A stretch of DNA of 64,000 nucleotides from Lachnospiraceae bacterium MD308 (lineage in GTDB: Bacteria > Bacillota > Clostridia > Lachnospirales > Lachnospiraceae): positions 2,124,417 through 2,188,416 of the forward strand of contig KE159795.1 of the NCBI GenBank assembly GCA_000403475.2, read 5' to 3'. Positions 1-64,000 of this stretch are shown one piece after another. The number at the start of each line of letters is the position of its first letter. The stretch's first letter is position 1. A program made the translations under genes and the position numbers. The notes below the pieces were generated by a model, which was not told the origin of the DNA, did no database searches, and saw nothing but the letters and a program-made list of their open reading frames with translations.

Positions 1-393
1 GTACCAGTATTTCATATTGCACTGCTTTCTTTTGAGGACAAGATGCAGTTAAAGGTATGGAATGGTTATGAAAAGGAAAGATTTGGAATCCGTGACGAGG
101 GGGTTGTGTATATAACAGAGACAGGGCTGGTCTATCATCGGGATTATCATTGCACGCATCTTGATCTGTCCATTCAGATGGTATCATCGGAAGAGGTGAA
201 AAGACTTCGTAATAAAAGCGGGGGAAAATATCATACATGTGAACGGTGTAAAGGAGGAACGGGAGGCGTCTATATTACAGATACCGGGAACCGATATCAC
301 AGTTCGCTATCGTGCAGCGGGCTGAAACGGACGGTATATGCGGTGCCTCTTTCTGAGATAGCGGGGAAGCGCGCCTGCTCAAAGTGCGGTTAA
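1..393 (+). CDS. Duplicated Cys-module protein of the pilus locus (5' truncated)
   Basis: The reading frame is open from base 1, so the start lies before the window. The visible 130 residues contain two copies of one module: VYIT-x-TG-x2-YH, a Cys followed two residues later by Leu, then a closing C-x2-C pair (CERC in copy one, CSKC in copy two). The spaced Cys and His residues suggest metal binding or disulfides, but that is inference. No membrane segment is visible in this part. It sits 23 bp before a prepilin peptidase and in the same orientation, so it probably belongs to the Tad-like pilus operon. I recognise the module as recurrent in Lachnospiraceae but cannot give it a function. Confidence 0.75.
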   Translation, partial: VPVFHIALLSFEDKMQLKVWNGYEKERFGIRDEGVVYITETGLVYHRDYHCTHLDLSIQMVSSEEVKRLRNKSGGKYHTCERCKGGTGGVYITDTGNRYHSSLSCSGLKRTVYAVPLSEIAGKRACSKCG

Positions 394-416
394 TTCATAA
401 AGGGAGGTAGAGAGCG

Positions 417-848
417 GTGGAAGTGAGCCGGATTATTTGTCTGGGAATCTTAATTATCGTATCAGTAATAGATTTGAAGTGCCGGAAAATACCGGTAAAT
501 ATATTGGCAGCGGCGAGTGCGGGAGCGTTAATTTATCGGTGTCTATGCTGCAGAGAAAGTATGGTGCTGCTCGCGGGCGGTATTGGAATAGGTGTGTTCT
601 TTCTATTTATAAGTAGAATTACACAGGAAAGTATAGGATACGGGGATAGTTTGGGAATTTTATGTCTTGGGATATATCTCGGTATGTGGAAGCTGTTGGA
701 AATTCTGGCAGGTGCATTTTTCCTGCTGGCTCTATGCGGGATTGCTGTCCTTATAAGAAAAAAGATGTCCCGAAAAAGTGCATTGCCGTTTTATCCATTT
801 TTGGCAGTATCGTATGCGGCATGTCTGCTGGCAGAGAGGGGGATATAG
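417..848 (+). CDS. Prepilin peptidase, A24 family (TadV/CpaA type)
   Basis: A 143-residue, highly hydrophobic protein with about four membrane segments. It carries the two aspartates of A24 aspartic peptidases: one in VIDLKCRKIPV near residue 18 and one in the GYGD motif near residue 71. Family members cleave, and sometimes methylate, type IV or Flp prepilins at the inner face of the membrane. The length fits the short TadV/CpaA form, which lacks the cytoplasmic domain of PilD. The start is GTG with GGGAGGT upstream. The TadE-like gene begins 5 bp after the stop, so the two are probably translated together and the pseudopilin is a likely partner. Confidence 0.85.
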   Translation: MEVSRIICLGILIIVSVIDLKCRKIPVNILAAASAGALIYRCLCCRESMVLLAGGIGIGVFFLFISRITQESIGYGDSLGILCLGIYLGMWKLLEILAGAFFLLALCGIAVLIRKKMSRKSALPFYPFLAVSYAACLLAERGI

Positions 849-853
849 AAGAG

Positions 854-1282
854 TTGTATATTAGGAGAGACTTAAAAGGAAGTATGACGGTTGAGATGTC
901 TTTTCTCATGCCTGTTATTTTACTTCTCATTATGAGCGGTATATTGGGAGCGTTTTATTTTCATGATAAGAATATTCTGGCAGGTGCAGCTTATGAGACG
1001 GCGATAGTCGGAAGTACAAAGATAAGGGAGAAGGATCATATAACTGTAGGAGAGCTAGAGTCGCTATATCAGGAGCGTATAGGCAGAAAATGTATCCTGT
1101 TTGCTGCCAGCAGTGCCCGTATTACTATAGGAAAAACACAGATATGTGTTGCGGCGTCTGCGCGTAAAGGACATTTTGGGTTATCTGTTATAAAAAAAGC
1201 GGCGGTTACAGAGCCGGAGAATTATATCCGCAATATCAGAAAAGTAAAGGAGATTGCAGATGGAGCGAAAAATCACGATTGA
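854..1282 (+). CDS. TadE-like pseudopilin / pilus assembly protein
   Basis: About 142 residues. A short positive N-terminus (YIRRDLKGS) is followed by MTVEMSFLMP and a single hydrophobic helix, which is the usual TadE layout of Gly/Ser, Met/Leu-Thr-Val-Glu, then membrane segment. The rest is a predicted extracytoplasmic domain. TadE-type proteins are minor pseudopilins of Flp pili, and the prepilin peptidase just upstream is the expected processing enzyme. The frame stays open further upstream inside the peptidase gene, but the TTG at 854, right after that gene's stop, is the sensible start; ATG 884 is an alternative. The 3' end overlaps the next gene by 23 bp. Confidence 0.75.
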   Translation: MYIRRDLKGSMTVEMSFLMPVILLLIMSGILGAFYFHDKNILAGAAYETAIVGSTKIREKDHITVGELESLYQERIGRKCILFAASSARITIGKTQICVAASARKGHFGLSVIKKAAVTEPENYIRNIRKVKEIADGAKNHD

Positions 1283-2027
1283 AGAAGCAAAAGTCTATCA
1301 TGAAGATTACCAGATGAGAATGCTTCAGTTAAATGAAATAGAAGGAGTCCTTCCGGTAAAGGGAAGGGGAATTGATGGCGCTTCTTTTTATGATTATAAT
1401 GTCAGCGGTAAGATTTCCATGCAGGCAATGTATGAGAGGAATAAAATCAGCGGGGAGGACTTAAAGATATTTTTATGTCAGTTGTTGGCAGTAATCCGGG
1501 AAATAGAAAATTATCTGCTTAATATACATTGTATTTTGATGGAGCCGGAATATATTTTTTATGAGGAGGGAAGGTTTTACTTTTGTTATTATCCTTTGGC
1601 AAAGCAGGATTTATGGGAGGAGATTCATAAATTGACGGAATATTTTGTGAAGCAGGCGGATTACGACGATAAAGAGTGCGTGCGTATTGTATTTATTATT
1701 CATAAAGAGACGATGATAGAAAATTACAGCCTGGGGAAGATTGTAAAGGAGTGTCAGAAGGATACGGAGGAAAAAAGCCAGGCAGAGAAAAGAGAGGATA
1801 TGAGGATGCAGCAATTGTATGAAGAAAAAGATGAGAATAATTCTGAGTGGAATACTGCAGACTATGACAGCTCGCAGCATGAGTGGATAAAAAGACAGCA
1901 TCATGGAAATCTGATTATGGAGGAGACAGAGAATATGTGGACTCCGGTAAAGCGGCTTCTGAACCGGCGCAAAAAGCCTAAGTGGGGTGATTGGGACGGG
2001 CTTTATATTGATGAGGAAGAACTATAA
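1260..2027 (+). CDS. DUF6382-type protein of the pilus locus
   Basis: About 255 residues, no signal peptide and no membrane segment. The first roughly 170 residues resemble DUF6382, an uncharacterised domain common in Lachnospiraceae Tad-like loci, with the EPEYIFYEEGRFYFCYYP stretch typical of it. Relatives often carry a C-terminal FHA domain; here the C-terminus is only a charged, low-complexity tail ending in a basic KRLLNRRKKPKW patch, so no FHA fold is present. ATG 1260 is preferred because AAAGGAG lies 7 bp upstream; it overlaps the end of the TadE-like gene. Likely a cytoplasmic regulatory or scaffold part of the pilus machine, by context only. Confidence 0.7.
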   Translation: MERKITIEEAKVYHEDYQMRMLQLNEIEGVLPVKGRGIDGASFYDYNVSGKISMQAMYERNKISGEDLKIFLCQLLAVIREIENYLLNIHCILMEPEYIFYEEGRFYFCYYPLAKQDLWEEIHKLTEYFVKQADYDDKECVRIVFIIHKETMIENYSLGKIVKECQKDTEEKSQAEKREDMRMQQLYEEKDENNSEWNTADYDSSQHEWIKRQHHGNLIMEETENMWTPVKRLLNRRKKPKWGDWDGLYIDEEEL

Positions 2028-2103
2028 GGAACTTTTCTGTTGCAGTTTCTTTATTGCTATGTTACTATTTCATTGTATTTGAAATAGGTTTGGAGGATAG
2101 AGC

Positions 2104-3576
2104 ATGATAAGAGGCTGCAAAAGATTAGTGTCTGCAGTGCTGATATTTGTGCTGTGTATATCTTTGGGAATGACAGCATATGCCACAGAGACATCGCAGT
2201 CTGGTAATGAAGAAGCAGAGAAAACGAAAGAGAAGGAATTGACTGAAGAAGAGAAAAAGATGCAAGAGGAGCTCGACAAGGCGTATAAGATTCCGGTGGA
2301 GTCTAACGCATGGGAGGGATGGGTGAAAGGTCCCGGAACATATGGAGAGGCGGCTATTGTTATGGAAGTCTCTACAGGAGCGATTCTTTATGCAAAGAGT
2401 ATAGATTCAAAGCAGTTTCCAGCCAGTATCACAAAGGTGCTTACCGCATTGGTCGCGTTGGAGAATGCGGAGCTTTCGGATGAAGTAACATTTTCTCATG
2501 ACAGTGTGGCATTTTTACAGCCCGGGGATTCTACGATCGGATTAAAGGAAGGAAATGTTATATCGATGGAGCAGGCACTTCACGCGACATTGCTTGCATC
2601 AGCGAATGAAGCAGCCTATGCAGTAGGTGAGAATGTAGGCCGTAAAGCAGGGTATGATTATAATTGGTTTATTGAGCAGATGAATACAAGAGTACAGCAG
2701 CTTGGAGGCGTCAATTCTCATTTTGCCAATACGAACGGTCTGCATGATGCAGAACATTATACTTGCGCAAGAGATATGGCATTGATTGGAAGGGAGCTTT
2801 TTAAGCACCCTGAATTTTTTAAGATTGTCCAGACATTGGATTATACGATACCAAAATCGGAGACGGTAGAGGAACATGTATTTTATCAGAAGGATAAGAT
2901 GCTAAGACCGAACGACAGTAATTACTATAAATATACGATTGGCGGTAAGACAGGTTTTACCTCAGATGCACTGTCTACGCTGATTACGATGGCAGAGAAG
3001 GATGGAGTGCAGCTTGTGTGTGTAGTGTTGCGCACGCATGGAAGAAATGTCTATCCGGATACTACGAAGCTATTAAAAAAATGCTTTAAAAGATTTTCGA
3101 AGATAGATGTATCAGAGCTGATTCAATCGGAAGATGTGGCAGAGGTCATTCCGGGGGAGAATTATGTAATATTACCTGAAGGCGCTTCATTCGCGGATCT
3201 TGATATGGAGATTGTTACGGATGAGGAGCAAGAGGGCAGGGCGGAGCTAAGGTATGCTTACAATGGGAATTATGTAGGCGTTGCCAAGGTAAAGCTCAGC
3301 GAATCATATATAAAAGCACATACAGTGGAAACGGAAGAGCCGGAAACGGATAAAGGTTCTGAAAAAAAAGGAAAAAAGAAGGACGTTAAAAAAGAAGGAC
3401 ATACATGGAGCAGAACGGATAAGATTATTCTGGTGTCAGCGTTTATTCTTTTGTTTGTCTTTATTATCATATTTATCGGGCTGATTGTCCGGTATAAGAG
3501 ATTGACCAGGCAGATTGCTGCCGAAGAGGAAGAAGAGAAAACGGGAGACAGAGTAAGGTTTGAAGGCTATTTCTAA
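2104..3576 (+). CDS. dacF: D-alanyl-D-alanine carboxypeptidase, S11 family
   Basis: A 490-residue low-molecular-weight penicillin-binding protein that removes the terminal D-Ala of peptidoglycan stem peptides outside the membrane. A signal peptide ends around AYATE near residue 29. The three active-site motifs are present: SITK near residue 111 (nucleophile Ser and Lys), SAN near 165, and KTG near 282. After the catalytic and beta-rich domains comes a Lys/Glu-rich linker and a C-terminal membrane helix (IILVSAFILLFVFIIIF), instead of the usual amphipathic anchor. GGAGG precedes the ATG. Transcribed with the rhomboid gene 18 bp downstream. Whether it is the vegetative or the spore-cortex enzyme cannot be told from sequence. 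Confidence 0.9.
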   Translation: MIRGCKRLVSAVLIFVLCISLGMTAYATETSQSGNEEAEKTKEKELTEEEKKMQEELDKAYKIPVESNAWEGWVKGPGTYGEAAIVMEVSTGAILYAKSIDSKQFPASITKVLTALVALENAELSDEVTFSHDSVAFLQPGDSTIGLKEGNVISMEQALHATLLASANEAAYAVGENVGRKAGYDYNWFIEQMNTRVQQLGGVNSHFANTNGLHDAEHYTCARDMALIGRELFKHPEFFKIVQTLDYTIPKSETVEEHVFYQKDKMLRPNDSNYYKYTIGGKTGFTSDALSTLITMAEKDGVQLVCVVLRTHGRNVYPDTTKLLKKCFKRFSKIDVSELIQSEDVAEVIPGENYVILPEGASFADLDMEIVTDEEQEGRAELRYAYNGNYVGVAKVKLSESYIKAHTVETEEPETDKGSEKKGKKKDVKKEGHTWSRTDKIILVSAFILLFVFIIIFIGLIVRYKRLTRQIAAEEEEEKTGDRVRFEGYF

Positions 3577-3594
3577 TAATGGAGAGACTGGCAT

Positions 3595-4185
3595 ATGAAA
3601 AATAAATTAAATATGACGGTATTGCTGGCTGCTGTTAATGTCATTGTTTTTTTAGCATTATCAATTCAGGGAATGACTGAAGATGCGGAGTTCATGCTTC
3701 ATCATGGAGCGATGTATGTACCTTATGTGGCAGAGGGGGATGAGTATTATCGTCTGTTTACCTGTATGTTCCTCCATTTTGGCTTTGAGCATTTGATGAA
3801 TAATATGGTAGTTTTGCTGATTGTTGGATGGAATTTGGAAATGGCAGTTGGCAAGGTAAAGTATTTGTTTCTATATATAGGAAGCGGCCTGTGCGGGAAT
3901 GTGGTATCTGCTATATGGGATATTCGGACAGGAGAATATGCTGTGTCAGCAGGGGCGTCCGGAGCGGTGTTCGGGATGATTGGCGCACTTCTTTATGTCG
4001 CGCTTCGCAACAGAGGGAGAATCGGGGACATATCCGGAAGAGGGATTGGCTTTATGGTGATTGTTACATTGTACTATGGCTTCTCCAATACCGGAGTGGA
4101 TAATGCAGCCCACGTGGGCGGGCTGCTGTCCGGATTTTTATTGGCAGTTCTTCTATACCGGAAGAGAGAGCGTGAATACGGTTAA
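3595..4185 (+). CDS. Rhomboid family intramembrane serine protease
   Basis: A 196-residue protein with about six membrane helices. The catalytic Ser lies in GASG near residue 122 and the catalytic His in AAHVGG near residue 173; an HFGFEHLMNN motif near residue 60 matches the conserved His/Asn patch of rhomboids. Such enzymes cut other membrane proteins within the bilayer; the substrate here is unknown. The length fits the minimal six-helix bacterial form. It follows the carboxypeptidase closely and its 3' end overlaps the opposing histidine kinase gene by 33 bp, leaving no room for a terminator between them. Confidence 0.9.
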   Translation: MKNKLNMTVLLAAVNVIVFLALSIQGMTEDAEFMLHHGAMYVPYVAEGDEYYRLFTCMFLHFGFEHLMNNMVVLLIVGWNLEMAVGKVKYLFLYIGSGLCGNVVSAIWDIRTGEYAVSAGASGAVFGMIGALLYVALRNRGRIGDISGRGIGFMVIVTLYYGFSNTGVDNAAHVGGLLSGFLLAVLLYRKREREYG

Positions 4186-4908
4186 ATCGCCGGGAGATGA
4201 TGTGACAGTAAGAGAACCTTTATGTGCTCTTGTGATGCGGCTTGCGACGGCAAGACCGAGACCGGTACCGCCTGTTTTATATGTAGTGAATGGCTCAAAG
4301 ATATCTTCGAGATGTTCCTGTGGGATTCCGCAGCCATTATCAGAAATTTTCACACAGACGGAAAAGGTCTGTCCGGAGTCGTCCGTTAAAGGCTGCACAT
4401 CCAGAAGGATTTTTCGTTGAAGTTCTTCGCAGGCGAGAACGCCGTCCTGTGCGTTGCGCAGGAGATTAAGGACAACCTGGCGGAGCTTTATCGAATCGCA
4501 GTTAATCTGAGGGAGTTCCTCAGAGATTCGGGAAGTGAATTCGATATCTGTGTCCGTAATAGATGCCGCAAAAGAGAGTGCAGTCGTTTTGAAAAAAGAG
4601 GCTGTGTCTGTAGGTGTAAGAGCTAACCGGTCACTGTTGTTGTATATTGATAGTTCTTCCAGCAAGAGGTTCGTATACTCTACATCTTTTATTAGCTGTT
4701 TCCAGTATTTAAAAGAGGAGGTCTCCGGATGCTGTGAGGAGATGAGCTGCAGGGTGCTGTATATGAGTGTCAGTGGATTACGAATCTCGTGGCTGATGGC
4801 GCTGATTGTCATCTGGTGCGATTCAAGAAGACGCTCAAGAAGCTCTCGTTTTTCGGGGCTTTCTTCCATTATTTGCTGTAATTTGTCGAAATCTGATTCT
4901 AAAAACAT
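4153..4908 (-). CDS. Soluble sensor histidine kinase
   Basis: A 251-residue protein with only a kinase core. The phosphoacceptor His is in SHEIRNPLT near residue 40, followed by the N box (NLLRNAQD), G1 box (DNGCGIP), F region (IFEPF) and G2 box (GTGLGLAVA). There is no membrane segment or recognisable sensor domain; the N-terminal 30 residues look helical. No response regulator gene is adjacent, so it is an orphan kinase. In Clostridia such orphans often feed Spo0A phosphorylation, but nothing here proves that. It converges on and overlaps the rhomboid gene, and is divergent from the HIT gene. Confidence 0.85.
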   Translation of the reverse strand: MFLESDFDKLQQIMEESPEKRELLERLLESHQMTISAISHEIRNPLTLIYSTLQLISSQHPETSSFKYWKQLIKDVEYTNLLLEELSIYNNSDRLALTPTDTASFFKTTALSFAASITDTDIEFTSRISEELPQINCDSIKLRQVVLNLLRNAQDGVLACEELQRKILLDVQPLTDDSGQTFSVCVKISDNGCGIPQEHLEDIFEPFTTYKTGGTGLGLAVASRITRAHKGSLTVTSSPGDLTVFTLSLPV

Positions 4909-4999
4909 AGTAACTACCGCCTTTCCTTAGAGAGTTTAGCACTGGCGGATAAAATAATCAATCAAATTTTAGAAAGATTTTCTAGAAAAGGAGAGAGAC

Positions 5000-5404
5000 A
5001 TGAAAGTTGATAATTGTATCTTTTGTAAACTTGCTAACGGGGAGATTCCAACAGCAACACTCTATGAAGACGAGGATTTCAGAGTAATATTAGATGCGAA
5101 TCCGGCTTCAAAAGGGCATGCGCTTATTATTCCAAAGGAGCACTATGCAAATCTGTATGAATTAGATGAAACACTTGCAGGAAAGGCGATGATTCTGGCA
5201 AAGAAGATGATTACTAAGCTGACTGAGGTATTAGGCTGTGACGGATATAATCTGGTGCAGAATAACGGAGAGTGCGCGGGTCAGACGGTATTTCATTTTC
5301 ACCTTCACATGATTCCGCGGTATAAGGATGACGGAGTAGGGCTTGGATGGAAAATGAACAAATTGACAGACGAGGACAGAGAGGACATATTGTCTAAGGT
5401 GTAA
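5000..5404 (+). CDS. HIT family nucleotide-binding hydrolase
   Basis: A 134-residue cytoplasmic protein of the histidine triad superfamily. The triad HFHLHM lies near residue 98, and an upstream CIFCKL-x-NGEIP segment is typical of the HinT branch; the Cys pair there often binds zinc. Family members hydrolyse phosphoramidate or acyl-adenylate bonds of purine nucleotides. The length is normal. AAAGGAGAG lies at good distance from the ATG. It is followed 30 bp later by a sigma factor gene in the same direction. Confidence 0.92.
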   Translation: MKVDNCIFCKLANGEIPTATLYEDEDFRVILDANPASKGHALIIPKEHYANLYELDETLAGKAMILAKKMITKLTEVLGCDGYNLVQNNGECAGQTVFHFHLHMIPRYKDDGVGLGWKMNKLTDEDREDILSKV

Positions 5405-5434
5405 GATTTTACAAGTACAAATGAGGAAAGAATA

Positions 5435-6010
5435 GTGGAAGGCATAGGAATTATCGGTGGGACGGATTCTGTCGGAAGCGTGGATTTTGAGAAGGTTTAT
5501 GAAGAAAATGTATCCGTAGTTTATCGGACAGCATTGTATTATTCTAAGAAAGAAGATGTGGCAGAAGAGATTACACAAGAAGTATTCCTGAAACTATATA
5601 TCAGTAAAGAGAACGTAAACGTAGAGGCAATCAGCGCGTGGTTGATTACGACAGCAAGAAATATGGTGTGGAACTATAAAAGAGATGTCTGGCATGAAGT
5701 TCCAGGAGGAGACTTCTTTGAGGAGGGAAGTACGACTCTTCTCTCGGATAGTGCAGAAGATGAATTTATGATGATTTTGCGCGATAGAAGATATCACAGA
5801 TTTGTCGAAGACATCTTCAGCGAGCTGTACGGAATGAATGAGCGTTGGTATTACGCGATAACAATTACATATCTTCTTGAGAAACCTCAGAAAGAGGTCG
5901 CGGAAGAGTTGGGAATATCATTGGAAATTCTGCATAGTATGCTGTATCGTGCAAAGCAGTGGATACGAAAGAAGTACAGAGAAGAATATGATCGCCTAAG
6001 TGATACATAA
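5435..6010 (+). CDS. Sigma-70 family RNA polymerase sigma factor (ECF-like)
   Basis: A 191-residue protein with region 2 around residues 20-90 (core binding and -10 recognition, with VAEEITQEVFLKLY) and a region 4 helix-turn-helix around 130-180 (KPQKEVAEELGISLEILHSMLYRAKQWIRKKY). Regions 1 and 3 are missing, as in ECF sigma factors. The likely start is GTG 5435, with GAGGAAAG upstream. No anti-sigma gene follows directly, because MurG comes next on the other strand; the first same-strand gene beyond it encodes a DUF4367 protein, a family often paired with such sigma factors. Target promoters cannot be inferred. Confidence 0.85.
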   Translation: MEGIGIIGGTDSVGSVDFEKVYEENVSVVYRTALYYSKKEDVAEEITQEVFLKLYISKENVNVEAISAWLITTARNMVWNYKRDVWHEVPGGDFFEEGSTTLLSDSAEDEFMMILRDRRYHRFVEDIFSELYGMNERWYYAITITYLLEKPQKEVAEELGISLEILHSMLYRAKQWIRKKYREEYDRLSDT

Positions 6011-6011
6011 A

Positions 6012-6040
6012 AGAAGGTGCTTTTTGGCACCTTCTATTTA
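6012..6040. terminator. Bidirectional intrinsic terminator
   Basis: A 9-bp perfect stem, AGAAGGTGC pairing with GCACCTTCT, around a 6-base loop. It lies between the converging sigma factor and murG genes; the flanking bases are T-rich on the plus exit and read TTTTATG on the minus exit, so it can serve both. Confidence 0.8.
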
Positions 6041-6054
6041 TAAACAAAGCTCTA

Positions 6055-7119
6055 TTATGCTGTGACAGATTCGATTAAATCAATAATTGTATCGATGGAG
6101 TTCTGCTGTGAGGAATTCTTCATCGCATTGATATATTGTTCGCGGTGCTCATAGAGGCTTTCGACAGCGTCACACAGAGCCGTATCTGTCATAGATTCTT
6201 CCTCTAATACAATACTAAAGCCTTGCCGCTCAAAGGAGCGGGCGTTAAGTATCTGATCTCCGCGGCTCGCATTGGCAGAGAGCGGGATTAGCAGGTTGGG
6301 CTTGTGTAATGCAAGAAGTTCACAGATGGCGTTGGCCCCGGCTCTGGAGATAACGATATCTGTAAGGGCAAAGAAATCTTTCAATTCTTCTTTGACATAT
6401 TCGAATTGTGCGTATCCTTTGAGACTTTTTAGTGATTGATCTAGTTTGCCGCGTCCACACAAATGAATTACCTGATAAGACTTCAAAAGTTCGGGGAGGA
6501 TGCTTCGCACTGCTTTGTTGACAGCGACGGCGCCCAGACTGCCGCCGACAACAAGAATCACTGGCTTGTCAGAAGTAAATCCAAGAAAATCCAGTGCTTT
6601 GAATTTGTCACCGGATAGTAGTTCCTGCCGGATGGGAGAGCCGGTAAGTATTGCTTTCCCTTCAGGGAGAAGCTCTAAGGTCTCCGGAAAATTACAGCAT
6701 ACTTTTGTGGCAGCTGACATAGAAAGCTTATTTGCAAGTCCCGGCGTCATATCGGATTCGTGGATAATAACCGGAACACGACATCTTTTCCCCGAAAGTA
6801 CAACAGGGACAGATACAAAACCGCCTTTGGAGAAGATAACATCGGGTTTCAAAATCTTGACTAGCTTTTTTGCCTCATTCATACCTTTAAGAACGCGGAA
6901 CGGGTCAGTAAAGTTCTGAAGACTGAAATAGCGGCGAAGTTTACCTGTGGCTATTCCGTGATAAGGGATTCCGAACTGTTCAATCAATTCCTTTTCGATT
7001 CCGTTGTAGGAGCCGATATAATGGATGTCATACTGCAGCTCCTTAAGACGTGGAAGGAGAGCGATGTTAGGAGTAACATGTCCGGCGGTACCGCCGCCTG
7101 TTAAGATAATACGTTTCAT
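6055..7119 (-). CDS. murG: UDP-GlcNAc:undecaprenyl-PP-MurNAc-pentapeptide GlcNAc transferase
   Basis: A 354-residue GT28 glycosyltransferase that makes lipid II from lipid I at the cytoplasmic membrane face. The N-terminal GGGTAGHVTPN loop at residues 8-18 is the MurG G-loop that binds the lipid phosphates. IHESDMTPGLANKL, VGGSLGAVAVN and SRAGANAICELLAL are the standard donor and acceptor site motifs. Length and motif spacing are normal. GGAGGTT precedes the ATG. It stands alone here rather than in the mraY-murD-ftsW cluster usual in other bacteria, flanked by plus-strand genes on both sides. Confidence 0.95.
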   Translation of the reverse strand: MKRIILTGGGTAGHVTPNIALLPRLKELQYDIHYIGSYNGIEKELIEQFGIPYHGIATGKLRRYFSLQNFTDPFRVLKGMNEAKKLVKILKPDVIFSKGGFVSVPVVLSGKRCRVPVIIHESDMTPGLANKLSMSAATKVCCNFPETLELLPEGKAILTGSPIRQELLSGDKFKALDFLGFTSDKPVILVVGGSLGAVAVNKAVRSILPELLKSYQVIHLCGRGKLDQSLKSLKGYAQFEYVKEELKDFFALTDIVISRAGANAICELLALHKPNLLIPLSANASRGDQILNARSFERQGFSIVLEEESMTDTALCDAVESLYEHREQYINAMKNSSQQNSIDTIIDLIESVTA

Positions 7120-7256
7120 AAGAACCTCCGAAAAGTAAAATTCAAACAGTTTATAGTGTCTGCAATAAATGAACTGCTACTTATATATTATACAATCCTA
7201 TGGGATTTGGTCAAGAGAAAGAGACAGGAGAGCGCCTGTTTTATGAGGTATTTGCG

Positions 7257-8102
7257 ATGACAATGCAAAAAGATGATTTTGAACAGATAATTAAGGAAGA
7301 TCTGTACAGCGAGGCAGAGGAAATTCAGAAAGAGATAGATGCAGCCGGAGTGAAAGATGTGCCGAGTGCTCTTAAGAAAAGTATGCGCCTTAAATTGCAG
7401 AATCGCATTGATGAATATGAGAAAGAGCAGATATGCGCCGGACTTTCCGAGAAAGACAGGGAAGCACTTCTGCTCGGGAGAAAACTGTTGGAAGAGCGGA
7501 GTGCATCGAAGAAGTTCGGCAGGAAAAAAAGGTGGAAGATATATGCAGCATCAGCGGCGGCAGTATTGCTTGTACTGACAGTGGGAATTACCAGTATAGG
7601 CGGGGCAGGACGTGTTGCGTCTATAATTGAGCAGGCTGTTGGGGAGGGAAAAGTAGTAAAGGTAAATACTGATAATGAAAATAAAGTGTTGGAGAAAGAA
7701 GAGGAACAAATTGCTTATCAAAAAATAAAAGACACGTTTGGGATAGAGCCAGTAAAAATAATAAAACAAGAAAAAGGTATTAAGTTTCTTCAAATGGAAC
7801 TAGATGAAAATCTTCAAGTGGCTGAGATGATGTATCAATATAGCAATAGGAATTATTGGTATATAATAAGTGCAGGTTATTATAAATCTTCTTTTGGACA
7901 TGGTGTAGAAGATAAGATTATAGATGAAGATGAGATAGAAGTTGGCGGTAACAAGATAGAATTAATTGTTTATCAACGAAAAGAAAGCGGAGAAACGAGA
8001 TGTTCAGCACATTTTACATATCGGAATTTAGAATATTTTTTGACAGGAGATGCAAAAAAAGAAGATTTTGTGGCTTTATTAAAAAATTTATGTTTTTTTT
8101 AA
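7257..8102 (+). CDS. DUF4367-type membrane protein, likely anti-sigma-like
   Basis: About 281 residues from ATG 7257; the frame is open to 7200, but GAGGT sits correctly for 7257. Residues 1-95 are charged and helical, as in cytoplasmic anti-sigma regions. A single membrane helix follows (IYAASAAAVLLVLTVGI), then an extracytoplasmic domain resembling DUF4367, with the YWYIISAGYY and TYRNLEYFLTGD features of that family. DUF4367 proteins commonly accompany ECF sigma factors. The nearest one, at 5435, is separated by the opposed murG. From about base 7660 to the stop the DNA is clearly richer in A and T than the first half, which may mark a replaced sensor domain. Confidence 0.65.
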   Translation: MTMQKDDFEQIIKEDLYSEAEEIQKEIDAAGVKDVPSALKKSMRLKLQNRIDEYEKEQICAGLSEKDREALLLGRKLLEERSASKKFGRKKRWKIYAASAAAVLLVLTVGITSIGGAGRVASIIEQAVGEGKVVKVNTDNENKVLEKEEEQIAYQKIKDTFGIEPVKIIKQEKGIKFLQMELDENLQVAEMMYQYSNRNYWYIISAGYYKSSFGHGVEDKIIDEDEIEVGGNKIELIVYQRKESGETRCSAHFTYRNLEYFLTGDAKKEDFVALLKNLCFF

Positions 8103-8172
8103 AAAATGCCGTCAGTTTTTGGCGTGTAATGTGTCTATATATATGAGAGTTAGGGGAAGGATGGAGGCGAAG

Positions 8173-8649
8173 ATGAAGAAAAGGAAGTTAGCATCTATTA
8201 GTTGTACTCTGTTGCTAGTATTTTGTATGTTCTGTTTGAGTTTTGACGTGCATGCAGAAGAAAGCAGAAAGCAGATTGGGGGTTCTTATCTGACACATGA
8301 GAGTGAATCTGTCGGTTACGCTACAGGGATTACCCGCGGAGAAGATTTGATGGTGGGTTATTCGAAGTGCGTAAGGCTGGCGAATGGCAATCTCTATGTT
8401 GGAGGAAGCACTCTTGCTGCTCATACTGTGGAGAGAATCGGAATAGCCGTTGAGGTAGAGCGGGCGAAGGAAGAGGACACTTCATGGGAAGGGTATGACG
8501 GATGGATTGTTCGTGATAAGAATGCGGATAAGCTGTCATCTGCCAAGGAGTTAAAGGTGGAGGGCGGTTATTACTACCGGGTAGTATGTACCCATTCTGC
8601 AAACGACGATATGAGCAGTAGCTTTACGGACGGAGTATTCATTGAGTAG
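8173..8649 (+). CDS. Secreted protein resembling DUF6147
   Basis: About 158 residues. A strong signal peptide (basic KKRKLASIS, hydrophobic core, cleavage near VHAEES) precedes a beta-rich mature domain of about 130 residues with GGSYLTHE near its start and repeated Gly/Tyr strands. The layout resembles DUF6147, small secreted proteins of unknown function in Lachnospiraceae; that match is from memory. ATG 8173 is chosen because GGAGG is 5 bases upstream; the in-frame ATG at 8161 would add four residues and has poor spacing. It follows the DUF4367 gene by 70 bp and may be co-transcribed. Confidence 0.6.
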   Translation: MKKRKLASISCTLLLVFCMFCLSFDVHAEESRKQIGGSYLTHESESVGYATGITRGEDLMVGYSKCVRLANGNLYVGGSTLAAHTVERIGIAVEVERAKEEDTSWEGYDGWIVRDKNADKLSSAKELKVEGGYYYRVVCTHSANDDMSSSFTDGVFIE

Positions 8650-8658
8650 CCGACACAG

Positions 8659-8691
8659 CCGCAATAGAATCTTCCAGTCTCTCTATTGTGG
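8659..8691 (+). terminator. Weak hairpin after the DUF6147-like gene
   Basis: CCGCAATAGA pairs with TCTATTGTGG (one G-T pair) around a 13-base loop just after the stop codon. There is no clear T run behind it, so termination is only possible. Confidence 0.35.
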
Positions 8692-8729
8692 CACCTGATA
8701 TTATCTCAAAAGTATGTTAATTCTATCTT

Positions 8730-8866
8730 CTGGGAAGACTGTGACAAGCATCGCCGCGGAGCGGATTGTTATAAGTTGATAATGATTATATTGTGGAAAA
8801 GTAAAATGAAATCAATCTGTGAACCAGATATCCGTTGTATAGCGATGCAGGTCACAGTCTTCCCAG
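8730..8866. repeat. Long-range 25-base inverted repeat, candidate structured RNA or mini-element
   Basis: Bases 8730-8754 (starting CTGGGAAGACTGTGAC, ending CATCGC) are complementary to 8842-8866 at 23 of 25 positions. Inside, CGGAT (8762-8766) can pair with ATCCG (8830-8834), so the 137-base unit can fold into one long rod with a large internal bubble. It lies in a 369-bp gap without a convincing gene and is followed 16 bases later by an intrinsic terminator. A 6S-RNA-like ncRNA, a leader, or a miniature mobile element are all possible. The 84-codon frame across it has no ribosome site or recognisable content. Confidence 0.5.
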
Positions 8867-8882
8867 TAATGAGAGAAAACAC

Positions 8883-8918
8883 GGGAAAGGACGCTAAGAT
8901 GGGGGCGTCCTTTTCCAT
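8883..8918 (+). terminator. Intrinsic terminator after the inverted-repeat unit
   Basis: GGGAAAGGACGC (8883-8894) pairs with GCGTCCTTTTCC (8905-8916) around a 10-base loop, with Ts in and after the right arm. No gene ends just before it, so it most likely ends a transcript through the structured unit at 8730-8866. Confidence 0.6.
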
Positions 8919-9018
8919 TTGTGGGAAAGATATTAGATGACGGGACCGGTAATAAAAGATTGACAGACGAAAATCTAAGGGAGTTACGTTGTCGAAATCT
9001 TAAAGGAGGAATAAAGAC

Positions 9019-9259
9019 ATGAGTAAGTTTTTTGATGATACATTACAAAGACTGATGCAGGCGATTGAAATTGAAAAGAGAATATTCCTCTTACAGAGCG
9101 CAGTGGAATGCCAGCACCAACTTTTTAGGTGTCTGGCGATGCCAAGGAGCTATATCGCGATTAGAAAAAAAGAATCACAGTCCGTCATTGCAGACATTTT
9201 GCAACATACTTGATGCATTGGGTTACGGACTGATGATTGAAAAGAAGGCTGCTATATAG
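9019..9259 (+). pseudogene. Decayed antitoxin/HTH (XRE-like) gene
   Basis: Pieces of one protein appear in successive frames. Frame 1 from ATG 9019 gives MSKFFDDTLQRLMQAIEIEK. A one-base shift near 9079 then gives NIPLTERSGMPAPTF, which meets a TAG at about 9127. A third frame gives QGAISRLEKKNHSPS and an LDALGYGLMIEKKA end, the recognition-helix end of an XRE-type DNA-binding protein. Such small proteins are usually type II antitoxins. An ideal AAGGAGG site precedes the ATG. The upstream frame ending KGGIKT stops at 9022 in an ATGA overlap, which suggests the tail of a lost partner gene. At least two frame breaks make the gene non-functional. Confidence 0.7.
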
Positions 9260-9292
9260 AACAAGGAGACATGCGTTGACAAGATGCCAAAA

Positions 9293-9323
9293 GGGGGAAA
9301 ATCGCATTAACCGACATTCCCCC
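9293..9323 (-). terminator. Terminator of the TSCPD gene
   Basis: GGGGGA at 9293 pairs with TCCCCC ending at 9323. On the minus strand the hairpin is followed by TTTT, just past the stop of the gene at 9342. Confidence 0.6.
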
Positions 9324-9341
9324 GTGTATGTTTCGCTGTTC

Positions 9342-9584
9342 TTATTTTCCTGAGACAGCCTTAAGTGCCTGTGCGAGCTGGTCGGGACAGGATGTGGATC
9401 TGAAGCCGCATTTGATTCCTTCTAAGCGGGAGATTGCTTCATCTACATTCATTCCTTTTACCAGACGTGACAGACCTTGGGTATTTCCGCTGCATCCGCC
9501 GACAAATTCAGCACTTTTAATCACATTATCTTCTACGTCTACACGGATTAACTGTGAGCAGACGCCAACTGGTTTGAACTCCAT
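9342..9584 (-). CDS. TSCPD domain protein (TIGR03905 type)
   Basis: An 80-residue protein that is nearly all one TSCPD domain; the name-giving motif is seen as TSCPDQLAQAL near the C-terminus, with GGCSGNTQG near residue 29 and a further Cys in IKCGFRS. The domain also occurs at the C-terminus of class II ribonucleotide reductases, where it may bind metal, but the role of stand-alone copies is not established. AGGAGG stands 5-6 bases before the ATG. It is a single-gene unit with its own terminator, divergent from mtnN. Confidence 0.85.
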   Translation of the reverse strand: MEFKPVGVCSQLIRVDVEDNVIKSAEFVGGCSGNTQGLSRLVKGMNVDEAISRLEGIKCGFRSTSCPDQLAQALKAVSGK

Positions 9585-9703
9585 AAAAAACCTCCTTTAG
9601 TTATGTACAGATATCAAGAAAAGTATAGCAGAGAATACGAAGGAATGCTATACTATTTCTGGATATTGGAAGTACAAATTCATATACATGGAGGAACAGA
9701 CAT

Positions 9704-10396
9704 ATGATAGGGATTATTGGAGCGATGGAGGAAGAGGTTGAAGCTTTGAAGGAAGCGATGGAGATTCGGAAGACGGAAGAGGTCGCGGGTATGGTTTTCT
9801 GTGAGGGCGTCTTGTGTGGAAAAGATGCGGTAGTAGTAAGAAGCGGCATTGGAAAGGTGAATGCAGGGATATGTGCGCAGATTTTGGTAGATCATTTTGA
9901 TGTAGATATGCTGATTAATACGGGGATTGCCGGGTCTTTGGATGCGAGGATTGACATTGGAGATATGGTGATTTCTACGGATGCGGTTCATCATGATATG
10001 GATGCGACGATTTTCGGCGACCCGGCGGGGCAGGTTCCGAGGATGGATACGCTGGCGTTTCCGGCGGACGGCGTGCTGGTTGAGAAGGCGAAAGCGGCGA
10101 ATGAGAAGGCAAACCCGGAGATTCGCACCTTTACCGGAAGGGTGGCAAGCGGAGACCAGTTTATCTCTTCTGCCGAGGCGAAGGAGAGGATTGTGAGTAT
10201 GTTCCATCCGCTTTGTACGGAGATGGAGGGTGCGGGGATAGCACAGGCTGCTTATCTGAACAAAGTTTCGTACGTCATAATTCGGGCTATTTCGGACAAA
10301 GCCGACAACAGTGCCGTTATGGATTATCCGGAGTTTGAACGGCAGGCAATCACTCATAGCGTAAGGCTTATGAAAGAGTTGATGACTTTGCTGTAG
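9704..10396 (+). CDS. mtnN: 5'-methylthioadenosine/S-adenosylhomocysteine nucleosidase
   Basis: A 230-residue enzyme that hydrolyses MTA and SAH to adenine and the thiosugar, for methyl-cycle salvage and AI-2 precursor supply. It starts MIGIIGAMEEEVEAL, containing the catalytic Glu near residue 12. NTGIAGSLD, FISSAEAKE, the EMEGAGIAQ ribose-binding motif and AISDKAD with the catalytic Asp are all in order. Length is that of the family. GGAGGAAC precedes the ATG. It is a single gene followed by a 129-bp gap that holds a CCGACAG/CTGTCGG hairpin at about 10420-10451. Confidence 0.95.
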   Translation: MIGIIGAMEEEVEALKEAMEIRKTEEVAGMVFCEGVLCGKDAVVVRSGIGKVNAGICAQILVDHFDVDMLINTGIAGSLDARIDIGDMVISTDAVHHDMDATIFGDPAGQVPRMDTLAFPADGVLVEKAKAANEKANPEIRTFTGRVASGDQFISSAEAKERIVSMFHPLCTEMEGAGIAQAAYLNKVSYVIIRAISDKADNSAVMDYPEFERQAITHSVRLMKELMTLL

Positions 10397-10525
10397 GATT
10401 TTTTAAGAAAATATATTCTGTAAACCGACAGGATGTGACAGGGATCTGTCGGATTATGGAGAACGGATTTTATCGCCCTCCGAGGGAATATCAGGTATAA
10501 TTCCCATGAAAGGAGGGCTTTATCT

Positions 10526-11428
10526 ATGTTAAGGATGATAGTGGATAAGCAGATAATAGTTATAGCGCTGGGAATTTTTACGGCAGCCGGCATCTTGAGT
10601 AAATGCGTGGTGAATGCGATACTTGCGCGTCTGGTACGTGCGGCGGGCAATATGAATAAAAGTACCCATCCGCTGATGCGTCTGGTGCGCGCGAAGTTTG
10701 AACATGCCTGTATGGTTAGTGAAAAGGTGGAGAACGTGGAAGTGTTTGTGGACAAGTACCTGTATGGTTATAAGGTGCTTGGTATCCGCCTTCACAGCCT
10801 GAGAAGGCTTGAAAAAGCGGCGGCGCTTTTGTGTATTGTCATGGGTCTTTTGGGGGCAGTCCTTACATACAGCATTTATGGAATGAATGATCTTGTGCTG
10901 CGGACGGGGGTAATCGGCGTGGGACTGGGGATTCTTGTGTACGTGTTTCATCTGACAACGGATGAAAATTACCGTATGCAGATGGCGAGAAACTATATGG
11001 TAGATTATCTGCAGAATGTATGTCTTCACCGCTATGAGAAGTCACGCCAGAAAGAGATGGCAGCTGGGAGAGATTCCGAGGAAGAGAGATTCGAAGAGGA
11101 GGCTGTACAGGCGGGAGAAGATGAGAACGATTTTGAGGAGACGGAGATAATCGTGGATGTGGCTGAGGTAGTCGGAAGGGATGTCTCGGAACCGGAGAGG
11201 CCGAATCCGGGGAAGGAAGTCCCGTCACCGCAGACATCGCCGGAGGTTCTTCCTCCTACGATGCCTAAGCCATATCCGGTGCCTGATACTGCAGCGCAGA
11301 GAGAGCATAGTGACAGGGTAAGAGCAGTTTCCAGAAAGGCGGAAAAAGAGGAGCCGGAAGGGACGGAGCAGAAGTCTGTAGAAAGAGAGATTCTTATACG
11401 TCAGATACTAGAGGAGTTTATGGCTTGA
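10526..11428 (+). CDS. Uncharacterised membrane protein with charged tail
   Basis: 300 residues, family not recognised. Three hydrophobic helices are visible: about residues 6-27, 96-117 and 122-145. Between the first and second is a basic, Cys-containing loop (KFEHACMVSEKVENVEVFVDKYLYG is its centre). After residue 160 the protein becomes a long acidic then Pro-rich cytoplasmic-type tail ending in a helical segment (EREILIRQILEEFMA). A strong AAAGGAGGGC site precedes the ATG, and TATAAT at 10496-10501 is a possible -10 without a clear -35. It stands alone upstream of pgi. Function unknown. Confidence 0.7.
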   Translation: MLRMIVDKQIIVIALGIFTAAGILSKCVVNAILARLVRAAGNMNKSTHPLMRLVRAKFEHACMVSEKVENVEVFVDKYLYGYKVLGIRLHSLRRLEKAAALLCIVMGLLGAVLTYSIYGMNDLVLRTGVIGVGLGILVYVFHLTTDENYRMQMARNYMVDYLQNVCLHRYEKSRQKEMAAGRDSEEERFEEEAVQAGEDENDFEETEIIVDVAEVVGRDVSEPERPNPGKEVPSPQTSPEVLPPTMPKPYPVPDTAAQREHSDRVRAVSRKAEKEEPEGTEQKSVEREILIRQILEEFMA

Positions 11429-11509
11429 TTAAAGTGCGCTGATTTGATAAAATATATTATATATGAAAAAATATAAATATATTTTTTGAAGGAAGGACGG
11501 ATTTGTGCT

Positions 11510-12856
11510 ATGGCAAAAGTAACATTTGATTATTCAAAGGCAACAGGATTTATCAGCGACCACGAAGTAGAGTCTATGAAAAAAATCGCTCTTCAAGCGA
11601 AGGATACGCTTCTTGGGAGAGAGGGTGCGGGGAATGATTTCCTTGGATGGATTGATCTCCCGGTAGATTATGATAAAGAAGAATTTGCAAGAATAAAGGC
11701 AGCGGCAGAGAGAATCAAAGGAGATTCAGAAGTGCTGGTAGTTATCGGTATCGGCGGTTCCTATCTCGGAGCAAGAGCTGCAATTGAATTTTTACGTCAT
11801 AATTTTTACAATATGGTGTCTAAAGAAATCCGTAAAACACCGGAGATTTATTATGCAGGAAACAGCATCAGCAGTACATATCTTAAGCACTTGATTGATG
11901 TGATTGGAGACAGAGATTTCTCTGTAAATATTATCTCCAAATCAGGTACGACGACAGAGCCGGCAATTGCATTCCGTGTATTCAAGGAGATGCTTGAGAA
12001 GAAATATGGAAAAGAGGAAGCTGCGAAGAGAATCTACGCAACAACTGATAAGGAGAGAGGAGCCTTGAAGGGGCTTGCAGACGAGGAAGGATATGAAGAG
12101 TTCGTAGTGCCGGATGATGTGGGCGGACGTTTTTCAGTTCTGACAGCGGTAGGCCTTCTTCCGATTGCAGTCAGCGGAGCGGATATTGACAAGCTGATGG
12201 AGGGAGCGGCATCTGCAAGAGAGATGGCGATCAACAATGAATTTGATGATAATGATGCATTGAAATATGCAGCAATCCGTAATATCCTTCATAGAAAAGG
12301 AAAATCTGTTGAGATTCTGGCGAATTATGAGCCAAGCCTTCACTATGTGTCAGAGTGGTGGAAGCAGTTATACGGCGAGAGTGAAGGAAAGGATCAGAAA
12401 GGGATTTTCCCGGCGTCTGTAGACCTTACTACAGATCTTCATTCGATGGGGCAGTTCATTCAGGATGGAAGCCGTATTATGTATGAGACAGTTCTGAATG
12501 TAGAGGAGTCACAGGAAGAGATTATTATCGGCGAGGAGCCGGTAGACCTTGACGGCTTGAACTATCTTGCAGGAAAGAATGTTGATTTTGTGAATAAGAG
12601 TGCGATGAATGGGACAATCCTTGCGCATACAGACGGCAATGTTCCGAATCTTACTGTTAATATTCCGGCACAGGATGAGTATTCGTTGGGGCAGCTATTC
12701 TATATGTTTGAGTTTGCCTGCGGTGTCAGCGGATATATCTCCGGCGTTAATCCGTTTAATCAGCCGGGAGTTGAGAGTTATAAGAAGAATATGTTTGCAT
12801 TGCTTGGGAAACCTGGATACGAAGAAGAAAGGGAGAAACTTCTTAAGAGATTGTAG
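11510..12856 (+). CDS. pgi: Glucose-6-phosphate isomerase
   Basis: A 448-residue glycolytic enzyme that interconverts glucose 6-phosphate and fructose 6-phosphate. The sugar-phosphate site motifs [11 protein letters not shown] and [10 protein letters not shown] are present, as are [14 protein letters not shown] and [25 protein letters not shown], the short bacterial Pgi signatures. The start is ATG 11510 ([10 protein letters not shown]) with AAGGAAGG upstream; the frame extends further but that part is not conserved. Its product also supplies the glycogen and phosphosugar genes elsewhere in the window (GlgB, phosphosugar mutase). The decarboxylase gene follows 17 bp later. Confidence 0.95.
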
Positions 12857-12873
12857 AATGTGATGAACGTGTT

Positions 12874-14325
12874 ATGAGCACACTATATGATAAGTTAAGA
12901 AGCTACAGCAATTCGGATTACTATGGCTTTCATATGCCGGGACATAAGAGGCGAGGCATCCCGGCATATGATTTTGGAGATGGGGCGCTTCCGTATGAGA
13001 TTGATATTACGGAGATTGAAGGCTTTGATGACCTTCATCATCCGCGGGGGATTCTAAAAAGCGCGCAGGAGCGTGCGGCCGAAGTCTACCATGCAGATGA
13101 GACGCATTTTCTTGTCAATGGAAGTACGGTCGGAATCTTGAGTGCTGTGTGCGGTGTAACTGAAAAAGGAGATACTATACTTGTGGCAAGAAATTGCCAC
13201 AAGTCTGTGTATCATGCTATATATCTGAACGAATTGAATCCGGTCTATCTGTATCCAGACTTTGATGGCAAAGTGAATCTTAATATGCAGATTAGACCGC
13301 AGGATGTGAGGGATGCCCTTGAGCGTTATCCGGATATAAGGGCAGTCGTTATTGTGTCGCCGACTTATGACGGGGTGGTATCGGACGTTACCGCCATCGC
13401 GGAGGCGGTACATGAGAAAGGGCTGCCTTTAATTGTGGACGAAGCGCATGGGGCTCATTTTGGTTTTCACAGCGTATTTCCGGAAAATTCCAATGTGCGC
13501 GGTGCGGATATTGTTATACACAGTGTTCACAAGACTTTGCCGTCGTTGACGCAGACGGCTCTTTTGCATATGAACGGCAGCAGGATAGACAGAGACAGGG
13601 TGAAAGGATACCTGGATATGCTGCAGACATCAAGCCCCTCCTATGTGCTGATGGCTGCAATTGATCTGTGTATGGAAGAGCTTTCGAATCATGCAGAAGA
13701 GATGTTTGGGGATTATGTAAAGGAGCTTTGTGAAGTGAGGAAAAAACTTTCAGGGCTTAAGTGTCTTGAGTTAATCCGCACAGAATGTTATGATATATCT
13801 AAGCTTATTATATTCACAGGAAATCGGGAATTTACAGGACAAGAGCTTTACAGAAGGCTGCTTTCGGAGTATCATTTGCAGATGGAGATGGCGGCAGGAA
13901 GTTATGTGCTTGCCATGACTTCTGTATCAGATACAAAAGAAGGCCTGGAACGGTTGACAAATGCATTGTTTCGGATTGATAATAAGACGAGCTTTCAAAA
14001 AACAGAAGAGTGTCCGGGGGTAAGAACGATTCCCCGGGCAGAGGTCGTCTGTAATATTGCCGACGTCCAGCGGAAGGTGCGAATGGGTGCGGCAGAGCCG
14101 ATGCTTGTTCCGTGGGAAGCTGCCGCCGGATATGTATCTGCGGAGTATGCGTATCTGTATCCACCGGGCAGTCCGCTTATCGTGCCGGGAGAGAGGATTA
14201 CAGAGGAAGCGGTGCGTATGCTTTGCTGGTATCGGGATAAGGGATTTTCTGTTGAGGGCTTAAAAAGGGAAAGATACGTTGAAGTTTTAAAGATAAAAAG
14301 GGAGATACAACATGGGAAGCTTTAA
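12874..14325 (+). CDS. PLP-dependent Orn/Lys/Arg decarboxylase family protein
   Basis: 483 residues of the fold-type I group III decarboxylases. Seen: the N-terminal YGFHMPGHKR motif, VNGSTVGILSAV, VSPTYDGVVSD, the cofactor Asp/His in VDEAHGAHFGF, and the Schiff-base Lys in SVHKTLPSLTQTA. Length is close to that of B. subtilis SpeA/YaaO, shorter than the acid-stress decarboxylases. YaaO-like genes in Firmicutes lie just before the tmk-holB-ricT block, as here. Substrate (arginine, lysine or ornithine) cannot be told. The 3' end overlaps holB by 14 bp, implying translational coupling. Confidence 0.85.
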   Translation: MSTLYDKLRSYSNSDYYGFHMPGHKRRGIPAYDFGDGALPYEIDITEIEGFDDLHHPRGILKSAQERAAEVYHADETHFLVNGSTVGILSAVCGVTEKGDTILVARNCHKSVYHAIYLNELNPVYLYPDFDGKVNLNMQIRPQDVRDALERYPDIRAVVIVSPTYDGVVSDVTAIAEAVHEKGLPLIVDEAHGAHFGFHSVFPENSNVRGADIVIHSVHKTLPSLTQTALLHMNGSRIDRDRVKGYLDMLQTSSPSYVLMAAIDLCMEELSNHAEEMFGDYVKELCEVRKKLSGLKCLELIRTECYDISKLIIFTGNREFTGQELYRRLLSEYHLQMEMAAGSYVLAMTSVSDTKEGLERLTNALFRIDNKTSFQKTEECPGVRTIPRAEVVCNIADVQRKVRMGAAEPMLVPWEAAAGYVSAEYAYLYPPGSPLIVPGERITEEAVRMLCWYRDKGFSVEGLKRERYVEVLKIKREIQHGKL

Positions 14326-15301
14326 AAATGTAGTTGGGCACAAGGATATTATACAATATATCAGGAATGCGGTGTCGATGGATAAGGTATCACATGCTTA
14401 TATTATGAACGGTGCCAGGGGCTCGGGCAAGAAGATGCTGGCGAGCTTGTTTGCCATGACGCTGCTGTGTGAAAAACAGGGGCCTGATCCGTGTAACACA
14501 TGCCATTCCTGCAGGCAGGCAGAGAGCGACAATCATCCGGACATTATATGGGCAGCCCATGAGAAGCCGAATACGATCAGCGTGGATGATATACGTGAAC
14601 AGGTGAATAATACGATTATGATCAAGCCCTACCAGGGGCCGTATAAGATATATATTATCGATCGTGCAGAGCTTATGACTCCGCAGGCGCAAAACGCGCT
14701 TTTAAAGACGATCGAGGAGCCGCCGGAGTATGCGGTGATCATATTGCTTACGGAGAATGCGGAGGTTCTTCTTCCCACCATTAACTCAAGGTGTGTGATG
14801 CTAAAGCTTCGTAATATCAGGGATACTTTGATTAAGAAATATCTGATGGAAATACTTGAAATCCCAGATTATAAGGCGGATGTCTGTACGGCGTTCGCAC
14901 AGGGAAATATGGGACGGGCAATTATGCTGGCTCATTCGGAGCATTTTAATGAGATTAAAGACGAGGCGGTGCAGCTTCTTAAATATATTCGTGAGATGGA
15001 GTTCTCCGAGGTTGTCACGGCGGTGAACAGTGTTACCGCATATAAGCTTGAGATTACGGATTACCTGGATATCATTATGATCTGGTACAGAGATGTTTTG
15101 CTTTATAAGGCGACGAAAGAGATTGACAAGCTTGTTTTTAAAGATCAGATAAAATATATCAAGGAGCAGGCAAAGACAAGCTCTTATGAGGGGATTCAGA
15201 ATATCATCGCCGGTCTTGAGAAGGCGAAGTCAAGGCTTAGAGCGAATGTGAACTTTGAACTTGTGATGGAACTTTTGTTCCTGACAATAAAGGAGAATTA
15301 A
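14312..15301 (+). CDS. holB: DNA polymerase III delta' subunit
   Basis: 329 residues; clamp-loader subunit. The N-terminal AAA+ domain has a P-loop-like NGARGSGKKM near residue 30, a Cys module (C-x2-C-x2-C within PCNTCHSCRQ) like that of clamp-loader ATPases, DRAELMTPQAQNALLKTIEEPPE near residue 115 and the SRC sensor motif (INSRCVMLKL). The C-terminal helical collar domain follows. The thymidylate kinase gene that usually precedes holB in Firmicutes is missing, so holB directly abuts the decarboxylase. ricT starts 3 bp after the stop. Confidence 0.88.
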   Translation: MGSFKNVVGHKDIIQYIRNAVSMDKVSHAYIMNGARGSGKKMLASLFAMTLLCEKQGPDPCNTCHSCRQAESDNHPDIIWAAHEKPNTISVDDIREQVNNTIMIKPYQGPYKIYIIDRAELMTPQAQNALLKTIEEPPEYAVIILLTENAEVLLPTINSRCVMLKLRNIRDTLIKKYLMEILEIPDYKADVCTAFAQGNMGRAIMLAHSEHFNEIKDEAVQLLKYIREMEFSEVVTAVNSVTAYKLEITDYLDIIMIWYRDVLLYKATKEIDKLVFKDQIKYIKEQAKTSSYEGIQNIIAGLEKAKSRLRANVNFELVMELLFLTIKEN

Positions 15302-15304
15302 TCT

Positions 15305-16216
15305 ATGACGAGAGTAATAGGCGTTCGGTTCAGGCCGGCGGGAAAGATATATTTTTTTGCACCGGGAAGGCATGATGTTAAGACGGGAGATAAAGTAATC
15401 GTAGAGACTGCCCGGGGAGTAGAGTTTGGCTCTGTTGTATCAGGGCCGAAGGATGTAGAGGACGAGCAGATTACAGTGCCGTTAAAGCAGGTAATCAGAG
15501 TTGCAACAGAAGAAGATAAGCAAAAAGAGAGCAAGAACCGGGAAAAAGAGAAAGAGGCATTTGAAATCTGCCTGGAAAAAATCCGCAAACATGGGCTTGA
15601 GATGAAGTTGATTGATGCGGAATATACGTTTGACAATAATAAGGTCCTGTTTTACTTTACGGCAGATGGACGGATTGATTTCCGTGAGCTTGTAAAGGAT
15701 TTGGCGAGTGTGTTCAGAACAAGGATTGAGCTGCGCCAGATTGGGGTGCGGGACGAGACGAAGATCCGGGGAGGAATCGGCATCTGCGGGCGGCCGCTCT
15801 GCTGTCACACATACCTGTCTGAATTTGCTCCGGTATCAATCAAGATGGCAAAGGAACAGAATCTTTCTTTGAATCCTACGAAGATATCCGGCGTGTGCGG
15901 AAGGCTGATGTGTTGTTTGACGAATGAGGAAGAGATATATGAGGAGCTCAACAGTCATCTGCCGGGGAATGGAGACCGTGTGACAACGCCGGAGGGATTG
16001 AAGGGAGATGTACAGTCAGTCAATGTGCTGCGTCAGCTTGTGAAGGTGATTGTGACGCTTGATAATGACGAGAAAGAGATACGAGAGTATAAGGCGTCAG
16101 AGCTTAAATTCAAGTCAAGACGCCGAAAGAAGGATGCGAAGCTTTCCAGGGAAGAATTGGAGGAGCTTAAGCGTCTGGAGGAGAAAACTGGGGATTCCAG
16201 GTTGGACGACAATTAA
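15305..16216 (+). CDS. ricT: PSP1 domain regulator RicT (YaaT)
   Basis: 303 residues. The N-terminal PSP1 domain (IGVRFRPAGKIYFF, then GDKVIVETARGVEFG) leads into a Cys-rich C-terminal part with GICGRPLCCHTYLSEF, SGVCGRLMCCLTNE. In B. subtilis RicT forms the iron-sulfur RicAFT complex, which helps RNase Y mature mRNAs and affects competence, biofilm and sporulation decisions; the Cys residues seen match that cluster site. A charged Lys/Arg/Glu tail ends the protein. Directly downstream of holB as in Bacillus; no yabA gene follows. Confidence 0.92.
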   Translation: MTRVIGVRFRPAGKIYFFAPGRHDVKTGDKVIVETARGVEFGSVVSGPKDVEDEQITVPLKQVIRVATEEDKQKESKNREKEKEAFEICLEKIRKHGLEMKLIDAEYTFDNNKVLFYFTADGRIDFRELVKDLASVFRTRIELRQIGVRDETKIRGGIGICGRPLCCHTYLSEFAPVSIKMAKEQNLSLNPTKISGVCGRLMCCLTNEEEIYEELNSHLPGNGDRVTTPEGLKGDVQSVNVLRQLVKVIVTLDNDEKEIREYKASELKFKSRRRKKDAKLSREELEELKRLEEKTGDSRLDDN

Positions 16217-16233
16217 GATAAGGAACATCAGAT

Positions 16234-17010
16234 ATGAGAGATGAAAGATTGATTCACACCGGGGAGCGGTTGGATGATCTGCAGATTAAGGGTTACGAGA
16301 TTATCCAGCATCCGGGCCGTTTCTGCTTTGGGATGGATGCGGTGCTTCTTTCTTCCTTTGCGAAGGTAAAAAAAGGAGAAAGGGCTCTGGATCTTGGGAC
16401 AGGAACGGGTATTCTGCCTATTTTGCTTGAGGCAAAAAATCGCGGAGAGCATTATACGGGGCTTGAGATTCAGCAGGAGAGCGCGGACATGGCGAGGAGA
16501 AGCGTTGCGTATAATGGTCTGGAATCAAAGATAGATATTGTGACAGGAGATATTAAGGAGGCAGCTCTTAGGTTTGGGGCGGCCTCTTTTGAGGTAATCA
16601 CGGTGAATCCGCCGTATATGATCGGGAACCATGGGCTTAAGAATCAAAATGAGGCGCTTTATATTGCCCGGCACGAAGCGCTCTGCACGCTGGATGATAT
16701 TCTGCGGGAGAGCGCGAAGATTCTTAAGGTTAAGGGAAGGTTCTATATGGTGCACAGACCGTTTCGACTGCCGGAGATACTTACGAAGATGTGCGCCTGC
16801 GGAATCGAGCCGAAGGAGATGCGCTTCGTATATCCTTTTGCGGACAAGGAGCCTAATATGGTTCTTGTGGGAGGAACGAAGGGAGGCAATCCCCGGATGA
16901 AGATAGGGCCGCCGCTTATTGTGTACGAGAAAGCAGGAAAATACACGGATGAAGTGATGCGGATACATCATAGCTGGGAAGGGACAGCCCATTGTGAACA
17001 GCAGAAATGA
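16234..17010 (+). CDS. trmN6: tRNA1(Val) adenine(37)-N6-methyltransferase-like protein
   Basis: 258 residues, class I SAM-dependent methyltransferase of the YabB/TrmN6 group. Motif I is LDLGTGTGILPILLEA near residue 52, and the N6-adenine signature NPPYM lies near residue 127. The N-terminal FGMDAVLLSSFAKV stretch is typical of the group. Family members methylate A37 in tRNA. It lies between ricT and rsmI, the same order as yaaT-yabB-yabC in Bacillus, and is followed by rsmI 13 bp after its stop, so all three are likely one operon. Confidence 0.88.
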   Translation: MRDERLIHTGERLDDLQIKGYEIIQHPGRFCFGMDAVLLSSFAKVKKGERALDLGTGTGILPILLEAKNRGEHYTGLEIQQESADMARRSVAYNGLESKIDIVTGDIKEAALRFGAASFEVITVNPPYMIGNHGLKNQNEALYIARHEALCTLDDILRESAKILKVKGRFYMVHRPFRLPEILTKMCACGIEPKEMRFVYPFADKEPNMVLVGGTKGGNPRMKIGPPLIVYEKAGKYTDEVMRIHHSWEGTAHCEQQK

Positions 17011-17023
17011 GAGGAGGAGCTGT

Positions 17024-17869
17024 ATGGCAGGCATGTTATATCTGTGCGCAACCCCCATTGGGAATCTTGAGGACATGACTTTCCGCTGTGTGCGCATATT
17101 AAAAGAAGTGGATCTGATAGCGGCGGAGGATACGCGGGGAAGTATCAAGCTGCTGAATCATTTTGAGATAAAGACGCCGATGACAAGCTATCATGAATAC
17201 AATAAAGCAGAAAAAGGGCGCAAGCTTGTAAAGCGGCTGCTGGACGGAGAAAATATCGCACTGATAACAGACGCAGGAACGCCCGGCATCTCAGATCCGG
17301 GTGAAGAACTGGTGAAGATGTGTCACGAGGCAGGTGTTTTGGTAACGGCAGTTCCGGGGGCGGCGGCATGTGTTGCTGCGCTGACGATATCCGGGCTGTC
17401 TACGAGGAGATTCGCTTTTGAGGCATTTCTTCCGTCGGACAAAAAGGAGAGGCAGCAGGTGCTTGATACTTTGCGGGATGAACAGCGTACGATTGTTATA
17501 TACGAGGCACCGCACAGGCTTGTCCGTACACTAACGCTTCTTGAGGAAACGCTTGGCAATCGGAGAGTCAGCATCTGTAAGGAGCTGACTAAGAAGCATG
17601 AGACAGTGTTTCGGGCGGAGTTTCGCGAGGCGATAGCTTACTATAAGGAGCATGAGCCGCGGGGTGAGTATGTGCTTGTGATTGAAGGGAAATCTCATGA
17701 AGAGCTGCTTAGGGAGGAGCGGGCGCAGTGGGAGGAACTTTCGGTGGAGGAGCATATGGAGATTTATCTTAAGAATGGCCTGAGTAAAAAAGATGCCATG
17801 AAGCAGGTGGCAAAAGACAGGGGATTGGGAAAACGGGAGGTATACCAGATGTTGCTCAAGCAGGAATAA
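17024..17869 (+). CDS. rsmI: 16S rRNA (cytidine1402-2'-O)-methyltransferase
   Basis: 281 residues, tetrapyrrole-methylase fold. Conserved segments: MLYLCATPIGNLEDMT at the start, AEDTRGS, ALITDAGTPGISDPG, VPGAAACVAALTISG and YEAPHRLVRTL. It methylates the 2'-OH of C1402 in the ribosomal decoding site. The C-terminal 60 residues are the small helical domain of RsmI (NGLSKKDAMKQVAKDRG). ATG 17024 is preferred since GAGGAGGAG precedes it; the frame reaches back into trmN6 but that part is not conserved. Last gene of the holB block. Confidence 0.94.
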   Translation: MAGMLYLCATPIGNLEDMTFRCVRILKEVDLIAAEDTRGSIKLLNHFEIKTPMTSYHEYNKAEKGRKLVKRLLDGENIALITDAGTPGISDPGEELVKMCHEAGVLVTAVPGAAACVAALTISGLSTRRFAFEAFLPSDKKERQQVLDTLRDEQRTIVIYEAPHRLVRTLTLLEETLGNRRVSICKELTKKHETVFRAEFREAIAYYKEHEPRGEYVLVIEGKSHEELLREERAQWEELSVEEHMEIYLKNGLSKKDAMKQVAKDRGLGKREVYQMLLKQE

Positions 17870-17940
17870 ACGGCGTTTTTACAGGTAAAATCGCGGGTTG
17901 TACAATTTGTATAGAATATCATAGAAAAATTGTTCAACTT

Positions 17941-17950
17941 GGGTATACCC
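17941..17950. promoter_or_regulatory. Perfect 10-bp palindrome, candidate operator
   Basis: GGGTATACCC lies in the 192-bp gap before the sugar ABC ATPase gene, about 25 bp upstream of a TATACT that could be a -10 box. A regulator site is possible; no protein can be assigned. Confidence 0.3.
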
Positions 17951-18061
17951 CGAAACCGTCTTTTTTTATATACTCTTTAACAGAAGCGAAACATATTCTT
18001 AAACAGATATGCAGTGATGTTACGCAAAAAGCGATTAGAGAAGATCAGGAGGACGATTAAA

Positions 18062-19174
18062 ATGGCAAGTTTATCTTTACGTCACATTAACAAAACTTAT
18101 CCGAACGGATACGTAGCAGTTAAGGACTTCAACCTTGAGATTGAAGACAAAGAATTCATCATATTTGTAGGAGCTTCAGGATGTGGTAAATCTACAACAC
18201 TTCGTATGGTAGCCGGTCTGGAAGAGATTACAAGCGGTGAGTTATACATCGGCGACAAATTAGTAAATGATGTAGAGCCGAAGGACAGAGATATCGCGAT
18301 GGTATTCCAGAACTACGCTCTGTACCCACATATGACAGTATATGACAATATGGCATTTGGTCTTAAGTTAAGAAAGATTCCGAAGGATGAGATTGATAAG
18401 ATGGTTCGCGAGGCAGCAAGAATCCTCGACTTAGAGGCGCTCCTTGAGCGTAAGCCGAAGGCTCTGTCCGGTGGTCAGAGACAGCGTGTTGCTATGGGAC
18501 GTGCGATTGTACGTAATCCTAAGGTATTCCTTATGGATGAGCCTCTTTCCAACTTGGATGCTAAGCTCCGTGGACAGATGCGTATTGAGATTTCCAAGCT
18601 TCACCAGAGACTTGGTACAACAATCATCTATGTAACACATGACCAGACAGAGGCTATGACACTTGGTACAAGAATCGTAGTTATGAACGCTGGTATCGTA
18701 CAGCAGGTAGATACACCTCAGGTACTTTACGATGCACCGTGTAACCTGTTCGTTGCAGGATTCATCGGATCACCTCAGATGAACTTTGTTGACGCTACAT
18801 GTAAAGTAAAAGGCAATGATGTATACCTTGTAGCAGGACCTTCAGAGATCAAGCTTGCTCCGGAGAAAGCTAAGAAGCTTATCGACGGCGGATATAACGG
18901 AAAGACAGTTGTTCTTGGTATCCGTCCAGAAGATGTTCATGACGAGCCAGACTTCCTTGCTAAGTCTCCTGATACTGTTATCGAAGCTAAGATTCGTGTA
19001 TACGAGATGCTTGGTGCAGAAGTATTCTTATACTTCGATTATGAAGGCGCTAATATGACAGCAAGAGTAGAGCCCAGCACAACAGCAAGAACAGGCGATA
19101 CTGTTAAATTCGCTCTCGATGCTTCTAAGATTCATGTATTCGATAAAGAGACAGAGAACGCAATTACAAACTAG
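18062..19174 (+). CDS. Sugar ABC transporter ATP-binding protein (MsmX/UgpC type)
   Basis: 370 residues. Walker A GASGCGKST at about residues 37-45, Q-loop in VFQNYALYPHMTV, signature LSGGQRQRV near 135, Walker B VFLMDEP near 156, H-loop in VTHDQTEAM. The C-terminal 130 residues form the MalK-like OB-fold regulatory domain with GIRPEDVHDEP. Such stand-alone ATPases energise several CUT1 sugar or oligosaccharide importers; no permease or binding protein is nearby. GGAGG precedes ATG 18062. Codon choice is strongly biased compared with neighbours (for example GTA, CTT and ACA), a sign of high expression. It has its own terminator. Confidence 0.93.
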   Translation: MASLSLRHINKTYPNGYVAVKDFNLEIEDKEFIIFVGASGCGKSTTLRMVAGLEEITSGELYIGDKLVNDVEPKDRDIAMVFQNYALYPHMTVYDNMAFGLKLRKIPKDEIDKMVREAARILDLEALLERKPKALSGGQRQRVAMGRAIVRNPKVFLMDEPLSNLDAKLRGQMRIEISKLHQRLGTTIIYVTHDQTEAMTLGTRIVVMNAGIVQQVDTPQVLYDAPCNLFVAGFIGSPQMNFVDATCKVKGNDVYLVAGPSEIKLAPEKAKKLIDGGYNGKTVVLGIRPEDVHDEPDFLAKSPDTVIEAKIRVYEMLGAEVFLYFDYEGANMTARVEPSTTARTGDTVKFALDASKIHVFDKETENAITN

Positions 19175-19192
19175 TTTATAACCATGAGTTTA

Positions 19193-19233
19193 GAACCGGC
19201 TTTCAATATGAGAGCCGGTTCAATTTTCTTTAT
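19193..19233 (+). terminator. Intrinsic terminator of the ABC ATPase gene
   Basis: GAACCGGCT (19193-19201) pairs perfectly with AGCCGGTTC (19213-19221) around an 11-base loop, followed by AATTTTCTTT. Confidence 0.9.
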
Positions 19234-19296
19234 ATAAATTAATTAGACACAGTTTTTACTGTGTGGTAGAATGGGAAAGAGCAGGAGGTGGTATGC

Positions 19297-20388
19297 TTGT
19301 TGTCAAATCAGATTTTGCACAAGACGGTGCAGGATATCAAGAAGATAACCGGTTTTGAGTGTGCGGTTTGGGATATGCGGGGAATCTGTCTTGTCATGAC
19401 GAATGAGAAGATGGTGGGACTTGACAAGAGGATTGCTGTATTTACCGGGACAGTAGAAACCGAGCCTATGAGAATCGGCGATGGGACAGGACTGTTCCTT
19501 GTCAGTGATGAGGGAAAGCCGACTTATATACTGGCGCTTGCAGGAGAGGGAGAGGCCCTTGCCATGGCCGGAGAGCTGGGAGTGAGCCAGCTTTCGAATC
19601 TCTTGTTTGTCTACAAGGAGAAGATGGACAAGAATCGGTTTATACAGAATTTGATTCTGGATAATCTGCTGTTGGTCGACATCTATAATCAGGCAAAGAA
19701 GATGAAGATTCCTGTGGAGCTTAGGCGGGCAGTATTTTTGGTTGAGGCGAGAAATGAAGGCGAAAACTTAATCTTAGATACGTTGAAAGGCTTGTATGCT
19801 ACCGGGACAAGAGATTTTGTTACGGCGGTTGACGAAAAGCACGTCATACTTGTGAAAGCTGTAGAGAATACAGAGGATTACGGGGATTTGTCGAAGACAG
19901 CGCGGACGATTGCCGACACACTGAATATGGAAGCAATGGTCAGTGTGCGAGTTTCTTACGGCACGATTATAGATGAGCTTAAGGATGTATCTAAATCATA
20001 TAAGGAAGCGGCTATGGCGCTGGAGGTAGGAAGAGTATTTTATGAGGAAAAGACAATTCTTGCGTACAATGAGCTTGGTATCGGGCGCTTGATTCACCAG
20101 CTTCCGGAATCTTTGTGTAAGATGTTTTTGCGGGAGGTATTTGATGGGGATGTGGACGGGATGTTCGACGACGAAGAGCTACAGACAGTATTTACCTTCT
20201 TTGACAATAATCTGAATATATCGGAGACGGCAAGGCAGCTTTATATTCACCGCAATACGCTGGTGTACCGGCTGGAGAAGATTCAGAAACGAACGGGGCT
20301 TGATGTAAGGGTGTTTGATGATGCGCTTACTTTCAAGATTGCTATGATGGTGGCGGATCATATGAGATCGGTGAGAGAAGGCTGCTAG
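19297..20388 (+). CDS. CdaR/PucR-type helix-turn-helix transcriptional regulator
   Basis: About 363 residues. The N-terminal 130 residues resemble the sugar-diacid recognition domain of CdaR (LLSNQILHKTVQDI at the start). A GGDEF-like-fold middle part follows, and the C-terminus holds the PucR HTH: NLNISETARQLYIHRNTLVYRLEKIQKRTGLD near residue 310. The preferred start is TTG 19297 or 19300, placed 6-9 bases after AGGAGGTGG; a GTG at 19288 overlaps the ribosome site. Regulators of this group sense small carbon acids. The target is unknown; the neighbouring ABC ATPase gene or the regulator itself are possible. Its stop codon lies in the left end of a palindromic element. Confidence 0.82.
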   Translation: MLSNQILHKTVQDIKKITGFECAVWDMRGICLVMTNEKMVGLDKRIAVFTGTVETEPMRIGDGTGLFLVSDEGKPTYILALAGEGEALAMAGELGVSQLSNLLFVYKEKMDKNRFIQNLILDNLLLVDIYNQAKKMKIPVELRRAVFLVEARNEGENLILDTLKGLYATGTRDFVTAVDEKHVILVKAVENTEDYGDLSKTARTIADTLNMEAMVSVRVSYGTIIDELKDVSKSYKEAAMALEVGRVFYEEKTILAYNELGIGRLIHQLPESLCKMFLREVFDGDVDGMFDDEELQTVFTFFDNNLNISETARQLYIHRNTLVYRLEKIQKRTGLDVRVFDDALTFKIAMMVADHMRSVREGC

Positions 20389-20550
20389 TGTACTGACCGA
20401 ATTATATTTAGCTAAACTCCGCAGAATATTTTTCTGAGAGTGCTGTTTCCCAAACGCAGGCGTAGCGGGCTACGCTGAGGCTTGGGGAATAGTTCTATCA
20501 GGAAAATAGGCAAGGAATTTTAGCTAAATATAATCGTGTCAGCACACTAG
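20385..20550. mobile_element. Palindromic MITE-like element
   Basis: About 166 bp bounded by near-perfect inverted ends. Left: CTAGTGTACTGAC, three to four variable bases, then ATTATATTTAGCTAAA (20385-20416). Right: the reverse complement of the same pattern, TTTAGCTAAATATAAT to GTCAGCACACTAG (about 20519-20550). Inside, GCGTAGC/GCTACGC and CCCAA/TTGGG nest into an inner hairpin, so the whole unit can fold into one rod. No coding capacity. Both ends carry CTAG. It sits between converging genes and supplies the TAG stop of the upstream regulator. Confidence 0.65.
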
Positions 20551-20581
20551 ACTGCGGCAGTTAGAAGATTCGGTTAATAAA

Positions 20582-20624
20582 GAAAGGAGCCGGGAATCAG
20601 GGATTTCCAGCACCTTTCTTTTTA
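20582..20624. terminator. Bidirectional terminator between converging genes
   Basis: GAAAGG-GC-GGGAA at 20582 pairs with TTTCC-GC-CCTTTC ending at 20618, with two single-base mismatches, followed by TTTTTA on the plus strand and preceded by A-rich sequence that gives Ts on the minus strand. Confidence 0.75.
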
Positions 20625-20637
20625 ATGTAGATTTAAT

Positions 20638-21798
20638 CTAATCATTTTCTACTGCTGTCTTAAATTCGGCCTTAATTTTACCGAGCAGATGGGCATCATC
20701 CATAATTTCTTTCCCTGTCATGGCGAGTGCGCAGACGTTTTTGGCTAATGCCTCTTTTGCGGGTTCACGCAAAGTCGCTTCTCTGAACTCTATGGTGTGA
20801 GTTGAATATTCCTCTCCCGGCGCCATAATATTGAATGATGGATGAATCGTCGGACATACGTGGCTGACATTTCCCACATCTGTAGAGCCGTTGGCTTCCC
20901 CTGCCTCTTCGATATCAGAGATTCCCATTTTTGCTAAATTCCTGCAAAGGCAGTCTTGAAGTGTATGGTTTGTCAGCAGATTATCGTTTCCGGTTTCGTA
21001 TTCTGTAATTTTAAGCCTGGCGCCCGCCGCGGCTGCACCTGCTTGTGCACAGGCGCAGACCTTTCCGGCCAGTTCTTCTAAATAAGATTTGCTTGTAGCG
21101 CGGACATAAAATTCAGCGCAGGAAAAGTCCGGGATGGTATTTGCCGCTGTCCCTCCGTTTTTGATGATTCCGTGGATTCTCGACGTGGGCAAAATCTGCT
21201 GTCTGAGCAGCCCGATATTTACAAATGTGGAAATGCAGGCGTCCAGCGCATTGATGCCTGTGTGCGGAGCGGCCGCAGCGTGAGCCGCTTTTCCGGTGAA
21301 AGTAAACCGCAGCGCTTTTAAAGCAAAAGAGATACCGCTCTTTACATTCTTATAGAATGGATGGGAGATCAAAGCAACATCTATGTCGTCAAAAGCTCCG
21401 TTAGCGGCATAGATTACTTTGGCGCCGTCAGTTTCCTCGGCAGGCGTTCCGATGACAACTACGCGCCCTTTGGTATCACCTAGATGTTCCTTTAGATGAA
21501 TTGCGGCTCCGGTACTTAATGTTCCCATGATATTATGTCCGCAGCCATGCCCCACTTCAGGCAGTGCATCGTATTCCGAGAGATAGGCAATCGTTGGGCC
21601 ATCACCGTTTGTATACTCGGCTCGAAAGCCGGTTTTGATTCCCATATATCCGTATTCTACCTGAAAGCCATGCTTTTTCAAAAGCTCCACATGAGCCGAG
21701 GAAGACTTGTATTCTTCGTATCCCAGCTCAGGGTGGTTATAAATATACTGGTTTAGTTCGAGAAGTTCTTCTTTTAATTTGTTATCTATGCAATTCAT
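20638..21798 (-). CDS. M20 family metallopeptidase / amidohydrolase (AbgB-like)
   Basis: 386 residues, M20D-type. Zinc ligands sit in SEYDALPEVGHGCGHN (near residue 80) and in GTPAEETDGAK (near 120), with SHPFYKN and FTGKAAHAAAAPHTGINALDA marking the start of the dimerisation domain. Close relatives cleave the amide of p-aminobenzoyl-glutamate, N-acyl amino acids or dipeptides; the substrate here is not identified. It is the last gene of a three-gene minus-strand set (DUF1177 protein, YfcC carrier, this hydrolase), 14 bp after the carrier. The carrier probably brings in its substrate or exports a product. Confidence 0.88.
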   Translation of the reverse strand: MNCIDNKLKEELLELNQYIYNHPELGYEEYKSSSAHVELLKKHGFQVEYGYMGIKTGFRAEYTNGDGPTIAYLSEYDALPEVGHGCGHNIMGTLSTGAAIHLKEHLGDTKGRVVVIGTPAEETDGAKVIYAANGAFDDIDVALISHPFYKNVKSGISFALKALRFTFTGKAAHAAAAPHTGINALDACISTFVNIGLLRQQILPTSRIHGIIKNGGTAANTIPDFSCAEFYVRATSKSYLEELAGKVCACAQAGAAAAGARLKITEYETGNDNLLTNHTLQDCLCRNLAKMGISDIEEAGEANGSTDVGNVSHVCPTIHPSFNIMAPGEEYSTHTIEFREATLREPAKEALAKNVCALAMTGKEIMDDAHLLGKIKAEFKTAVEND

Positions 21799-21812
21799 AT
21801 CATACTCCTGTT

Positions 21813-23213
21813 TTAGAATGGACCGTAATTAATAGCAGTTGCAACTGTGATGGCAATTGCTTCCATCGCGAATAGGATTCCGCCCAGAGGCAGAACGAAT
21901 TTGTACCATTTATCCATAGGAAGTTTCATCATGCCGCACCAGGTTGCTACAGATGTAGGCCAGATCATATTGGAAAATCCGTCGCCGAACTGGTATGCAA
22001 GAACCGCGACCTGTCTTGGCAGACCCACCATATCGGCAATCGGAACCATAATTGGCATACTGGTTACGGCCTGACCGCTTCCGGATGGGATGAAGAAGTT
22101 CAGCAGATTTTGTACGACAAGCATCATAAGCCCGGACAGATATTTGGAATTTGTATTTGCAATATTTACGATAGCGTTAGTAAAGGTATCCATGATCATC
22201 CCATCCTGCATGACAAGGAGAATTACTTTTGCCACACCGCAGACCAGCGCGCCGAACATGATGTCTCTGCATGCTTCGATAAATATCTGGGCAATCTCGC
22301 TGAAATTGTATCTTTGGATTAGTCCCACCAGGATCATCATGCCGATGAAAAGCCCCGCGATTTCGTTGATGTACCAGCCTAAGTTTACAGCTCCGTACAT
22401 GATAAGGATAACGGTAATCAGAAACAGCAGCATACTGATTTTATGTCTTGGTGTGAACTCGGTTTTGATCAGTTCTTCTTCTGACAGGCCGTTTGCGCTG
22501 AGTTCTACATCCTTTACGATGCTCAGTTCCGGATTCTTCTGCACCTTCTTTGCATAGCGCATGACATACCATATAGACACACACATGAACACAACAAATA
22601 CAGCACATCTGAAAATAAGTCCTGAAAACATGGGAAGTTCTGCCACTGTATGCGCAACACCGATTGTGAATGGATTTACCGTGGCAGCCGCAAATCCTGT
22701 TATAACTCCTACATACACCATGGCTCCGCCCACAAGTGCGTCATATCTGAGTGCCACGGCAATGCCCATAAATACGGGGATAAAGCCAAACGTTTCTTCT
22801 GTCATGCCGAAGGTGGAGCCGCATAAGCCGAAGATAAGCATGAATAAAGGAATGATAAACCCTCTGTGCCCGTGAAGCTTTCTCAGCATAGCGCCGACTG
22901 CCGCATCAAATGCTCCGCATTTCATCTGCATATATACAAAGGCATATGCAAAGAAGATAAAGAATATAATTCCGGAGGAATCAATCATCGCTTCCTGTAC
23001 CAGTGTCAGCAGACGGAACAACCCAACGGGATTGCCGTCAACTTTATGAAACGTCCCGGGAACGACCATAGTCCTTCCGGATGCTTCGTCTACGATACGT
23101 TCAAACTCTCCCGCCGGGACAATCCAGGTCAGAATCGCCATGATGACAATGATAATTCCCAGGATGACATAGGTATGGGGTATCTTAAAGCCTTTCTTTT
23201 CTTTTTCGTTCAT
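21813..23213 (-). CDS. YfcC family transporter (DcuC/AbgT-like)
   Basis: 466 residues with about 12 hydrophobic helices. The start, KIPHTYVILGIIIVIMAILTWIVPAGEFER, is typical of YfcC, and the C-terminal NFFIPSGSGQAVTSMPIMVP motif is the conserved helical hairpin of the ion-transporter superfamily. YfcC proteins are predicted carriers for dicarboxylates, amino acids or short peptides. Placed between an M20 amidohydrolase and a DUF1177 protein, so an amide-containing acid or dipeptide is a reasonable substrate guess. Start ATG 23213 follows a GGAGG site. Confidence 0.88.
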   Translation of the reverse strand: MNEKEKKGFKIPHTYVILGIIIVIMAILTWIVPAGEFERIVDEASGRTMVVPGTFHKVDGNPVGLFRLLTLVQEAMIDSSGIIFFIFFAYAFVYMQMKCGAFDAAVGAMLRKLHGHRGFIIPLFMLIFGLCGSTFGMTEETFGFIPVFMGIAVALRYDALVGGAMVYVGVITGFAAATVNPFTIGVAHTVAELPMFSGLIFRCAVFVVFMCVSIWYVMRYAKKVQKNPELSIVKDVELSANGLSEEELIKTEFTPRHKISMLLFLITVILIMYGAVNLGWYINEIAGLFIGMMILVGLIQRYNFSEIAQIFIEACRDIMFGALVCGVAKVILLVMQDGMIMDTFTNAIVNIANTNSKYLSGLMMLVVQNLLNFFIPSGSGQAVTSMPIMVPIADMVGLPRQVAVLAYQFGDGFSNMIWPTSVATWCGMMKLPMDKWYKFVLPLGGILFAMEAIAITVATAINYGPF

Positions 23214-23226
23214 TTTGTGCTCCTCC

Positions 23227-24171
23227 TTATTCGCCTGCCGTACCGGTAGTCTGCAAATGTTTCATGCTGCCGTACCGCCTTCGTGCCTCGGTGTATTCTC
23301 CCTCATCGTAAAATCTACATGTTTTCCTGCCAAAGTCTTTGGCGACCTCAACCAGAAATCTTGCGGCGGCTTCTACGTCTGCAAATTGTGTGGCGCCGGT
23401 GGCGCATCCTGCTACAGAACTTTCTGCTGCAATTGCCACGCCCACCGTAGGCGCGGATGTTGCTGTGCAGGGCTGCAAAATACTGTTCAGATGATACAAT
23501 TCATTTCCATAAGGTGTGATGTCCAATGTGCTCAGGGAAAATACATGGGGAAGGCGGCCTGTTACCCGCTCGGCTACATCCAGGAGATCTTCGCTGCAAT
23601 GCAGGATATATCCTTCTTTTACTGTATTGGATATGGCGATTCCGCGGTGGTTGATGATACGGTTCCCTTTTGTCGTATCTACGGAGAGGATGGCGTCTAG
23701 TTCCGGAGAAACTTCCTCTGCATTGACGCGGGACATTTCTACGGGGGAATCCATAAAAGGAACCGGTTCGTGGGCTCTTGTGGGAGCGTCCGGGCAGATG
23801 TGGGTAGAGATGATTACATCTCCTTCTAAATAGTCGCCCTTAAACTGCATGTCCAGAATCTTTGCGGCGGCGGCCAGAGCTGCCAGAGCCCCGTCCCCAT
23901 CAGAGACAAATCCGGTCATCTCCGGACGGGCGCCGAGTCCGCCGAGTCTGCCCAGAAGTCCGATTGTGGGGGCATCCATACCTTTGCTTTTTCCATGGCT
24001 TCCCGGAATTTTGATCCTGACCATATCGGTCTTTCCTTTCGGGCCATGAAGCGGGTATATGTGGATATCCGCCTGAGGATTTACAGACAGCAGATACTCT
24101 TTGACGCTTTGACCGCAGGCCGTTGGCGTATCTAAGATATCAAAAAGTTCAATTACTTGTTTTAACAGCAT
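23227..24171 (-). CDS. DUF1177 domain protein
   Basis: 314 residues, cytoplasmic. The sequence matches the conserved pattern of DUF1177: an N-terminal VIELFDILDTPTACG, a GPKGKTDMVRIKIPG strand, PTIGLLGRLGGLGARP, STHICPDAPTR and HVFSLSTLDITPYGNEL. No function is established. His, Asp and Cys in STHICPDAP and the DGDGAL loop look like a metal or catalytic site, but that is inference. It is the first gene of the minus-strand set with the YfcC carrier and M20 hydrolase, and divergent from a PucR-type regulator. Confidence 0.82.
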   Translation of the reverse strand: MLLKQVIELFDILDTPTACGQSVKEYLLSVNPQADIHIYPLHGPKGKTDMVRIKIPGSHGKSKGMDAPTIGLLGRLGGLGARPEMTGFVSDGDGALAALAAAAKILDMQFKGDYLEGDVIISTHICPDAPTRAHEPVPFMDSPVEMSRVNAEEVSPELDAILSVDTTKGNRIINHRGIAISNTVKEGYILHCSEDLLDVAERVTGRLPHVFSLSTLDITPYGNELYHLNSILQPCTATSAPTVGVAIAAESSVAGCATGATQFADVEAAARFLVEVAKDFGRKTCRFYDEGEYTEARRRYGSMKHLQTTGTAGE

Positions 24172-24264
24172 TTTTCTCCTCCTTCTTACTCTCTTTTATT
24201 CTTATTTTAAATAGTATGGTAAGGCTGGTCTACATTCATAAAATCTGAATCTGTCTTTTCTTTT

Positions 24265-24279
24265 TGTGCGTTTTGCACA
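24265..24279. promoter_or_regulatory. Candidate operator between DUF1177 and PucR genes
   Basis: TGTGC-GTTTT-GCACA, a perfect 5+5 inverted repeat in the 190-bp divergent gap. It is a plausible site for the adjacent PucR-type regulator, by position only. Confidence 0.4.
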
Positions 24280-24361
24280 TATTTTCTGTAAAAATAATTG
24301 ATTTTCATTCCGTTTTATCGTTCGAAATGTTAAAATAGATTCCAGAAGGAGGTATTTGGTC

Positions 24362-25519
24362 ATGTCTGTTACCGTAAAAGATGTTTTGGAGCTTCCCGCT
24401 TATAAGGATTGCCGTCTGATTGCCGGGAGCCGGGGAATTTACAATATAGTTCTGTACGCGGATGGCATGGAAGTTCCTGATATTAAACCATGGCTTCGCC
24501 CCCATCTCCTTATGATTACGACAGGATACTCTATCAGAAATTTCCCGAATGCCGTGACGCAGCTTATTTTGGATTTGCATCATGCGGGGTGCGCCGCGCT
24601 TGCGATTAAGACAAAATTTGTCGGGGAGATCAGCCCGGATGCCATCCAAACTGCGGAGGAGCTGGGGTTTCCTGTTATCGTAGTGCCCGACGGGGTCCCG
24701 GCGTCTGATCTTTATGTTCCGCTTATGAACCTGATTTACAGTGAACAGGATACCCAGCTGCAGAGTAACTATTTTTTTATTGATCTTATGAATGGGGCAA
24801 TCCGTTCTGAGGAAGAAGCAAAACTCAGGATTCAGTCTATAAGGTGGCCGAAGTTCCCTTTCCGGCTTTTATTGTTTCACATCAAGAATGAACAGCGCAC
24901 CTTTAGCCACAATGAAGAAATGCTCAAGAAAAGTCTTTGCCATTTTTCTGATAAGCTGGAGAGATATATCCTGCTTCCCGGTAATGAAAATGTGCCAGTG
25001 CTTCTTTCAGATAATGGAAAGGATGTTTTGTTCAGCGATATTTGCTCTCAGGTCTGTGATTATATTGACCGGCAGTTTAGGCTGGCTGCCTGCGCCGGTA
25101 TTTCAGACAGGATTACCACTTATATTGGTTTGCGCCAGGGATTTCAGGACGCGTTGGAGGCGGTAAAAATCGGACTTATTGAAAAGCCGGACCAGACGGT
25201 ATTTTTTATAAAAGATTTTCGGCTGGAACAGGTGCTTCTGGATTTTAAGGGAAATCCGAAACTTCAGAAATATCTGGATGATACTTTTTCAACTTTACGT
25301 GCTTATGACTTGCACCATAAGAGCAATCTGATGGATACGCTGTCTGTCCTGACGGCGTCCCTTGGTTCTAAGGTAAATACTGCCGAAAGATTGTTTCTGC
25401 ATCGGAATACGTTAATCTACCGGATTAATAAAATAGAAGAGCTGACAGGGTTAGACTTGTCCGACAGCAACACGATTTCCCGTCTGCTCTTTTTGTTCAA
25501 AATACAGCCATATCTGTAA
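24362..25519 (+). CDS. PucR family transcriptional regulator
   Basis: 385 residues. The N-terminal domain (SVTVKDVLELPAYKDCRLIAG, then LLMITTGYSIRN and GFPVIVVP) is the purine-catabolism-regulator sensor domain. The C-terminus has the PucR HTH: KVNTAERLFLHRNTLIYRINKIEELTGLD near residue 345. ATG 24362 is chosen because AGAAGGAGGT lies 8 bases before it. Divergent from the DUF1177-YfcC-M20 set and 120 bp upstream of the hydratase, it is the obvious local regulator of both flanks. Its inducer is unknown; PucR-like proteins respond to purine breakdown products, sugar acids or amino acid derivatives. Confidence 0.88.
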   Translation: MSVTVKDVLELPAYKDCRLIAGSRGIYNIVLYADGMEVPDIKPWLRPHLLMITTGYSIRNFPNAVTQLILDLHHAGCAALAIKTKFVGEISPDAIQTAEELGFPVIVVPDGVPASDLYVPLMNLIYSEQDTQLQSNYFFIDLMNGAIRSEEEAKLRIQSIRWPKFPFRLLLFHIKNEQRTFSHNEEMLKKSLCHFSDKLERYILLPGNENVPVLLSDNGKDVLFSDICSQVCDYIDRQFRLAACAGISDRITTYIGLRQGFQDALEAVKIGLIEKPDQTVFFIKDFRLEQVLLDFKGNPKLQKYLDDTFSTLRAYDLHHKSNLMDTLSVLTASLGSKVNTAERLFLHRNTLIYRINKIEELTGLDLSDSNTISRLLFLFKIQPYL

Positions 25520-25548
25520 AGGGCGTAGGAAAACACGTCATTGTGCTA

Positions 25549-25576
25549 TTGTATTATTAATAAAATGTGTTAAAAT
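25549..25576 (+). promoter_or_regulatory. Probable promoter of the hydratase gene
   Basis: TTGTAT (25549-25554), 16-base spacer, TAAAAT (25571-25576), about 60 bp before the hydratase start. Confidence 0.45.
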
Positions 25577-25639
25577 GGGTGATGTAAAAGAAGGAAGAAC
25601 AAATAGAGAAAAAACAAGGGATAGGAGGAATTAAGTAAC

Positions 25640-27919
25640 ATGGTGAAGCTTTACGATAAAGGTGTATATCTGATAAATGGGGGCGAAATTGCCGAGACCC
25701 CGGAGGAAGTAAAGGGAAAGACAGGACAGGATTTATCTGCGGAAGAAGCTGCGAAAAATACGATGGCTTACCGCATTTTGGAGGAACATAATACTTCGGG
25801 AAATATGGACAGGCTCCAGATTAAGTTTGATAAATTGACCTCCCACGACATTACGTTCGTTGGGATTATCCAGACGGCCAGGGCGTCAGGGCTTGAGAAG
25901 TTCCCGATTCCATATGTGCTCACCAACTGCCACAACTCTCTGTGTGCAGTGGGCGGCACGATTAACGAGGATGATCATATGTTTGGCCTTAGCTGTGCGA
26001 AGAAGTATGGCGGTGTGTATGTTCCGCCTCACCAGGCAGTCATCCACCAGTTTGCCAGAGAGATGCTGGCAGGCGGCGGCAAGATGATTCTTGGCTCGGA
26101 CAGCCATACCCGGTACGGTGCGCTCGGCACCATGGCTATGGGCGAAGGAGGGCCGGAGCTTGTTAAGCAGCTTCTTAACAAGACTTATGATATTAAGATG
26201 CCGGGTGTTGTGGCAATCTATCTGGACGGCGAGCCGATGAAGGGCGTGGGGCCGCAGGATGTAGCGCTTGCTATCATCGGGGCAACTTTTGGAAATGGCT
26301 ATGTGAATAACAAAGTGATGGAGTTTGTCGGCCCTGGCGTTGACAAGTTGAGCGCAGATTTCCGTATCGGAATCGACGTGATGACTACAGAGACAACATG
26401 TCTGTCTTCCATCTGGAAAACGGATGACAAGATTAAGGAATTTTATGAGATTCACAACAGGCCGGAGGATTATAAGGAGTTAAATCCTGGAGCAGTAGCT
26501 TATTATGACGGCATGGTATACGTGAATTTGAGCGAGATTAAGCCGATGATCGCGATGCCGTTCCACCCATCTAACGTATACACGATTGATGAGGTGAATG
26601 CGAATCTGTCTGATATCCTCCATGATGTTGAGAAGAAAGCATTAGTCAGCCTGGACGGCGCGGTAGAATATTCTCTCCAGGATAAGATTCGCGACGGAAG
26701 GCTCTATGTTGACCAGGGCTTGATCGCGGGCTGTGCAGGCGGCGGTTTTGAAAATATCTGTGCGGCAGCAGATATTATCAAGGGACATTATATCGGTGCG
26801 GATGAATTTACTTTTAGTGTGTACCCGGCCAGCACGCCGATCTATATGGAGCTGGTGAAGAACGGTGCGGTTGCGGACTTGATGGAGGCAGGGACAATTG
26901 TGAAGACGGCGTTCTGCGGCCCTTGCTTTGGAGCGGGAGATACCCCGGCAAACAATGCGTTTTCCATCAGGCATTCCACGAGAAACTTCCCGAACCGTGA
27001 AGGCTCGAAACTTCAGAACGGGCAGATATCATCCGTTGCACTTATGGACGCCCGCTCAATCGCAGCGACAGCGGCGAACAAGGGATTCCTTACCCCGGCG
27101 ACGGCGATAGATGTAGAGTATACAGGAAAGAAATATCATTTTGATGAAAAGATATATGCAAATCGGGTGTTTGACAGCCACGGAGAGGCTGATTCATCGG
27201 TAGAGATTAAGTTTGGGCCGAACATCAAGGACTGGCCGGCGATGCCTGCTCTGCCGGAAAATCTCTTGCTGAAAGTAGTATCGGAGATTCACGATCCGGT
27301 TACGACGACAGATGAGCTGATTCCGTCCGGGGAGACTTCTTCTTACCGTTCGAACCCGCTTGGACTTTCGGAGTTTGCATTGTCGAGAAAAGATCCGGCA
27401 TATGTGGGCAGGGCGAAGGAAGTACAGAAGGCTCAGAAGGCTATCGAGGCAGAGCAGTGTCCGGCTGAGGCTTTCGAGGAGTTAAAGCCGATAATCGGAA
27501 AGATTACAGAAACCTACACGGAGATTGACCGGACGAACCTGGGCATCGGAAGCACTATCTTTGCAGTGAAGCCGGGGGACGGTTCCGCTAGGGAGCAGGC
27601 AGCGTCCTGCCAGAAGGTGCTTGGCGGATGGGCGAACATCGCCAATGAATATGCCACAAAGCGTTACCGCTCCAACTTAATCAACTGGGGGATGCTCCCG
27701 TTTATTACAGAGGAGGAGCATACGGCTCTCAGCTTTAAGAACGGGGACTATATCTTTGTGCCGGAGGTTCGGAAAGCAGTTGAGGAGAAAGCGGCGGAGA
27801 TAAAGGCGTATGTAGTCGGAGATTCACTTAAGGAGATTACATTGAAGCTTGGGGATATGACGGAAGCCGAGAGAGAGATTATCTTGAAGGGATGTCTGAT
27901 AAATTATTACCGTGGGTAG
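25640..27919 (+). CDS. Aconitase-family hydratase (YbhJ-like)
   Basis: 759 residues. Three Cys residues match the aconitase [4Fe-4S] ligands in spacing: one in [10 protein letters not shown] (about residue 365) and two in FCGPCFGAG (about 426 and 429). [19 protein letters not shown] is the family substrate-site motif, and the C-terminal swivel domain has [15 protein letters not shown]. It resembles YbhJ-type predicted hydratases more than citrate aconitase; the substrate is likely another hydroxy acid. Its position after the PucR regulator suggests it joins the catabolic pathway of the minus-strand set. AGGAGG precedes the ATG, and a strong terminator follows. Confidence 0.85.
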
Positions 27920-27959
27920 AAGTGTAAATTGATAAAAGAATATATTGCTTTATAATGCC

Positions 27960-28001
27960 AAAGGACATATAAGACCAAATAAGGAATTATATGTCCTTTT
28001 T
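27960..28001 (+). terminator. Intrinsic terminator of the hydratase gene
   Basis: AAAGGACATATAA pairs perfectly (13 bp) with TTATATGTCCTTT around a 14-base loop, ending in a T run. The rest of the gap to 28321 is AT-rich and I see no convincing gene in it. Confidence 0.9.
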
Positions 28002-28321
28002 GCCGTGGCAATTCGGGGTTGATGTAAGCTTTAAAATTTTGTTGCACATTAATCTTTCCTGTGCTAAGATAGTAGCAATTCATAGATTCTGTCATAGAAT
28101 TTATCAATTCTTTGATCCGTTTTTGGATTGTCGGTACATTTGTTTGAAGTTTTCTTTCATGTGTTCCTTTGTTCACTGAGGATACCCCGACTGTATTATT
28201 TTGTAAAGAGGGTGATTGTTATGGTTAACGCCTGATTTTCTATTATTTGTGTTTGGATGTAAAGATTATATTGAAAGAAAGGAAAAGCGCAGAAAAGAAA
28301 CTCTGTGCAGGTTTACTGTGT

Positions 28322-29305
28322 ATGAAAAAAGAATTTACAGGTGATAGCGACAGGATTGTTCATATTTATGATCGCATGTTTAAAAAGATACTGACCCTTT
28401 CGGCTCGTGCTGTTATCGGGCTGATCAATGGTCTGTTTGGGACAGAGTATCCTCCGGATAGTACGATAACTTATAATTGGACGGAACATCATGATGAGCA
28501 TTTAAAGAAGACGCTGGCCGATACGATTGTTACAGTCAATTTCTCTCATTCGTACCATATGGAAGCGCAGATGTATAAGGATGAAGAAATAGAATTCCGT
28601 GTGTTCGATTATAGTTATGGACATGCACTTAAATCAAGAAATGACGCGGATATTTTACATTTCCCGGAACCAAGGATTATCTATCTGTACAATCATAAAA
28701 ATATTTCTGATACCAAGGAAATCCTCCTTGATTTTGGAACACAAGGAACGTTTACATATTGTGTTCCGGTCTTTAAGCTCTTAGAATACACCACCGAAGA
28801 ATTAAGCAGTAAAAATATGGTAATACTCATCCCGTTTATGATACTTAAATTGCGTGACAGCATAAAAAAGAAACGAACCCCGGAAAATATGAAAGCGTTG
28901 CGGACGCTGATTCTTGATGATATAATAAATATCATCAACGAGAATCAGGCTCTTGGAAACATCACATCAGCAGATGCCAATAAACTTCGCAGCCTGATTC
29001 AGAAATTATATAATCATCTTTATTCCCATTATGAGGAGTTTATCGAAGGGGGTCTGAACGATATGATGGAAGAGGGGCTTATATTAGAAGCGGATATTCT
29101 TGAGGCAGAATTGACGGAGAAGATAACCAAAAGAGTGACGCAGCAGGTGACCGAGCAAGTAACACAGCAGGTGACACAGCAGGTGACGCGGGAGATTAAG
29201 GAGGGTATGATTTGTAAATTGTATGCGAAGTTGAAGGATGCCAAGCAGGTGGCGGAGCTTCTGGAACTCCCTCTTGATATGGTGCAGAAGGCAGTGGAAC
29301 AATAG
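28322..29305 (+). CDS. Rpn-type PD-(D/E)XK nuclease / putative transposase
   Basis: About 327 residues. The N-terminal 200 residues match the Rpn/YhgA-like PD-(D/E)XK fold: KKTLADTIVTV carries the Asp and YHMEAQ the Glu-x-Gln. E. coli Rpn proteins are DNases that promote recombination independently of RecA. The second half is helical, with a repeat block TQQV-TEQV-TQQV-TQQV-TREI made by 12-base DNA repeats at about 29138-29197. ATG 28322 starts the conserved part, although its ribosome site is weak; a GTG at 28247 is possible. Single gene between terminators; these genes often spread within Lachnospiraceae genomes. Confidence 0.75.
   Translation: MKKEFTGDSDRIVHIYDRMFKKILTLSARAVIGLINGLFGTEYPPDSTITYNWTEHHDEHLKKTLADTIVTVNFSHSYHMEAQMYKDEEIEFRVFDYSYGHALKSRNDADILHFPEPRIIYLYNHKNISDTKEILLDFGTQGTFTYCVPVFKLLEYTTEELSSKNMVILIPFMILKLRDSIKKKRTPENMKALRTLILDDIINIINENQALGNITSADANKLRSLIQKLYNHLYSHYEEFIEGGLNDMMEEGLILEADILEAELTEKITKRVTQQVTEQVTQQVTQQVTREIKEGMICKLYAKLKDAKQVAELLELPLDMVQKAVEQ
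29138..29197 (+). repeat. 12-base tandem repeats inside the Rpn-type gene
   Basis: Five imperfect units of the type GTGAC-CAGCA encode Val-Thr-Gln-Gln repeats in a predicted coiled coil near the C-terminus. Such units can gain or lose copies by slippage without breaking the frame. Confidence 0.7.
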
Positions 29306-29439
29306 CGAAAAGCAATCACGGGATGTAGATGGGAAAGTGCTTTTCTTAACCAGTAGTCCCGCAATGAAGGAAAAAGGGCTTCTGATGGGAATCGGTGAGA
29401 CAGCATAGAATGATAAATTGCTGCTTAAACGTAGGGAAT

Positions 29440-29495
29440 CTTAACGGTCAGTTAATACGGATTTGACTGTTAAGGTTTTCTGCGTTATTTTTTTA
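29440..29495 (+). terminator. Intrinsic terminator after the Rpn-type gene
   Basis: CTTAACGGTCA (29440-29450) pairs with TGACTGTTAAG (29464-29474) with one mismatch, followed by GTTTTC and, after GCG, a TTATTTTTTT run. Confidence 0.7.
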
Positions 29496-29601
29496 TGATT
29501 TTTTATGTTTTTATTGCAACAGATGGAAGATTTTTTTACTCTTATATATATACAGTATATACAGTTAGTCGGTGCCGATACCATATCAGGGAGGAAAGGA
29601 T

Positions 29602-30087
29602 ATGAGATGTGATGCGAAAAAATTTGCGCAGATGTACGAAGAGATATATAAAGATTTGTACCGCTTTGCTCTGTGCAGGATGAGGAATGTGCAGGACGCG
29701 GAGGATGCGGTGAGTGAGTCTGTGCTTGCGGCATATGAGAATATTCATAAACTGCAAAAGGAGGCTGCATTTAAAAGTTGGATGTTTGTGATTTTGGCAA
29801 ATAAATGCAGGAAAAAGTTAAAGGAATCCGGGGACAGACAGAAAAGAGAAGAGGGAGGGCTGGGGAATTTACCAGAGGCTTCCAAAGAAACCCTGGATTA
29901 TGGAATTGCTTTAGACGTGAAAAAAGCATTTCTTATATTGTCGCCGGAGGAGCAGGAGATTATAGCGCTTTCTGTTTTTGGAGGATACAACAGCAGGGAA
30001 ATTGGAAGTGTGCTGAATCTGAATCCAAACACTGTGCGTTCAAAGAGAAGTCGTGCGCTGGAAAAGATGGAATATATATTGGAGTAG
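29602..30087 (+). CDS. ECF-type RNA polymerase sigma factor
   Basis: 161 residues with sigma region 2 (YKDLYRFALCRMRNVQDAEDAVSESVLAAYENI, residues about 15-50) and region 4 (LSPEEQEIIALSVFGGYNSREIGSVLNLNPNTVRSKRSRALEKM, 110-155). ATG 29602 follows AGGAAAGG; upstream codons in the frame are not conserved. The membrane beta-propeller gene starts 16 bp after the stop, so the pair is probably a sigma factor with its membrane-bound partner. A TTGCAA at about 29514 could be part of its promoter; autoregulation is likely for this class but not shown. Confidence 0.88.
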   Translation: MRCDAKKFAQMYEEIYKDLYRFALCRMRNVQDAEDAVSESVLAAYENIHKLQKEAAFKSWMFVILANKCRKKLKESGDRQKREEGGLGNLPEASKETLDYGIALDVKKAFLILSPEEQEIIALSVFGGYNSREIGSVLNLNPNTVRSKRSRALEKMEYILE

Positions 30088-30103
30088 GAAAGGGGTATCT
30101 TTT

Positions 30104-32149
30104 ATGGAAAGAAGAGAGCAGGATATTCTGGATAAAGTAGAAGAGAAGACAAAAGATATACAGGTGCCGGAGAGTTTAAGACCTGAACAGATTGAAAAGC
30201 TTTTGGAGGAGAAGGGTAAGAATAATAAATCGAATCGTGCGCGATTGTATCGGATCGGAGGCTTGTTGGCGGCGTGTCTTGTGCTGGCAGCAGGAATCGG
30301 AATTACAAGAAACATGGGGAAGAATATGACTTTGGGGAATACTACTGAGAACGTGGCAGAGCTTGCAGAAGAATCGAAGCAGGATACTGGCGGCAGCTCT
30401 TTTCCGGAAGATGTAAGTGATGCGGGCTCAGAGGAAAAAACAGATGATTATAAAAAGGTATATTCTTATATTAAAGCGAAGCTTGATATGCAAACGCGCG
30501 AGGAATCAATGTTCTTTGATACAGCAGAATCTGGCGCGGTAAAAGATGCGATGCCTTCTGATATGAAGAAAGAAAGCGTTTCGGAGGATATGGCAATGTC
30601 CGCGACAGATACGGGGGGCGCAAATGCTTCTGGCGGAGGCTATTCGGAGACCAATGTCCGTCAGGAAGGGGTAGACGAGGGTGATATCGTGAAAACGGAT
30701 GGAAGGTATCTGTATGTTCTAAAAGAGAGCGGAGAACAGATTTCTATTGTGGATACGAAGGGGGCTTTAAAGGAAGTCGGAAAGATTAAGGCAAAAAAGA
30801 ACCGGCAGATACAGGAAATATATGTGATGCCGGAGGAGAAACGGCTGGTCTGCATTGCCGCTGTATACGAGAAACAACAGCTTAAGAAGACAGCGGGGGA
30901 TGACGCAGAAGAAGTGTATATCTATGATGAGGACTTTACTTATCTGGGAAACGGCGGCGGAATGTCAGAAAAGATTGAGGCGGTCACCTACGAGATTAAT
31001 ACTCCCGAGAACCCGAAAAAGCTTGGAAGTATCACCCAGAGTGGTTATTATACTTCCTCCAGGCTGGCAGGAGGATATCTTTACCTGTTTAGTAATTATA
31101 GTGTAGGAAACAATATTGACAGTCACAAGCCCCGCACTTTTATACCGATGGTAAATGATGACCTGATCAGGGAAAAAGATATCAGCCTGCCTCCATTCAA
31201 ATGCGGGAGTATGTATGAAGTGGTTACGGCAGTCAACCTTGATAAGCCCTCGGAGGCGGCAGATAGTAAGGCAATATTTACAGATGGCGGGAGCTTGTAT
31301 GTGAGCAATGAAAATATCTATTATTATGAGACCCAATGGAGTGATAATGGGGATGCAGAAAAAACAGTTATACGAAAGCTTGGATACAAGGATGGGAAGC
31401 TGTCGTCGGCAGTTCAAGGCAATATCAAAGGTTATATTAATGACTCGTTCTCTATCGATGAATACAAAGGGTATCTTCGTATCGTGGCAACGGTGGGGGA
31501 GACAAACTCGGTCTATGTATTGGACGGAAAGCTTAAGACGATTGGCTCCATCAAGAAGCTTGCGAAAGATGAGAGGGTGTATTCCGCAAGATTACTCGGA
31601 GATACGGGATATTTTGTGACCTTCCGGGAGACAGATCCATTATTCAGTGTGGATTTCTCGAATCCAAAGAATCCAAAGATTTTAGGAAAGTTAAAGATAC
31701 CGGGATTTTCAGATTATCTGCATTTTTATGGAAAGGATAAGCTTCTTGGAATTGGCATGAATGTGGAGGAAGATGCGCAGGTCACAGATGGAGTAAAGCT
31801 TAGCATGTTTGATATTTCCGATAACACAGATGTAAAAGAGGAGAATAAGCTTGTATTGAAAAATGTCTATAGTACAGATGTATCATATGATTATAAAGCG
31901 GCTCTTATAGATGTGGGCAGGAATATTATCGGATTTACAGGAAGTACGGGAGGCGGAGAACGCTACTATCTGTTCAGTTATGATGAGAAAGAGGGCTTTT
32001 CGTGCAATATGTCTGAAGAAATTAACGGACGCTCCATGAGGAGTGCCAGAGGACTATATATCGGTGATTCACTGTATATTGTGTGTGGGAATGTGATTGA
32101 GGCATATTCACTTAAGGACTATAGAAAAGTAGAGGATCTGATTTTATAG
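30104..32149 (+). CDS. Membrane-anchored beta-propeller protein, sigma-factor partner
   Basis: 681 residues. A cytoplasmic helical segment of about 45 residues (ERREQDILDKVEEKTKDIQVPESLRPEQI) precedes one membrane helix (IGGLLAACLVLAAGIGI) and a long extracytoplasmic part. From about residue 180 (YSETNVRQEGVDEGDIVKTDGRYLYVL) it matches the secreted beta-propeller family PF09826. The VPESLRPEQIEKLL segment is typical of anti-sigma N-termini next to ECF genes. It probably senses the cell surface and holds the upstream sigma factor; ligand unknown. AAAGGGG precedes ATG 30104. Confidence 0.8.
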   Translation: MERREQDILDKVEEKTKDIQVPESLRPEQIEKLLEEKGKNNKSNRARLYRIGGLLAACLVLAAGIGITRNMGKNMTLGNTTENVAELAEESKQDTGGSSFPEDVSDAGSEEKTDDYKKVYSYIKAKLDMQTREESMFFDTAESGAVKDAMPSDMKKESVSEDMAMSATDTGGANASGGGYSETNVRQEGVDEGDIVKTDGRYLYVLKESGEQISIVDTKGALKEVGKIKAKKNRQIQEIYVMPEEKRLVCIAAVYEKQQLKKTAGDDAEEVYIYDEDFTYLGNGGGMSEKIEAVTYEINTPENPKKLGSITQSGYYTSSRLAGGYLYLFSNYSVGNNIDSHKPRTFIPMVNDDLIREKDISLPPFKCGSMYEVVTAVNLDKPSEAADSKAIFTDGGSLYVSNENIYYYETQWSDNGDAEKTVIRKLGYKDGKLSSAVQGNIKGYINDSFSIDEYKGYLRIVATVGETNSVYVLDGKLKTIGSIKKLAKDERVYSARLLGDTGYFVTFRETDPLFSVDFSNPKNPKILGKLKIPGFSDYLHFYGKDKLLGIGMNVEEDAQVTDGVKLSMFDISDNTDVKEENKLVLKNVYSTDVSYDYKAALIDVGRNIIGFTGSTGGGERYYLFSYDEKEGFSCNMSEEINGRSMRSARGLYIGDSLYIVCGNVIEAYSLKDYRKVEDLIL

Positions 32150-32195
32150 TATTGTGTGAATTGTGAGAAAATATATAAAAAATAACAAAAAAGCA

Positions 32196-32224
32196 TTGAC
32201 AAATAAATGCGATGGTGGTATCAT
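32196..32224 (+). promoter_or_regulatory. Strong sigma-A type promoter of an orphan unit
   Basis: Perfect -35 TTGACA (32196-32201), 17-base spacer, TATCAT (32219-32224). The start would be near 32231. No conventional gene follows before a terminator at 32566-32596. Confidence 0.8.
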
Positions 32225-32281
32225 AAGAACATCAAAAAAGAAGTTAATCTTTTAAATATAAAAGGAAGGAGGCTCACTCCA

Positions 32282-32371
32282 GTGGACACAGTAAAAGAAA
32301 CAACAATTCAATATGTTAGTGGTATGGCAGACGGAAGTTCCCGGAGAGAAGCCTTAACCTCTAGTATTTAA
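32282..32371 (+). CDS. Putative 29-residue small protein or leader peptide
   Basis: GTG at 32282 opens a 29-codon frame beginning MDTVKETTIQYVSG and ending TSSI-stop. AAGGAAGGAGG lies 9-10 bases upstream, one of the best ribosome sites in the window, and the strong promoter at 32196 drives it. GGAG of that site can pair with CTCC right before the start (GGAG-GCTCA-CTCC), which might hide it. No membrane helix; the peptide is polar. The remaining 200 bases of the transcript look structured and non-coding. It could be a real small protein, a regulatory leader, or chance inside an ncRNA. Confidence 0.4.
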   Translation: MDTVKETTIQYVSGMADGSSRREALTSSI

Positions 32372-32565
32372 AGATAAGCCGGAAAAATAGAATGAAAAAT
32401 GAGAGTTCGGAGAAGAGAGAACCGGTGAAAAGTAAGGATTTGTAATCTGCAGACATATTGAAGTAATGTACCACATAGATTTAAAAAAGGCTTGGGAACG
32501 GTTAATCCAGTGAATTCCTCCGAATTATAAAATAGAAGCAAATTAAACTGAATATAAAAATATAG

Positions 32566-32600
32566 CAGCCATTGGAGTAGAAAATTCCGGTGGCTGTTTC
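32566..32600 (+). terminator. Intrinsic terminator of the orphan unit
   Basis: CAGCCATTGGA pairs with TCCGGTGGCTG (two G-T pairs) around a 9-base loop, followed by TTTC. The T run is short. Confidence 0.65.
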
Positions 32601-32637
32601 GTGGTTATAGGAATTTTGTAATTATTAAGTGTATATT

Positions 32638-32666
32638 TTGACATTGAGAGAGCCATATGCTACACT
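32638..32666 (+). promoter_or_regulatory. Sigma-A type promoter of the hyperacidic P-loop gene
   Basis: TTGACA (32638-32643), 17-base spacer, TACACT (32661-32666), 58 bp before the start codon. Confidence 0.75.
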
Positions 32667-32723
32667 AATAATAATGGTTTTAACAGTAAGAGTAGGCAAA
32701 AGATACATTTTGAGGTGAGAATT

Positions 32724-35700
32724 TTGGATAAATATGAATATCGGGTAAAAACAGAGCAACTGCTTGAATATACGGAGAAGAAGCAGTATCGGAAAGCAAT
32801 GGAAATTGCAGATACAATCGATTGGCGCAGGGTGAAGAGTGCGTCTATGTTGAATACGGTCAGTGAAGTTTATGAATACTGTGGAGAATTCCAGAAGAGC
32901 CGTGATATATTATTCATGGCGTTTGATCGTTCGCCGGGAAGCCGAAAGATTGTTTACAGGCTTGCGACTTTGGCGCTTAAGGTTAATGATCCGGATGAAG
33001 CTTCGGATTGTTATGAAGAGTTCGTGAAGCTGGCGCCAAAAGATCCGAACCAGTATATTTTGAAATACAGGATTCTTAAGGTGCAAAGGGCGCCGGTTGA
33101 GGAGCAGATTGCGGCGCTTGAGGAGTTTAAGAAGGCAGAGTATATTGAAAAATGGGCATATGAGCTGGCGAAGCTATATCATGATGCAGGCATGGTGCGG
33201 GAGTGCTTAGAGGAATGTGATGATCTGATTTTGTGGTTTAGCGAGGGCAAGTATGTCTATCTTGCGATGGAACTTAAGATGAAGTATAAGCCGCTTACTC
33301 CGCTTCAGCAGGAAAAGTATGATAAGCATACTGGTAAAAAGACAAAGGACATCGTAATTCCGGGGCAAGAGGAAGAAGATGAAGAAGAGGATAAGACGGA
33401 GACTGCAAATGGGAACACGCAAGAGATTCCTCCGCTGAAAGAGGAGGCTGCGACTGAAAAAGAAGAAGTGGAAGAGAAGAGTGTACCTAAGCAAACTCCT
33501 ACGGAAGAGAAAGACGATGTAAAAGAAGCGGAGGAAGAAAAAAGCAAACCTCGTGCTCCGATTACCAGGATTGTGACGGGCGCAACTCTTGAGGAGGCGC
33601 TTGCAAGCGGGGTTGCGATGGCAGCAGGCTTGAATCAGGAAGAGAAGGCTATGGCTGAAAGAGATGAGGAATTGAAAGTCAGCGGCCAGATGAAGATAGA
33701 GGATATTCTTCAGGAGTGGGAAGAAAAGCAGAAAGTGAATGCGGATGCTATTGAAAAGCAGAAGGCGGAGGATAAGGAAAGACTGCGGATTGAGCGTCAG
33801 GAAGCCGAAAAGCGAAAAGAAGCATCGCGCAAAGCTGCGGAAGAGGCAGCGAGAAAAGCAGAAGAGGAAGCCAGGAAGAAAGCTGCGGAAGAAGCGGCGA
33901 GAAAAGCAGAAGAGGAAGCGAAGAAGAAAGCGGAAGAAGCGGCGGCTAGAAAAGAAGCAGAGGAAACTGCAAGAAAGGCAGAAGAAGCGGCGAAAAAGGC
34001 AGAAGAAGCTAGAAGGAAAGCTGCAGAGGAAGCGGAGAAGTTAGCGGCCAGTCAAACTGCGGCAAAGAAAAAAGCAAAAGGGGCAGCGACAAGTGCGCCT
34101 AAGTCCAAAAAAACTAAGAAAAATATACTGGAGGAGAAGACCCAAAAACTCCCGGATGATATTATGGAGCTTGTGGAGCAGCTTGAAAGCAGAGTGTCCG
34201 GCACAGCGTCACCTCAAAAAGAGGAAGAGGAGGAGTTTGAACAGGAGGATCTATTAGAAGCTCTTGCAGAAGATTTTGGAGAGGGAGAACCGGCGGTTCT
34301 TTTAGAAGCTGAATTGCAAGTCGATGAATCGGAAGAAGAGTACGATTTTAAAGAAGAGGAACCGGAAGAAGATTTACTTGAGGAAGAGGAATCGGAAGGT
34401 GACTTCGAGGAAGACGATTTCGAAGAGGAGGAACCGGAAGGGGAAGACGTTGGAGAAGAAGAGCCCGAGAACGATGAATCCGAGGATGATTTTGAAGAAG
34501 AAGAGTCGGAAGATGATTTTGGGGATGACGAATCTGAGGAAGGTTTTGAGGAAGACGACTTCGAGGACGATGAATCGGAAGACTTTGAGAAAGACGATTT
34601 CGAGGACGAATCTGAGGAGGAAGATTTCGAGGATGACGAATCTGAGGAGGACTTTGAGGAAGACAATTTTGATGATGAATCCGAGGAGGACTTTGAGGAA
34701 GATGATTTTGATGATGATGAATCCGAGGAAGACTTCGAGGAAGATGATTTTGACGATGATGAATCCGAGGAAGACTTCGAGGAAGATGATTTTGACGATG
34801 AATCTGAGGAAGATTTTGAAGAAGACTTTGAGGAAGACGATTTCGATGACGAATCTGAGGAGGACTTTGAGGAAGACGATTTCGATGACGAATCCGATGA
34901 AGATTTTGAAGAAGATGAATTTGGAGAAGAAGGCGACTTTGACGAGGATGAGTTCGATGAAGATGAGTTTATAGAATCGGAAGATGACTTCGACGAAGAA
35001 GATTTTGACGAAGACGACTTTGAAGAGGAAGACTTTGAGGACGGAGAATCGGAAGACGAGGACGATTTTGACGAAGATGAACTCGATGAAGATGAACTTG
35101 ACGAAGATGAGCTTGATGAGGAAGATTTTGAGGAGGAAGAGGAAGAAGAAATCTCCCTTGAAATTGAGGAGCCTTCTGAGGAGGAGATACAGAAACGGTT
35201 TAAAAAGGCAAAAGGCGGAGGAGGTGTTCCGTTTGATACAGGTTTTGTGGTTACAGGGCGTTATGATTTGAGTGCCACTAGCGAAATCGGTTTGAAAGCG
35301 GGACTGACTGAGGAACAGAAAAAGTTGTTCTCTTACTTTGTGCCGGTTCGCGGTATGAGTGAGCAGATTGTAGAAGCTCTTGATAATGACCGCAGAGCTC
35401 AGAGAGAAGGGACATCTAAGACAGGAAACCTCTTGGTAATCGGCAGAAAGGGCTCTGGTAAGACTGTTCTTGCTGTAGATATTGTAAAAGCAATTCAGAA
35501 GCAGAGGAACTTAAAGCAGGGCAAGGTTGCAATTGTCACTGGCGAATCTTTAAATAAGAAGGAACTGCCGAACATCATCCAGAAGCTTAAGGGCGGAGCC
35601 ATCATTGTAGAGAAAGCAGGAAAGCTTAATTCGAGAACAGTGAAGGAACTGAATCATCTGATGGAGAGAAAAACCGGAGAGATGTTATTTGTCTTAGAAG

Positions 35701-36059
35701 ATCAGAGAAAGCCGCTTGAGAAGGTGCTGACGGCAAATCCGGAATTTAAGAAGAAGTTTACTTCTAAGCTTGAGCTTCCGATTTTTATCAATGATGAGCT
35801 GGTAACCTTTGGTCAGACTTATGCGAAGGAGAATGGATATAAGCTGGATGAGATGGGTATCCTGGCGCTTTATAGCCGTATTGATGTGATGCAGAGAGAG
35901 GATCATGCGGTATCCGTCGCAGAAGTGAAGGAGATTATGGACGAAGCGATTTCTCATTCCCAGAGAGTAAATGTGAAGCATCTGGCGCGGAGAGTATTCG
36001 GAAAAGGTACGGATGATTCAGACAGGATTATCCTGAAAGAAGAAGATTTTAAAATATAG
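32724..36059 (+). CDS. Giant hyperacidic protein with TPR-like N-terminus and P-loop C-terminus
   Basis: About 1111 residues, no signal or membrane segment. Residues 1-180 are helical repeats like TPRs (KQYRKAMEIADTIDW, LGRSPGSRKIV-type units). About 345-435 is an Ala/Lys/Glu coiled coil (KAAEEAARKAEEEARKKA type). About 500-810 is extremely Asp/Glu-rich with repeats such as EEDFEEDDFDDES. The C-terminal 280 residues contain a Walker A GRKGSGKT near 907 and an AAA-like tail (ILALYSRIDVMQRED, VKHLARRVFG); GEMLFVLEDQ may be Walker B. TTG 32724 is chosen since GAGGTGAG precedes it. Not a family I can name. Possibly a scaffold-type ATPase; the acidic tract could bind cations or basic partners. Confidence 0.8.
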   Translation: MDKYEYRVKTEQLLEYTEKKQYRKAMEIADTIDWRRVKSASMLNTVSEVYEYCGEFQKSRDILFMAFDRSPGSRKIVYRLATLALKVNDPDEASDCYEEFVKLAPKDPNQYILKYRILKVQRAPVEEQIAALEEFKKAEYIEKWAYELAKLYHDAGMVRECLEECDDLILWFSEGKYVYLAMELKMKYKPLTPLQQEKYDKHTGKKTKDIVIPGQEEEDEEEDKTETANGNTQEIPPLKEEAATEKEEVEEKSVPKQTPTEEKDDVKEAEEEKSKPRAPITRIVTGATLEEALASGVAMAAGLNQEEKAMAERDEELKVSGQMKIEDILQEWEEKQKVNADAIEKQKAEDKERLRIERQEAEKRKEASRKAAEEAARKAEEEARKKAAEEAARKAEEEAKKKAEEAAARKEAEETARKAEEAAKKAEEARRKAAEEAEKLAASQTAAKKKAKGAATSAPKSKKTKKNILEEKTQKLPDDIMELVEQLESRVSGTASPQKEEEEEFEQEDLLEALAEDFGEGEPAVLLEAELQVDESEEEYDFKEEEPEEDLLEEEESEGDFEEDDFEEEEPEGEDVGEEEPENDESEDDFEEEESEDDFGDDESEEGFEEDDFEDDESEDFEKDDFEDESEEEDFEDDESEEDFEEDNFDDESEEDFEEDDFDDDESEEDFEEDDFDDDESEEDFEEDDFDDESEEDFEEDFEEDDFDDESEEDFEEDDFDDESDEDFEEDEFGEEGDFDEDEFDEDEFIESEDDFDEEDFDEDDFEEEDFEDGESEDEDDFDEDELDEDELDEDELDEEDFEEEEEEEISLEIEEPSEEEIQKRFKKAKGGGGVPFDTGFVVTGRYDLSATSEIGLKAGLTEEQKKLFSYFVPVRGMSEQIVEALDNDRRAQREGTSKTGNLLVIGRKGSGKTVLAVDIVKAIQKQRNLKQGKVAIVTGESLNKKELPNIIQKLKGGAIIVEKAGKLNSRTVKELNHLMERKTGEMLFVLEDQRKPLEKVLTANPEFKKKFTSKLELPIFINDELVTFGQTYAKENGYKLDEMGILALYSRIDVMQREDHAVSVAEVKEIMDEAISHSQRVNVKHLARRVFGKGTDDSDRIILKEEDFKI
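34480..35140 (+). repeat. Acidic-tract DNA repeats
   Basis: Imperfect 30-39 base units of the GAGGAAGACTTCGAGGAAGA kind encode E/D-F-E/D blocks; the segment near 34680-34900 has units that are almost identical. GAA/GAG/GAC/GAT codons make up most of the stretch, so the tract length is likely to vary between strains. Confidence 0.85.
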
Positions 36060-36070
36060 CTGTAAAAAAG

Positions 36071-36110
36071 GAGTTTTGGCGAATCATATTTGCCAAAACT
36101 CTTTCTTTTT
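36071..36110 (+). terminator. Intrinsic terminator of the P-loop gene
   Basis: GAGTTTTGGC (36071-36080) pairs perfectly with GCCAAAACTC (36092-36101), followed by TTTCTTTTT. Confidence 0.92.
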
Positions 36111-36169
36111 GGGCTCGCGGGGGGTATAATAATATTATTAAAAACAACGCAACAAGAGAGGGCACGAAT

Positions 36170-38080
36170 ATGGCGGAAAAGAAAAAGAAAGCGTATGAAA
36201 TCAGTGAACTTGATCAATACCTTTTCGGACAAGGTAACCATTATGAGATTTATAAGAAGATGGGTGCGCACAAGGCAAAAAAGGGAAAGAAGGAAGGAGT
36301 TTACTTTGCGGTATGGGCACCCCATGCGAAAACTGTGTCAGTCATCGGTGAATTTAATGAGTGGGATATAGAGGCGAATCCGATGGAGCGTCAAGAATCC
36401 GTAGGGATCTTTACCTGCTTTGTTCCGGAAGTAAAAGAATATGATATGTACAAATATTGTATTCAGACGCATACAGGAGATTATGTGTTTAAGGCCGATC
36501 CATTTGCCAACCATGCAGAATTGAGGCCGGGAACTGCATCTAAGATTGTAGATATCAGCAATTTGAGCTGGACGGATTCTGATTGGATGGAAAAAAGGAA
36601 AAAATGGAATCATATGCAGAAACCAGTGTCTGTCTACGAGGCGCATATCGGTTCATGGAAAAGGCATCTGGGGCGAGAGGACGAAGGCTTTTATACGTAT
36701 CGTGAGTTTGCAAAAGAGATTGCAAAATATGTAAAGGATATGGGATATACGCATATTGAGCTGATTGGTATCGCGGAACATCCTTTTGATGGTTCATGGG
36801 GGTATCAGGTGACAGGGTACTATGCACCAACTTCCAGGTATGGGACGCCGGAAGATTTTGCGTGGATGGTTAATTACCTTCATCGCAATAAAATCGGTGT
36901 TATACTTGACTGGGTGCCGGCTCATTTTCCAAGAGATGCGCATGGACTTGCGGATTTTGACGGAACGCCGACCTTCGAATACGCTGACCCGAGAAAGGGA
37001 GAGCATCCGGACTGGGGAACGAAAATATTCGACTTTGGAAAGAATGAGGTAAGGAATTTCCTGATTTCGAATGCATTATTCTGGATTGAACAGTTTCACG
37101 TTGACGGCCTGCGTGTTGATGCGGTTGCTTCTATATTATATCTGGATTATGGAAAGCAGGATGGACAGTGGGTTGCGAATAAATATGGCGGTAATCAGAA
37201 CCTGGAAGCGATTGATTTCTTCAAACATTTGAACTCGGTTGTTCTTGGCAGGAACCCGGGAGCGATGATGATTGCGGAGGAATCTACAGCATGGCCTAAG
37301 GTGACGGGAGATGTGGAAGACGACGGGCTTGGCTTCAGTCTGAAATGGAACATGGGATGGATGCATGATTTTACTGAATATATGAAGCTAGATCCTTATT
37401 TCCGTAAGGACAATCATCATATGATGACTTTTGCCATGAGTTATGCGGGAAGTGAAAAATATATTCTTGTGCTGTCTCATGACGAGGTGGTTCATCTTAA
37501 ATGTTCTATGCTCAATAAGATGCCCGGGCTTGGCTTTGATAAGTTTGCGAACCTTAAAGCGGGATATGCCTTTATGATGGGACACGCCGGTAAGAAGCTT
37601 TTGTTCATGGGACAGGAGTTTGCGCAGCTTCGCGAGTGGAGTGAGGAGCGGGAGCTTGATTGGTTCCTGCTTGCCGAAGAGGAGCATCAGGCTGTACAGA
37701 ACTGGATGAGAGATCTTCTGCATTTATATAAGAAGAATCCGGCTCTTTACCAGGACGAGCAAATATGGGAGGGCTTCGAATGGATCAATGCAGACGATGC
37801 TTACCGCAGCATTTTCAGCTTTGTAAGACATTCTAAGAATAAGAAGAAGAACCTTCTTTTTGTCATTAACTTTACACCGATGACATGGGAAGATTACCGT
37901 GTGGGTGTGCCGAGGAAGAAGCAGTATAAGCTTATTATGAACAGTGATGATGTAAAGTATGGCGGAACGGGAAAGGAGCGTCCGGTTGTTTATAAAGCGG
38001 TGAAGAAGGAATGTGATGGAAGACCGTTCTCCTTTGCATATGAATTACCTCCGTATGGGGTTGCTGTTTTTGAATTTTAA
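36170..38080 (+). CDS. glgB: 1,4-alpha-glucan branching enzyme
   Basis: 636 residues, GH13. An N-terminal CBM48-like domain (GVYFAVWAPHAKTVSVIGEFN) precedes the barrel. Catalytic motifs: DWVPAHFPRDAHGLADFDG, the nucleophile Asp in GLRVDAVASILYLDY near residue 313, the acid/base Glu in MMIAEESTAWP near 369, and LSHDEVVH. It creates alpha-1,6 branches in glycogen. GlgA, GlgC and GlgP are not nearby, so this glgB is separate from a glycogen operon. TATAAT at about 36126 may be its -10 box. The start ATG follows AGAGAGGG. Confidence 0.95.
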   Translation: MAEKKKKAYEISELDQYLFGQGNHYEIYKKMGAHKAKKGKKEGVYFAVWAPHAKTVSVIGEFNEWDIEANPMERQESVGIFTCFVPEVKEYDMYKYCIQTHTGDYVFKADPFANHAELRPGTASKIVDISNLSWTDSDWMEKRKKWNHMQKPVSVYEAHIGSWKRHLGREDEGFYTYREFAKEIAKYVKDMGYTHIELIGIAEHPFDGSWGYQVTGYYAPTSRYGTPEDFAWMVNYLHRNKIGVILDWVPAHFPRDAHGLADFDGTPTFEYADPRKGEHPDWGTKIFDFGKNEVRNFLISNALFWIEQFHVDGLRVDAVASILYLDYGKQDGQWVANKYGGNQNLEAIDFFKHLNSVVLGRNPGAMMIAEESTAWPKVTGDVEDDGLGFSLKWNMGWMHDFTEYMKLDPYFRKDNHHMMTFAMSYAGSEKYILVLSHDEVVHLKCSMLNKMPGLGFDKFANLKAGYAFMMGHAGKKLLFMGQEFAQLREWSEERELDWFLLAEEEHQAVQNWMRDLLHLYKKNPALYQDEQIWEGFEWINADDAYRSIFSFVRHSKNKKKNLLFVINFTPMTWEDYRVGVPRKKQYKLIMNSDDVKYGGTGKERPVVYKAVKKECDGRPFSFAYELPPYGVAVFEF

Positions 38081-38090
38081 TAATCAGGGC

Positions 38091-38119
38091 TTGACAAATG
38101 ATTTATTATCAATTAGAAT
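38091..38119 (+). promoter_or_regulatory. Promoter of the T-box/proS unit
   Basis: TTGACA (38091-38096), 17-base spacer, TAGAAT (38114-38119), starting directly after the glgB stop. Confidence 0.8.
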
Positions 38120-38125
38120 TACGGT

Positions 38126-38408
38126 TAATTGAATACCTGCTGGCAATGATGGTTGCAAAAAGCAGGTTGGGCGATGAAGAGGGATAGTAGTTGCAGATGA
38201 AGTTTTACAGAGAGAGGATTCGTAGGCTGAGAGATTCTTGTACGGAGCTGTGATGAACCTGCCTTGGAGCCGCTGTATGAAAGTACGGCGTGGCACTAGC
38301 GTTAATGGTGGAGAAGAGAGAGGACTGCGTAAGATATTGCAGTTAACGAGGGTGGTACCGCCGAGGTTTTCGGTCCCTTTTGGGGGAACGGAAGTCTCGG
38401 CGGTTTTG
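38126..38408 (+). promoter_or_regulatory. T-box leader (proline specifier) with terminator
   Basis: The 340-bp gap before proS is a T-box riboswitch. The T-box core AGGGTGGTACCGC is at 38349-38361. The specifier loop reads TGAA-CCT-GCCTTGGAG, putting CCT, a proline codon, at 38258-38260, which fits the ProRS gene downstream. CCGCCGAG (38358-38365) pairs with CTCGGCGG (38396-38403) followed by TTTT to form the terminator, and it overlaps the T-box core as expected for the antiterminator switch. Uncharged tRNA-Pro should allow read-through. Confidence 0.93.
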
Positions 38409-38457
38409 TGCCTGAGTGAAAGGTTAGACTGTTATTAAAGTAAAAGGAGAAGGAAAC

Positions 38458-39900
38458 ATGGCAAAGGAAAAAAAGTTGGTAAAAAATATTACACCGCGTG
38501 ATGAAAATTTTGCACAGTGGTACACGGATGTTGTGCGTGAGGCAGAGTTGTGTGATTATTCAAGTGTTAAGGGATGCCTTAACTATCTGCCTAACGGTTA
38601 CGCAATTTGGGAACTTATTCAGGCAGATTTGGACAGACGTTTCAAGGAGACGGGCGTGGAGAATGTGTCTCTGCCGCTTTTGATTCCGGAGAGCCTTCTT
38701 GAGAAAGAAGCAGATCACGTGGAAGGTTTCGCGCCGGAGGTTGCATGGGTAACACATGGCGGTATGGAGAGACTTCAGGAGAGGCTTTGTATCCGTCCGA
38801 CATCAGAGACTTTATTCTGCGATCTTTGGGCAAGAACCGTTAAATCTTACAGAGATCTTCCGAAAGTATGGAACCAGTGGAACAGCGTTCTGCGCTGGGA
38901 AAAGACTACAAGACCGTTCCTTCGCTCCAGAGAGTTCTTATGGCAGGAGGGGCATACGATTCATGCTACTTACGAGGAAGCAGAGGCGCGCACGATTCAG
39001 ATGTTCCATGTGTATGAGGATTGTTATAAAGAGACGCTTGCGATTCCGTTTGTATCAGGAAGAAAGGCAGAGCATGAGAAGTTTGCCGGTGCGCAGGATA
39101 CTTATACAATTGAAGCGCTGATGCATGACGGCAAGGCGCTGCAGTCTGCGACAAGTCATTTCTTTGGAAGCGGTTTTCCGGATGCTTTCGGTATTAAATA
39201 TATTGATAAAAATAATGAACCTCAGAGTGTATACGAGACTTCATGGGGATGGTCTACGAGAAGTATCGGCGGTCTGATTATGGTTCACGGTGATGACGAC
39301 GGGCTGGTATTGCCGCCTCATGTAGCGCCGGTTGAGTGCCGGGTAATTCCGATTGCACAGCACAAAGAGGGAGTTCTTGACAAGGCCTATGCGTTGTTTG
39401 AAGAGCTTAAAAAAGCCGGATACAGAGTAAAGATTGACGCTTCTGACAAGAGTCCGGGATGGAAGTTCGCTGAGCAGGAGATTCTTGGAATCCCGACTCG
39501 TATTGAGATTGGCCCGAAAGATATTGAGAACAATCAGGTAGTAGTTGTGCGCCGTGACAACAGAGAGAAGATTGTTGTTCCGATGGATGAGATAGCAGGC
39601 AGGCTTAGAGATATCTTAGAGACTATTCAGCAGGATATGTACAACCGCGCGAAGGATTTCCTGAACTCACATATTGATACAGCTACAGATATTGATGAGA
39701 TGAAGGAGAAGTTCCAGCAGAACAGAGGTTTCGTAAAGGCATGCTGGTGCGGCGACCCGGAATGTGAGGGAGAAGTGAAGTATGTGACAGGTGGTGCGGC
39801 GACCAGATGTCTGATTGAGGATGAAGAGATGATTTCTGATAAATGTATCTGGTGCGGCAAGCCGGCGAAGCATATGGCTTACTGGGGCAAAGCATACTAG
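38458..39900 (+). CDS. proS: Prolyl-tRNA synthetase, type 3 (eukaryote/archaeon-like)
   Basis: 480 residues, class II synthetase without the editing insertion of the long bacterial form. Motif 2 region RWEKTTRPFLRSREFLWQEGHT, ERLCIRPTSET, and SHFFGSGFPDAFGIKY are present. The anticodon domain is followed by a zinc-binding C-terminal part with CWCGDPEC and CIWCGKPAKHMAYWGKAY, typical of type 3 ProRS. AAAGGAGAAGG precedes the ATG. Controlled by the T-box leader upstream. The cca gene starts 1 bp after its stop, so it shares this control. Confidence 0.96.
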   Translation: MAKEKKLVKNITPRDENFAQWYTDVVREAELCDYSSVKGCLNYLPNGYAIWELIQADLDRRFKETGVENVSLPLLIPESLLEKEADHVEGFAPEVAWVTHGGMERLQERLCIRPTSETLFCDLWARTVKSYRDLPKVWNQWNSVLRWEKTTRPFLRSREFLWQEGHTIHATYEEAEARTIQMFHVYEDCYKETLAIPFVSGRKAEHEKFAGAQDTYTIEALMHDGKALQSATSHFFGSGFPDAFGIKYIDKNNEPQSVYETSWGWSTRSIGGLIMVHGDDDGLVLPPHVAPVECRVIPIAQHKEGVLDKAYALFEELKKAGYRVKIDASDKSPGWKFAEQEILGIPTRIEIGPKDIENNQVVVVRRDNREKIVVPMDEIAGRLRDILETIQQDMYNRAKDFLNSHIDTATDIDEMKEKFQQNRGFVKACWCGDPECEGEVKYVTGGAATRCLIEDEEMISDKCIWCGKPAKHMAYWGKAY

Positions 39901-39901
39901 G

Positions 39902-41245
39902 ATGGAAGAATATGATATCCGATTGCCCCAAAAAGTGAATAGGATTATCACAAGCTTACAGAATGCGGGATTTGAAGCTTACGCGGTAGGCGGGTGTGTG
40001 CGGGACTCTATCCTTGGAAGAGAACCTGGTGATTGGGATATCACAACTTCGGCGATGCCGGAGGAGACGAAGGCGTTGTTTGAGAAGACGGTTGATACAG
40101 GCATTGAACATGGGACGGTGACGGTACTTCTTGAGCGGGAAGGCTTCGAGGTGACTACTTACCGGATTGACGGAAAATACGAAGACAGCCGCCATCCCAA
40201 AGAAGTGACCTTTACCCGCAGTCTTAAAGAGGATCTCTTACGCCGGGATTTTACGATTAACGCCATGGCGTACAATGAAAAGAATGGCCTGGTGGATATC
40301 TTTGGCGGCTTGCGGGATCTTAAAGAAAGAAAGATTCGATGTGTGGGAGATGCGAAAGCAAGATTTTCCGAGGATGCTCTTAGGATATTGAGAGGCATTC
40401 GGTTTGCTGCCCAGTTAGGCTTCTCTATTGACGAGGAGACGAAAGCGGGTATGGAAAAGCTTGCCCCCACCTTAAAAAATATCAGCGCGGAACGGATTCA
40501 GACGGAGCTTGTAAAGATGCTGATATCGAGGCGGCCGGAGCTTATAAGGGAAGCGTATGAACTTGGAATTACAGCCCAGTTTTTGCCGGAGTTTGACCGG
40601 TTGATGGAGACTGCGCAGGAGACACCGCACCATATGTATACCGTTGGCGAACACACGATTCATGCGATAGGGAATGTGCGTCCGGATAAGGTTCTGCGGC
40701 TTACGATGCTTCTTCACGATATGGGAAAGCCGGCGTATAAGACGGTGGACGAGGATGGACGGGCACACTTTAAAAAACATGCTCTTGAGAGTGAGATTAT
40801 CGCGGGGCGTATCTTAAGGCGGCTGAAGTTCGATAATGATACGATTCACAAGGTGACGCGGCTTGTACGTTATCATGATTATCGAATGCCTTCGGCAGCA
40901 AAAGATGTTCGGCGTGCTATGAATAAAATTGGTGAGGATATCTTCTCTTATTATATGGAAGTGCGCCGTGGGGATGTGTTGGCGCAAAGCATGTATCAGA
41001 GGGAAGAGAAGATACAGAATCTTGACGAGATAGAAAGACTGTATCAGGAAATCATAGAAAAAGGGCAATGCGTGTCTTTAAAAGAGCTCTCGGTAACAGG
41101 CAGGGACTTAATAGAGGCAGGTATGGCGCCGGGTAAAGAAATCGGTGTGAAGTTAAATGAACTTTTACTTCTGGTTATTGAAGAACCAGAGTTAAATACA
41201 AAAGAAAAATTGCTTGAGTACCTGGCGGAACACGAAGCGGGATAA
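39902..41245 (+). CDS. cca: CCA tRNA nucleotidyltransferase
   Basis: 447 residues. The head domain has the GGCVRDSILGREPGDWDITTSA motif with the metal-binding DxD, followed by GTVTVLLEREGFEVTTYRIDGKYEDSRHP and RRDFTINAMAYN (the RRD basic motif). An HD domain is added near residue 265 (LTMLLHDMGKP), as in many Clostridia, which may give phosphohydrolase activity. It adds or repairs the 3' CCA of tRNAs. Its start lies next to the proS stop, so it is probably read on the T-box controlled mRNA. A strong terminator follows. Confidence 0.92.
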   Translation: MEEYDIRLPQKVNRIITSLQNAGFEAYAVGGCVRDSILGREPGDWDITTSAMPEETKALFEKTVDTGIEHGTVTVLLEREGFEVTTYRIDGKYEDSRHPKEVTFTRSLKEDLLRRDFTINAMAYNEKNGLVDIFGGLRDLKERKIRCVGDAKARFSEDALRILRGIRFAAQLGFSIDEETKAGMEKLAPTLKNISAERIQTELVKMLISRRPELIREAYELGITAQFLPEFDRLMETAQETPHHMYTVGEHTIHAIGNVRPDKVLRLTMLLHDMGKPAYKTVDEDGRAHFKKHALESEIIAGRILRRLKFDNDTIHKVTRLVRYHDYRMPSAAKDVRRAMNKIGEDIFSYYMEVRRGDVLAQSMYQREEKIQNLDEIERLYQEIIEKGQCVSLKELSVTGRDLIEAGMAPGKEIGVKLNELLLLVIEEPELNTKEKLLEYLAEHEAG

Positions 41246-41250
41246 AAAAT

Positions 41251-41296
41251 GAGGCGCAGACGAAAAAAAGTCTGCGCCTCGAATCATATTTTTGTT
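41251..41296 (+). terminator. Intrinsic terminator of the proS-cca unit
   Basis: GAGGCGCAGAC (41251-41261) pairs perfectly with GTCTGCGCCTC (41270-41280); a TTTTTG and TTTTTT tract follows shortly after. Confidence 0.85.
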
Positions 41297-41350
41297 TTTT
41301 ACATCATACTTTAAAAAGAACATGTAATGTAGAGTGCAGGGGATGTCAAT

Positions 41351-42358
41351 ATGCAGGAATATGATAAGAACATTTTGGAAAAATATAACATTGACGTAAG
41401 CAGCACCCGTAAAGTGAGGGGTGCTGTTTTATGCGACACAAGTCGGGGGGTATTTCTCTTAAAGGAAGTGTCAGCGCCGGCAGGACGCATCCCCTCGCTA
41501 TGTGGATTGTATGCACATCTTATGGAACACGGCTTTGAAGGTGTGGATTATATCGAGCCCAATGAGGACGGGGAGTATGTTACGGCGTGTGAGGACGGAA
41601 AAAAATATATGTTGCGCCGATGGTTCCGGGGGCGGGAATGTGATCTTAGAAAACCGGCAGAGCTTTTGGAGGCGTCCGGGAATCTGGCGAAGCTTCATGT
41701 GATTATGCGGGTAAAACTTTCCCAGGGAGCGAAAGCGGAAAGGCTGGAAAAGGAGTACGAGCGGCATGACAGAGAGCTTAGAAAGGTTCGCAGGTTTGTG
41801 CGTACCATGACTTCTAAGGGAGAGTTCGAAATCGAGTTCTTAAAATACTTTGACGCCATGTATCAGTGGGCGCAGATTGCGGGTGATTTACTGGTGAAAT
41901 CCGGATACGAGCGGCTTTACCAGGAAAGTATTACAACGAACTGTCTGATTCACGGAGAATATAATTACCATAATATATTGATGAAATATGATGAGCCGTA
42001 CGGCGCTTTGCCGGGAATATTGGCTACAACTAATTTTGATAAATTCAAGCACGACATACAGGTGGAAGATTTATATTATTTTTTCCGTAAGGTAATGGAA
42101 AAGCATGGGTGGAAAGAGCGGTTGGGAGATAACATGCTCAACGCATATTCTGCAATCTGTCCGTTGTCAGATGACGAGATGGAGTATTTGAAAGTCCGGC
42201 TTGCCTACCCGGAAAAATTCTGGAAGATTGCTAATTCTTACTATCATTCTAATAAAGCGTGGATTTCTGTGAAAAATGTGGAGAAGTTGAATACGGCAAT
42301 CCGGCAGACGAAAGAGAAAGAGCGGTTTATGAAGAATATATTTGCTTTTCATTTGTAA
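41351..42358 (+). CDS. CotS-type spore coat protein
   Basis: 335 residues with the aminoglycoside-phosphotransferase-like fold of the CotS/CotI family. Seen: VLCDTSRGVFLLKEV near the N-terminus, MLRRWFRGRECDL, SGNLAKLH, and LIHGEYNYHNIL near residue 199, matching the kinase HGD-x4-N loop with Asp changed to Glu. Family members are in the outer spore coat and some phosphorylate coat proteins or polysaccharides. A terminator-like hairpin lies inside the first 30 codons. It is preceded by the terminator of cca, so it is transcribed on its own, presumably by a late mother-cell sigma factor. Confidence 0.85.
   Translation: MQEYDKNILEKYNIDVSSTRKVRGAVLCDTSRGVFLLKEVSAPAGRIPSLCGLYAHLMEHGFEGVDYIEPNEDGEYVTACEDGKKYMLRRWFRGRECDLRKPAELLEASGNLAKLHVIMRVKLSQGAKAERLEKEYERHDRELRKVRRFVRTMTSKGEFEIEFLKYFDAMYQWAQIAGDLLVKSGYERLYQESITTNCLIHGEYNYHNILMKYDEPYGALPGILATTNFDKFKHDIQVEDLYYFFRKVMEKHGWKERLGDNMLNAYSAICPLSDDEMEYLKVRLAYPEKFWKIANSYYHSNKAWISVKNVEKLNTAIRQTKEKERFMKNIFAFHL
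41401..41430 (+). other. Terminator-like hairpin inside the cotS-type gene
   Basis: CAGCACCC (41401-41408) pairs perfectly with GGGTGCTG (41419-41426) and is followed by TTTT, about 50 bases after the start codon. It has the form of an intrinsic terminator but is within codons 17-27. Confidence 0.55.
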
Positions 42359-42409
42359 GCGGTTGGTGTATAATAATTTACAGTAATAGCAAGACGAGGA
42401 GGTACAGAT

Positions 42410-44140
42410 ATGGAATATCGCGAGCGGTATGAGGAGTGGATGAACAATCCATATTTTGATGAAGCAACTAGGGAAGAACTAAAGAAGATTGCAGACGATG
42501 ATAATGAGATAAAGGAGCGTTTTTACAAAGATCTCGAATTTGGTACTGCGGGGCTTAGAGGTATAATCGGCGCGGGAACAAACCGCCTGAATATCTACAC
42601 GGTCAGAAAGGCTACGCAGGGACTGGCAAATTATATCTCGGCGAAGAATGCGAAGGAACAGGGCGTGGCAATCGCTTATGATTCAAGAAGGATGTCACCG
42701 GAATTTGCGGATGAGGCGGCGCTGTGCCTTGCTGCGAACGGTATTAAGGCATATGTATTTGATGCGCTGCGTCCTACGCCGGAGCTTTCCTATGCAGTGA
42801 GAAAGCTTGGATGTATTGCGGGAATTAATATTACAGCGAGCCATAACCCGCCGGAGTACAATGGATATAAGGTATACTGGGAGGATGGAGCTCAGATTAC
42901 CCCGCCTCATGACAAGGGGATTATGGATGAGGTGAAAGCAGTAACAGATTATAATACTGTGAAAACAATGGAATTAGAGGCGGCAAAGGCATCCGGGCTT
43001 TATCAGGTGATCGGAGCGGACATTGACGACGGCTATATTGCGGAGTTAAAAACGCAGGTGCTTCATCAGGATGCGATTGATGCGGTTGGCGATGAGCTTA
43101 AGATTGTGTACAGTCCGCTTCACGGGACGGGCAATGTTCCGGCAAGACGAATCTTAAAGGAGCTTGGCTTTAAAAATGTTCATGTTGTGAAGGAGCAGGA
43201 GCTGCCGGATGGAGAATTCCCGACGGTTTCCTATCCGAATCCGGAGGCAGAGGAAGCATTCGAGCTTGGTCTTAAGCTTGCGAAAGAGATTGATGCGGAT
43301 CTTGTGCTTGCAACTGACCCGGATGCTGACAGGCTTGGCGTGCGTGTCAAAGATAAAGACGGAGTATATCATACGTTGACAGGTAATATGTCGGGATGTC
43401 TTCTTGCAGATTATGAGATTGGGCAGCGTAAGGCGCTTCAGGGACTTCCGGATGACGGATATCTGATTAAGACAATCGTTACTTCTAATATGGCGGATGC
43501 GATTGCAAAGGAATATCATGCCGGACTGATCGAAGTGCTGACAGGATTTAAGTATATCGGGCAGCAGATTCTTGGATTCGAGACGACGGGAAAAGGCAAT
43601 TATCTGTTTGGATTCGAAGAAAGTTATGGGTGCTTAATCGGAACACATGCAAGAGATAAGGATGCGATTGTTGCGACCATGGCTCTTTGCGAGGCGGCGG
43701 CTTATTATAAGACACAGGGCAAGACTCTGTGGGATGCAATGGTGGACATGTATGAGAAGTACGGATACTATAAAGACGATATACAGTCCATTACATTGAA
43801 AGGAATTGAGGGTCTTCAGAAGATTCAGGAAATCCTTGAGACATTAAGAAAGAATCCTCCGACAGAGTTTGGCGGGTACAAGGTATTAAAAGCGCGGGAT
43901 TATCAGGCTGACACGATTAAAGACCTTGCGTCAGGCGAGGTTACAAGTACCGGGCTTCCGGCATCGAATGTTCTGTATTATGACTTGACGGATGATGCAT
44001 GGCTTTGTGTGAGGCCGTCCGGAACAGAGCCAAAAGTGAAGTTCTATTATGGTATTAAGGGAACGTCTCTTAAGGATGCGGATGAGAAATCTAAAAACCT
44101 TGGCGAGAAGGTTTTAGCTATGATTGACACGATGCTTTAA
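42410..44140 (+). CDS. pgcA: Phospho-sugar mutase (PgcA-like)
   Basis: 576 residues of the alpha-D-phosphohexomutase family. The active-site phosphoserine loop is TASHNPPEYNGYKVYWEDGAQ near residue 143. The metal-binding loop is ATDPDADRLGVR near 303, the sugar-binding loop GFEESYGC near 405, and the phosphate-binding loop RPSGTEPKVKFYY near 540. It interconverts glucose 6-phosphate and glucose 1-phosphate (or the mannose forms), linking Pgi with UDP-glucose, envelope and glycogen synthesis. GAGGAGGT precedes the ATG, and TATAAT at about 42371 may be its -10 box. Confidence 0.94.
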   Translation: MEYRERYEEWMNNPYFDEATREELKKIADDDNEIKERFYKDLEFGTAGLRGIIGAGTNRLNIYTVRKATQGLANYISAKNAKEQGVAIAYDSRRMSPEFADEAALCLAANGIKAYVFDALRPTPELSYAVRKLGCIAGINITASHNPPEYNGYKVYWEDGAQITPPHDKGIMDEVKAVTDYNTVKTMELEAAKASGLYQVIGADIDDGYIAELKTQVLHQDAIDAVGDELKIVYSPLHGTGNVPARRILKELGFKNVHVVKEQELPDGEFPTVSYPNPEAEEAFELGLKLAKEIDADLVLATDPDADRLGVRVKDKDGVYHTLTGNMSGCLLADYEIGQRKALQGLPDDGYLIKTIVTSNMADAIAKEYHAGLIEVLTGFKYIGQQILGFETTGKGNYLFGFEESYGCLIGTHARDKDAIVATMALCEAAAYYKTQGKTLWDAMVDMYEKYGYYKDDIQSITLKGIEGLQKIQEILETLRKNPPTEFGGYKVLKARDYQADTIKDLASGEVTSTGLPASNVLYYDLTDDAWLCVRPSGTEPKVKFYYGIKGTSLKDADEKSKNLGEKVLAMIDTML

Positions 44141-44194
44141 GCTTTTTGGAAATATATGCAATAGGTAAAAACGGCTTAAAATAGGGAAATATCC

Positions 44195-44223
44195 TTGACA
44201 AACTGTAGGAAAGTAGGTATAAC
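44195..44223 (+). promoter_or_regulatory. Promoter of the HU gene
   Basis: TTGACA (44195-44200), 17-base spacer, TATAAC (44218-44223); a leader of about 87 bases precedes the HU start. Confidence 0.8.
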
Positions 44224-44316
44224 TATATCATGGGCGAAAAAAGCATATAGATATGCATACGCTGAAAAGAAAAGCTGATAGAGTTATTAGGTGATAACAA
44301 GAGGAGGAAATTATCC

Positions 44317-44592
44317 ATGAACAAAACAGAATTAGTAGCAGCAATTGCGGAGAGTGCAGAACTGTCAAAGAAGGATTCCGAAAAAGCGTTAAAGGCTTTT
44401 GTTGATGTTGTAACAGAAGAATTAAAAAAGGAGCATAAGGTTCAGTTGGTGGGCTTTGGTACTTTTGAAGTGACAAAGAGAGCTGCCAGAGAAGGAAGAA
44501 ATCCGCAGACAGGTAAGGTTATGAGCATTGAAGCTTGTAAAGCACCGAAATTTAAAGCCGGAAAAGCTTTAAAGGATGCTGTGAATGAGTAA
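44317..44592 (+). CDS. hup: HU family DNA-binding protein
   Basis: 91 residues, the standard HU length. MNKTELVAAIAESAELSKKDSEKALKAF is the N-terminal helical half; VQLVGFGTFEVTKRAAREGRNPQTG leads to the DNA-clasping arm, and the C-terminal FKAGKALKDAVN is conserved. It compacts DNA and is usually abundant; the strong promoter and AAGAGGAGG site fit that. In Firmicutes hup commonly precedes yabO(rqcP)-yabP, as here, though a terminator lies between. Confidence 0.96.
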   Translation: MNKTELVAAIAESAELSKKDSEKALKAFVDVVTEELKKEHKVQLVGFGTFEVTKRAAREGRNPQTGKVMSIEACKAPKFKAGKALKDAVNE

Positions 44593-44608
44593 TTCATGAG
44601 GATAAACG

Positions 44609-44640
44609 GGTAGAGGGTCTTTGGCTCTCTGCCTTTTTTT
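44609..44640 (+). terminator. Intrinsic terminator after hup
   Basis: GGTAGAG (44609-44615) pairs with CTCTGCC (44627-44633, one G-T pair), followed by seven Ts. It separates the highly expressed HU gene from rqcP, and some read-through is likely since no promoter is seen in the short gap. Confidence 0.85.
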
Positions 44641-44659
44641 GTTACAGGGAGGTAAAAAT

Positions 44660-44899
44660 ATGAGGTTGGACAAATTCTTGAAAGTATCACGCCTGATCAA
44701 GAGGCGGACAGTGGCAAATGAAGCCTGTGATGCGGGAAGAGTTATTGTAAACGGAAGCGTGGCGAAAGCTTCGGTAAAAGTAAAGACTGGCGATATTATA
44801 GAAATCCAGTTTGGAACCAGGACAGTGAAGGTAGAAGTCCTCGATATCAAAGAGACAACGAAAAAGGAAGAAGCTGCCAGTCTGTTCAAATATCTGTAA
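44660..44899 (+). CDS. rqcP: S4 domain ribosome quality control protein RqcP (YabO)
   Basis: 79 residues, one S4 RNA-binding domain: MRLDKFLKVSRLIKRRTVANEACDAGRVIVNG is diagnostic of RqcP. With RqcH it helps add alanine tails to peptides stuck on split 50S ribosomes. GGGAGGT precedes ATG 44660. Between hup and yabP as in Bacillus. The C-terminus ends KEEAASLFKYL, as usual. Confidence 0.93.
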   Translation: MRLDKFLKVSRLIKRRTVANEACDAGRVIVNGSVAKASVKVKTGDIIEIQFGTRTVKVEVLDIKETTKKEEAASLFKYL

Positions 44900-44942
44900 T
44901 AAATACGAACAACCTTTCATATGATTATTAAGAAAGGTTGTG

Positions 44943-45233
44943 ATGTGTATGGAAGACAGAACCACACAAAAAAATCATAAACTGGTTGTAAATAACCGTA
45001 AGACGAGTCTGGTGACAGGGGTATTGGATGTATTATCCTTTGATTTGAATGAGATTCTTCTGGAGACGGAGCAGGGGATGATGATGGTGAAGGGAACAGA
45101 TCTGCATGTAAATCGTCTGAATCTTGAAAAGGGCGAGGTGGATCTGTCGGGAAATATCGACAGTATCTCGTACTCAGATGTACATGCAGGAGTGAAGCAG
45201 GGGGAGAACCTGTTTTCTAAGCTTTTCAGGTGA
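44943..45233 (+). CDS. yabP: Sporulation protein YabP
   Basis: About 96 residues. KNHKLVVNNRKTSLVTGVLDVLSFDLNEILLETEQG and the GTDLHVNRLNLEKGEVDLSGNIDSISYSD end are the conserved YabP core, a small YabP/YqfC beta domain. YabP is needed for normal spore cortex or coat assembly in Bacillus and is made in the mother cell. ATG 44943 lies 5 bases after AAAGG; ATG 44949 is equally possible and would remove two residues. yabQ starts 3 bp after the stop. Confidence 0.92.
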   Translation: MCMEDRTTQKNHKLVVNNRKTSLVTGVLDVLSFDLNEILLETEQGMMMVKGTDLHVNRLNLEKGEVDLSGNIDSISYSDVHAGVKQGENLFSKLFR

Positions 45234-45236
45234 CAA

Positions 45237-45521
45237 ATGCCGGAAATCGAAGGTGAATTGATTATATTTCTGGTATCGGTGGTTACCGGTATCATGCTGC
45301 GGTTGGTCTATCGCAGCATCGGTATTTTCCGTCAGTTAGTAGAGCACAGTCTTATTTTTATCGGAGCAGAGGACCTGATTTTTTGGATTGGCGCTGCGTT
45401 GTATGTGTTTGTGCAAATTTACCATACAAGTGATGGTAGCATCCGATGGTATTTTATACTAGGGCTTGTATTTGGAACGCTTTTTTGCGAAGTTGTGTTG
45501 AGGCGTTTGACAAAAGGGTAA
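45237..45521 (+). CDS. yabQ: Spore cortex biosynthesis protein YabQ
   Basis: 94 residues with three hydrophobic helices (LIIFLVSVVTGIMLRLVY, LIFWIGAALYVFVQIY, WYFILGLVFGTLFCEVV) in the order of YabQ. Shorter than the B. subtilis protein but usual for Clostridia. YabQ sits in the outer forespore membrane and is needed for cortex formation. Directly follows yabP, so the two are one sporulation unit. Confidence 0.88.
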   Translation: MPEIEGELIIFLVSVVTGIMLRLVYRSIGIFRQLVEHSLIFIGAEDLIFWIGAALYVFVQIYHTSDGSIRWYFILGLVFGTLFCEVVLRRLTKG

Positions 45522-45646
45522 AAAAAAATCTACGTTAATTTGGGGATATATTCTTTTTTAAGTGTTGCGGAAATGAGAAAAAGAAGATAAGATAAGGATT
45601 AATTAATGAGATGGTTTGGGCCTGTCAGCAAGGGTGAGTATAAATT

Positions 45647-45976
45647 ATGAAAAAGATGAATCAGGAGCGCCGCCGGGGGAACAGCAGGCACAGGAGGCGT
45701 ATTAGAGGACACAAAAGAAGTGTGCTTATTGTTAGTGCTGTAATTATATTGATGGGCGTTATTGTGTTGGTGAACAGTATGGCGCTTAAGGCAAAAGAGA
45801 GGGCATACAAGGAGCAGGAGATAGAGCTGCAGCAGCAGATAAAAGAAGAAGAGCAGAAAGCGAAAGAGATTGATAAGCTGGAAGATTACGTAGGTACAGA
45901 TGCGTATGTGGAGGATATGGCCAGAGAGAAACTGGGTCTGGTTTATGAAGATGAAATTATATTTAAGGCGAAGTGA
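45647..45976 (+). CDS. divIC: Septum formation initiator (DivIC/FtsL family)
   Basis: 109 residues. A basic cytoplasmic start (ERRRGNSRHRRRIRGHKR) precedes one membrane helix (SVLIVSAVIILMGVIVLV), a short coiled coil rich in Glu/Lys/Gln, and the C-terminal YVEDMAREKLGLVYEDEIIFK motif of DivIC. It is part of the divisome complex with FtsL and DivIB. Position after yabQ is the Bacillus order. A strong hairpin terminator follows. Confidence 0.9.
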   Translation: MKKMNQERRRGNSRHRRRIRGHKRSVLIVSAVIILMGVIVLVNSMALKAKERAYKEQEIELQQQIKEEEQKAKEIDKLEDYVGTDAYVEDMAREKLGLVYEDEIIFKAK

Positions 45977-45993
45977 TGCCGGTACGAAAGATA

Positions 45994-46026
45994 AGCTTTA
46001 GGATATATATCCTAAAGCTATTTTTT
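45994..46026 (+). terminator. Intrinsic terminator after divIC
   Basis: AGCTTTAGG (45994-46002) pairs perfectly with CCTAAAGCT (46011-46019), then A and six Ts. Confidence 0.92.
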
Positions 46027-46063
46027 GTCATCAATGGATTTATTTCAAGGGGAGCAGATTAAA

Positions 46064-47467
46064 ATGGGAGAAATCAAAGAAAAAGGTGCATTTTTAAATC
46101 CGTATGTGATACAGATGGATAAGTTTGCAGATTCAATGGTGCACCTTTCGAAGACTTTTTTTACATTAGAGGGCTATAAGGGGACTTTTTCAAAAGAAGA
46201 GTTCGAGGAGATGTTCGGAAAGGTTACGGACAAGGTGTGTGAGAATTGCGAGCGCAGGGAATCATGTCTGCAGGAGAATCGAATCTATACATATCAAATG
46301 ATGTATGAGATTCTATGTGCGGTGGAGGATTACGGGGCGGAGCTAAATGTAGAGTTAAAAAGAGGGCTTCAGAAAAAATGTTTTTTTGCGCCAAGATTTC
46401 TTCGGGAAACACTGGAGGTCTATGAGAATGCGAAAAAGATTCTCCTCTGGAATAATAAAATTGTACAAAACAGGGAGGGGTTCGCAGGTCAGCTCAACAG
46501 CTTTGCAAAGCTTCTGCAATATACGACAAGGGAGCTGGATGCAGGTATTTTTGAGGACGAGCATTTAGAGAAAAAAATAAAGAACCGTTTGAAAAAAATC
46601 GGAATCAAGATGCTTTCTTCGGTATTTTATGTCACGGCCCAGGGTAAGTATGAGATTCATCTGACAGTGAAAGCCACAAAAGGAATCTGTGTGGCTACAA
46701 AGGAGCTTGCTTATGAAGTCGGAGGCTGTGTCGGAAGGGTGATGATGCCCCAGCAGGGAGAGCGCCCGATTGTGGGAGCACAGTATTGCACGATTGCCTG
46801 TGTGGAGGGTGCGCGTTATCAGACGCTTCAGGGGGTCGCCAAAATAGGAAAAGATTGCGAGCAGATTTCCGGGGATACTTTTCTTATGGTTGATTTGCCG
46901 GGAGGAAGAAAAGGGATGGCAATCTCTGACGGTATGGGCTCCGGGGAGGAGGCGTGCAGGGAGAGCACGATGGTGGTGGAGATGTTAGAAGAGCTTTTGG
47001 AGGCGGGATTTCCGGCGAAGATGGCGATTGAGATTATGAATACGGCACTGGTTATCGGAAGAGAGGATGTTAGGTTTTCTACGATTGATGTCTGTTTGTT
47101 TGATCTTTATACGGGGAAATGTGAATTTGTGAAGGCAGGAGCGTCGACTACATTTATTAAAAGGTCAGACAGTGTGGAGAGGATTACTTCTGCGACTCTT
47201 CCGATTGGGGTGATTAAAGATATGGAGATAGAATCGGTAGAAAAAGAGCTTTCATCGGGGGACTTTGTTATCATGGTGACGGACGGCGTAATGGATGCAC
47301 TTCCGGCTAAGGAGCAAGATACTCTGATGATAGAATTTATCAGGGAGGCGAATACAGTAAACCCTAAGGAGCTGGCTCATTGTCTGTTGGGGAAGGTGTT
47401 GGAATGGAGCGGTGAGAAGCCGACGGATGATATGACGATCATGGCAGTGGGGTTGTGGAAATTATAG
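46064..47467 (+). CDS. spoIIE: SpoIIE-type PP2C phosphatase lacking the membrane domain
   Basis: 467 residues. The C-terminal PPM/SpoIIE phosphatase domain has MAISDGMGSGEEA near residue 290, STIDVCLFDLYTG, VTDGVMDALP near 405 and TDDMTIMAVGL at the end. The middle part (ENCERRESC Cys motif, KIGIKMLSSVFYVTAQGKYEI) matches the SpoIIE central region. SpoIIE dephosphorylates SpoIIAA to activate sigma F in the forespore. B. subtilis SpoIIE is over 800 residues, with about ten N-terminal membrane helices; here none exist, and a terminator stands 38 bp before the start. GGGGAG precedes ATG 46064. Locus order (divIC, this gene, tilS) is that of spoIIE. Confidence 0.83.
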   Translation: MGEIKEKGAFLNPYVIQMDKFADSMVHLSKTFFTLEGYKGTFSKEEFEEMFGKVTDKVCENCERRESCLQENRIYTYQMMYEILCAVEDYGAELNVELKRGLQKKCFFAPRFLRETLEVYENAKKILLWNNKIVQNREGFAGQLNSFAKLLQYTTRELDAGIFEDEHLEKKIKNRLKKIGIKMLSSVFYVTAQGKYEIHLTVKATKGICVATKELAYEVGGCVGRVMMPQQGERPIVGAQYCTIACVEGARYQTLQGVAKIGKDCEQISGDTFLMVDLPGGRKGMAISDGMGSGEEACRESTMVVEMLEELLEAGFPAKMAIEIMNTALVIGREDVRFSTIDVCLFDLYTGKCEFVKAGASTTFIKRSDSVERITSATLPIGVIKDMEIESVEKELSSGDFVIMVTDGVMDALPAKEQDTLMIEFIREANTVNPKELAHCLLGKVLEWSGEKPTDDMTIMAVGLWKL

Positions 47468-47541
47468 AACTTGCATTTTGGACGGAAATTCTATATATTT
47501 AAGACGTGATTTAATAATATTTAAAGAGAAAAGGTCGGAAA

Positions 47542-48939
47542 ATGTATAAGAAAGTCAGAGAATATATCAAGGCATGGCAGATGCTGGGGGCTAAGGATAA
47601 GGTGATTGCAGGCGTATCGGGAGGAGCGGATTCCATATGTCTGCTTTTTATACTTTTAAAGTTGAAGTCAGAAATTGGTTTTGAGATTGCCGCTGTGCAT
47701 ATTCATCATGGGCTGAGGGGAGAGTCGGCGAATCGGGATGAGAGATATGTGAGGGAAGTCTGTGAGAAGGAAAATGTCGAACTTTTTGTATATCATGAAG
47801 ATGTAAGAGGATATGCAAAGACGCATAAGCTTACACTGGAAGAAGCAGGGCGCAAGGTGAGAAGAGAGCGCTTTACGGAGGTGATGAGGCAGCAGGGGGG
47901 GACATGCATTGCGCTGGCGCACCATAAGAATGATAATGCGGAGACAGTGCTGTGGAATCTATGCCGCGGAACCGGATTGAAGGGGCTGGGGGGAATTTCG
48001 CCGAAAAATGGCGTATGGATTCGTCCGCTTCTTTGCTTAGAACGGCTGGAGATTGAATCATATCTGAAAAAAAGGGGAATATCTTATTGTACAGATGAGA
48101 CAAATCTGGAGGAAGAATATACAAGAAACCGGATTCGAAACTGCGTGCTGCCTTATTTGGAAGAGAATATTAACGAAAAAGCAGTACTTCATATCGCTGC
48201 GTGCGCTTCTAAGCTCCAGGGAATTGAGAAATATATAGAGGAAGAGATAAAAAAATATGTAAAGGAGTGTACAAAAAGAGAGGAAGACGGCAGGATAATT
48301 GTTGTGAAAGAGCTGTATGAGAAGGTGCCGGATGCTTTAAAGTCCGGGGCTTTGCATGATATTATCTGCAGTGCGTCGGGGAGGAGCAAGAATATAGAAG
48401 ACGTACATGTCAAAATACTGCAGGAGCTTCTTGAGCGCCAGGTGGGGCGAAGGGTGGATTTGCCGTATGGCCTAGAGGCTATGCGAAGCTACGAAGGGCT
48501 GTATATCCGGGAGAAAAAGCAGGAAGAGAAAGAAGAAAAACCTGTATTTCAGATGAGAATATTAAAAAAAGATGTAGAAACGGTAACATTTTCGCAAAAA
48601 AACTACACGAAATGGTTTGATTATGATATAATTACCAATACTGTAAAAATCAGACACCGTAAGCCCGGGGATTACATTGTGATAGATAAAGAGGGCAGAA
48701 CTCAGAAGCTAAAACAGTACTTTATTAATACCAAAATCCCGCGGGAACTCAGAGACAGTATATGGCTTGTGGCAGATGGAAAAGAAATAATATGGATTGT
48801 TGGTTACAGACAGAGTCAGGCATATCAGGTTACAGACCATACAGAACGAATATTGGAAATTAGTATTTACGGAGGAGAAAAGGATGGCGGAGACAATAAA
48901 GGTATTGATTCCGGAGGAGAAGGCCGCGAAGAGAATTGA
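47542..48939 (+). CDS. tilS: tRNA(Ile)-lysidine synthase
   Basis: 465 residues. The PP-loop SGGADSICLLFIL lies near residue 29, followed by HIHHGLRGESANRDERYV and LAHHKNDNAETVLWNLCRGTGLKGLGG. C-terminal TilS substrate-binding domain with RHRKPGDYIVI and KLKQYFINTKIPRELRD. It makes lysidine at C34 of the AUA-reading tRNA-Ile and is essential. The 3' end overlaps hpt by 56 bp, so the two are probably coupled in translation. Confidence 0.93.
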   Translation: MYKKVREYIKAWQMLGAKDKVIAGVSGGADSICLLFILLKLKSEIGFEIAAVHIHHGLRGESANRDERYVREVCEKENVELFVYHEDVRGYAKTHKLTLEEAGRKVRRERFTEVMRQQGGTCIALAHHKNDNAETVLWNLCRGTGLKGLGGISPKNGVWIRPLLCLERLEIESYLKKRGISYCTDETNLEEEYTRNRIRNCVLPYLEENINEKAVLHIAACASKLQGIEKYIEEEIKKYVKECTKREEDGRIIVVKELYEKVPDALKSGALHDIICSASGRSKNIEDVHVKILQELLERQVGRRVDLPYGLEAMRSYEGLYIREKKQEEKEEKPVFQMRILKKDVETVTFSQKNYTKWFDYDIITNTVKIRHRKPGDYIVIDKEGRTQKLKQYFINTKIPRELRDSIWLVADGKEIIWIVGYRQSQAYQVTDHTERILEISIYGGEKDGGDNKGIDSGGEGREEN

Positions 48940-49411
48940 AGAAATCGGGCGGCAGATCAGTGAAGATTATGCCGGCAGGCAAGTGCATCTTATCTGTATT
49001 TTAAAGGGTGGAGTATTTTTTATGTGCGAGTTGGCAAAAAGGATTACTGTACCGGTTTCTATGGATTTTATGAGTGTGAGCAGTTACGGTGACGGTACTT
49101 CATCCAGTGGGATTGTAAAGATTGCCAAAGACCTCGATGAATCATTAGAGGGAAAGGATGTCATTATCGTGGAAGATATTATTGATTCTGGCAGAACGCT
49201 TTATTATCTGATGGATGTCCTCAAAAAGAGAAAACCGAGAAGCTTAAAGCTCTGCACGCTTCTTGACAAGCCGGAGCGCAGGGTGAAGGATGTGAAGGTT
49301 GATTATGTTGGATATGAGATACCGGATGAATTTGTGGTTGGGTATGGGCTTGATTATGCGCAGAAATATAGAAATCTACCATACATCGGTGTTGTAGAAG
49401 GTGTTGAGTAG
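48884..49411 (+). CDS. hpt: Hypoxanthine phosphoribosyltransferase
   Basis: 175 residues. The PRPP-binding motif VIIVEDIIDSGRTLYYL lies near residue 93, with ICILKGGVFFMCELAKRI earlier and VDYVGYEIPDEFVVGYGLDY near the end. It salvages hypoxanthine (and often guanine) to the nucleotide. ATG 48884 is chosen since GGAGGAG precedes it; upstream codons lie inside tilS. Between tilS and ftsH as in Bacillus. Confidence 0.95.
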   Translation: MAETIKVLIPEEKAAKRIEEIGRQISEDYAGRQVHLICILKGGVFFMCELAKRITVPVSMDFMSVSSYGDGTSSSGIVKIAKDLDESLEGKDVIIVEDIIDSGRTLYYLMDVLKKRKPRSLKLCTLLDKPERRVKDVKVDYVGYEIPDEFVVGYGLDYAQKYRNLPYIGVVEGVE

Positions 49412-49426
49412 AAGGAGGCTTAAGAG

Positions 49427-51301
49427 TTGAACGAGAGAAGGACCAGAGGAATCAGCGGCGTGAGCGTGCTGGTGTTTATACTATTTTTGTTTGGTGCATT
49501 GTGGTTCACGAACCAGATGGATCAGAGGGACAGTGAGTTAAACCGGCAGGAATTTGAGAGGATAATCACAGAAGGGAATGTGAAGTCAGTGCATATTACC
49601 CAGAATAAAAATGTTCCTACCGGCAGAGTAGAGGTTGAGCTTAGAAGCGGCAAAGACGGGACGGATACGGAAGTTCGGTATCTGTACGCATCGGATGTCA
49701 ATGAGGTTCAGGAAGTTCTTAAGGACAACGGAATTGAAAATTACACGATGTCGAATGTTCCGCAGGAGAGTTGGTTTGCGAATACGATTGTCCCGATGCT
49801 TCTGACGATAGGCGGGATTGCGTTGATTTTCATGCTTATGAACCGTCAGGGCGGCAGTGCGAACACGAAGGCTATGAATTTTGGTAAGAGTCGTGCAAAG
49901 TTAAGCAGAGACGGAGAGAATAACGTAACGTTTTCTAAGGTGGCAGGACTTCAGGAAGAGAAAGAGGAATTGGAGGAGATTGTAGATTTTCTGAAATCTC
50001 CGAAAAAGTATATCCAGGTTGGCGCAAGAATCCCCAAGGGAGTTCTTCTTGTAGGACCTCCGGGAACCGGAAAGACACTGCTCGCGAAAGCAGTCGCAGG
50101 AGAGGCGGGGGTTCCGTTTTTTACGATTTCCGGTTCTGATTTTGTGGAGATGTTTGTCGGCGTGGGTGCTTCCCGTGTCAGGGATTTGTTTGAAGAGGCG
50201 AAGAAAAATGCACCGTGTATTATATTTATAGATGAGATTGATGCAGTTGCCAGACGCAGAGGTACCGGAATGGGCGGCGGGCATGACGAGAGAGAACAGA
50301 CCCTTAACCAACTTCTGGTAGAGATGGACGGATTTGGGGTGAATGAAGGAATCATCGTTATGGCGGCAACGAATAGGGTCGACATCTTAGACCCTGCGAT
50401 TTTGCGGCCCGGAAGATTTGACAGAAAGGTTATGGTTGGACGTCCGGATGTGCAGGGCAGAGAAGAGATTCTGGCTGTACATGCAAAGGGAAAACCGCTC
50501 AGCGAAGAAATCGATTTAAAGCAGATTGCTCAGACGACTGCCGGATTTACAGGTGCGGATCTTGAAAATCTGCTGAATGAAGCTGCAATTCTTGCGGCAA
50601 AGGACAATCGTGTATTTTTAATGCAGGAAGACATAAAAAAAGCTTTTATTAAAGTGGGAATCGGCGCGGAGAAGAAGAGCCGGGTTATCTCTGATAAAGA
50701 GAAAAAAATTACTGCATTTCACGAGGCGGGACATGCGATATTGTTCCATGTACTGCCGGATGTGGGACCGGTCTACAGTGTTTCTATTATTCCGACCGGC
50801 GGAGCGGGAGGCTATACAATGCCGCTTCCGGAAAAGGATGAGATGTTTAACACGAAGGGAAAGATGCTTCAGGATATTATTGTATCTCTCGGCGGACGTG
50901 TTGCAGAAGAGGAAGTGTTTGACGATATTACGACAGGTGCTTCGCAGGATATTAAGCAGGCCACCAGCCTTGCTAAGTCTATGGTGACGAAGTTTGGTAT
51001 GTCGGAGACGGTCGGACTTGTCAATTATGATAATGATAGTGACGAGGTGTTTATCGGACGTGACCTTGCACATGCTCAGAGAGGGTATGGAGAAAGTATT
51101 GCAACTGTCATTGACCAGGAGGTAAAGCGTATCATTGATGAATGTTACAAAAAGGCAAAGGCGATTATACAGGAGTATGACGGAGTGCTTCATGCGTGTG
51201 CAGAACTTCTTCTAGAGAAGGAGAAGATTTCCAGGGAAGAATTCGAAGCGTTGTTCCCATCAGGGATTCCGGAGAATTCCGGGGAGATGGTACGGGTATA
51301 A
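49427..51301 (+). CDS. ftsH: ATP-dependent zinc metalloprotease FtsH
   Basis: 624 residues. Two membrane helices (about residues 9-24 and 123-138) flank a small extracytoplasmic domain. AAA+ domain: Walker A GPPGTGKT near 210, Walker [12 protein letters not shown] near 265, SRH region [22 protein letters not shown]. Protease domain: zinc motif HEAGH near 431. It degrades membrane and regulatory proteins and is needed for sporulation in Bacillus. The start is TTG 49427, placed 7 bases after AAGGAGGC. Confidence 0.95.
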
Positions 51302-51333
51302 TAAATATCAGGTGACTGAGGGGACGAGAACAC

Positions 51334-53373
51334 ATGAATAAACAAGCATTATTTTGCGATGGCTCCAGGTGGTATGTATCACCGCAGGAGCCGGACTGTA
51401 ACCAGATAGTGACATTGAGATTTCGGACGGCAAAAGAGGACGCGGTGCGCGTCTGCCTTGTCGTCGGCGAGGACAGATATAATATAAGTAAAGAATCAGT
51501 AGAAGGTGAATTTGATTACTATTCTATTGATTGGAAGCTTGGAGAGGAGCCGTTTAGCTATTGCTTTGAAATCTCGGATAAAGAGCAGGTATGCTATTTT
51601 AATCGGTGCGGTGTGGCAGAAGTGCGTTCCGGGCTGTATGACTTTCGGATTGTCCCGGGTTTTTCTACGCCGGAGTGGGCGAAGGGCGCTGTTATGTACC
51701 AGATCTACACGGATCGTTTTTACAATGGCGACCCGTCGAACGACGTGGAGACGAACGAGTATTTCTATATCGGAGACTACAGCCGGAAGGTGACAGACTG
51801 GAACAAATATCCTGATACTATGGGGGTTAGAGAGTTTTATGGCGGCGACCTTCAGGGGGTGATGGATAAGCTGGATTATTTGCAGGAGCTTGGAGTTGAG
51901 GTTCTATATTTTAATCCGTTATTTGTCTCGCCTTCTAACCATAAGTACGATATTCAGGATTATGATTATATAGACCCTCATTTTGGCGTAATTGTTGATG
52001 ATGGCGGTGAAGTTCTCGCTGACGGAGATCGGGATAATGTCAATGCGACAAAATACCAGAAAAGGGTTGCCAGTCTTAAGAATCTGGAGGCCAGCAATGA
52101 ATTGTTTGTAAAGCTTGTGGAAGAACTTCATCGAAGAGGGATGAAGATAATTCTTGACGGTGTATTCAATCACTGTGGTTCTTTTAACAAATGGATGGAC
52201 AGGGAGCGTATCTATGAAAATCAGGAAGAGTATGCCCCAGGTGCATATATAAGTGCGGAAAGTCCATACCGGAGTTACTTTGAGTTTAGAGATAACGCAG
52301 ACGGAAGATGGCCGTATAATGGAACCTATGACGGCTGGTGGAGCCATGATACGCTGCCGAAGCTTAATTATGAAGGTTCAGAGGAACTTGAGGAATATAT
52401 CTTAAAGGTTGGAAAAAAATGGGTGTCTCCGCCGTACAATGTGGATGGGTGGCGTCTGGATGTGGCGGCTGATCTGGGCCACAGCAGCGAATATAATCAT
52501 GAATTTTGGAAGAAATTCCGAAAAGTGGTTAAGGAGGCGAATCCAAATGCGCTGATACTCGCGGAGCATTATGGAGATCCGAGCAGCTGGCTTCAGGGTG
52601 ATGAGTGGGACAGTGTGATGAATTACGATGCGTTTATGGAACCGCTTACCTGGTTTCTGACCGGCATGGAAAAGCACAGTGATGAGAAAAATGAAGATCT
52701 TCTCGGCAATGCGGAATATTTTAAGAGTTCTATGAATCATTACATGTCAAGAATGCTCACGCCGTCTCTGGAGGTGGCGATGAATGAATTATCCAACCAT
52801 GACCATTCCAGATTCCTTACAAGGACGAACCATGTGGTAGGCAGGGTTGCAGAAAAAGGGCCGGAAGCGGCGGAGGAATATGTGAATCTTGCGGTTATGC
52901 GTGAGGCGGTTGTTATGCAGATGACATGGATTGGAGCGCCGACGATCTACTATGGAGATGAGGCGGGCGTATGTGGGTTTACCGATCCTGATAACCGACG
53001 TACTTATCCGTGGGGGAATGAGAACCAGGAATTGATAGATTTTCACCGTGATATGATACGCATCCATAAAAACAGCCAGGCACTGCGCAACGGTTCGATA
53101 CAGCTTTTATGCGAGGAGAATAATATACTTGCCTATGGGCGTTTTACAGAGGATGAACAGATTGTTGTAATTATTAATAATCACAGTGACTTTGCGGAGG
53201 TAACTGTTCCTGTCTGGAGAATCGGAGTGCCGATGAGAGGAAAGATGCAAAGGCTTATGTATTCTTATGTAAAGGGGTATACGGTATCTCGTGATGAATA
53301 TCTGGTCCGCAGCGGAGAGATGGTAGTAAATATGGGCGCGCAGTCGGCGCTGGTAGTGGAGAATATCAGTTAA
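51334..53373 (+). CDS. GH13 alpha-glycosidase (neopullulanase/maltogenic amylase type)
   Basis: 679 residues, no signal peptide, so cytoplasmic. An N-terminal CBM34-like beta domain of about 115 residues precedes the GH13 barrel. Catalytic residues: Asp near 376 in GWRLDVAADLG, Glu near 411 in ILAEHYGDPSSW, Asp near 490 in LSNHDHSRFLTR; DGVFNHCGSFNKWMD is the region I motif. Likely degrades maltodextrins or cyclodextrins imported into the cell; the orphan sugar ABC ATPase in this window could energise such import. Stand-alone gene 32 bp after ftsH, with a bidirectional terminator behind it. Confidence 0.9.
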   Translation: MNKQALFCDGSRWYVSPQEPDCNQIVTLRFRTAKEDAVRVCLVVGEDRYNISKESVEGEFDYYSIDWKLGEEPFSYCFEISDKEQVCYFNRCGVAEVRSGLYDFRIVPGFSTPEWAKGAVMYQIYTDRFYNGDPSNDVETNEYFYIGDYSRKVTDWNKYPDTMGVREFYGGDLQGVMDKLDYLQELGVEVLYFNPLFVSPSNHKYDIQDYDYIDPHFGVIVDDGGEVLADGDRDNVNATKYQKRVASLKNLEASNELFVKLVEELHRRGMKIILDGVFNHCGSFNKWMDRERIYENQEEYAPGAYISAESPYRSYFEFRDNADGRWPYNGTYDGWWSHDTLPKLNYEGSEELEEYILKVGKKWVSPPYNVDGWRLDVAADLGHSSEYNHEFWKKFRKVVKEANPNALILAEHYGDPSSWLQGDEWDSVMNYDAFMEPLTWFLTGMEKHSDEKNEDLLGNAEYFKSSMNHYMSRMLTPSLEVAMNELSNHDHSRFLTRTNHVVGRVAEKGPEAAEEYVNLAVMREAVVMQMTWIGAPTIYYGDEAGVCGFTDPDNRRTYPWGNENQELIDFHRDMIRIHKNSQALRNGSIQLLCEENNILAYGRFTEDEQIVVIINNHSDFAEVTVPVWRIGVPMRGKMQRLMYSYVKGYTVSRDEYLVRSGEMVVNMGAQSALVVENIS

Positions 53374-53399
53374 AATTATGTGAGTGATACAGAATAAAA

Positions 53400-53431
53400 A
53401 CGGTTCAGCTATCTGGTGATTGCTGAACCGT
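53400..53431. terminator. Bidirectional terminator between GH13 and map genes
   Basis: ACGGTTCAGC (53400-53409) pairs perfectly with GCTGAACCGT (53422-53431). T-rich on the plus exit, and TTTTTATTC follows on the minus exit. Confidence 0.88.
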
Positions 53432-53435
53432 AAAT

Positions 53436-54245
53436 TTATTTTGACAATACTTCTATACCGGTCTCGGTTACGAGAACCATGTATTCCGTCTGGGCGGACA
53501 GGCCATCGTCAATGGTATATACTGTCCAGCCGTTATCTTCATCGACGAAGAAATCACAGCTTCCTTCATTAATCATAGGCTCGATGGTAAACATCATACC
53601 GGGTACAAGTACCATCTCTGTCCCTTTTGGCGTGACATAGCTGACGAAAGGGTCCTCGTGAAATTCAAGGCCGATTCCGTGTCCGCCGATGTCTTCTACG
53701 ACGGAGTAGCCGTGTCGCTGGGCGTGAGTGTTGATTGCATGGGCGATATCGCCTAAGTGTCCCCATGGCTTTGCAGCTTTAAGACCGAGTTCTACACATT
53801 CTCTTGATACGCGCACGAGCTGCCTGGCCTCGGGAGAGGGGTCTCCAATCATAAACATCCGGGAGGCGTCGGAATAATAGCCGTCCAAAATGGTCGAGAC
53901 ATCTATGTTCACAATGTCTCCGTCCTCTAAAAATTCGTATTTGTCCGGGATGCCGTGGCAGATGACATTGTTGATGGAGGTGCATACGCTCTTTGGGAAA
54001 CCCTGATAGTGAAGAGGCGCCGGAATGCCGCCATGCTTTGTAGTGAAGTCATAGACAAGCCGGTCTATTTCTTCCGTATTCATGCCTGCATGAATATGCT
54101 CGGCTACATGGTCAAGCACCGCAGTATTTAAGGCGGCACTTTTTTTAATCTTTTTAATCTGCGCCGAAGTTTTCAAGAGCGAACGGTCAGGGACGAGCTG
54201 CCCTCTCGCTGCAAGTGTCCACAGCTTTATATCTAATTTGTCCAC
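53436..54245 (-). CDS. map: Methionine aminopeptidase, type I
   Basis: 269 residues. The metal ligands of the pita-bread fold are visible: two Asp in VNIDVSTILDGYYSDASRMF, His in GGHGIGLEFHEDP, Glu in MFTIEPMIN, and Glu in SAQTEYMVLVT. It removes initiator Met from nascent proteins. Start GTG 54245 (VDKLDIKLWTL) is preferred: AGCAGGT precedes it, and the longer in-frame extension is not conserved. The N-terminal 30 residues lack the SEC-C zinc motif seen in some clostridial Map proteins. A further Map may exist elsewhere. Confidence 0.92.
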   Translation of the reverse strand: MDKLDIKLWTLAARGQLVPDRSLLKTSAQIKKIKKSAALNTAVLDHVAEHIHAGMNTEEIDRLVYDFTTKHGGIPAPLHYQGFPKSVCTSINNVICHGIPDKYEFLEDGDIVNIDVSTILDGYYSDASRMFMIGDPSPEARQLVRVSRECVELGLKAAKPWGHLGDIAHAINTHAQRHGYSVVEDIGGHGIGLEFHEDPFVSYVTPKGTEMVLVPGMMFTIEPMINEGSCDFFVDEDNGWTVYTIDDGLSAQTEYMVLVTETGIEVLSK

Positions 54246-54439
54246 AATGATTACCTGCTTTCTGCTACAATATATGCTTATTATAGCACTATCGCCTCGT
54301 CTATTCAGCATATGCCGTATAGAATTTTTGCGATTATCTGCGCTGTTTTCTGTGCAAAAGTATAAAATCCTTGTCATTGACACGGATTGCGGGATAGTAT
54401 AAACTTATTTTAAATAAATGAACCGGGTGGTCAGGAAAG

Positions 54440-55615
54440 ATGGATGAATTAACACGTATCTTAAAGGAAAAGCTGAATAAGGACTTTGTATCTGCTGTCT
54501 TGAGCAATCCAAGGGATAAAGGGCAGGCGTCAAAGGCGAAAGTGCGCCCGGTGAGGCAAAAGGGACGGCTGATGTTCCAGATTGAGATGTTTCGGAACAA
54601 TCAGGCATTCCATGAGAATCTGGATGCAGACAGGGCTGCGGACAGGCTTGCAGAATATATGGAAAATTTCCGGCAGATGCAGTTGGAGAGCGGTACTGAA
54701 TTGTATACGGTATTGGTAAGCAAAAAAGGTAAGGTTACAGTTAAAAAGAAACAAAATGTTTCGTCAACGCCTGTAAAAAACCTTTCACATAACCGGAAAA
54801 AGAGATATATCTTAGAAGAAGGGATTGAGGTTCCTTTCCTTATCGATCTTGGAGTGATGACGAAGGAAGGCAAGATTATAAACGCGAGGTTTGATAAATT
54901 CCGGCAGATTAATCGGTTCCTGGAATTTATCGAAGATGTCCTGCCGCAGCTTCCGAAAGGACGGGAGATTACGGTGCTTGATTTCGGCTGCGGAAAGTCT
55001 TATCTGACATTTGCCATGTACTATTATCTACATGAGCTTAAGGGGTATGACATCCGTATTATCGGTCTGGATCTCAAGGAGGAGGTCATCAGGAATTGCA
55101 GTGAACTGGCGGTTAAATATGGCTACGAAAAGTTGACGTTTATGAAGGGTAATATTGCAGATTATACAGGCGGCAGTCAAGTAGACCTGGTGGTTACGCT
55201 TCATGCCTGTGACACGGCCACGGATTATGCACTGGCGAAAGCCATAGAGTGGGATGCGAGGGTTATCCTGTCGGTACCTTGTTGCCAGCATGAACTGAAC
55301 GGGCAGATAGAGAGGACTGAAAAATGTGGGGACAAGCGGCTGCTGGCGCTTGAACCAGTGTTAAAGTATGGAATTTTAAAAGAGCGTATGGCGGCGCTTT
55401 TAACGGATGGACTGCGGGCGCAGTATCTGGAGAGAGCGGGATATCACGTACAGGTGCTGGAATTTATTGATATGGAACATACGCCGAAGAATATATTGCT
55501 CCGGGCAGTCAAATCAGAAAGTCAGTCGGGTAAAAAATGCGCCGGGGAGAGTATAAGGGCCTGCGAAGAATTCTTTCATGTATCGCCGATGCTTGGCAGG
55601 CTGTCAAATAGATAA
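54440..55615 (+). CDS. Class I SAM-dependent methyltransferase (Methyltransf_32 type)
   Basis: 391 residues, cytoplasmic. Motif I is VLDFGCGKSYLTFAMYYYL near residue 177, with IIGLDLKEEVI (acidic ribose-binding loop) and VVTLHACDTATDYALAKAI; SVPCCQHELNGQI is the conserved Cys-containing substrate loop of the family. The N-terminal 150 residues, with ARFDKFRQINRFLEFIED, are typical of the group. Substrate unknown; relatives are predicted RNA methyltransferases. The next gene starts 11 bp after its stop. Confidence 0.85.
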   Translation: MDELTRILKEKLNKDFVSAVLSNPRDKGQASKAKVRPVRQKGRLMFQIEMFRNNQAFHENLDADRAADRLAEYMENFRQMQLESGTELYTVLVSKKGKVTVKKKQNVSSTPVKNLSHNRKKRYILEEGIEVPFLIDLGVMTKEGKIINARFDKFRQINRFLEFIEDVLPQLPKGREITVLDFGCGKSYLTFAMYYYLHELKGYDIRIIGLDLKEEVIRNCSELAVKYGYEKLTFMKGNIADYTGGSQVDLVVTLHACDTATDYALAKAIEWDARVILSVPCCQHELNGQIERTEKCGDKRLLALEPVLKYGILKERMAALLTDGLRAQYLERAGYHVQVLEFIDMEHTPKNILLRAVKSESQSGKKCAGESIRACEEFFHVSPMLGRLSNR

Positions 55616-55626
55616 GAGGGTAGAGA

Positions 55627-58077
55627 ATGAACAGGAGAAAGCTAAAGAGATATCTGCAGGAAGCGATTCTTTTAATTGCAATATTTATAATTTCATCAAC
55701 GGTATTCGGATATTATACGAACCGGGGCAAAGGAAGTATGACGGCGGATATGGACAGGGCTACGCTTCCGCAGGTCTCATTTTCCAGTAATGGGTATACT
55801 ATAAATTGTGTGCCCGGGTATGTGCAGGAGATGGAAACTTCGTCTCTGCGCGATACGATTACGCCGGTGGCTAACGGTAAAATTGAGGTTGAACTGACCC
55901 CCTACGATAATGAAATCAGCAGTGTGCAGTTTAAAATATTTTCTCTGGATGGAAAAGAAAAGCTTTTAGAGGCTGAGGTGGAGAGCCCGGGAGAATCCGT
56001 ATCAGTGGCTATGCAGGATTTGACGGTAATTGCTGAGGAGAGGGTTCTTGAGATTGTGCTGAAGCTTGCGCAGGGGAAGTCCGTTTACTATTATACAAGG
56101 ATTGTGGATGATAAGGATAAGCATATACTGGAATATCTGAATTATATAAAGGATTTTCATGAGAATTCTCTGATAAAGATGGAGGGTGTCGGTATCGGTA
56201 CGGCAATTGAGCCGGATGAGACAGGAGACAATACTACGCTGCAGCATGTGACGATTCATTCCGACTACGAGCATGTGACATGGGGGGATTTAGAACCGCG
56301 TGTAGAGGGTAGTGAGAGATGGATGATAAAAGAGATCAACAGCACCTCCTGCTCGGTTCAGCTCCAGTATCAGATTCGCGGCAAGGGTGAGGAAAATGAG
56401 GAAGATGTATATAAAGTAAAGGAATTCTTCCGCATCCGTTATAAGCCGGAAAATAAGAGGGTGCTTTTGCTGGATTATGACAGGACGATGGAACAGATTT
56501 TTGACGCAGCAAAGAAGGTGCTGAATGAAAAAGGAGTATTGCTTGGCATCGCGAACCCGGATACGCCGTATATGGCCGATAAAAGCGGAGCGCGGGTGGC
56601 ATTTGTGCAGGCAGATGAGCTTTGGTATTATGACAAGAAAGCAGACGAGTTGTCACTTGTATTCAGCTTTACGTCCGGTGAGGGTAAGGACGATAGGAAC
56701 CTGACGGCGCAGCATCAGATAAAACTCCTGGATATAGATAAGAAGGGTAATTTCTCCTTTGCGGTATATGGGTATATGAACCGGGGCGAGCATGAGGGGG
56801 AAGTAGGCGTTGCCGTATACTATTATAATGCTGCAGAAGGATGTGTAGAGGAAAAATCATTTATCTCTACCAGAAAATCCTACGGACATGTAGCGTTGGA
56901 GCTTGGTAAACTGATTTGCTACAGTGTGGCGCGGGATACCATGTATGTGTTGACGGACGGGACGCTTTATCAGATTGAGGTTGGCAAGGGCAGGATGTTT
57001 GAGCTGGCTAATGATCTGAAGGACGGACAGTATATCATATCGGAGGACGGTACACGTATGGCGTATCGGAGCGGAAAACAGCAGGATACGTCCAGAGAAG
57101 TAAAGGTGCTTACATTTGCCAGCGGAAAGAAACGGACGGTGGAGTGTGAAGAGGGCCAGAATATCGTGCCTCTGGGATTTATGGATACGGATTTTGTATA
57201 CGGTATTACACGGAAAGAAGATGAGGGAACTACATTATCCGGAGAGAGTATTACGCCGATGTGCCGGATTGAGATACAGAGCAGTAAAGGAAAAGTTGTC
57301 AAGACGTATGAGAGCGAGGGGACATATATTCTTAGCACTCAGTTTGACGGCAATATGATTACGCTCAATCGGGTAGCTAAAAGCGGCAATGTATACAATC
57401 CGATTATTGAGGAATACATTACGAACAATGAAAAAGTTGAGGAGAGTAATATTACACTTAGTTCTTATACTACTTCCCTGAAACAGCGGCAGATGCGAAT
57501 CGTCTATGGAGACGGGATTGAAAACCAAGAGCCGAAAGTGCTTCTTCCCAAGCAGGCGTTGTTTGAAAAGTCGAGAGTCTTTTCTTTTGACGAGGAATCA
57601 AAGGAAGAGCATTATCTGGTGTACGGGTATGGAGAATTGCAGGGAATTACCGAAAAGGCAGGGGATGCCGTGATACAGGCAAACGAGTATAATGGCGTTG
57701 TGGTTTCTGACAGACAGGAATATATCTGGGAGCGAGGGAATCGTGATCTGCGCTACGCGATTAGCGGGAAGAGTTCGCTGATTGAAAAGATGAGAAAACA
57801 ACTCAACGCAGGAACGGCTCCGCTGGATGTTGTGTCGCAGATTAATGGCGGGACAGGGTTGGATCTGACAGGGTGTACGCCAGAGGAGCTGCTGTATATT
57901 ATTAACCAGGACAGACCGGTAATAGCGATGAAAAACGTGAATGAGGCGATTATACTGGTGGGTTATACGGAGACGAGAATTACGTATATAGATGCTGATG
58001 ATGGAGAAAGGCATACCGCTTCTCTGAAAGAGATGGAGGAAATGACGGAGGAAAGCGGGCATACTTATATTGCATAG
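55627..58077 (+). CDS. Large extracytoplasmic protein with propeller-like core and degenerate C39-like tail
   Basis: 816 residues. A basic start is followed by one membrane helix (AILLIAIFIISSTVFGYY, about 13-30); the rest should face outside. Residues 300-600 look like repeated four-stranded units with Gly/Tyr/Asp turns (for example YYDKKADELSLVF, SEDGTRMAYRSG), as in a beta-propeller. The last 80 residues (GCTPEELLYIINQDRPVIAM, then ILVGYTETRITYIDADDGERHTASLKEM) resemble the C39-like peptidase fold, but the position expected to hold the catalytic His reads EAIILVGY, so the fold is probably inactive. Follows the methyltransferase closely, strong terminator behind. Function unknown. Confidence 0.65.
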   Translation: MNRRKLKRYLQEAILLIAIFIISSTVFGYYTNRGKGSMTADMDRATLPQVSFSSNGYTINCVPGYVQEMETSSLRDTITPVANGKIEVELTPYDNEISSVQFKIFSLDGKEKLLEAEVESPGESVSVAMQDLTVIAEERVLEIVLKLAQGKSVYYYTRIVDDKDKHILEYLNYIKDFHENSLIKMEGVGIGTAIEPDETGDNTTLQHVTIHSDYEHVTWGDLEPRVEGSERWMIKEINSTSCSVQLQYQIRGKGEENEEDVYKVKEFFRIRYKPENKRVLLLDYDRTMEQIFDAAKKVLNEKGVLLGIANPDTPYMADKSGARVAFVQADELWYYDKKADELSLVFSFTSGEGKDDRNLTAQHQIKLLDIDKKGNFSFAVYGYMNRGEHEGEVGVAVYYYNAAEGCVEEKSFISTRKSYGHVALELGKLICYSVARDTMYVLTDGTLYQIEVGKGRMFELANDLKDGQYIISEDGTRMAYRSGKQQDTSREVKVLTFASGKKRTVECEEGQNIVPLGFMDTDFVYGITRKEDEGTTLSGESITPMCRIEIQSSKGKVVKTYESEGTYILSTQFDGNMITLNRVAKSGNVYNPIIEEYITNNEKVEESNITLSSYTTSLKQRQMRIVYGDGIENQEPKVLLPKQALFEKSRVFSFDEESKEEHYLVYGYGELQGITEKAGDAVIQANEYNGVVVSDRQEYIWERGNRDLRYAISGKSSLIEKMRKQLNAGTAPLDVVSQINGGTGLDLTGCTPEELLYIINQDRPVIAMKNVNEAIILVGYTETRITYIDADDGERHTASLKEMEEMTEESGHTYIA

Positions 58078-58109
58078 CGAACGTCAGGAGATTATAAAAC
58101 AATAAAGCA

Positions 58110-58152
58110 GAGGCATACCGTATGTTTTGGGACATGCGGTATGCCTCTTTAT
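58110..58152 (+). terminator. Strong intrinsic terminator
   Basis: GAGGCATACCGTATG (58110-58124) pairs with CATGCGGTATGCCTC (58133-58147; one G-T pair) and TTTATT follows. It ends the 54440-58077 unit. Confidence 0.92.
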
Positions 58153-58204
58153 TCATGGTTCAGGGCAGATAGCGTTTACCTGCTGTTATTTTTCCAATAT
58201 CGGA

Positions 58205-58699
58205 TTAGACCGGGGTTGGACGAAATAAAATAGTTTTGTACCGTTTGAGGGCGGAGAATAATAAAAGCCCCAGCACTCCGCAAGAAAGCACTTCTCCAAT
58301 GCCAACCGTAAGCATCATAAAAGGAATCGGCAGATTAACGCCGTACCCGTAGAACAGGACGAAAGGCACGATGACCGTATTGGCCGCAATCGGGGGAAGA
58401 GGTGCCAAAAGCGGCGTATGTTCCCTGAGCCGGTATGTCAGTACAGCTCCGATAAGTGTCGCCAGGCTTCCGAAAATAATGTCCGGAAGGATGCCGCCTC
58501 CGATAATGTTGGCAATCAGGCAGCCTACAAATACTCCCGGTACAGCGGCTGGGGTAAAGAGCGGCAGTATGGTGAGAGCCTCGGAGATGCGTACCTGAAT
58601 CTCTCCGAAAGAGATTGGCCGGAACAGTAGTGTCAGCACCACATAGATAGCGGCAATCATAGCCGCCTGGGTTAAGAAAGTTACGTTTTTGTTTTTCAT
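58205..58699 (-). CDS. queT: Queuosine precursor ECF transporter, QueT family
   Basis: 164 residues with about five to six membrane helices; MKNKNVTFLTQAAMIAAIYVVLTLLFRPISFGEIQVRISEAL is the QueT start, and ISEALTILPLFTPAAVPGVFVGCLIAN the substrate-side motif. It is the substrate-binding S component for preQ1 or related precursors of tRNA queuosine, working with a shared ECF energising module. ATG 58699 is chosen because AAAGGAG precedes it. Control: the 150-base leader matches a preQ1-type riboswitch. Confidence 0.92.
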   Translation of the reverse strand: MKNKNVTFLTQAAMIAAIYVVLTLLFRPISFGEIQVRISEALTILPLFTPAAVPGVFVGCLIANIIGGGILPDIIFGSLATLIGAVLTYRLREHTPLLAPLPPIAANTVIVPFVLFYGYGVNLPIPFMMLTVGIGEVLSCGVLGLLLFSALKRYKTILFRPTPV

Positions 58700-58724
58700 G
58701 ATCTTGTTCTCCTTTAGTTTTGTT

Positions 58725-58856
58725 TTACGTGTGGAAGGTCTCGAACACACGCGCCTTAACGGGTAACAAAGAGATCCGGCGGATGTCTTTGTTATCTTCC
58801 CGTAACGGCGGGAATCGGCGGCAAGCCCCGTAAGACCTTGGTTTTTGTAGGCTTGC
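58725..58856 (-). promoter_or_regulatory. preQ1-type riboswitch (class III-like) upstream of queT
   Basis: On the minus strand the leader reads ACCAAGGTCTTACGGGGCTTGCC near its 5' side, followed by a long side stem in which TAACAAAGA pairs with TCTTTGTTA, then GTTCGAGACCTTCCACACG, where AAGGTCT of the first part can pair with AGACCTT. A pseudoknot-type core plus long extra stem just before queT is the architecture of preQ1-III. The class is recalled, not computed. Confidence 0.68.
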
Positions 58857-58866
58857 AACGAATGAA

Positions 58867-58895
58867 AGTATAGCATGGATTTCACCTAAAATCAA
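58867..58895 (-). promoter_or_regulatory. Promoter of the queT leader
   Basis: On the minus strand: TTGATT (58895-58890), 17-base spacer, TATACT (58872-58867), just upstream of the riboswitch. Confidence 0.75.
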
Positions 58896-58991
58896 GGTTT
58901 GCCTGAATTTTGCCCGAATCTGCCTGCTGCAAGATGAAACAGGACAGACAAAAACACCTCGGAAACTACATAACAAAATCTTCGACTTATA

Positions 58992-59357
58992 TCAGACGAT
59001 ATCATATCCGGCAGAAGCTAATGCTTTTAAAGCTCTGTCAAAGTTTTCCTCTTTCACAAGAATATAATCCGTGTTAAAAGTTGATACAGCAAATATTCCG
59101 ATTTTGTTCTCTGCAAGAATATCAGCCAGTTGAGAGAGAATACCAATCATTGAAAAATCCAATATTCCCTGTATTCTTAATCCTTTCCATCCATCCTCTC
59201 GTTCCAACGTATTTACAGGTGTATCTTCAGTAATACACACTAACGAATATTCTTCATCCGTTTTTCCGATGAAATAAAACTCCTTATTTAAATCAATATC
59301 ACATTGTGATGCAACTTTACAGACAGTCAAAGCGTAATCCAACTTTCTAAGTTCCAT
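58992..59357 (-). CDS. ACT domain protein
   Basis: 121 residues. The second half (GILDFSMIGILSQLADILAENKIGIFAVSTFNTDYILVKEENFDRALKALASAGYD) matches the stand-alone ACT domain family seen as ACT_7, with a similar first half (EEYSLVCITEDTPV). Such proteins bind small ligands, often amino acids; no enzyme domain is attached. A reasonable ribosome site lies before the ATG (GAGGCGAC). It is a single gene between the queT promoter and the IS element; no partner is apparent. Confidence 0.85.
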   Translation of the reverse strand: MELRKLDYALTVCKVASQCDIDLNKEFYFIGKTDEEYSLVCITEDTPVNTLEREDGWKGLRIQGILDFSMIGILSQLADILAENKIGIFAVSTFNTDYILVKEENFDRALKALASAGYDIV

Positions 59358-59540
59358 AGTCGCCTCCTAATTTTAACTTTCGTTTTATACTGTAATTGGC
59401 AGTTTTCCATCATTTTCCATGCTTAATTATACCATATTTCCAAATGGAAGCAAAGAAAACTTCCCCCGAATTAAACTATCCATTCATTTGGTTCAGGAGA
59501 ATTTCATATTTTACAAATAAATTATAAAAACAATGTTGAA

Positions 59541-61353
59541 GTAACAGTTCAGCCTATTAATTATTTCTACAGGTTTAGCACCGGCTAAAATATAGCCGGT
59601 GTGCCCATAAATATCTTCTTTATATTTTCGATCAAATCCATTTCCCTTTTTTTCAAGGTCTCTATTATGCTCATAATAGAGCAGTACATCTCGTGACCAC
59701 TTTCTTTTCGAAATCCACCTGCCATTTTTTGCCTGTTTTTTGCTTTTCGCAGGTCTCTTTCCGAAATATTGTCATCAAAAGGAACGGAAAAATCATGCAG
59801 AAATAAAAGATGATTATGACTGTACTTTTCCAGTCTGTTTAACAGTGCCTGTTCTTCCTGCTTTGCGTACCTGTGTGTAGTTTTTTTGTTCTCTTCCCTC
59901 CCTTTTTGCAGCAGTGAAAAATATTTTTTCTCATATTCCGTTATCGTTTCATCTGGCAATGCAGCGACACCCTGTTCCATAAATCCTTTTCGCAGCTTGT
60001 TCATTTCGCACAATAACGCTATCATTTCCTTTGACCATGCATTTCCGCTTTCTTCTGTATTTTTTCTCAGGTAACGAATAATGTGTACATTGCATTCTGC
60101 ATGTTCCGTTCCGAAATGATACAATGCTGTTTCATGATCATGCAGGAGTGTGCCGCTATACTGGCACAAAAAGTCTAATTTCTCCAACGCATCTATGGAT
60201 TTACTTTTCATGGCCTGATATACCACGGTGTTTTTTCTGCTAAAATTACGTATATAATTCTGCTTCCCATTGACAGTTATTGTTGTGGCATCGGTTGCCA
60301 CAATACTCTGATTCAACAGTTCGTTTTTCAAATTTGAGATGCTCTTTTCCGAAGATTGCGCAAAATTCCTGCAGAAGCTGTAGACACTTCCTTCTGATAA
60401 TTCCAGCTCTCCATTACTTGCAGCATTCAAAAAGAAGGCAATCCGGTCGTTGGACATGACTCCTTCACTGTAAAGGGACACTGCCAATGCTTTTACATTG
60501 GCACCATAAATAACATCACTGCGATATTCCGGAGGAATATGGATTTTTCCTCTTTCATCTGCGTAGATACGGATTTCTGTGATAACGGCTTCTGTTTTTA
60601 AATCAACAACATACTTTGTAACATACTTTCTGCCGGAGGCATTGCCAACTGTCTGAATCTCATGCCGGCATTTTCCAGATGCAATCTTTTCTTCTATTTT
60701 GGCTTTAGTAAGCGTAGTTCCGGCATGCCCCTTTTGCCCTCCTGGTTTACGCTCTGTTTTCTTTCTCCCATTGTAGGTATTGGCAGGTTTTACGCCCTTC
60801 TGGTCCGTTGATGGTGGGCGCGAAGTATTCGAACTGTCGTTATTGATAATGCTTTTTAGACGTGCATTGTCTTCTGTTAGTAACTGGTTTTTTTCACGTA
60901 GGATTTTATTTTCTTTTTTCAGATCAGCTATTTCCACTTTTAATTCTTTTACTTCCTGCTTGTGTTCTTTTTCAACAGAATCCAGACGTCCCATGATTTC
61001 CATAAGCTGTTGATACATTCCGTTATTATAATCACTGTTTCTTCCCATAGGACATCTCCTTCCACACATTTCTGATAAACATAGTTTATCAGAAATAGAA
61101 AGAAAAGAAAAATTCTTCCCAAAATCAATTCGTCAAAATGACGGTGTAAAAAATTTCTGTAATAATGCATAAAAGTGGATAACTTTTTTTATGTGTCTCA
61201 AAAAAGTATGTTTAAAGGGTATTAGACGTAAAATTATCCACAAAAATTTGGAAATCCTAGCAATTGAAAAAATCTCCTTCTTTTTTTGTGGATAACCATT
61301 GATGAAAACTTTTTAAAATTCTCCTTTTTGACGTTGGTAGGCTGAACTGTTAC
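59541..61353 (-). mobile_element. Complete IS66-family insertion sequence
   Basis: 1813 bp. The terminal inverted repeats are GTAACAGTTCAGCCTA at 59541-59556 and its exact reverse complement at 61338-61353. Both ends carry the GTAA...TTAC tips of IS66. The flanks 59533-59540 and 61354-61361 are both ATGTTGAA, an 8-bp target duplication of the length IS66 makes. One intact transposase gene fills it; the tnpA/tnpB accessory genes of classical IS66 are absent, as in the ISBst12-type subgroup. Intact repeats suggest recent insertion. Confidence 0.95.
59585..61048 (-). CDS. tnpC: IS66 family transposase
   Basis: 487 residues from ATG 61048 (AAGGAGA precedes it). Order: N-terminal coiled coil (EKEHKQEVKELKVEIADLKKE, about residues 20-65), the IS66 signature NDSSNTSRPPSTD near 67 with GRKKTERKPGGQKGHAGTTL, a degenerate zinc-binding region, then the DDE domain with ATDATTITVNGKQNYIR (first Asp), LLHDHETALYHFGTEHAECNVHIIRYL (second Asp, HxxC-H-R motif), and PFDDNISERDLRKAKNRQK with the Glu. 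The C-terminus GGFRKESGHEMYCSIMSIIETLKK is usual. Full length, no frameshift, so likely active. Confidence 0.95.
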   Translation of the reverse strand: MGRNSDYNNGMYQQLMEIMGRLDSVEKEHKQEVKELKVEIADLKKENKILREKNQLLTEDNARLKSIINNDSSNTSRPPSTDQKGVKPANTYNGRKKTERKPGGQKGHAGTTLTKAKIEEKIASGKCRHEIQTVGNASGRKYVTKYVVDLKTEAVITEIRIYADERGKIHIPPEYRSDVIYGANVKALAVSLYSEGVMSNDRIAFFLNAASNGELELSEGSVYSFCRNFAQSSEKSISNLKNELLNQSIVATDATTITVNGKQNYIRNFSRKNTVVYQAMKSKSIDALEKLDFLCQYSGTLLHDHETALYHFGTEHAECNVHIIRYLRKNTEESGNAWSKEMIALLCEMNKLRKGFMEQGVAALPDETITEYEKKYFSLLQKGREENKKTTHRYAKQEEQALLNRLEKYSHNHLLFLHDFSVPFDDNISERDLRKAKNRQKMAGGFRKESGHEMYCSIMSIIETLKKREMDLIENIKKIFMGTPAIF

Positions 61354-61382
61354 ATGTTGAATGTCATTTTTCACTTTTGGTA

Positions 61383-61411
61383 TTGCCTTTTAAGCTGTTT
61401 GGATATATAAT
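61383..61411 (+). promoter_or_regulatory. Promoter of the PNPOx gene leader
   Basis: TTGCCT (61383-61388), 17-base spacer, consensus TATAAT (61406-61411). It lies 30 bp outside the right end of the IS, so the IS did not disrupt it. Confidence 0.78.
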
Positions 61412-61460
61412 ATCATACGGGAAACAACGTTGCTCTTTTGCCACCGGGTAAAGAGATTAT

Positions 61461-61515
61461 GCGTCAGACTTTCTATCGTTAGGTCATAGAAGATAGAAAG
61501 TTCTGACGCTTTTTG
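61461..61515 (+). terminator. Terminator/attenuator hairpin in the leader of the PNPOx gene
   Basis: GCGTCAGACTTTCTATC (61461-61477) pairs with GATAGAAAGTTCTGACGC (61492-61509), one bulge, followed by five Ts. It lies between the promoter at 61383 and the start codon at 61550, so transcripts must pass it. CTCTTT (61433 on) can pair with AAGAG (61451 on), a possible competing stem. An unassigned leader regulator is likely. Confidence 0.7.
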
Positions 61516-61549
61516 TATTTGTGTAGGAAATCTGAAAGAGGTAAGAAAA

Positions 61550-62041
61550 ATGTTTAGAGAAATGAGAAGGAAAAAACAAATGTTATCCGTTGATGAATGT
61601 ATTGAAATTCTGAATAAAGGTACATCTGGTGTACTGGCATTATTGGGCGATCATAACTATCCATATGCTATCCCAATCAGTTATGTGTATTGTAATTCTA
61701 AACTATACTTCCACAGTGCTAAAAGCGGTCATAAAATAGACGCAATCAATAAATGCTCCAAAGCCTCCTTTTGCGTAATTGATCAAGATAATATTATACC
61801 CGAAGAATATACCACTTATTATAGAAGTGTTATTGCTTTTGGAAATATTCATATTATGGAAAATGAAATGGAAATCAAAAAGGCAATAGATAGTTTAGCA
61901 AACAAATACTATCCCGCTGGTAATGAAACAGAACGCAATGCAGAAATTGAAAAAGAATGGAAACTTTTATGCATGATAGAATTCTCTATTGAACATTTAT
62001 CCGGGAAAGAAGCGATTGAATTAACTAAAGCCAAACAATAA
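61550..62041 (+). CDS. PNPOx-fold flavin-binding protein (NimA-like)
   Basis: 163 residues, split beta-barrel of the pyridoxamine 5'-phosphate oxidase superfamily. MFREMRRKKQMLSVDECIEILNKGTSGVLALLGDHNYPYAIPISYVY is typical of NimA/MepB-like FMN-binding reductases, as are FHSAKSGHKIDAI and YRSVIAFGNIHIM. Some relatives reduce nitroimidazoles, but the substrate here is unknown. GAGGTAAG precedes the ATG. It is preceded by its own promoter and an attenuator-like hairpin. Confidence 0.85.
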   Translation: MFREMRRKKQMLSVDECIEILNKGTSGVLALLGDHNYPYAIPISYVYCNSKLYFHSAKSGHKIDAINKCSKASFCVIDQDNIIPEEYTTYYRSVIAFGNIHIMENEMEIKKAIDSLANKYYPAGNETERNAEIEKEWKLLCMIEFSIEHLSGKEAIELTKAKQ

Positions 62042-62103
62042 CTTTCACATCTGATACAATTGACAAATCAAGATGTTTTCTTTATGGTAAGTAATAATAA
62101 AAT

Positions 62104-62394
62104 CATGAAACTTCAGGTTTTGTTTTACGTGGGGAGGGTCACGAACTCACACACCGAGAAAGCCCCATAAGACATTGGTTTTGCCTTAGCATATAAAGCA
62201 GGTGAAAAGATGAAAGCATGCATAAGGAATCTGGATTGAGCGTATACAAAAAGATATGCTTAGGATATAATCGTAGTAGGAGCGGAAGAAATGGATAAAA
62301 TCGTAAGCGGATTTCAAGGAAGTGTTAGTACTAAACAAGCAGAGTTTGGGAACTAGATAAGGTTTTGTTCCCATAATTTTGCCCGAAATCTGTC
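62104..62394 (-). other. Decayed second copy of the queT leader
   Basis: 62115-62185 aligns with the queT leader at 58720-58840 in the same orientation: GGTTTTGTTTTACGTG, GGTC-CGAAC-CACAC, and GCCCCATAAGACATTGGTTTT against GCCCCGTAAGACCTTGG. The side stem is deleted. CAT at 62104-62106 matches the queT start codon position. Further right, 62371-62394 (ATAATTTTGCCCGAAATCTG) matches 58901-58924 upstream of the queT promoter. No queT gene is attached; to the left is the 3' end of the PNPOx gene. The gap 62186-62370 shows no gene. Confidence 0.7.
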
Positions 62395-62481
62395 TAAGAT
62401 TTGTATATGAAAGAAAAAATTAAGTGATGTATAGAAAGAGAAGTTTTGATATAATGAGTGTATTGAGAGAGGAGACGAATT

Positions 62482-63837
62482 ATGTATCTGAAACGCAATG
62501 TATATGAACGTCTTATAAATTGGAAAAAGAGCGGTATCCGTAGTACACTGGAAGTCGGCGGGGCAAGGCAGGTTGGAAAAACATACCTCATTAATAAATT
62601 TGCGGATGAGTATTTTAATCAAAAAATATATATTAACCTTTTTGAACTGAGTGGAAAACAATTTATGGAATGTTATGAGCAGGCGGTGTCATGGAAACCC
62701 GGAACGAAAAGGCCAGAGCGCCCGCTTCATGAAGCCTTTTTATTGTATGAGCCACAATTTCAAGATACAGACGATACGGTTATTATAATAGATGAAATTC
62801 AGGAATCGGCGGAAATTTATAATCGAATCCGGGAATTTACAAGGCAGTTTAAGTGTCATTTTATTGTAACCGGGAGTTATCTAGGGCGGGTGTATGAACC
62901 GGAGTTCAGGTACTCCAGCGGTGATGTGACTAAACTTACGATATATACACTTTCATATGAAGAGTTTTTGCAGGCGTATGATGAAGAACTTTATGAAGAC
63001 TATTGTAAGGTGACAAAAGGAAACTGCGAAAAGGATGTTTATGCTGATCTGAAAGCGATTTATAATATATACTGCCGGATTGGCGGGTATCCGAAAGTGG
63101 TGGAAACTTATCTGATTACAAAAGATGAACAAGAGGCGCAGGGAGAACTTGTCAAAATTATTGATACGTTTATGAATGAATCCATCCGGTATTTTACGGA
63201 TATTTTGGATAACCGGGTATTTACACAGATTTTTCTTTCTATTTGCCGGATTTTAAACAGAGAGAAAAAGGGCCTTGCCGAGGATAGCATCAGTGAAGAA
63301 CTACAAAAGATTGTGACCAAGGATTATTCTAGTAAGATTACAAAAGCGGTTTGCAACCGGGCGATAAGCTGGCTGTATTTTTCCGGTATCATTGGTTTCT
63401 GTGCGAAGATTACAGAAATGGATATTTTAGAATTTAAGCCTGCAAGTAGATGTTATTTCATGGATCTTGGAGTGGCGAATTATTATCTTAGACTGACAGG
63501 AACGGATGCTCGTGTGCTGGCTGGAACGCTGAATGAGAACTATGTATATATTAATTTGAAAAAGCGTCAGGACTTTCCGCCTGAGATTACGTTTGAAACT
63601 CCGGCATTCGCAACGTATAAGGGTGGGGAGATAGATTTTGTTGCACAGAGTTTAAAAACGGATTTGAGATATTTAATAGAAGTCAAAGCAGGGAAAGGTA
63701 CGGCAGCGACAGCAATGAAAGCGCTGCAAAGTGGAAAAGCAGGTAAGCTGTTGTACCTGAAGGGAGATACAAAAGGCGGGAAGGATAAAAATGTAGAAAC
63801 CATACCGATTTATATGCTGGAACCATACCGATTTTAA
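62482..63837 (+). CDS. AAA/DUF4143 ATP-binding protein
   Basis: 451 residues. Walker A GGARQVGKTYL at about residues 27-37, Walker B TVIIIDEIQES near 93 and sensor-like FIVTGSYLGRVY near 130 form the AAA_14 domain. The C-terminal part has TLNENYVYINLKKRQ and the end of DUF4143, with a PD-(D/E)XK-like core: EIDFVAQ and YLIEVKAGKG. These proteins are widespread, variable accessory ATPases of unknown role, often next to mobile or decayed DNA. GAGAGGAGAC precedes the ATG. Single gene. Confidence 0.9.
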   Translation: MYLKRNVYERLINWKKSGIRSTLEVGGARQVGKTYLINKFADEYFNQKIYINLFELSGKQFMECYEQAVSWKPGTKRPERPLHEAFLLYEPQFQDTDDTVIIIDEIQESAEIYNRIREFTRQFKCHFIVTGSYLGRVYEPEFRYSSGDVTKLTIYTLSYEEFLQAYDEELYEDYCKVTKGNCEKDVYADLKAIYNIYCRIGGYPKVVETYLITKDEQEAQGELVKIIDTFMNESIRYFTDILDNRVFTQIFLSICRILNREKKGLAEDSISEELQKIVTKDYSSKITKAVCNRAISWLYFSGIIGFCAKITEMDILEFKPASRCYFMDLGVANYYLRLTGTDARVLAGTLNENYVYINLKKRQDFPPEITFETPAFATYKGGEIDFVAQSLKTDLRYLIEVKAGKGTAATAMKALQSGKAGKLLYLKGDTKGGKDKNVETIPIYMLEPYRF

Positions 63838-63936
63838 GATGCTGATTACGCGGTGAAAAGATGGTCTTGACTTCTGAATATTTGTCCGGAATTTGTCCGG
63901 AATTGCATATGTATTGATAAGCCATGATAAAAAGGA

Positions 63937-63967
63937 CATCCCCGGAAAATGCGGATTTCCGGGGATG
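63937..63967 (-). terminator. Terminator of a minus-strand gene beyond the window
   Basis: CATCCCCGGAAA pairs perfectly with TTTCCGGGGATG around a 7-base loop; TCCTTTTT follows on the minus strand. A minus-strand frame could end at 63986-63988 (stop TAA), so the next gene probably reads toward this site. Confidence 0.8.
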
Positions 63968-64000
63968 TTAAGCGTTGATGATGTATTATAAAATCATCGG

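Follow-up and report, generated by a model that had tools for sequence, protein, structure and literature searches.

In leader-peptide attenuators of the erm and trp type, translation of a short open reading frame (ORF) competes with pairing within its own RNA, ahead of a terminator. In the large RNAs GOLLD, ROOL, and OLE, we know of no Shine-Dalgarno (SD) sequence and ORF built into a knot. The passages of Kretsch et al. 2025 (PMC12286853) on which we draw present these ornate bacterial RNAs as long and conserved, with elaborate structures and poorly understood functions; the RNA reported here resembles them in these respects but differs in matching no Rfam family. The raiA motif RNA, or ModT (RF03072), is a structured RNA of Bacillota, and ModT acts in trans (PMC11706538, in the passages cited), as is proposed for the present RNA. 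SR1/SR1P of Bacillus subtilis and VcdRP of Vibrio cholerae are dual-function sRNAs, that is, small RNAs that also carry a short ORF (PMC8501984 and PMC8672173, again in the passages cited). As judged by comparison only, the present RNA likewise has its own promoter and an ORF with a conserved start and frame; it differs from them in that the coding strand itself forms the predicted knot and the peptide is unconserved outside the paired codons. Finally, the main-text passages of Fremin and Bhatt 2021 (PMC8040213) report 3161 candidate structured RNAs of human microbiomes, 27 to 219 bp in size, 99 of which may overlap small genes. Those passages, supplement aside, do not describe the present RNA; fragments of it could appear in that catalogue, which is the likeliest place for an earlier fragment. 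No description of the RNA or its peptide was found in the literature searched by titles and the starts of abstracts, and the string QYVSG occurred in four papers that, by title, are unrelated.

The locus lies in a 64,000-nucleotide stretch of DNA from Lachnospiraceae bacterium MD308, hereafter called the window. A promoter (P1), an SD, a small ORF, a knotted RNA, a terminator, a second promoter (P2), and a TPR-ATPase gene follow one another along the DNA (Table 1), with about 194 nt from the ORF stop to the hairpin and ~370 nt from P1 to the hairpin. An earlier sequence-only reading had described a complete promoter-SD-ORF-terminator unit here, and every element that it named is present. The hairpin of the proposed terminator is there, but the T-tract after it is weak (TTT CG) and the hairpin is missing from the list made by a mechanical terminator scan; in aligned relatives, hairpins occur at the equivalent site, many with longer T-tracts (by eye). 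Pairing of the ribosome site with CTCC beside the start exists in the window as a GGAG/CTCC option, but relatives keep only a GG(A)/(T)CC core (by eye). The start codon of the window and its relatives sits inside a near-palindrome (TCCATTGGA, GTCCCATGGAC; 32278 to 32287 in the window) that could fold into a tiny hairpin or mediate contact between molecules. We rejected a pairing between the start region and a terminator arm (ACTCCAGTGG / CCATTGGAGT), which is good in part of the genus only and absent in other terminators (by eye).

Table 1. Features of the unit and its surroundings in the window
Feature	Position	Strand	Basis and remarks
Promoter P1, TTGACA-17-TATCAT	32196..32224	+	Scan, 11/12 consensus; TG ahead of -10; kept in genus alignment A3
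SD, AAGGAGG	32266..32272	+	Sequence; purine-rich SD at equivalent place in aligned relatives
Small ORF, GTG start at 32282, 29 codons, VDTVKETTIQYVSGMADGSSRREALTSSI	32282..32371 (including stop)	+	Sequence; start and frame conservation
Strand a, TTCAATATGT, pseudoknot stem 1, in ORF	32307..32316	+	Compensatory changes with a'
Strand b, GTGGTAT, pseudoknot stem 2, in ORF	32319..32325	+	Compensatory changes with b'
Strands c and d, GTTCCC ... AAGCCTT, in ORF	32337..32355	+	Own-versus-swapped partner duplex test, 0/2000 permutations
Hairpin e/e', CCGG (32379-32382) with CCGG (32422-32425)	32379..32425	+	Both-side changes, 5/6 pairs
Strand f, TTCGGAG, loop of hairpin e	32406..32412	+	Complementary to f'; changed partners in relatives by eye; 3/2000 permutations
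Strand a', ACATATTGAA	32453..32462	+	Compensatory changes with a; RNAalifold
Strand b', GTACCAC	32468..32474	+	Compensatory changes with b
Strands d' and c', AAGGCTT GGGAAC (AAGGCTTGGGAAC)	32487..32499	+	Complementarity; duplex permutation test
Strand f', CTCCGAA	32518..32524	+	Complementary to f; by-eye partner changes; permutation test
Terminator-like hairpin, arms CAGCCATTGGA / TTCCGGTGGCTG at about 32565-32598	about 32565..32602	+	Sequence; minimum-energy fold; relatives by eye
Promoter P2 of the next gene, TTGACA-17-TACACT	32638..32666	+	Promoter scan; conserved in relatives
Neighbor gene: TPR-like N-terminal part, acidic linker, AAA-type ATPase	32724..36059	+	TPR label by eye; not shown to belong to the unit

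The unit was kept in all five of the same-genus genomes searched, at 81 to 84% identity, and 100 of 108 loci, counting the window, had a P1-like site matching at least 10 of 12 positions ahead of the start, compared with 14.8 expected from shuffles (4 of 112 loci had too little upstream DNA and are omitted); the unit is therefore more than a chance arrangement. Promoter, ORF, and pairing, on whose conservation in close relatives the idea of a unit had been staked, are all conserved. The RNA is longer in other lineages than in the window: its middle, between b' and d', is nearly absent in the genus of the window and elsewhere holds conserved blocks such as GTGTAAAGAAACAT, and the distance from the start codon to the first codons of the neighbor gene is 443 nt in the window, with a median of 730 and a range of 425 to 1685 nt over 86 loci. 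Upstream of the SD, the divergent leaders of two loci (L191 and L193) have a block in common, GAGACGAGAAATCTTAATA, so the 5' leader may hold a further conserved element.

By this comparison, the unit belongs to a family of putative structured RNAs that apparently has not been described before. We searched a collection holding one genome per species for an exact pattern (GGAC, 12 to 40 bases, CAATATGTYRGTGGTAYGG) and obtained 109 stretches. Among the 80 of them that were listed, one was foreign, from Aquimarina (L101), and out of frame, and was left out throughout; the other listed matches were named as Lachnospiraceae or as other clostridia (Mediterraneibacter, Dorea, Faecalicatena, Schaedlerella, and others), among them records of Mediterraneibacter glycyrrhizinilyticus, Extibacter muris, and Schaedlerella arabinosiphila. 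Built from 70 loci, a first sequence-only model (R1) matched 75 of 397 Lachnospiraceae genomes at E values up to 0.01, and a broader sequence-only model (R2) matched 67 of 324 sampled Lachnospiraceae genomes, a count that includes genomes that fed the models, at E values up to 0.001, spanning 66 of the 323 genera sampled. Samples at the level of the order and the class yielded matches in 9 of 295 and 3 of 291 genomes, of which two and one, respectively, lay outside Lachnospiraceae. These three (G549, G601, and G817) look like chance, having neither the SD-start block nor a/a' (by eye), and neither sample contained a convincing match outside the family.

The sequence-only reading had left room for an unnamed RNA, and searches with Rfam 15 bear this out, with no matches in the window and, in eight relatives, only rRNA elsewhere in L102. 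Permissive Rfam scans of the window region, L135, and L188 gave nothing or matches far below the cut-offs. Several known RNAs were set aside individually. RF03072 (raiA/ModT) was unmatched in the window region at a permissive threshold and in all of 40 Lachnospiraceae genomes, though the control genomes were likewise unmatched; tmRNA (RF00023) has its own copy in the genome of the window (G000:C3:8199-8551) and one over the cut-off elsewhere in 8 of 8 genomes; and 6S RNA (RF00013) also has its own copy (G000:C1:769054-769235), with one present in 8 of 8 genomes. A phage or plasmid origin was set aside too, with no match among phage or plasmid records; one IMG/VR contig (L157) matches at the start of its stretch, which is probably host flank. 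The genome of the window contains a second, weak match to the RNA model (G000:C4:242078-242226; E 0.009), probably by chance. Another genome, G086, holds two diverged copies of the RNA on contigs C7 and C12 (L202 and L295); the ORF of one has 30 codons and is out of frame with strand a, and that of the other reads MG and then stops.

Comparison of the relatives shows a predicted core made up of an H-type pseudoknot (a/a' and b/b'), a long-range closing helix (c,d/c',d'), and a hairpin (e/e'); the putative f/f' pairing has weaker support. The assignment to the H type follows from the strand order, a<b<a'<b'. Strands a and b are carried by the QYVSG codons of the ORF and both pair downstream, while the ORF segment c,d pairs near the 3' end of the RNA. 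Covarying pairs, for which the sequence-only reading had proposed a test in related Lachnospiraceae, were found as compensatory changes in a/a', b/b', and e/e'. Alignment A6 comprised 86 sequences, placed with a sequence-only model; in it, 94.5% of cells were paired, compared with 27 to 47% in slid controls, and 12 of 23 pairs had changes on both sides, compared with 5.8 in shuffles (0 of 500, relatedness uncorrected). By helix, pairing was 97.9% in a, 94.2% in b, and 88.9% in e, and both-side changes occurred at 5 of 10, 2 of 7, and 5 of 6 pairs, respectively; as the search pattern fixes most of a and b, their invariance is partly a matter of ascertainment. Alignment A7 comprised 26 sequences outside the alignment used to build R2, of which 13 had shaped the hypothesis and the other 13 were fetched later and read by eye before the count. 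Here 93.4% of cells were paired and 8 of 17 pairs had both-side changes, compared with 2.8 in shuffles (0 of 500, relatedness uncorrected); on further pair types, one of five measures, 51 of 500 shuffles scored at least as high. Compensated versions of a/a' include CAATATGG/CCATATTG (L188) and CAGTATAT/ATATACTG (L223); L204 combines CAATGTGT/ACACATTG with GTAGTAG/CTACTAC, and L192 has GTGATAC/GTATCAC for b/b'.

For the c,d/c',d' duplex, own partners gave -18.3 kcal/mol and permuted partners -14.0 kcal/mol (0 of 2000 permutations; 49 nonredundant sequences), compared with 253 of 2000 when the 3' segment was reversed as a control; in 12 of the 49 sequences, the own partner ranked among the top 5% of swapped ones. 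The same kind of test gave 3 of 2000 for f/f'. These duplex tests dropped 28 of 152 loci, in which the pattern did not locate a, f, or f', and used 49, nonredundant, of the remaining 124. Thermodynamic folding agreed in part. RNAalifold recovered a/a' and e/e' unprompted, yet it paired three bases of b with the d region, and the single-sequence minimum-energy fold of the window RNA, in which no pseudoknot is possible, has no a/a' helix and instead joins the SD to the d region within the ORF; the fold is more stable than those of shuffled sequences (z = -2.1).

The small ORF is conserved in its start and frame. Among 148 parsed loci, the start codon is ATG in 88, TTG in 48, GTG in 11, and CTG in 1; the start is ATG in the five same-genus genomes, making the GTG of the window a variant. 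The start is in frame with the QY codons in 146 of the 148, at a distance of 21, 24, 27, 30, 33, or 36 nt, and the frame is open up to strand a in 147. Two loci (L202 and L211) are out of frame, and L210, scored as in frame, stops before strand a; three of 151 loci could not be parsed (L199, L209, and L225), and L227, which looks like coding DNA, was left out. The other two frames also end soon, at medians of 13 and 7 codons from strand a (97 loci), so the frame is not kept merely against long read-through. The ORF spans 19 to 40 codons in 139 of 164 loci, 14 to 18 in 16, and 2 to 4 in 8, with none at 5 to 13 and one locus (L209) without a start (L227 and L304 were left out of this count). Most ORFs of 14 to 18 codons end right after strand b (L137 is cut by the end of its locus), and those of 2 to 4 codons (e.g., MG, MGT, and MRTT) end before strand a. 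Because of these eight shortest ORFs and L209, reading through the knot is evidently not required everywhere.

A synonymous bias in the codons, on which the sequence-only reading had also proposed to judge the ORF, holds over QYVSGMA, where pN/pS is 0.28 but where pairing and the search pattern constrain the codons anyway, and fails on either side, where it is 1.19 before and 1.28 after (95 of 112 loci, 1894 pairs). In the N-terminal part, the two control frames scored 0.68 and 0.62, below the real frame, so the test there lends no support to selection on the peptide. Taken with the length classes, the conserved start and frame and the pN/pS of about 1.2 in the flanks indicate that start and frame are conserved more than the peptide, which outside QYxSG is probably a by-product. 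An ordinary small-protein gene was set aside accordingly, since pN/pS is near 1.2 to either side of QYVSGMA despite the maintained frame.

The neighbor gene begins, by conservation, at TTG 32724, behind GAGGTGAG, and not at GTG 32715; its protein has a long acidic repeat and a C-terminal AAA-type ATPase that is distantly similar to SpoVK/CbbX. Of 39 Lachnospiraceae genomes tested, 37 contain this gene, whether or not the RNA was detected in them. A search for hidden copies of the RNA at the ATPase loci of 10 genomes apparently without it and 11 with it elsewhere found none that was credible (best E 0.0095, L267). Among the 144 loci that could be assessed, 106 have the gene downstream of the unit (88 of 94 from the main set found by pattern and 18 of 50 from the divergent and later sets), and in the remaining 38 it was not within the 1.8 to 6.9 kb examined (21 loci were too short to assess; L304 was kept and L227 left out). 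In four genomes (G219, G037, G032, and G452), RNA and gene are about 3.6 to 5.0 kb apart on the same strand, in G425 they are about 12 kb apart, and in G337 about 71 kb; in further, draft genomes, they are on different contigs. The unit of L193 has a promoter and a strong terminator, and the gene after it, lon, lies on the opposite strand in tail-to-tail orientation. A frame resembling an RluD-type pseudouridine synthase recurs downstream in six divergent loci (L196, L201, L205, L208, L209, and L215; by eye). The promoter that the sequence-only reading had assigned to the following gene, P2, is well conserved: a P2-like site matching at least 10 of 12 positions was present in 84 of 86 loci, compared with 10.0 expected (26 loci, in which the gene start was not recognized, are omitted). 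In 61 of the 86, a T-tract between the unit and the ATPase gene runs into the -35 box of P2 (TTTTTTGACA).

With about even confidence, we favor the reading that the unit is a gene in its own right, whose product, a structured RNA from a new family in Lachnospiraceae, would carry a ribosome-loading site at its 5' end, act in trans, and have its folding gated by ribosomes. At its base is what the comparison of loci shows: a conserved unit with its own promoter, in which the 5' strands of the predicted pseudoknot are codons of an ORF conserved in start and frame. Ribosomes would load at the strong SD at the 5' end of the RNA; in some lineages, they would stop after 2 to 4 codons, just ahead of the knot, and in others they would cross it in one fixed frame, briefly peeling a, b, c, and d off their partners. 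Since elongating ribosomes would displace these strands, translation and folding would compete, and ribosome loading may thus gate or protect the fold. The folded RNA may then act in trans, as suggested by the difference in neighbors between lineages. It is a tentative possibility that the overlap goes further, with coding sequence and pseudoknot core made of the same nucleotides and an independent RNA that would be switched as ribosomes move along its built-in ORF and would report the state of translation in trans, while the peptide hardly matters. The minimum-energy fold of the window, which lacks a/a', and the partial b-d pairing of RNAalifold both speak against a ribosome-gated RNA, as do the loci whose ORFs end ahead of the knot or lack a start.

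Of the three outcomes that the sequence-only reading had entertained, a small protein, a dual-function RNA, or an unnamed noncoding RNA, the comparison supports a structured RNA, as yet unnamed, in which an ORF of conserved start and frame is embedded, and the rival explanations differ mainly in what that ORF is for. It may be incidental to a trans-acting structured noncoding RNA, with the SD and start serving merely to shield the 5' end or to keep the RNA on ribosomes. A parked ribosome can block a 5' exonuclease in Bacillus, the SD and start persist in the 8 of 164 loci where the ORF has only 2 to 4 codons, and the peptide has no sign of purifying selection outside QYVSGMA; however, an incidental ORF would not hold its frame, which is kept in 146 of 148 loci though the other frames also stop soon, and we find this explanation somewhat unlikely. 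The opposite view, that a QYxSG peptide is the product and the RNA structure only controls its synthesis, would draw on the same conserved start and frame, on the recurrence of QY in most of the divergent members, and on the low pN/pS over QYVSGMA, and the tight frame in the class of long ORFs would also fit a functional QYxSG peptide. That stretch is held by base pairing, though, and its letters largely by the search pattern, while the flanks, the eight loci that encode only 2 to 4 residues, and the lack of an NCBIfam match for any of the three peptides tried all count against it, so that a small-protein gene is decidedly unlikely.

A role in cis, in which translation of the small ORF sets the fold and the fold sets read-through of the terminator into the TPR-ATPase gene, has the anatomy of a leader-peptide attenuator, as a strand of the ORF and a downstream strand form a conserved helix, and the ATPase gene following in 106 of 144 loci would fit it. 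A simple leader of this gene was indeed favored after the neighbor survey; it lost ground once P2 proved to be conserved and the unlinked divergent loci and the lon case came to light. In contrast to an attenuator, the unit has no constant downstream gene: the ATPase gene has its own promoter and does not follow in 38 of 144 loci, and RNA and gene are kilobases apart or on different draft contigs in several cases. Given the conserved P2, the loci where the ATPase gene does not follow, and the tail-to-tail arrangement with lon, the unit is mostly not a leader, as the sequence-only reading had also maintained, and a cis leader or attenuator is unlikely. Because the gene follows in 88 of 94 main-set loci, a link to it does exist, and in the main branch the unit may also affect the ATPase gene in cis, as a secondary role. 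Promoters, ORFs, and terminators are individually common, but conservation and compensatory change across the family (A6 and A7) contradict a degenerate or coincidental arrangement of them without function, which is extremely improbable.

Among the unsolved problems of bacterial RNA biology are large structured RNAs whose function is unknown, the best known of which have been described as noncoding; the RNA reported here, with codons of a conserved frame as strands of its predicted knot, comes from Lachnospiraceae, a major gut family. Since the knot and the reading frame can be mutated separately, whether translation switches a trans-acting RNA becomes a testable question. Pipelines that discard RNA candidates overlapping ORFs, or ORFs overlapping RNAs, could miss such genes.
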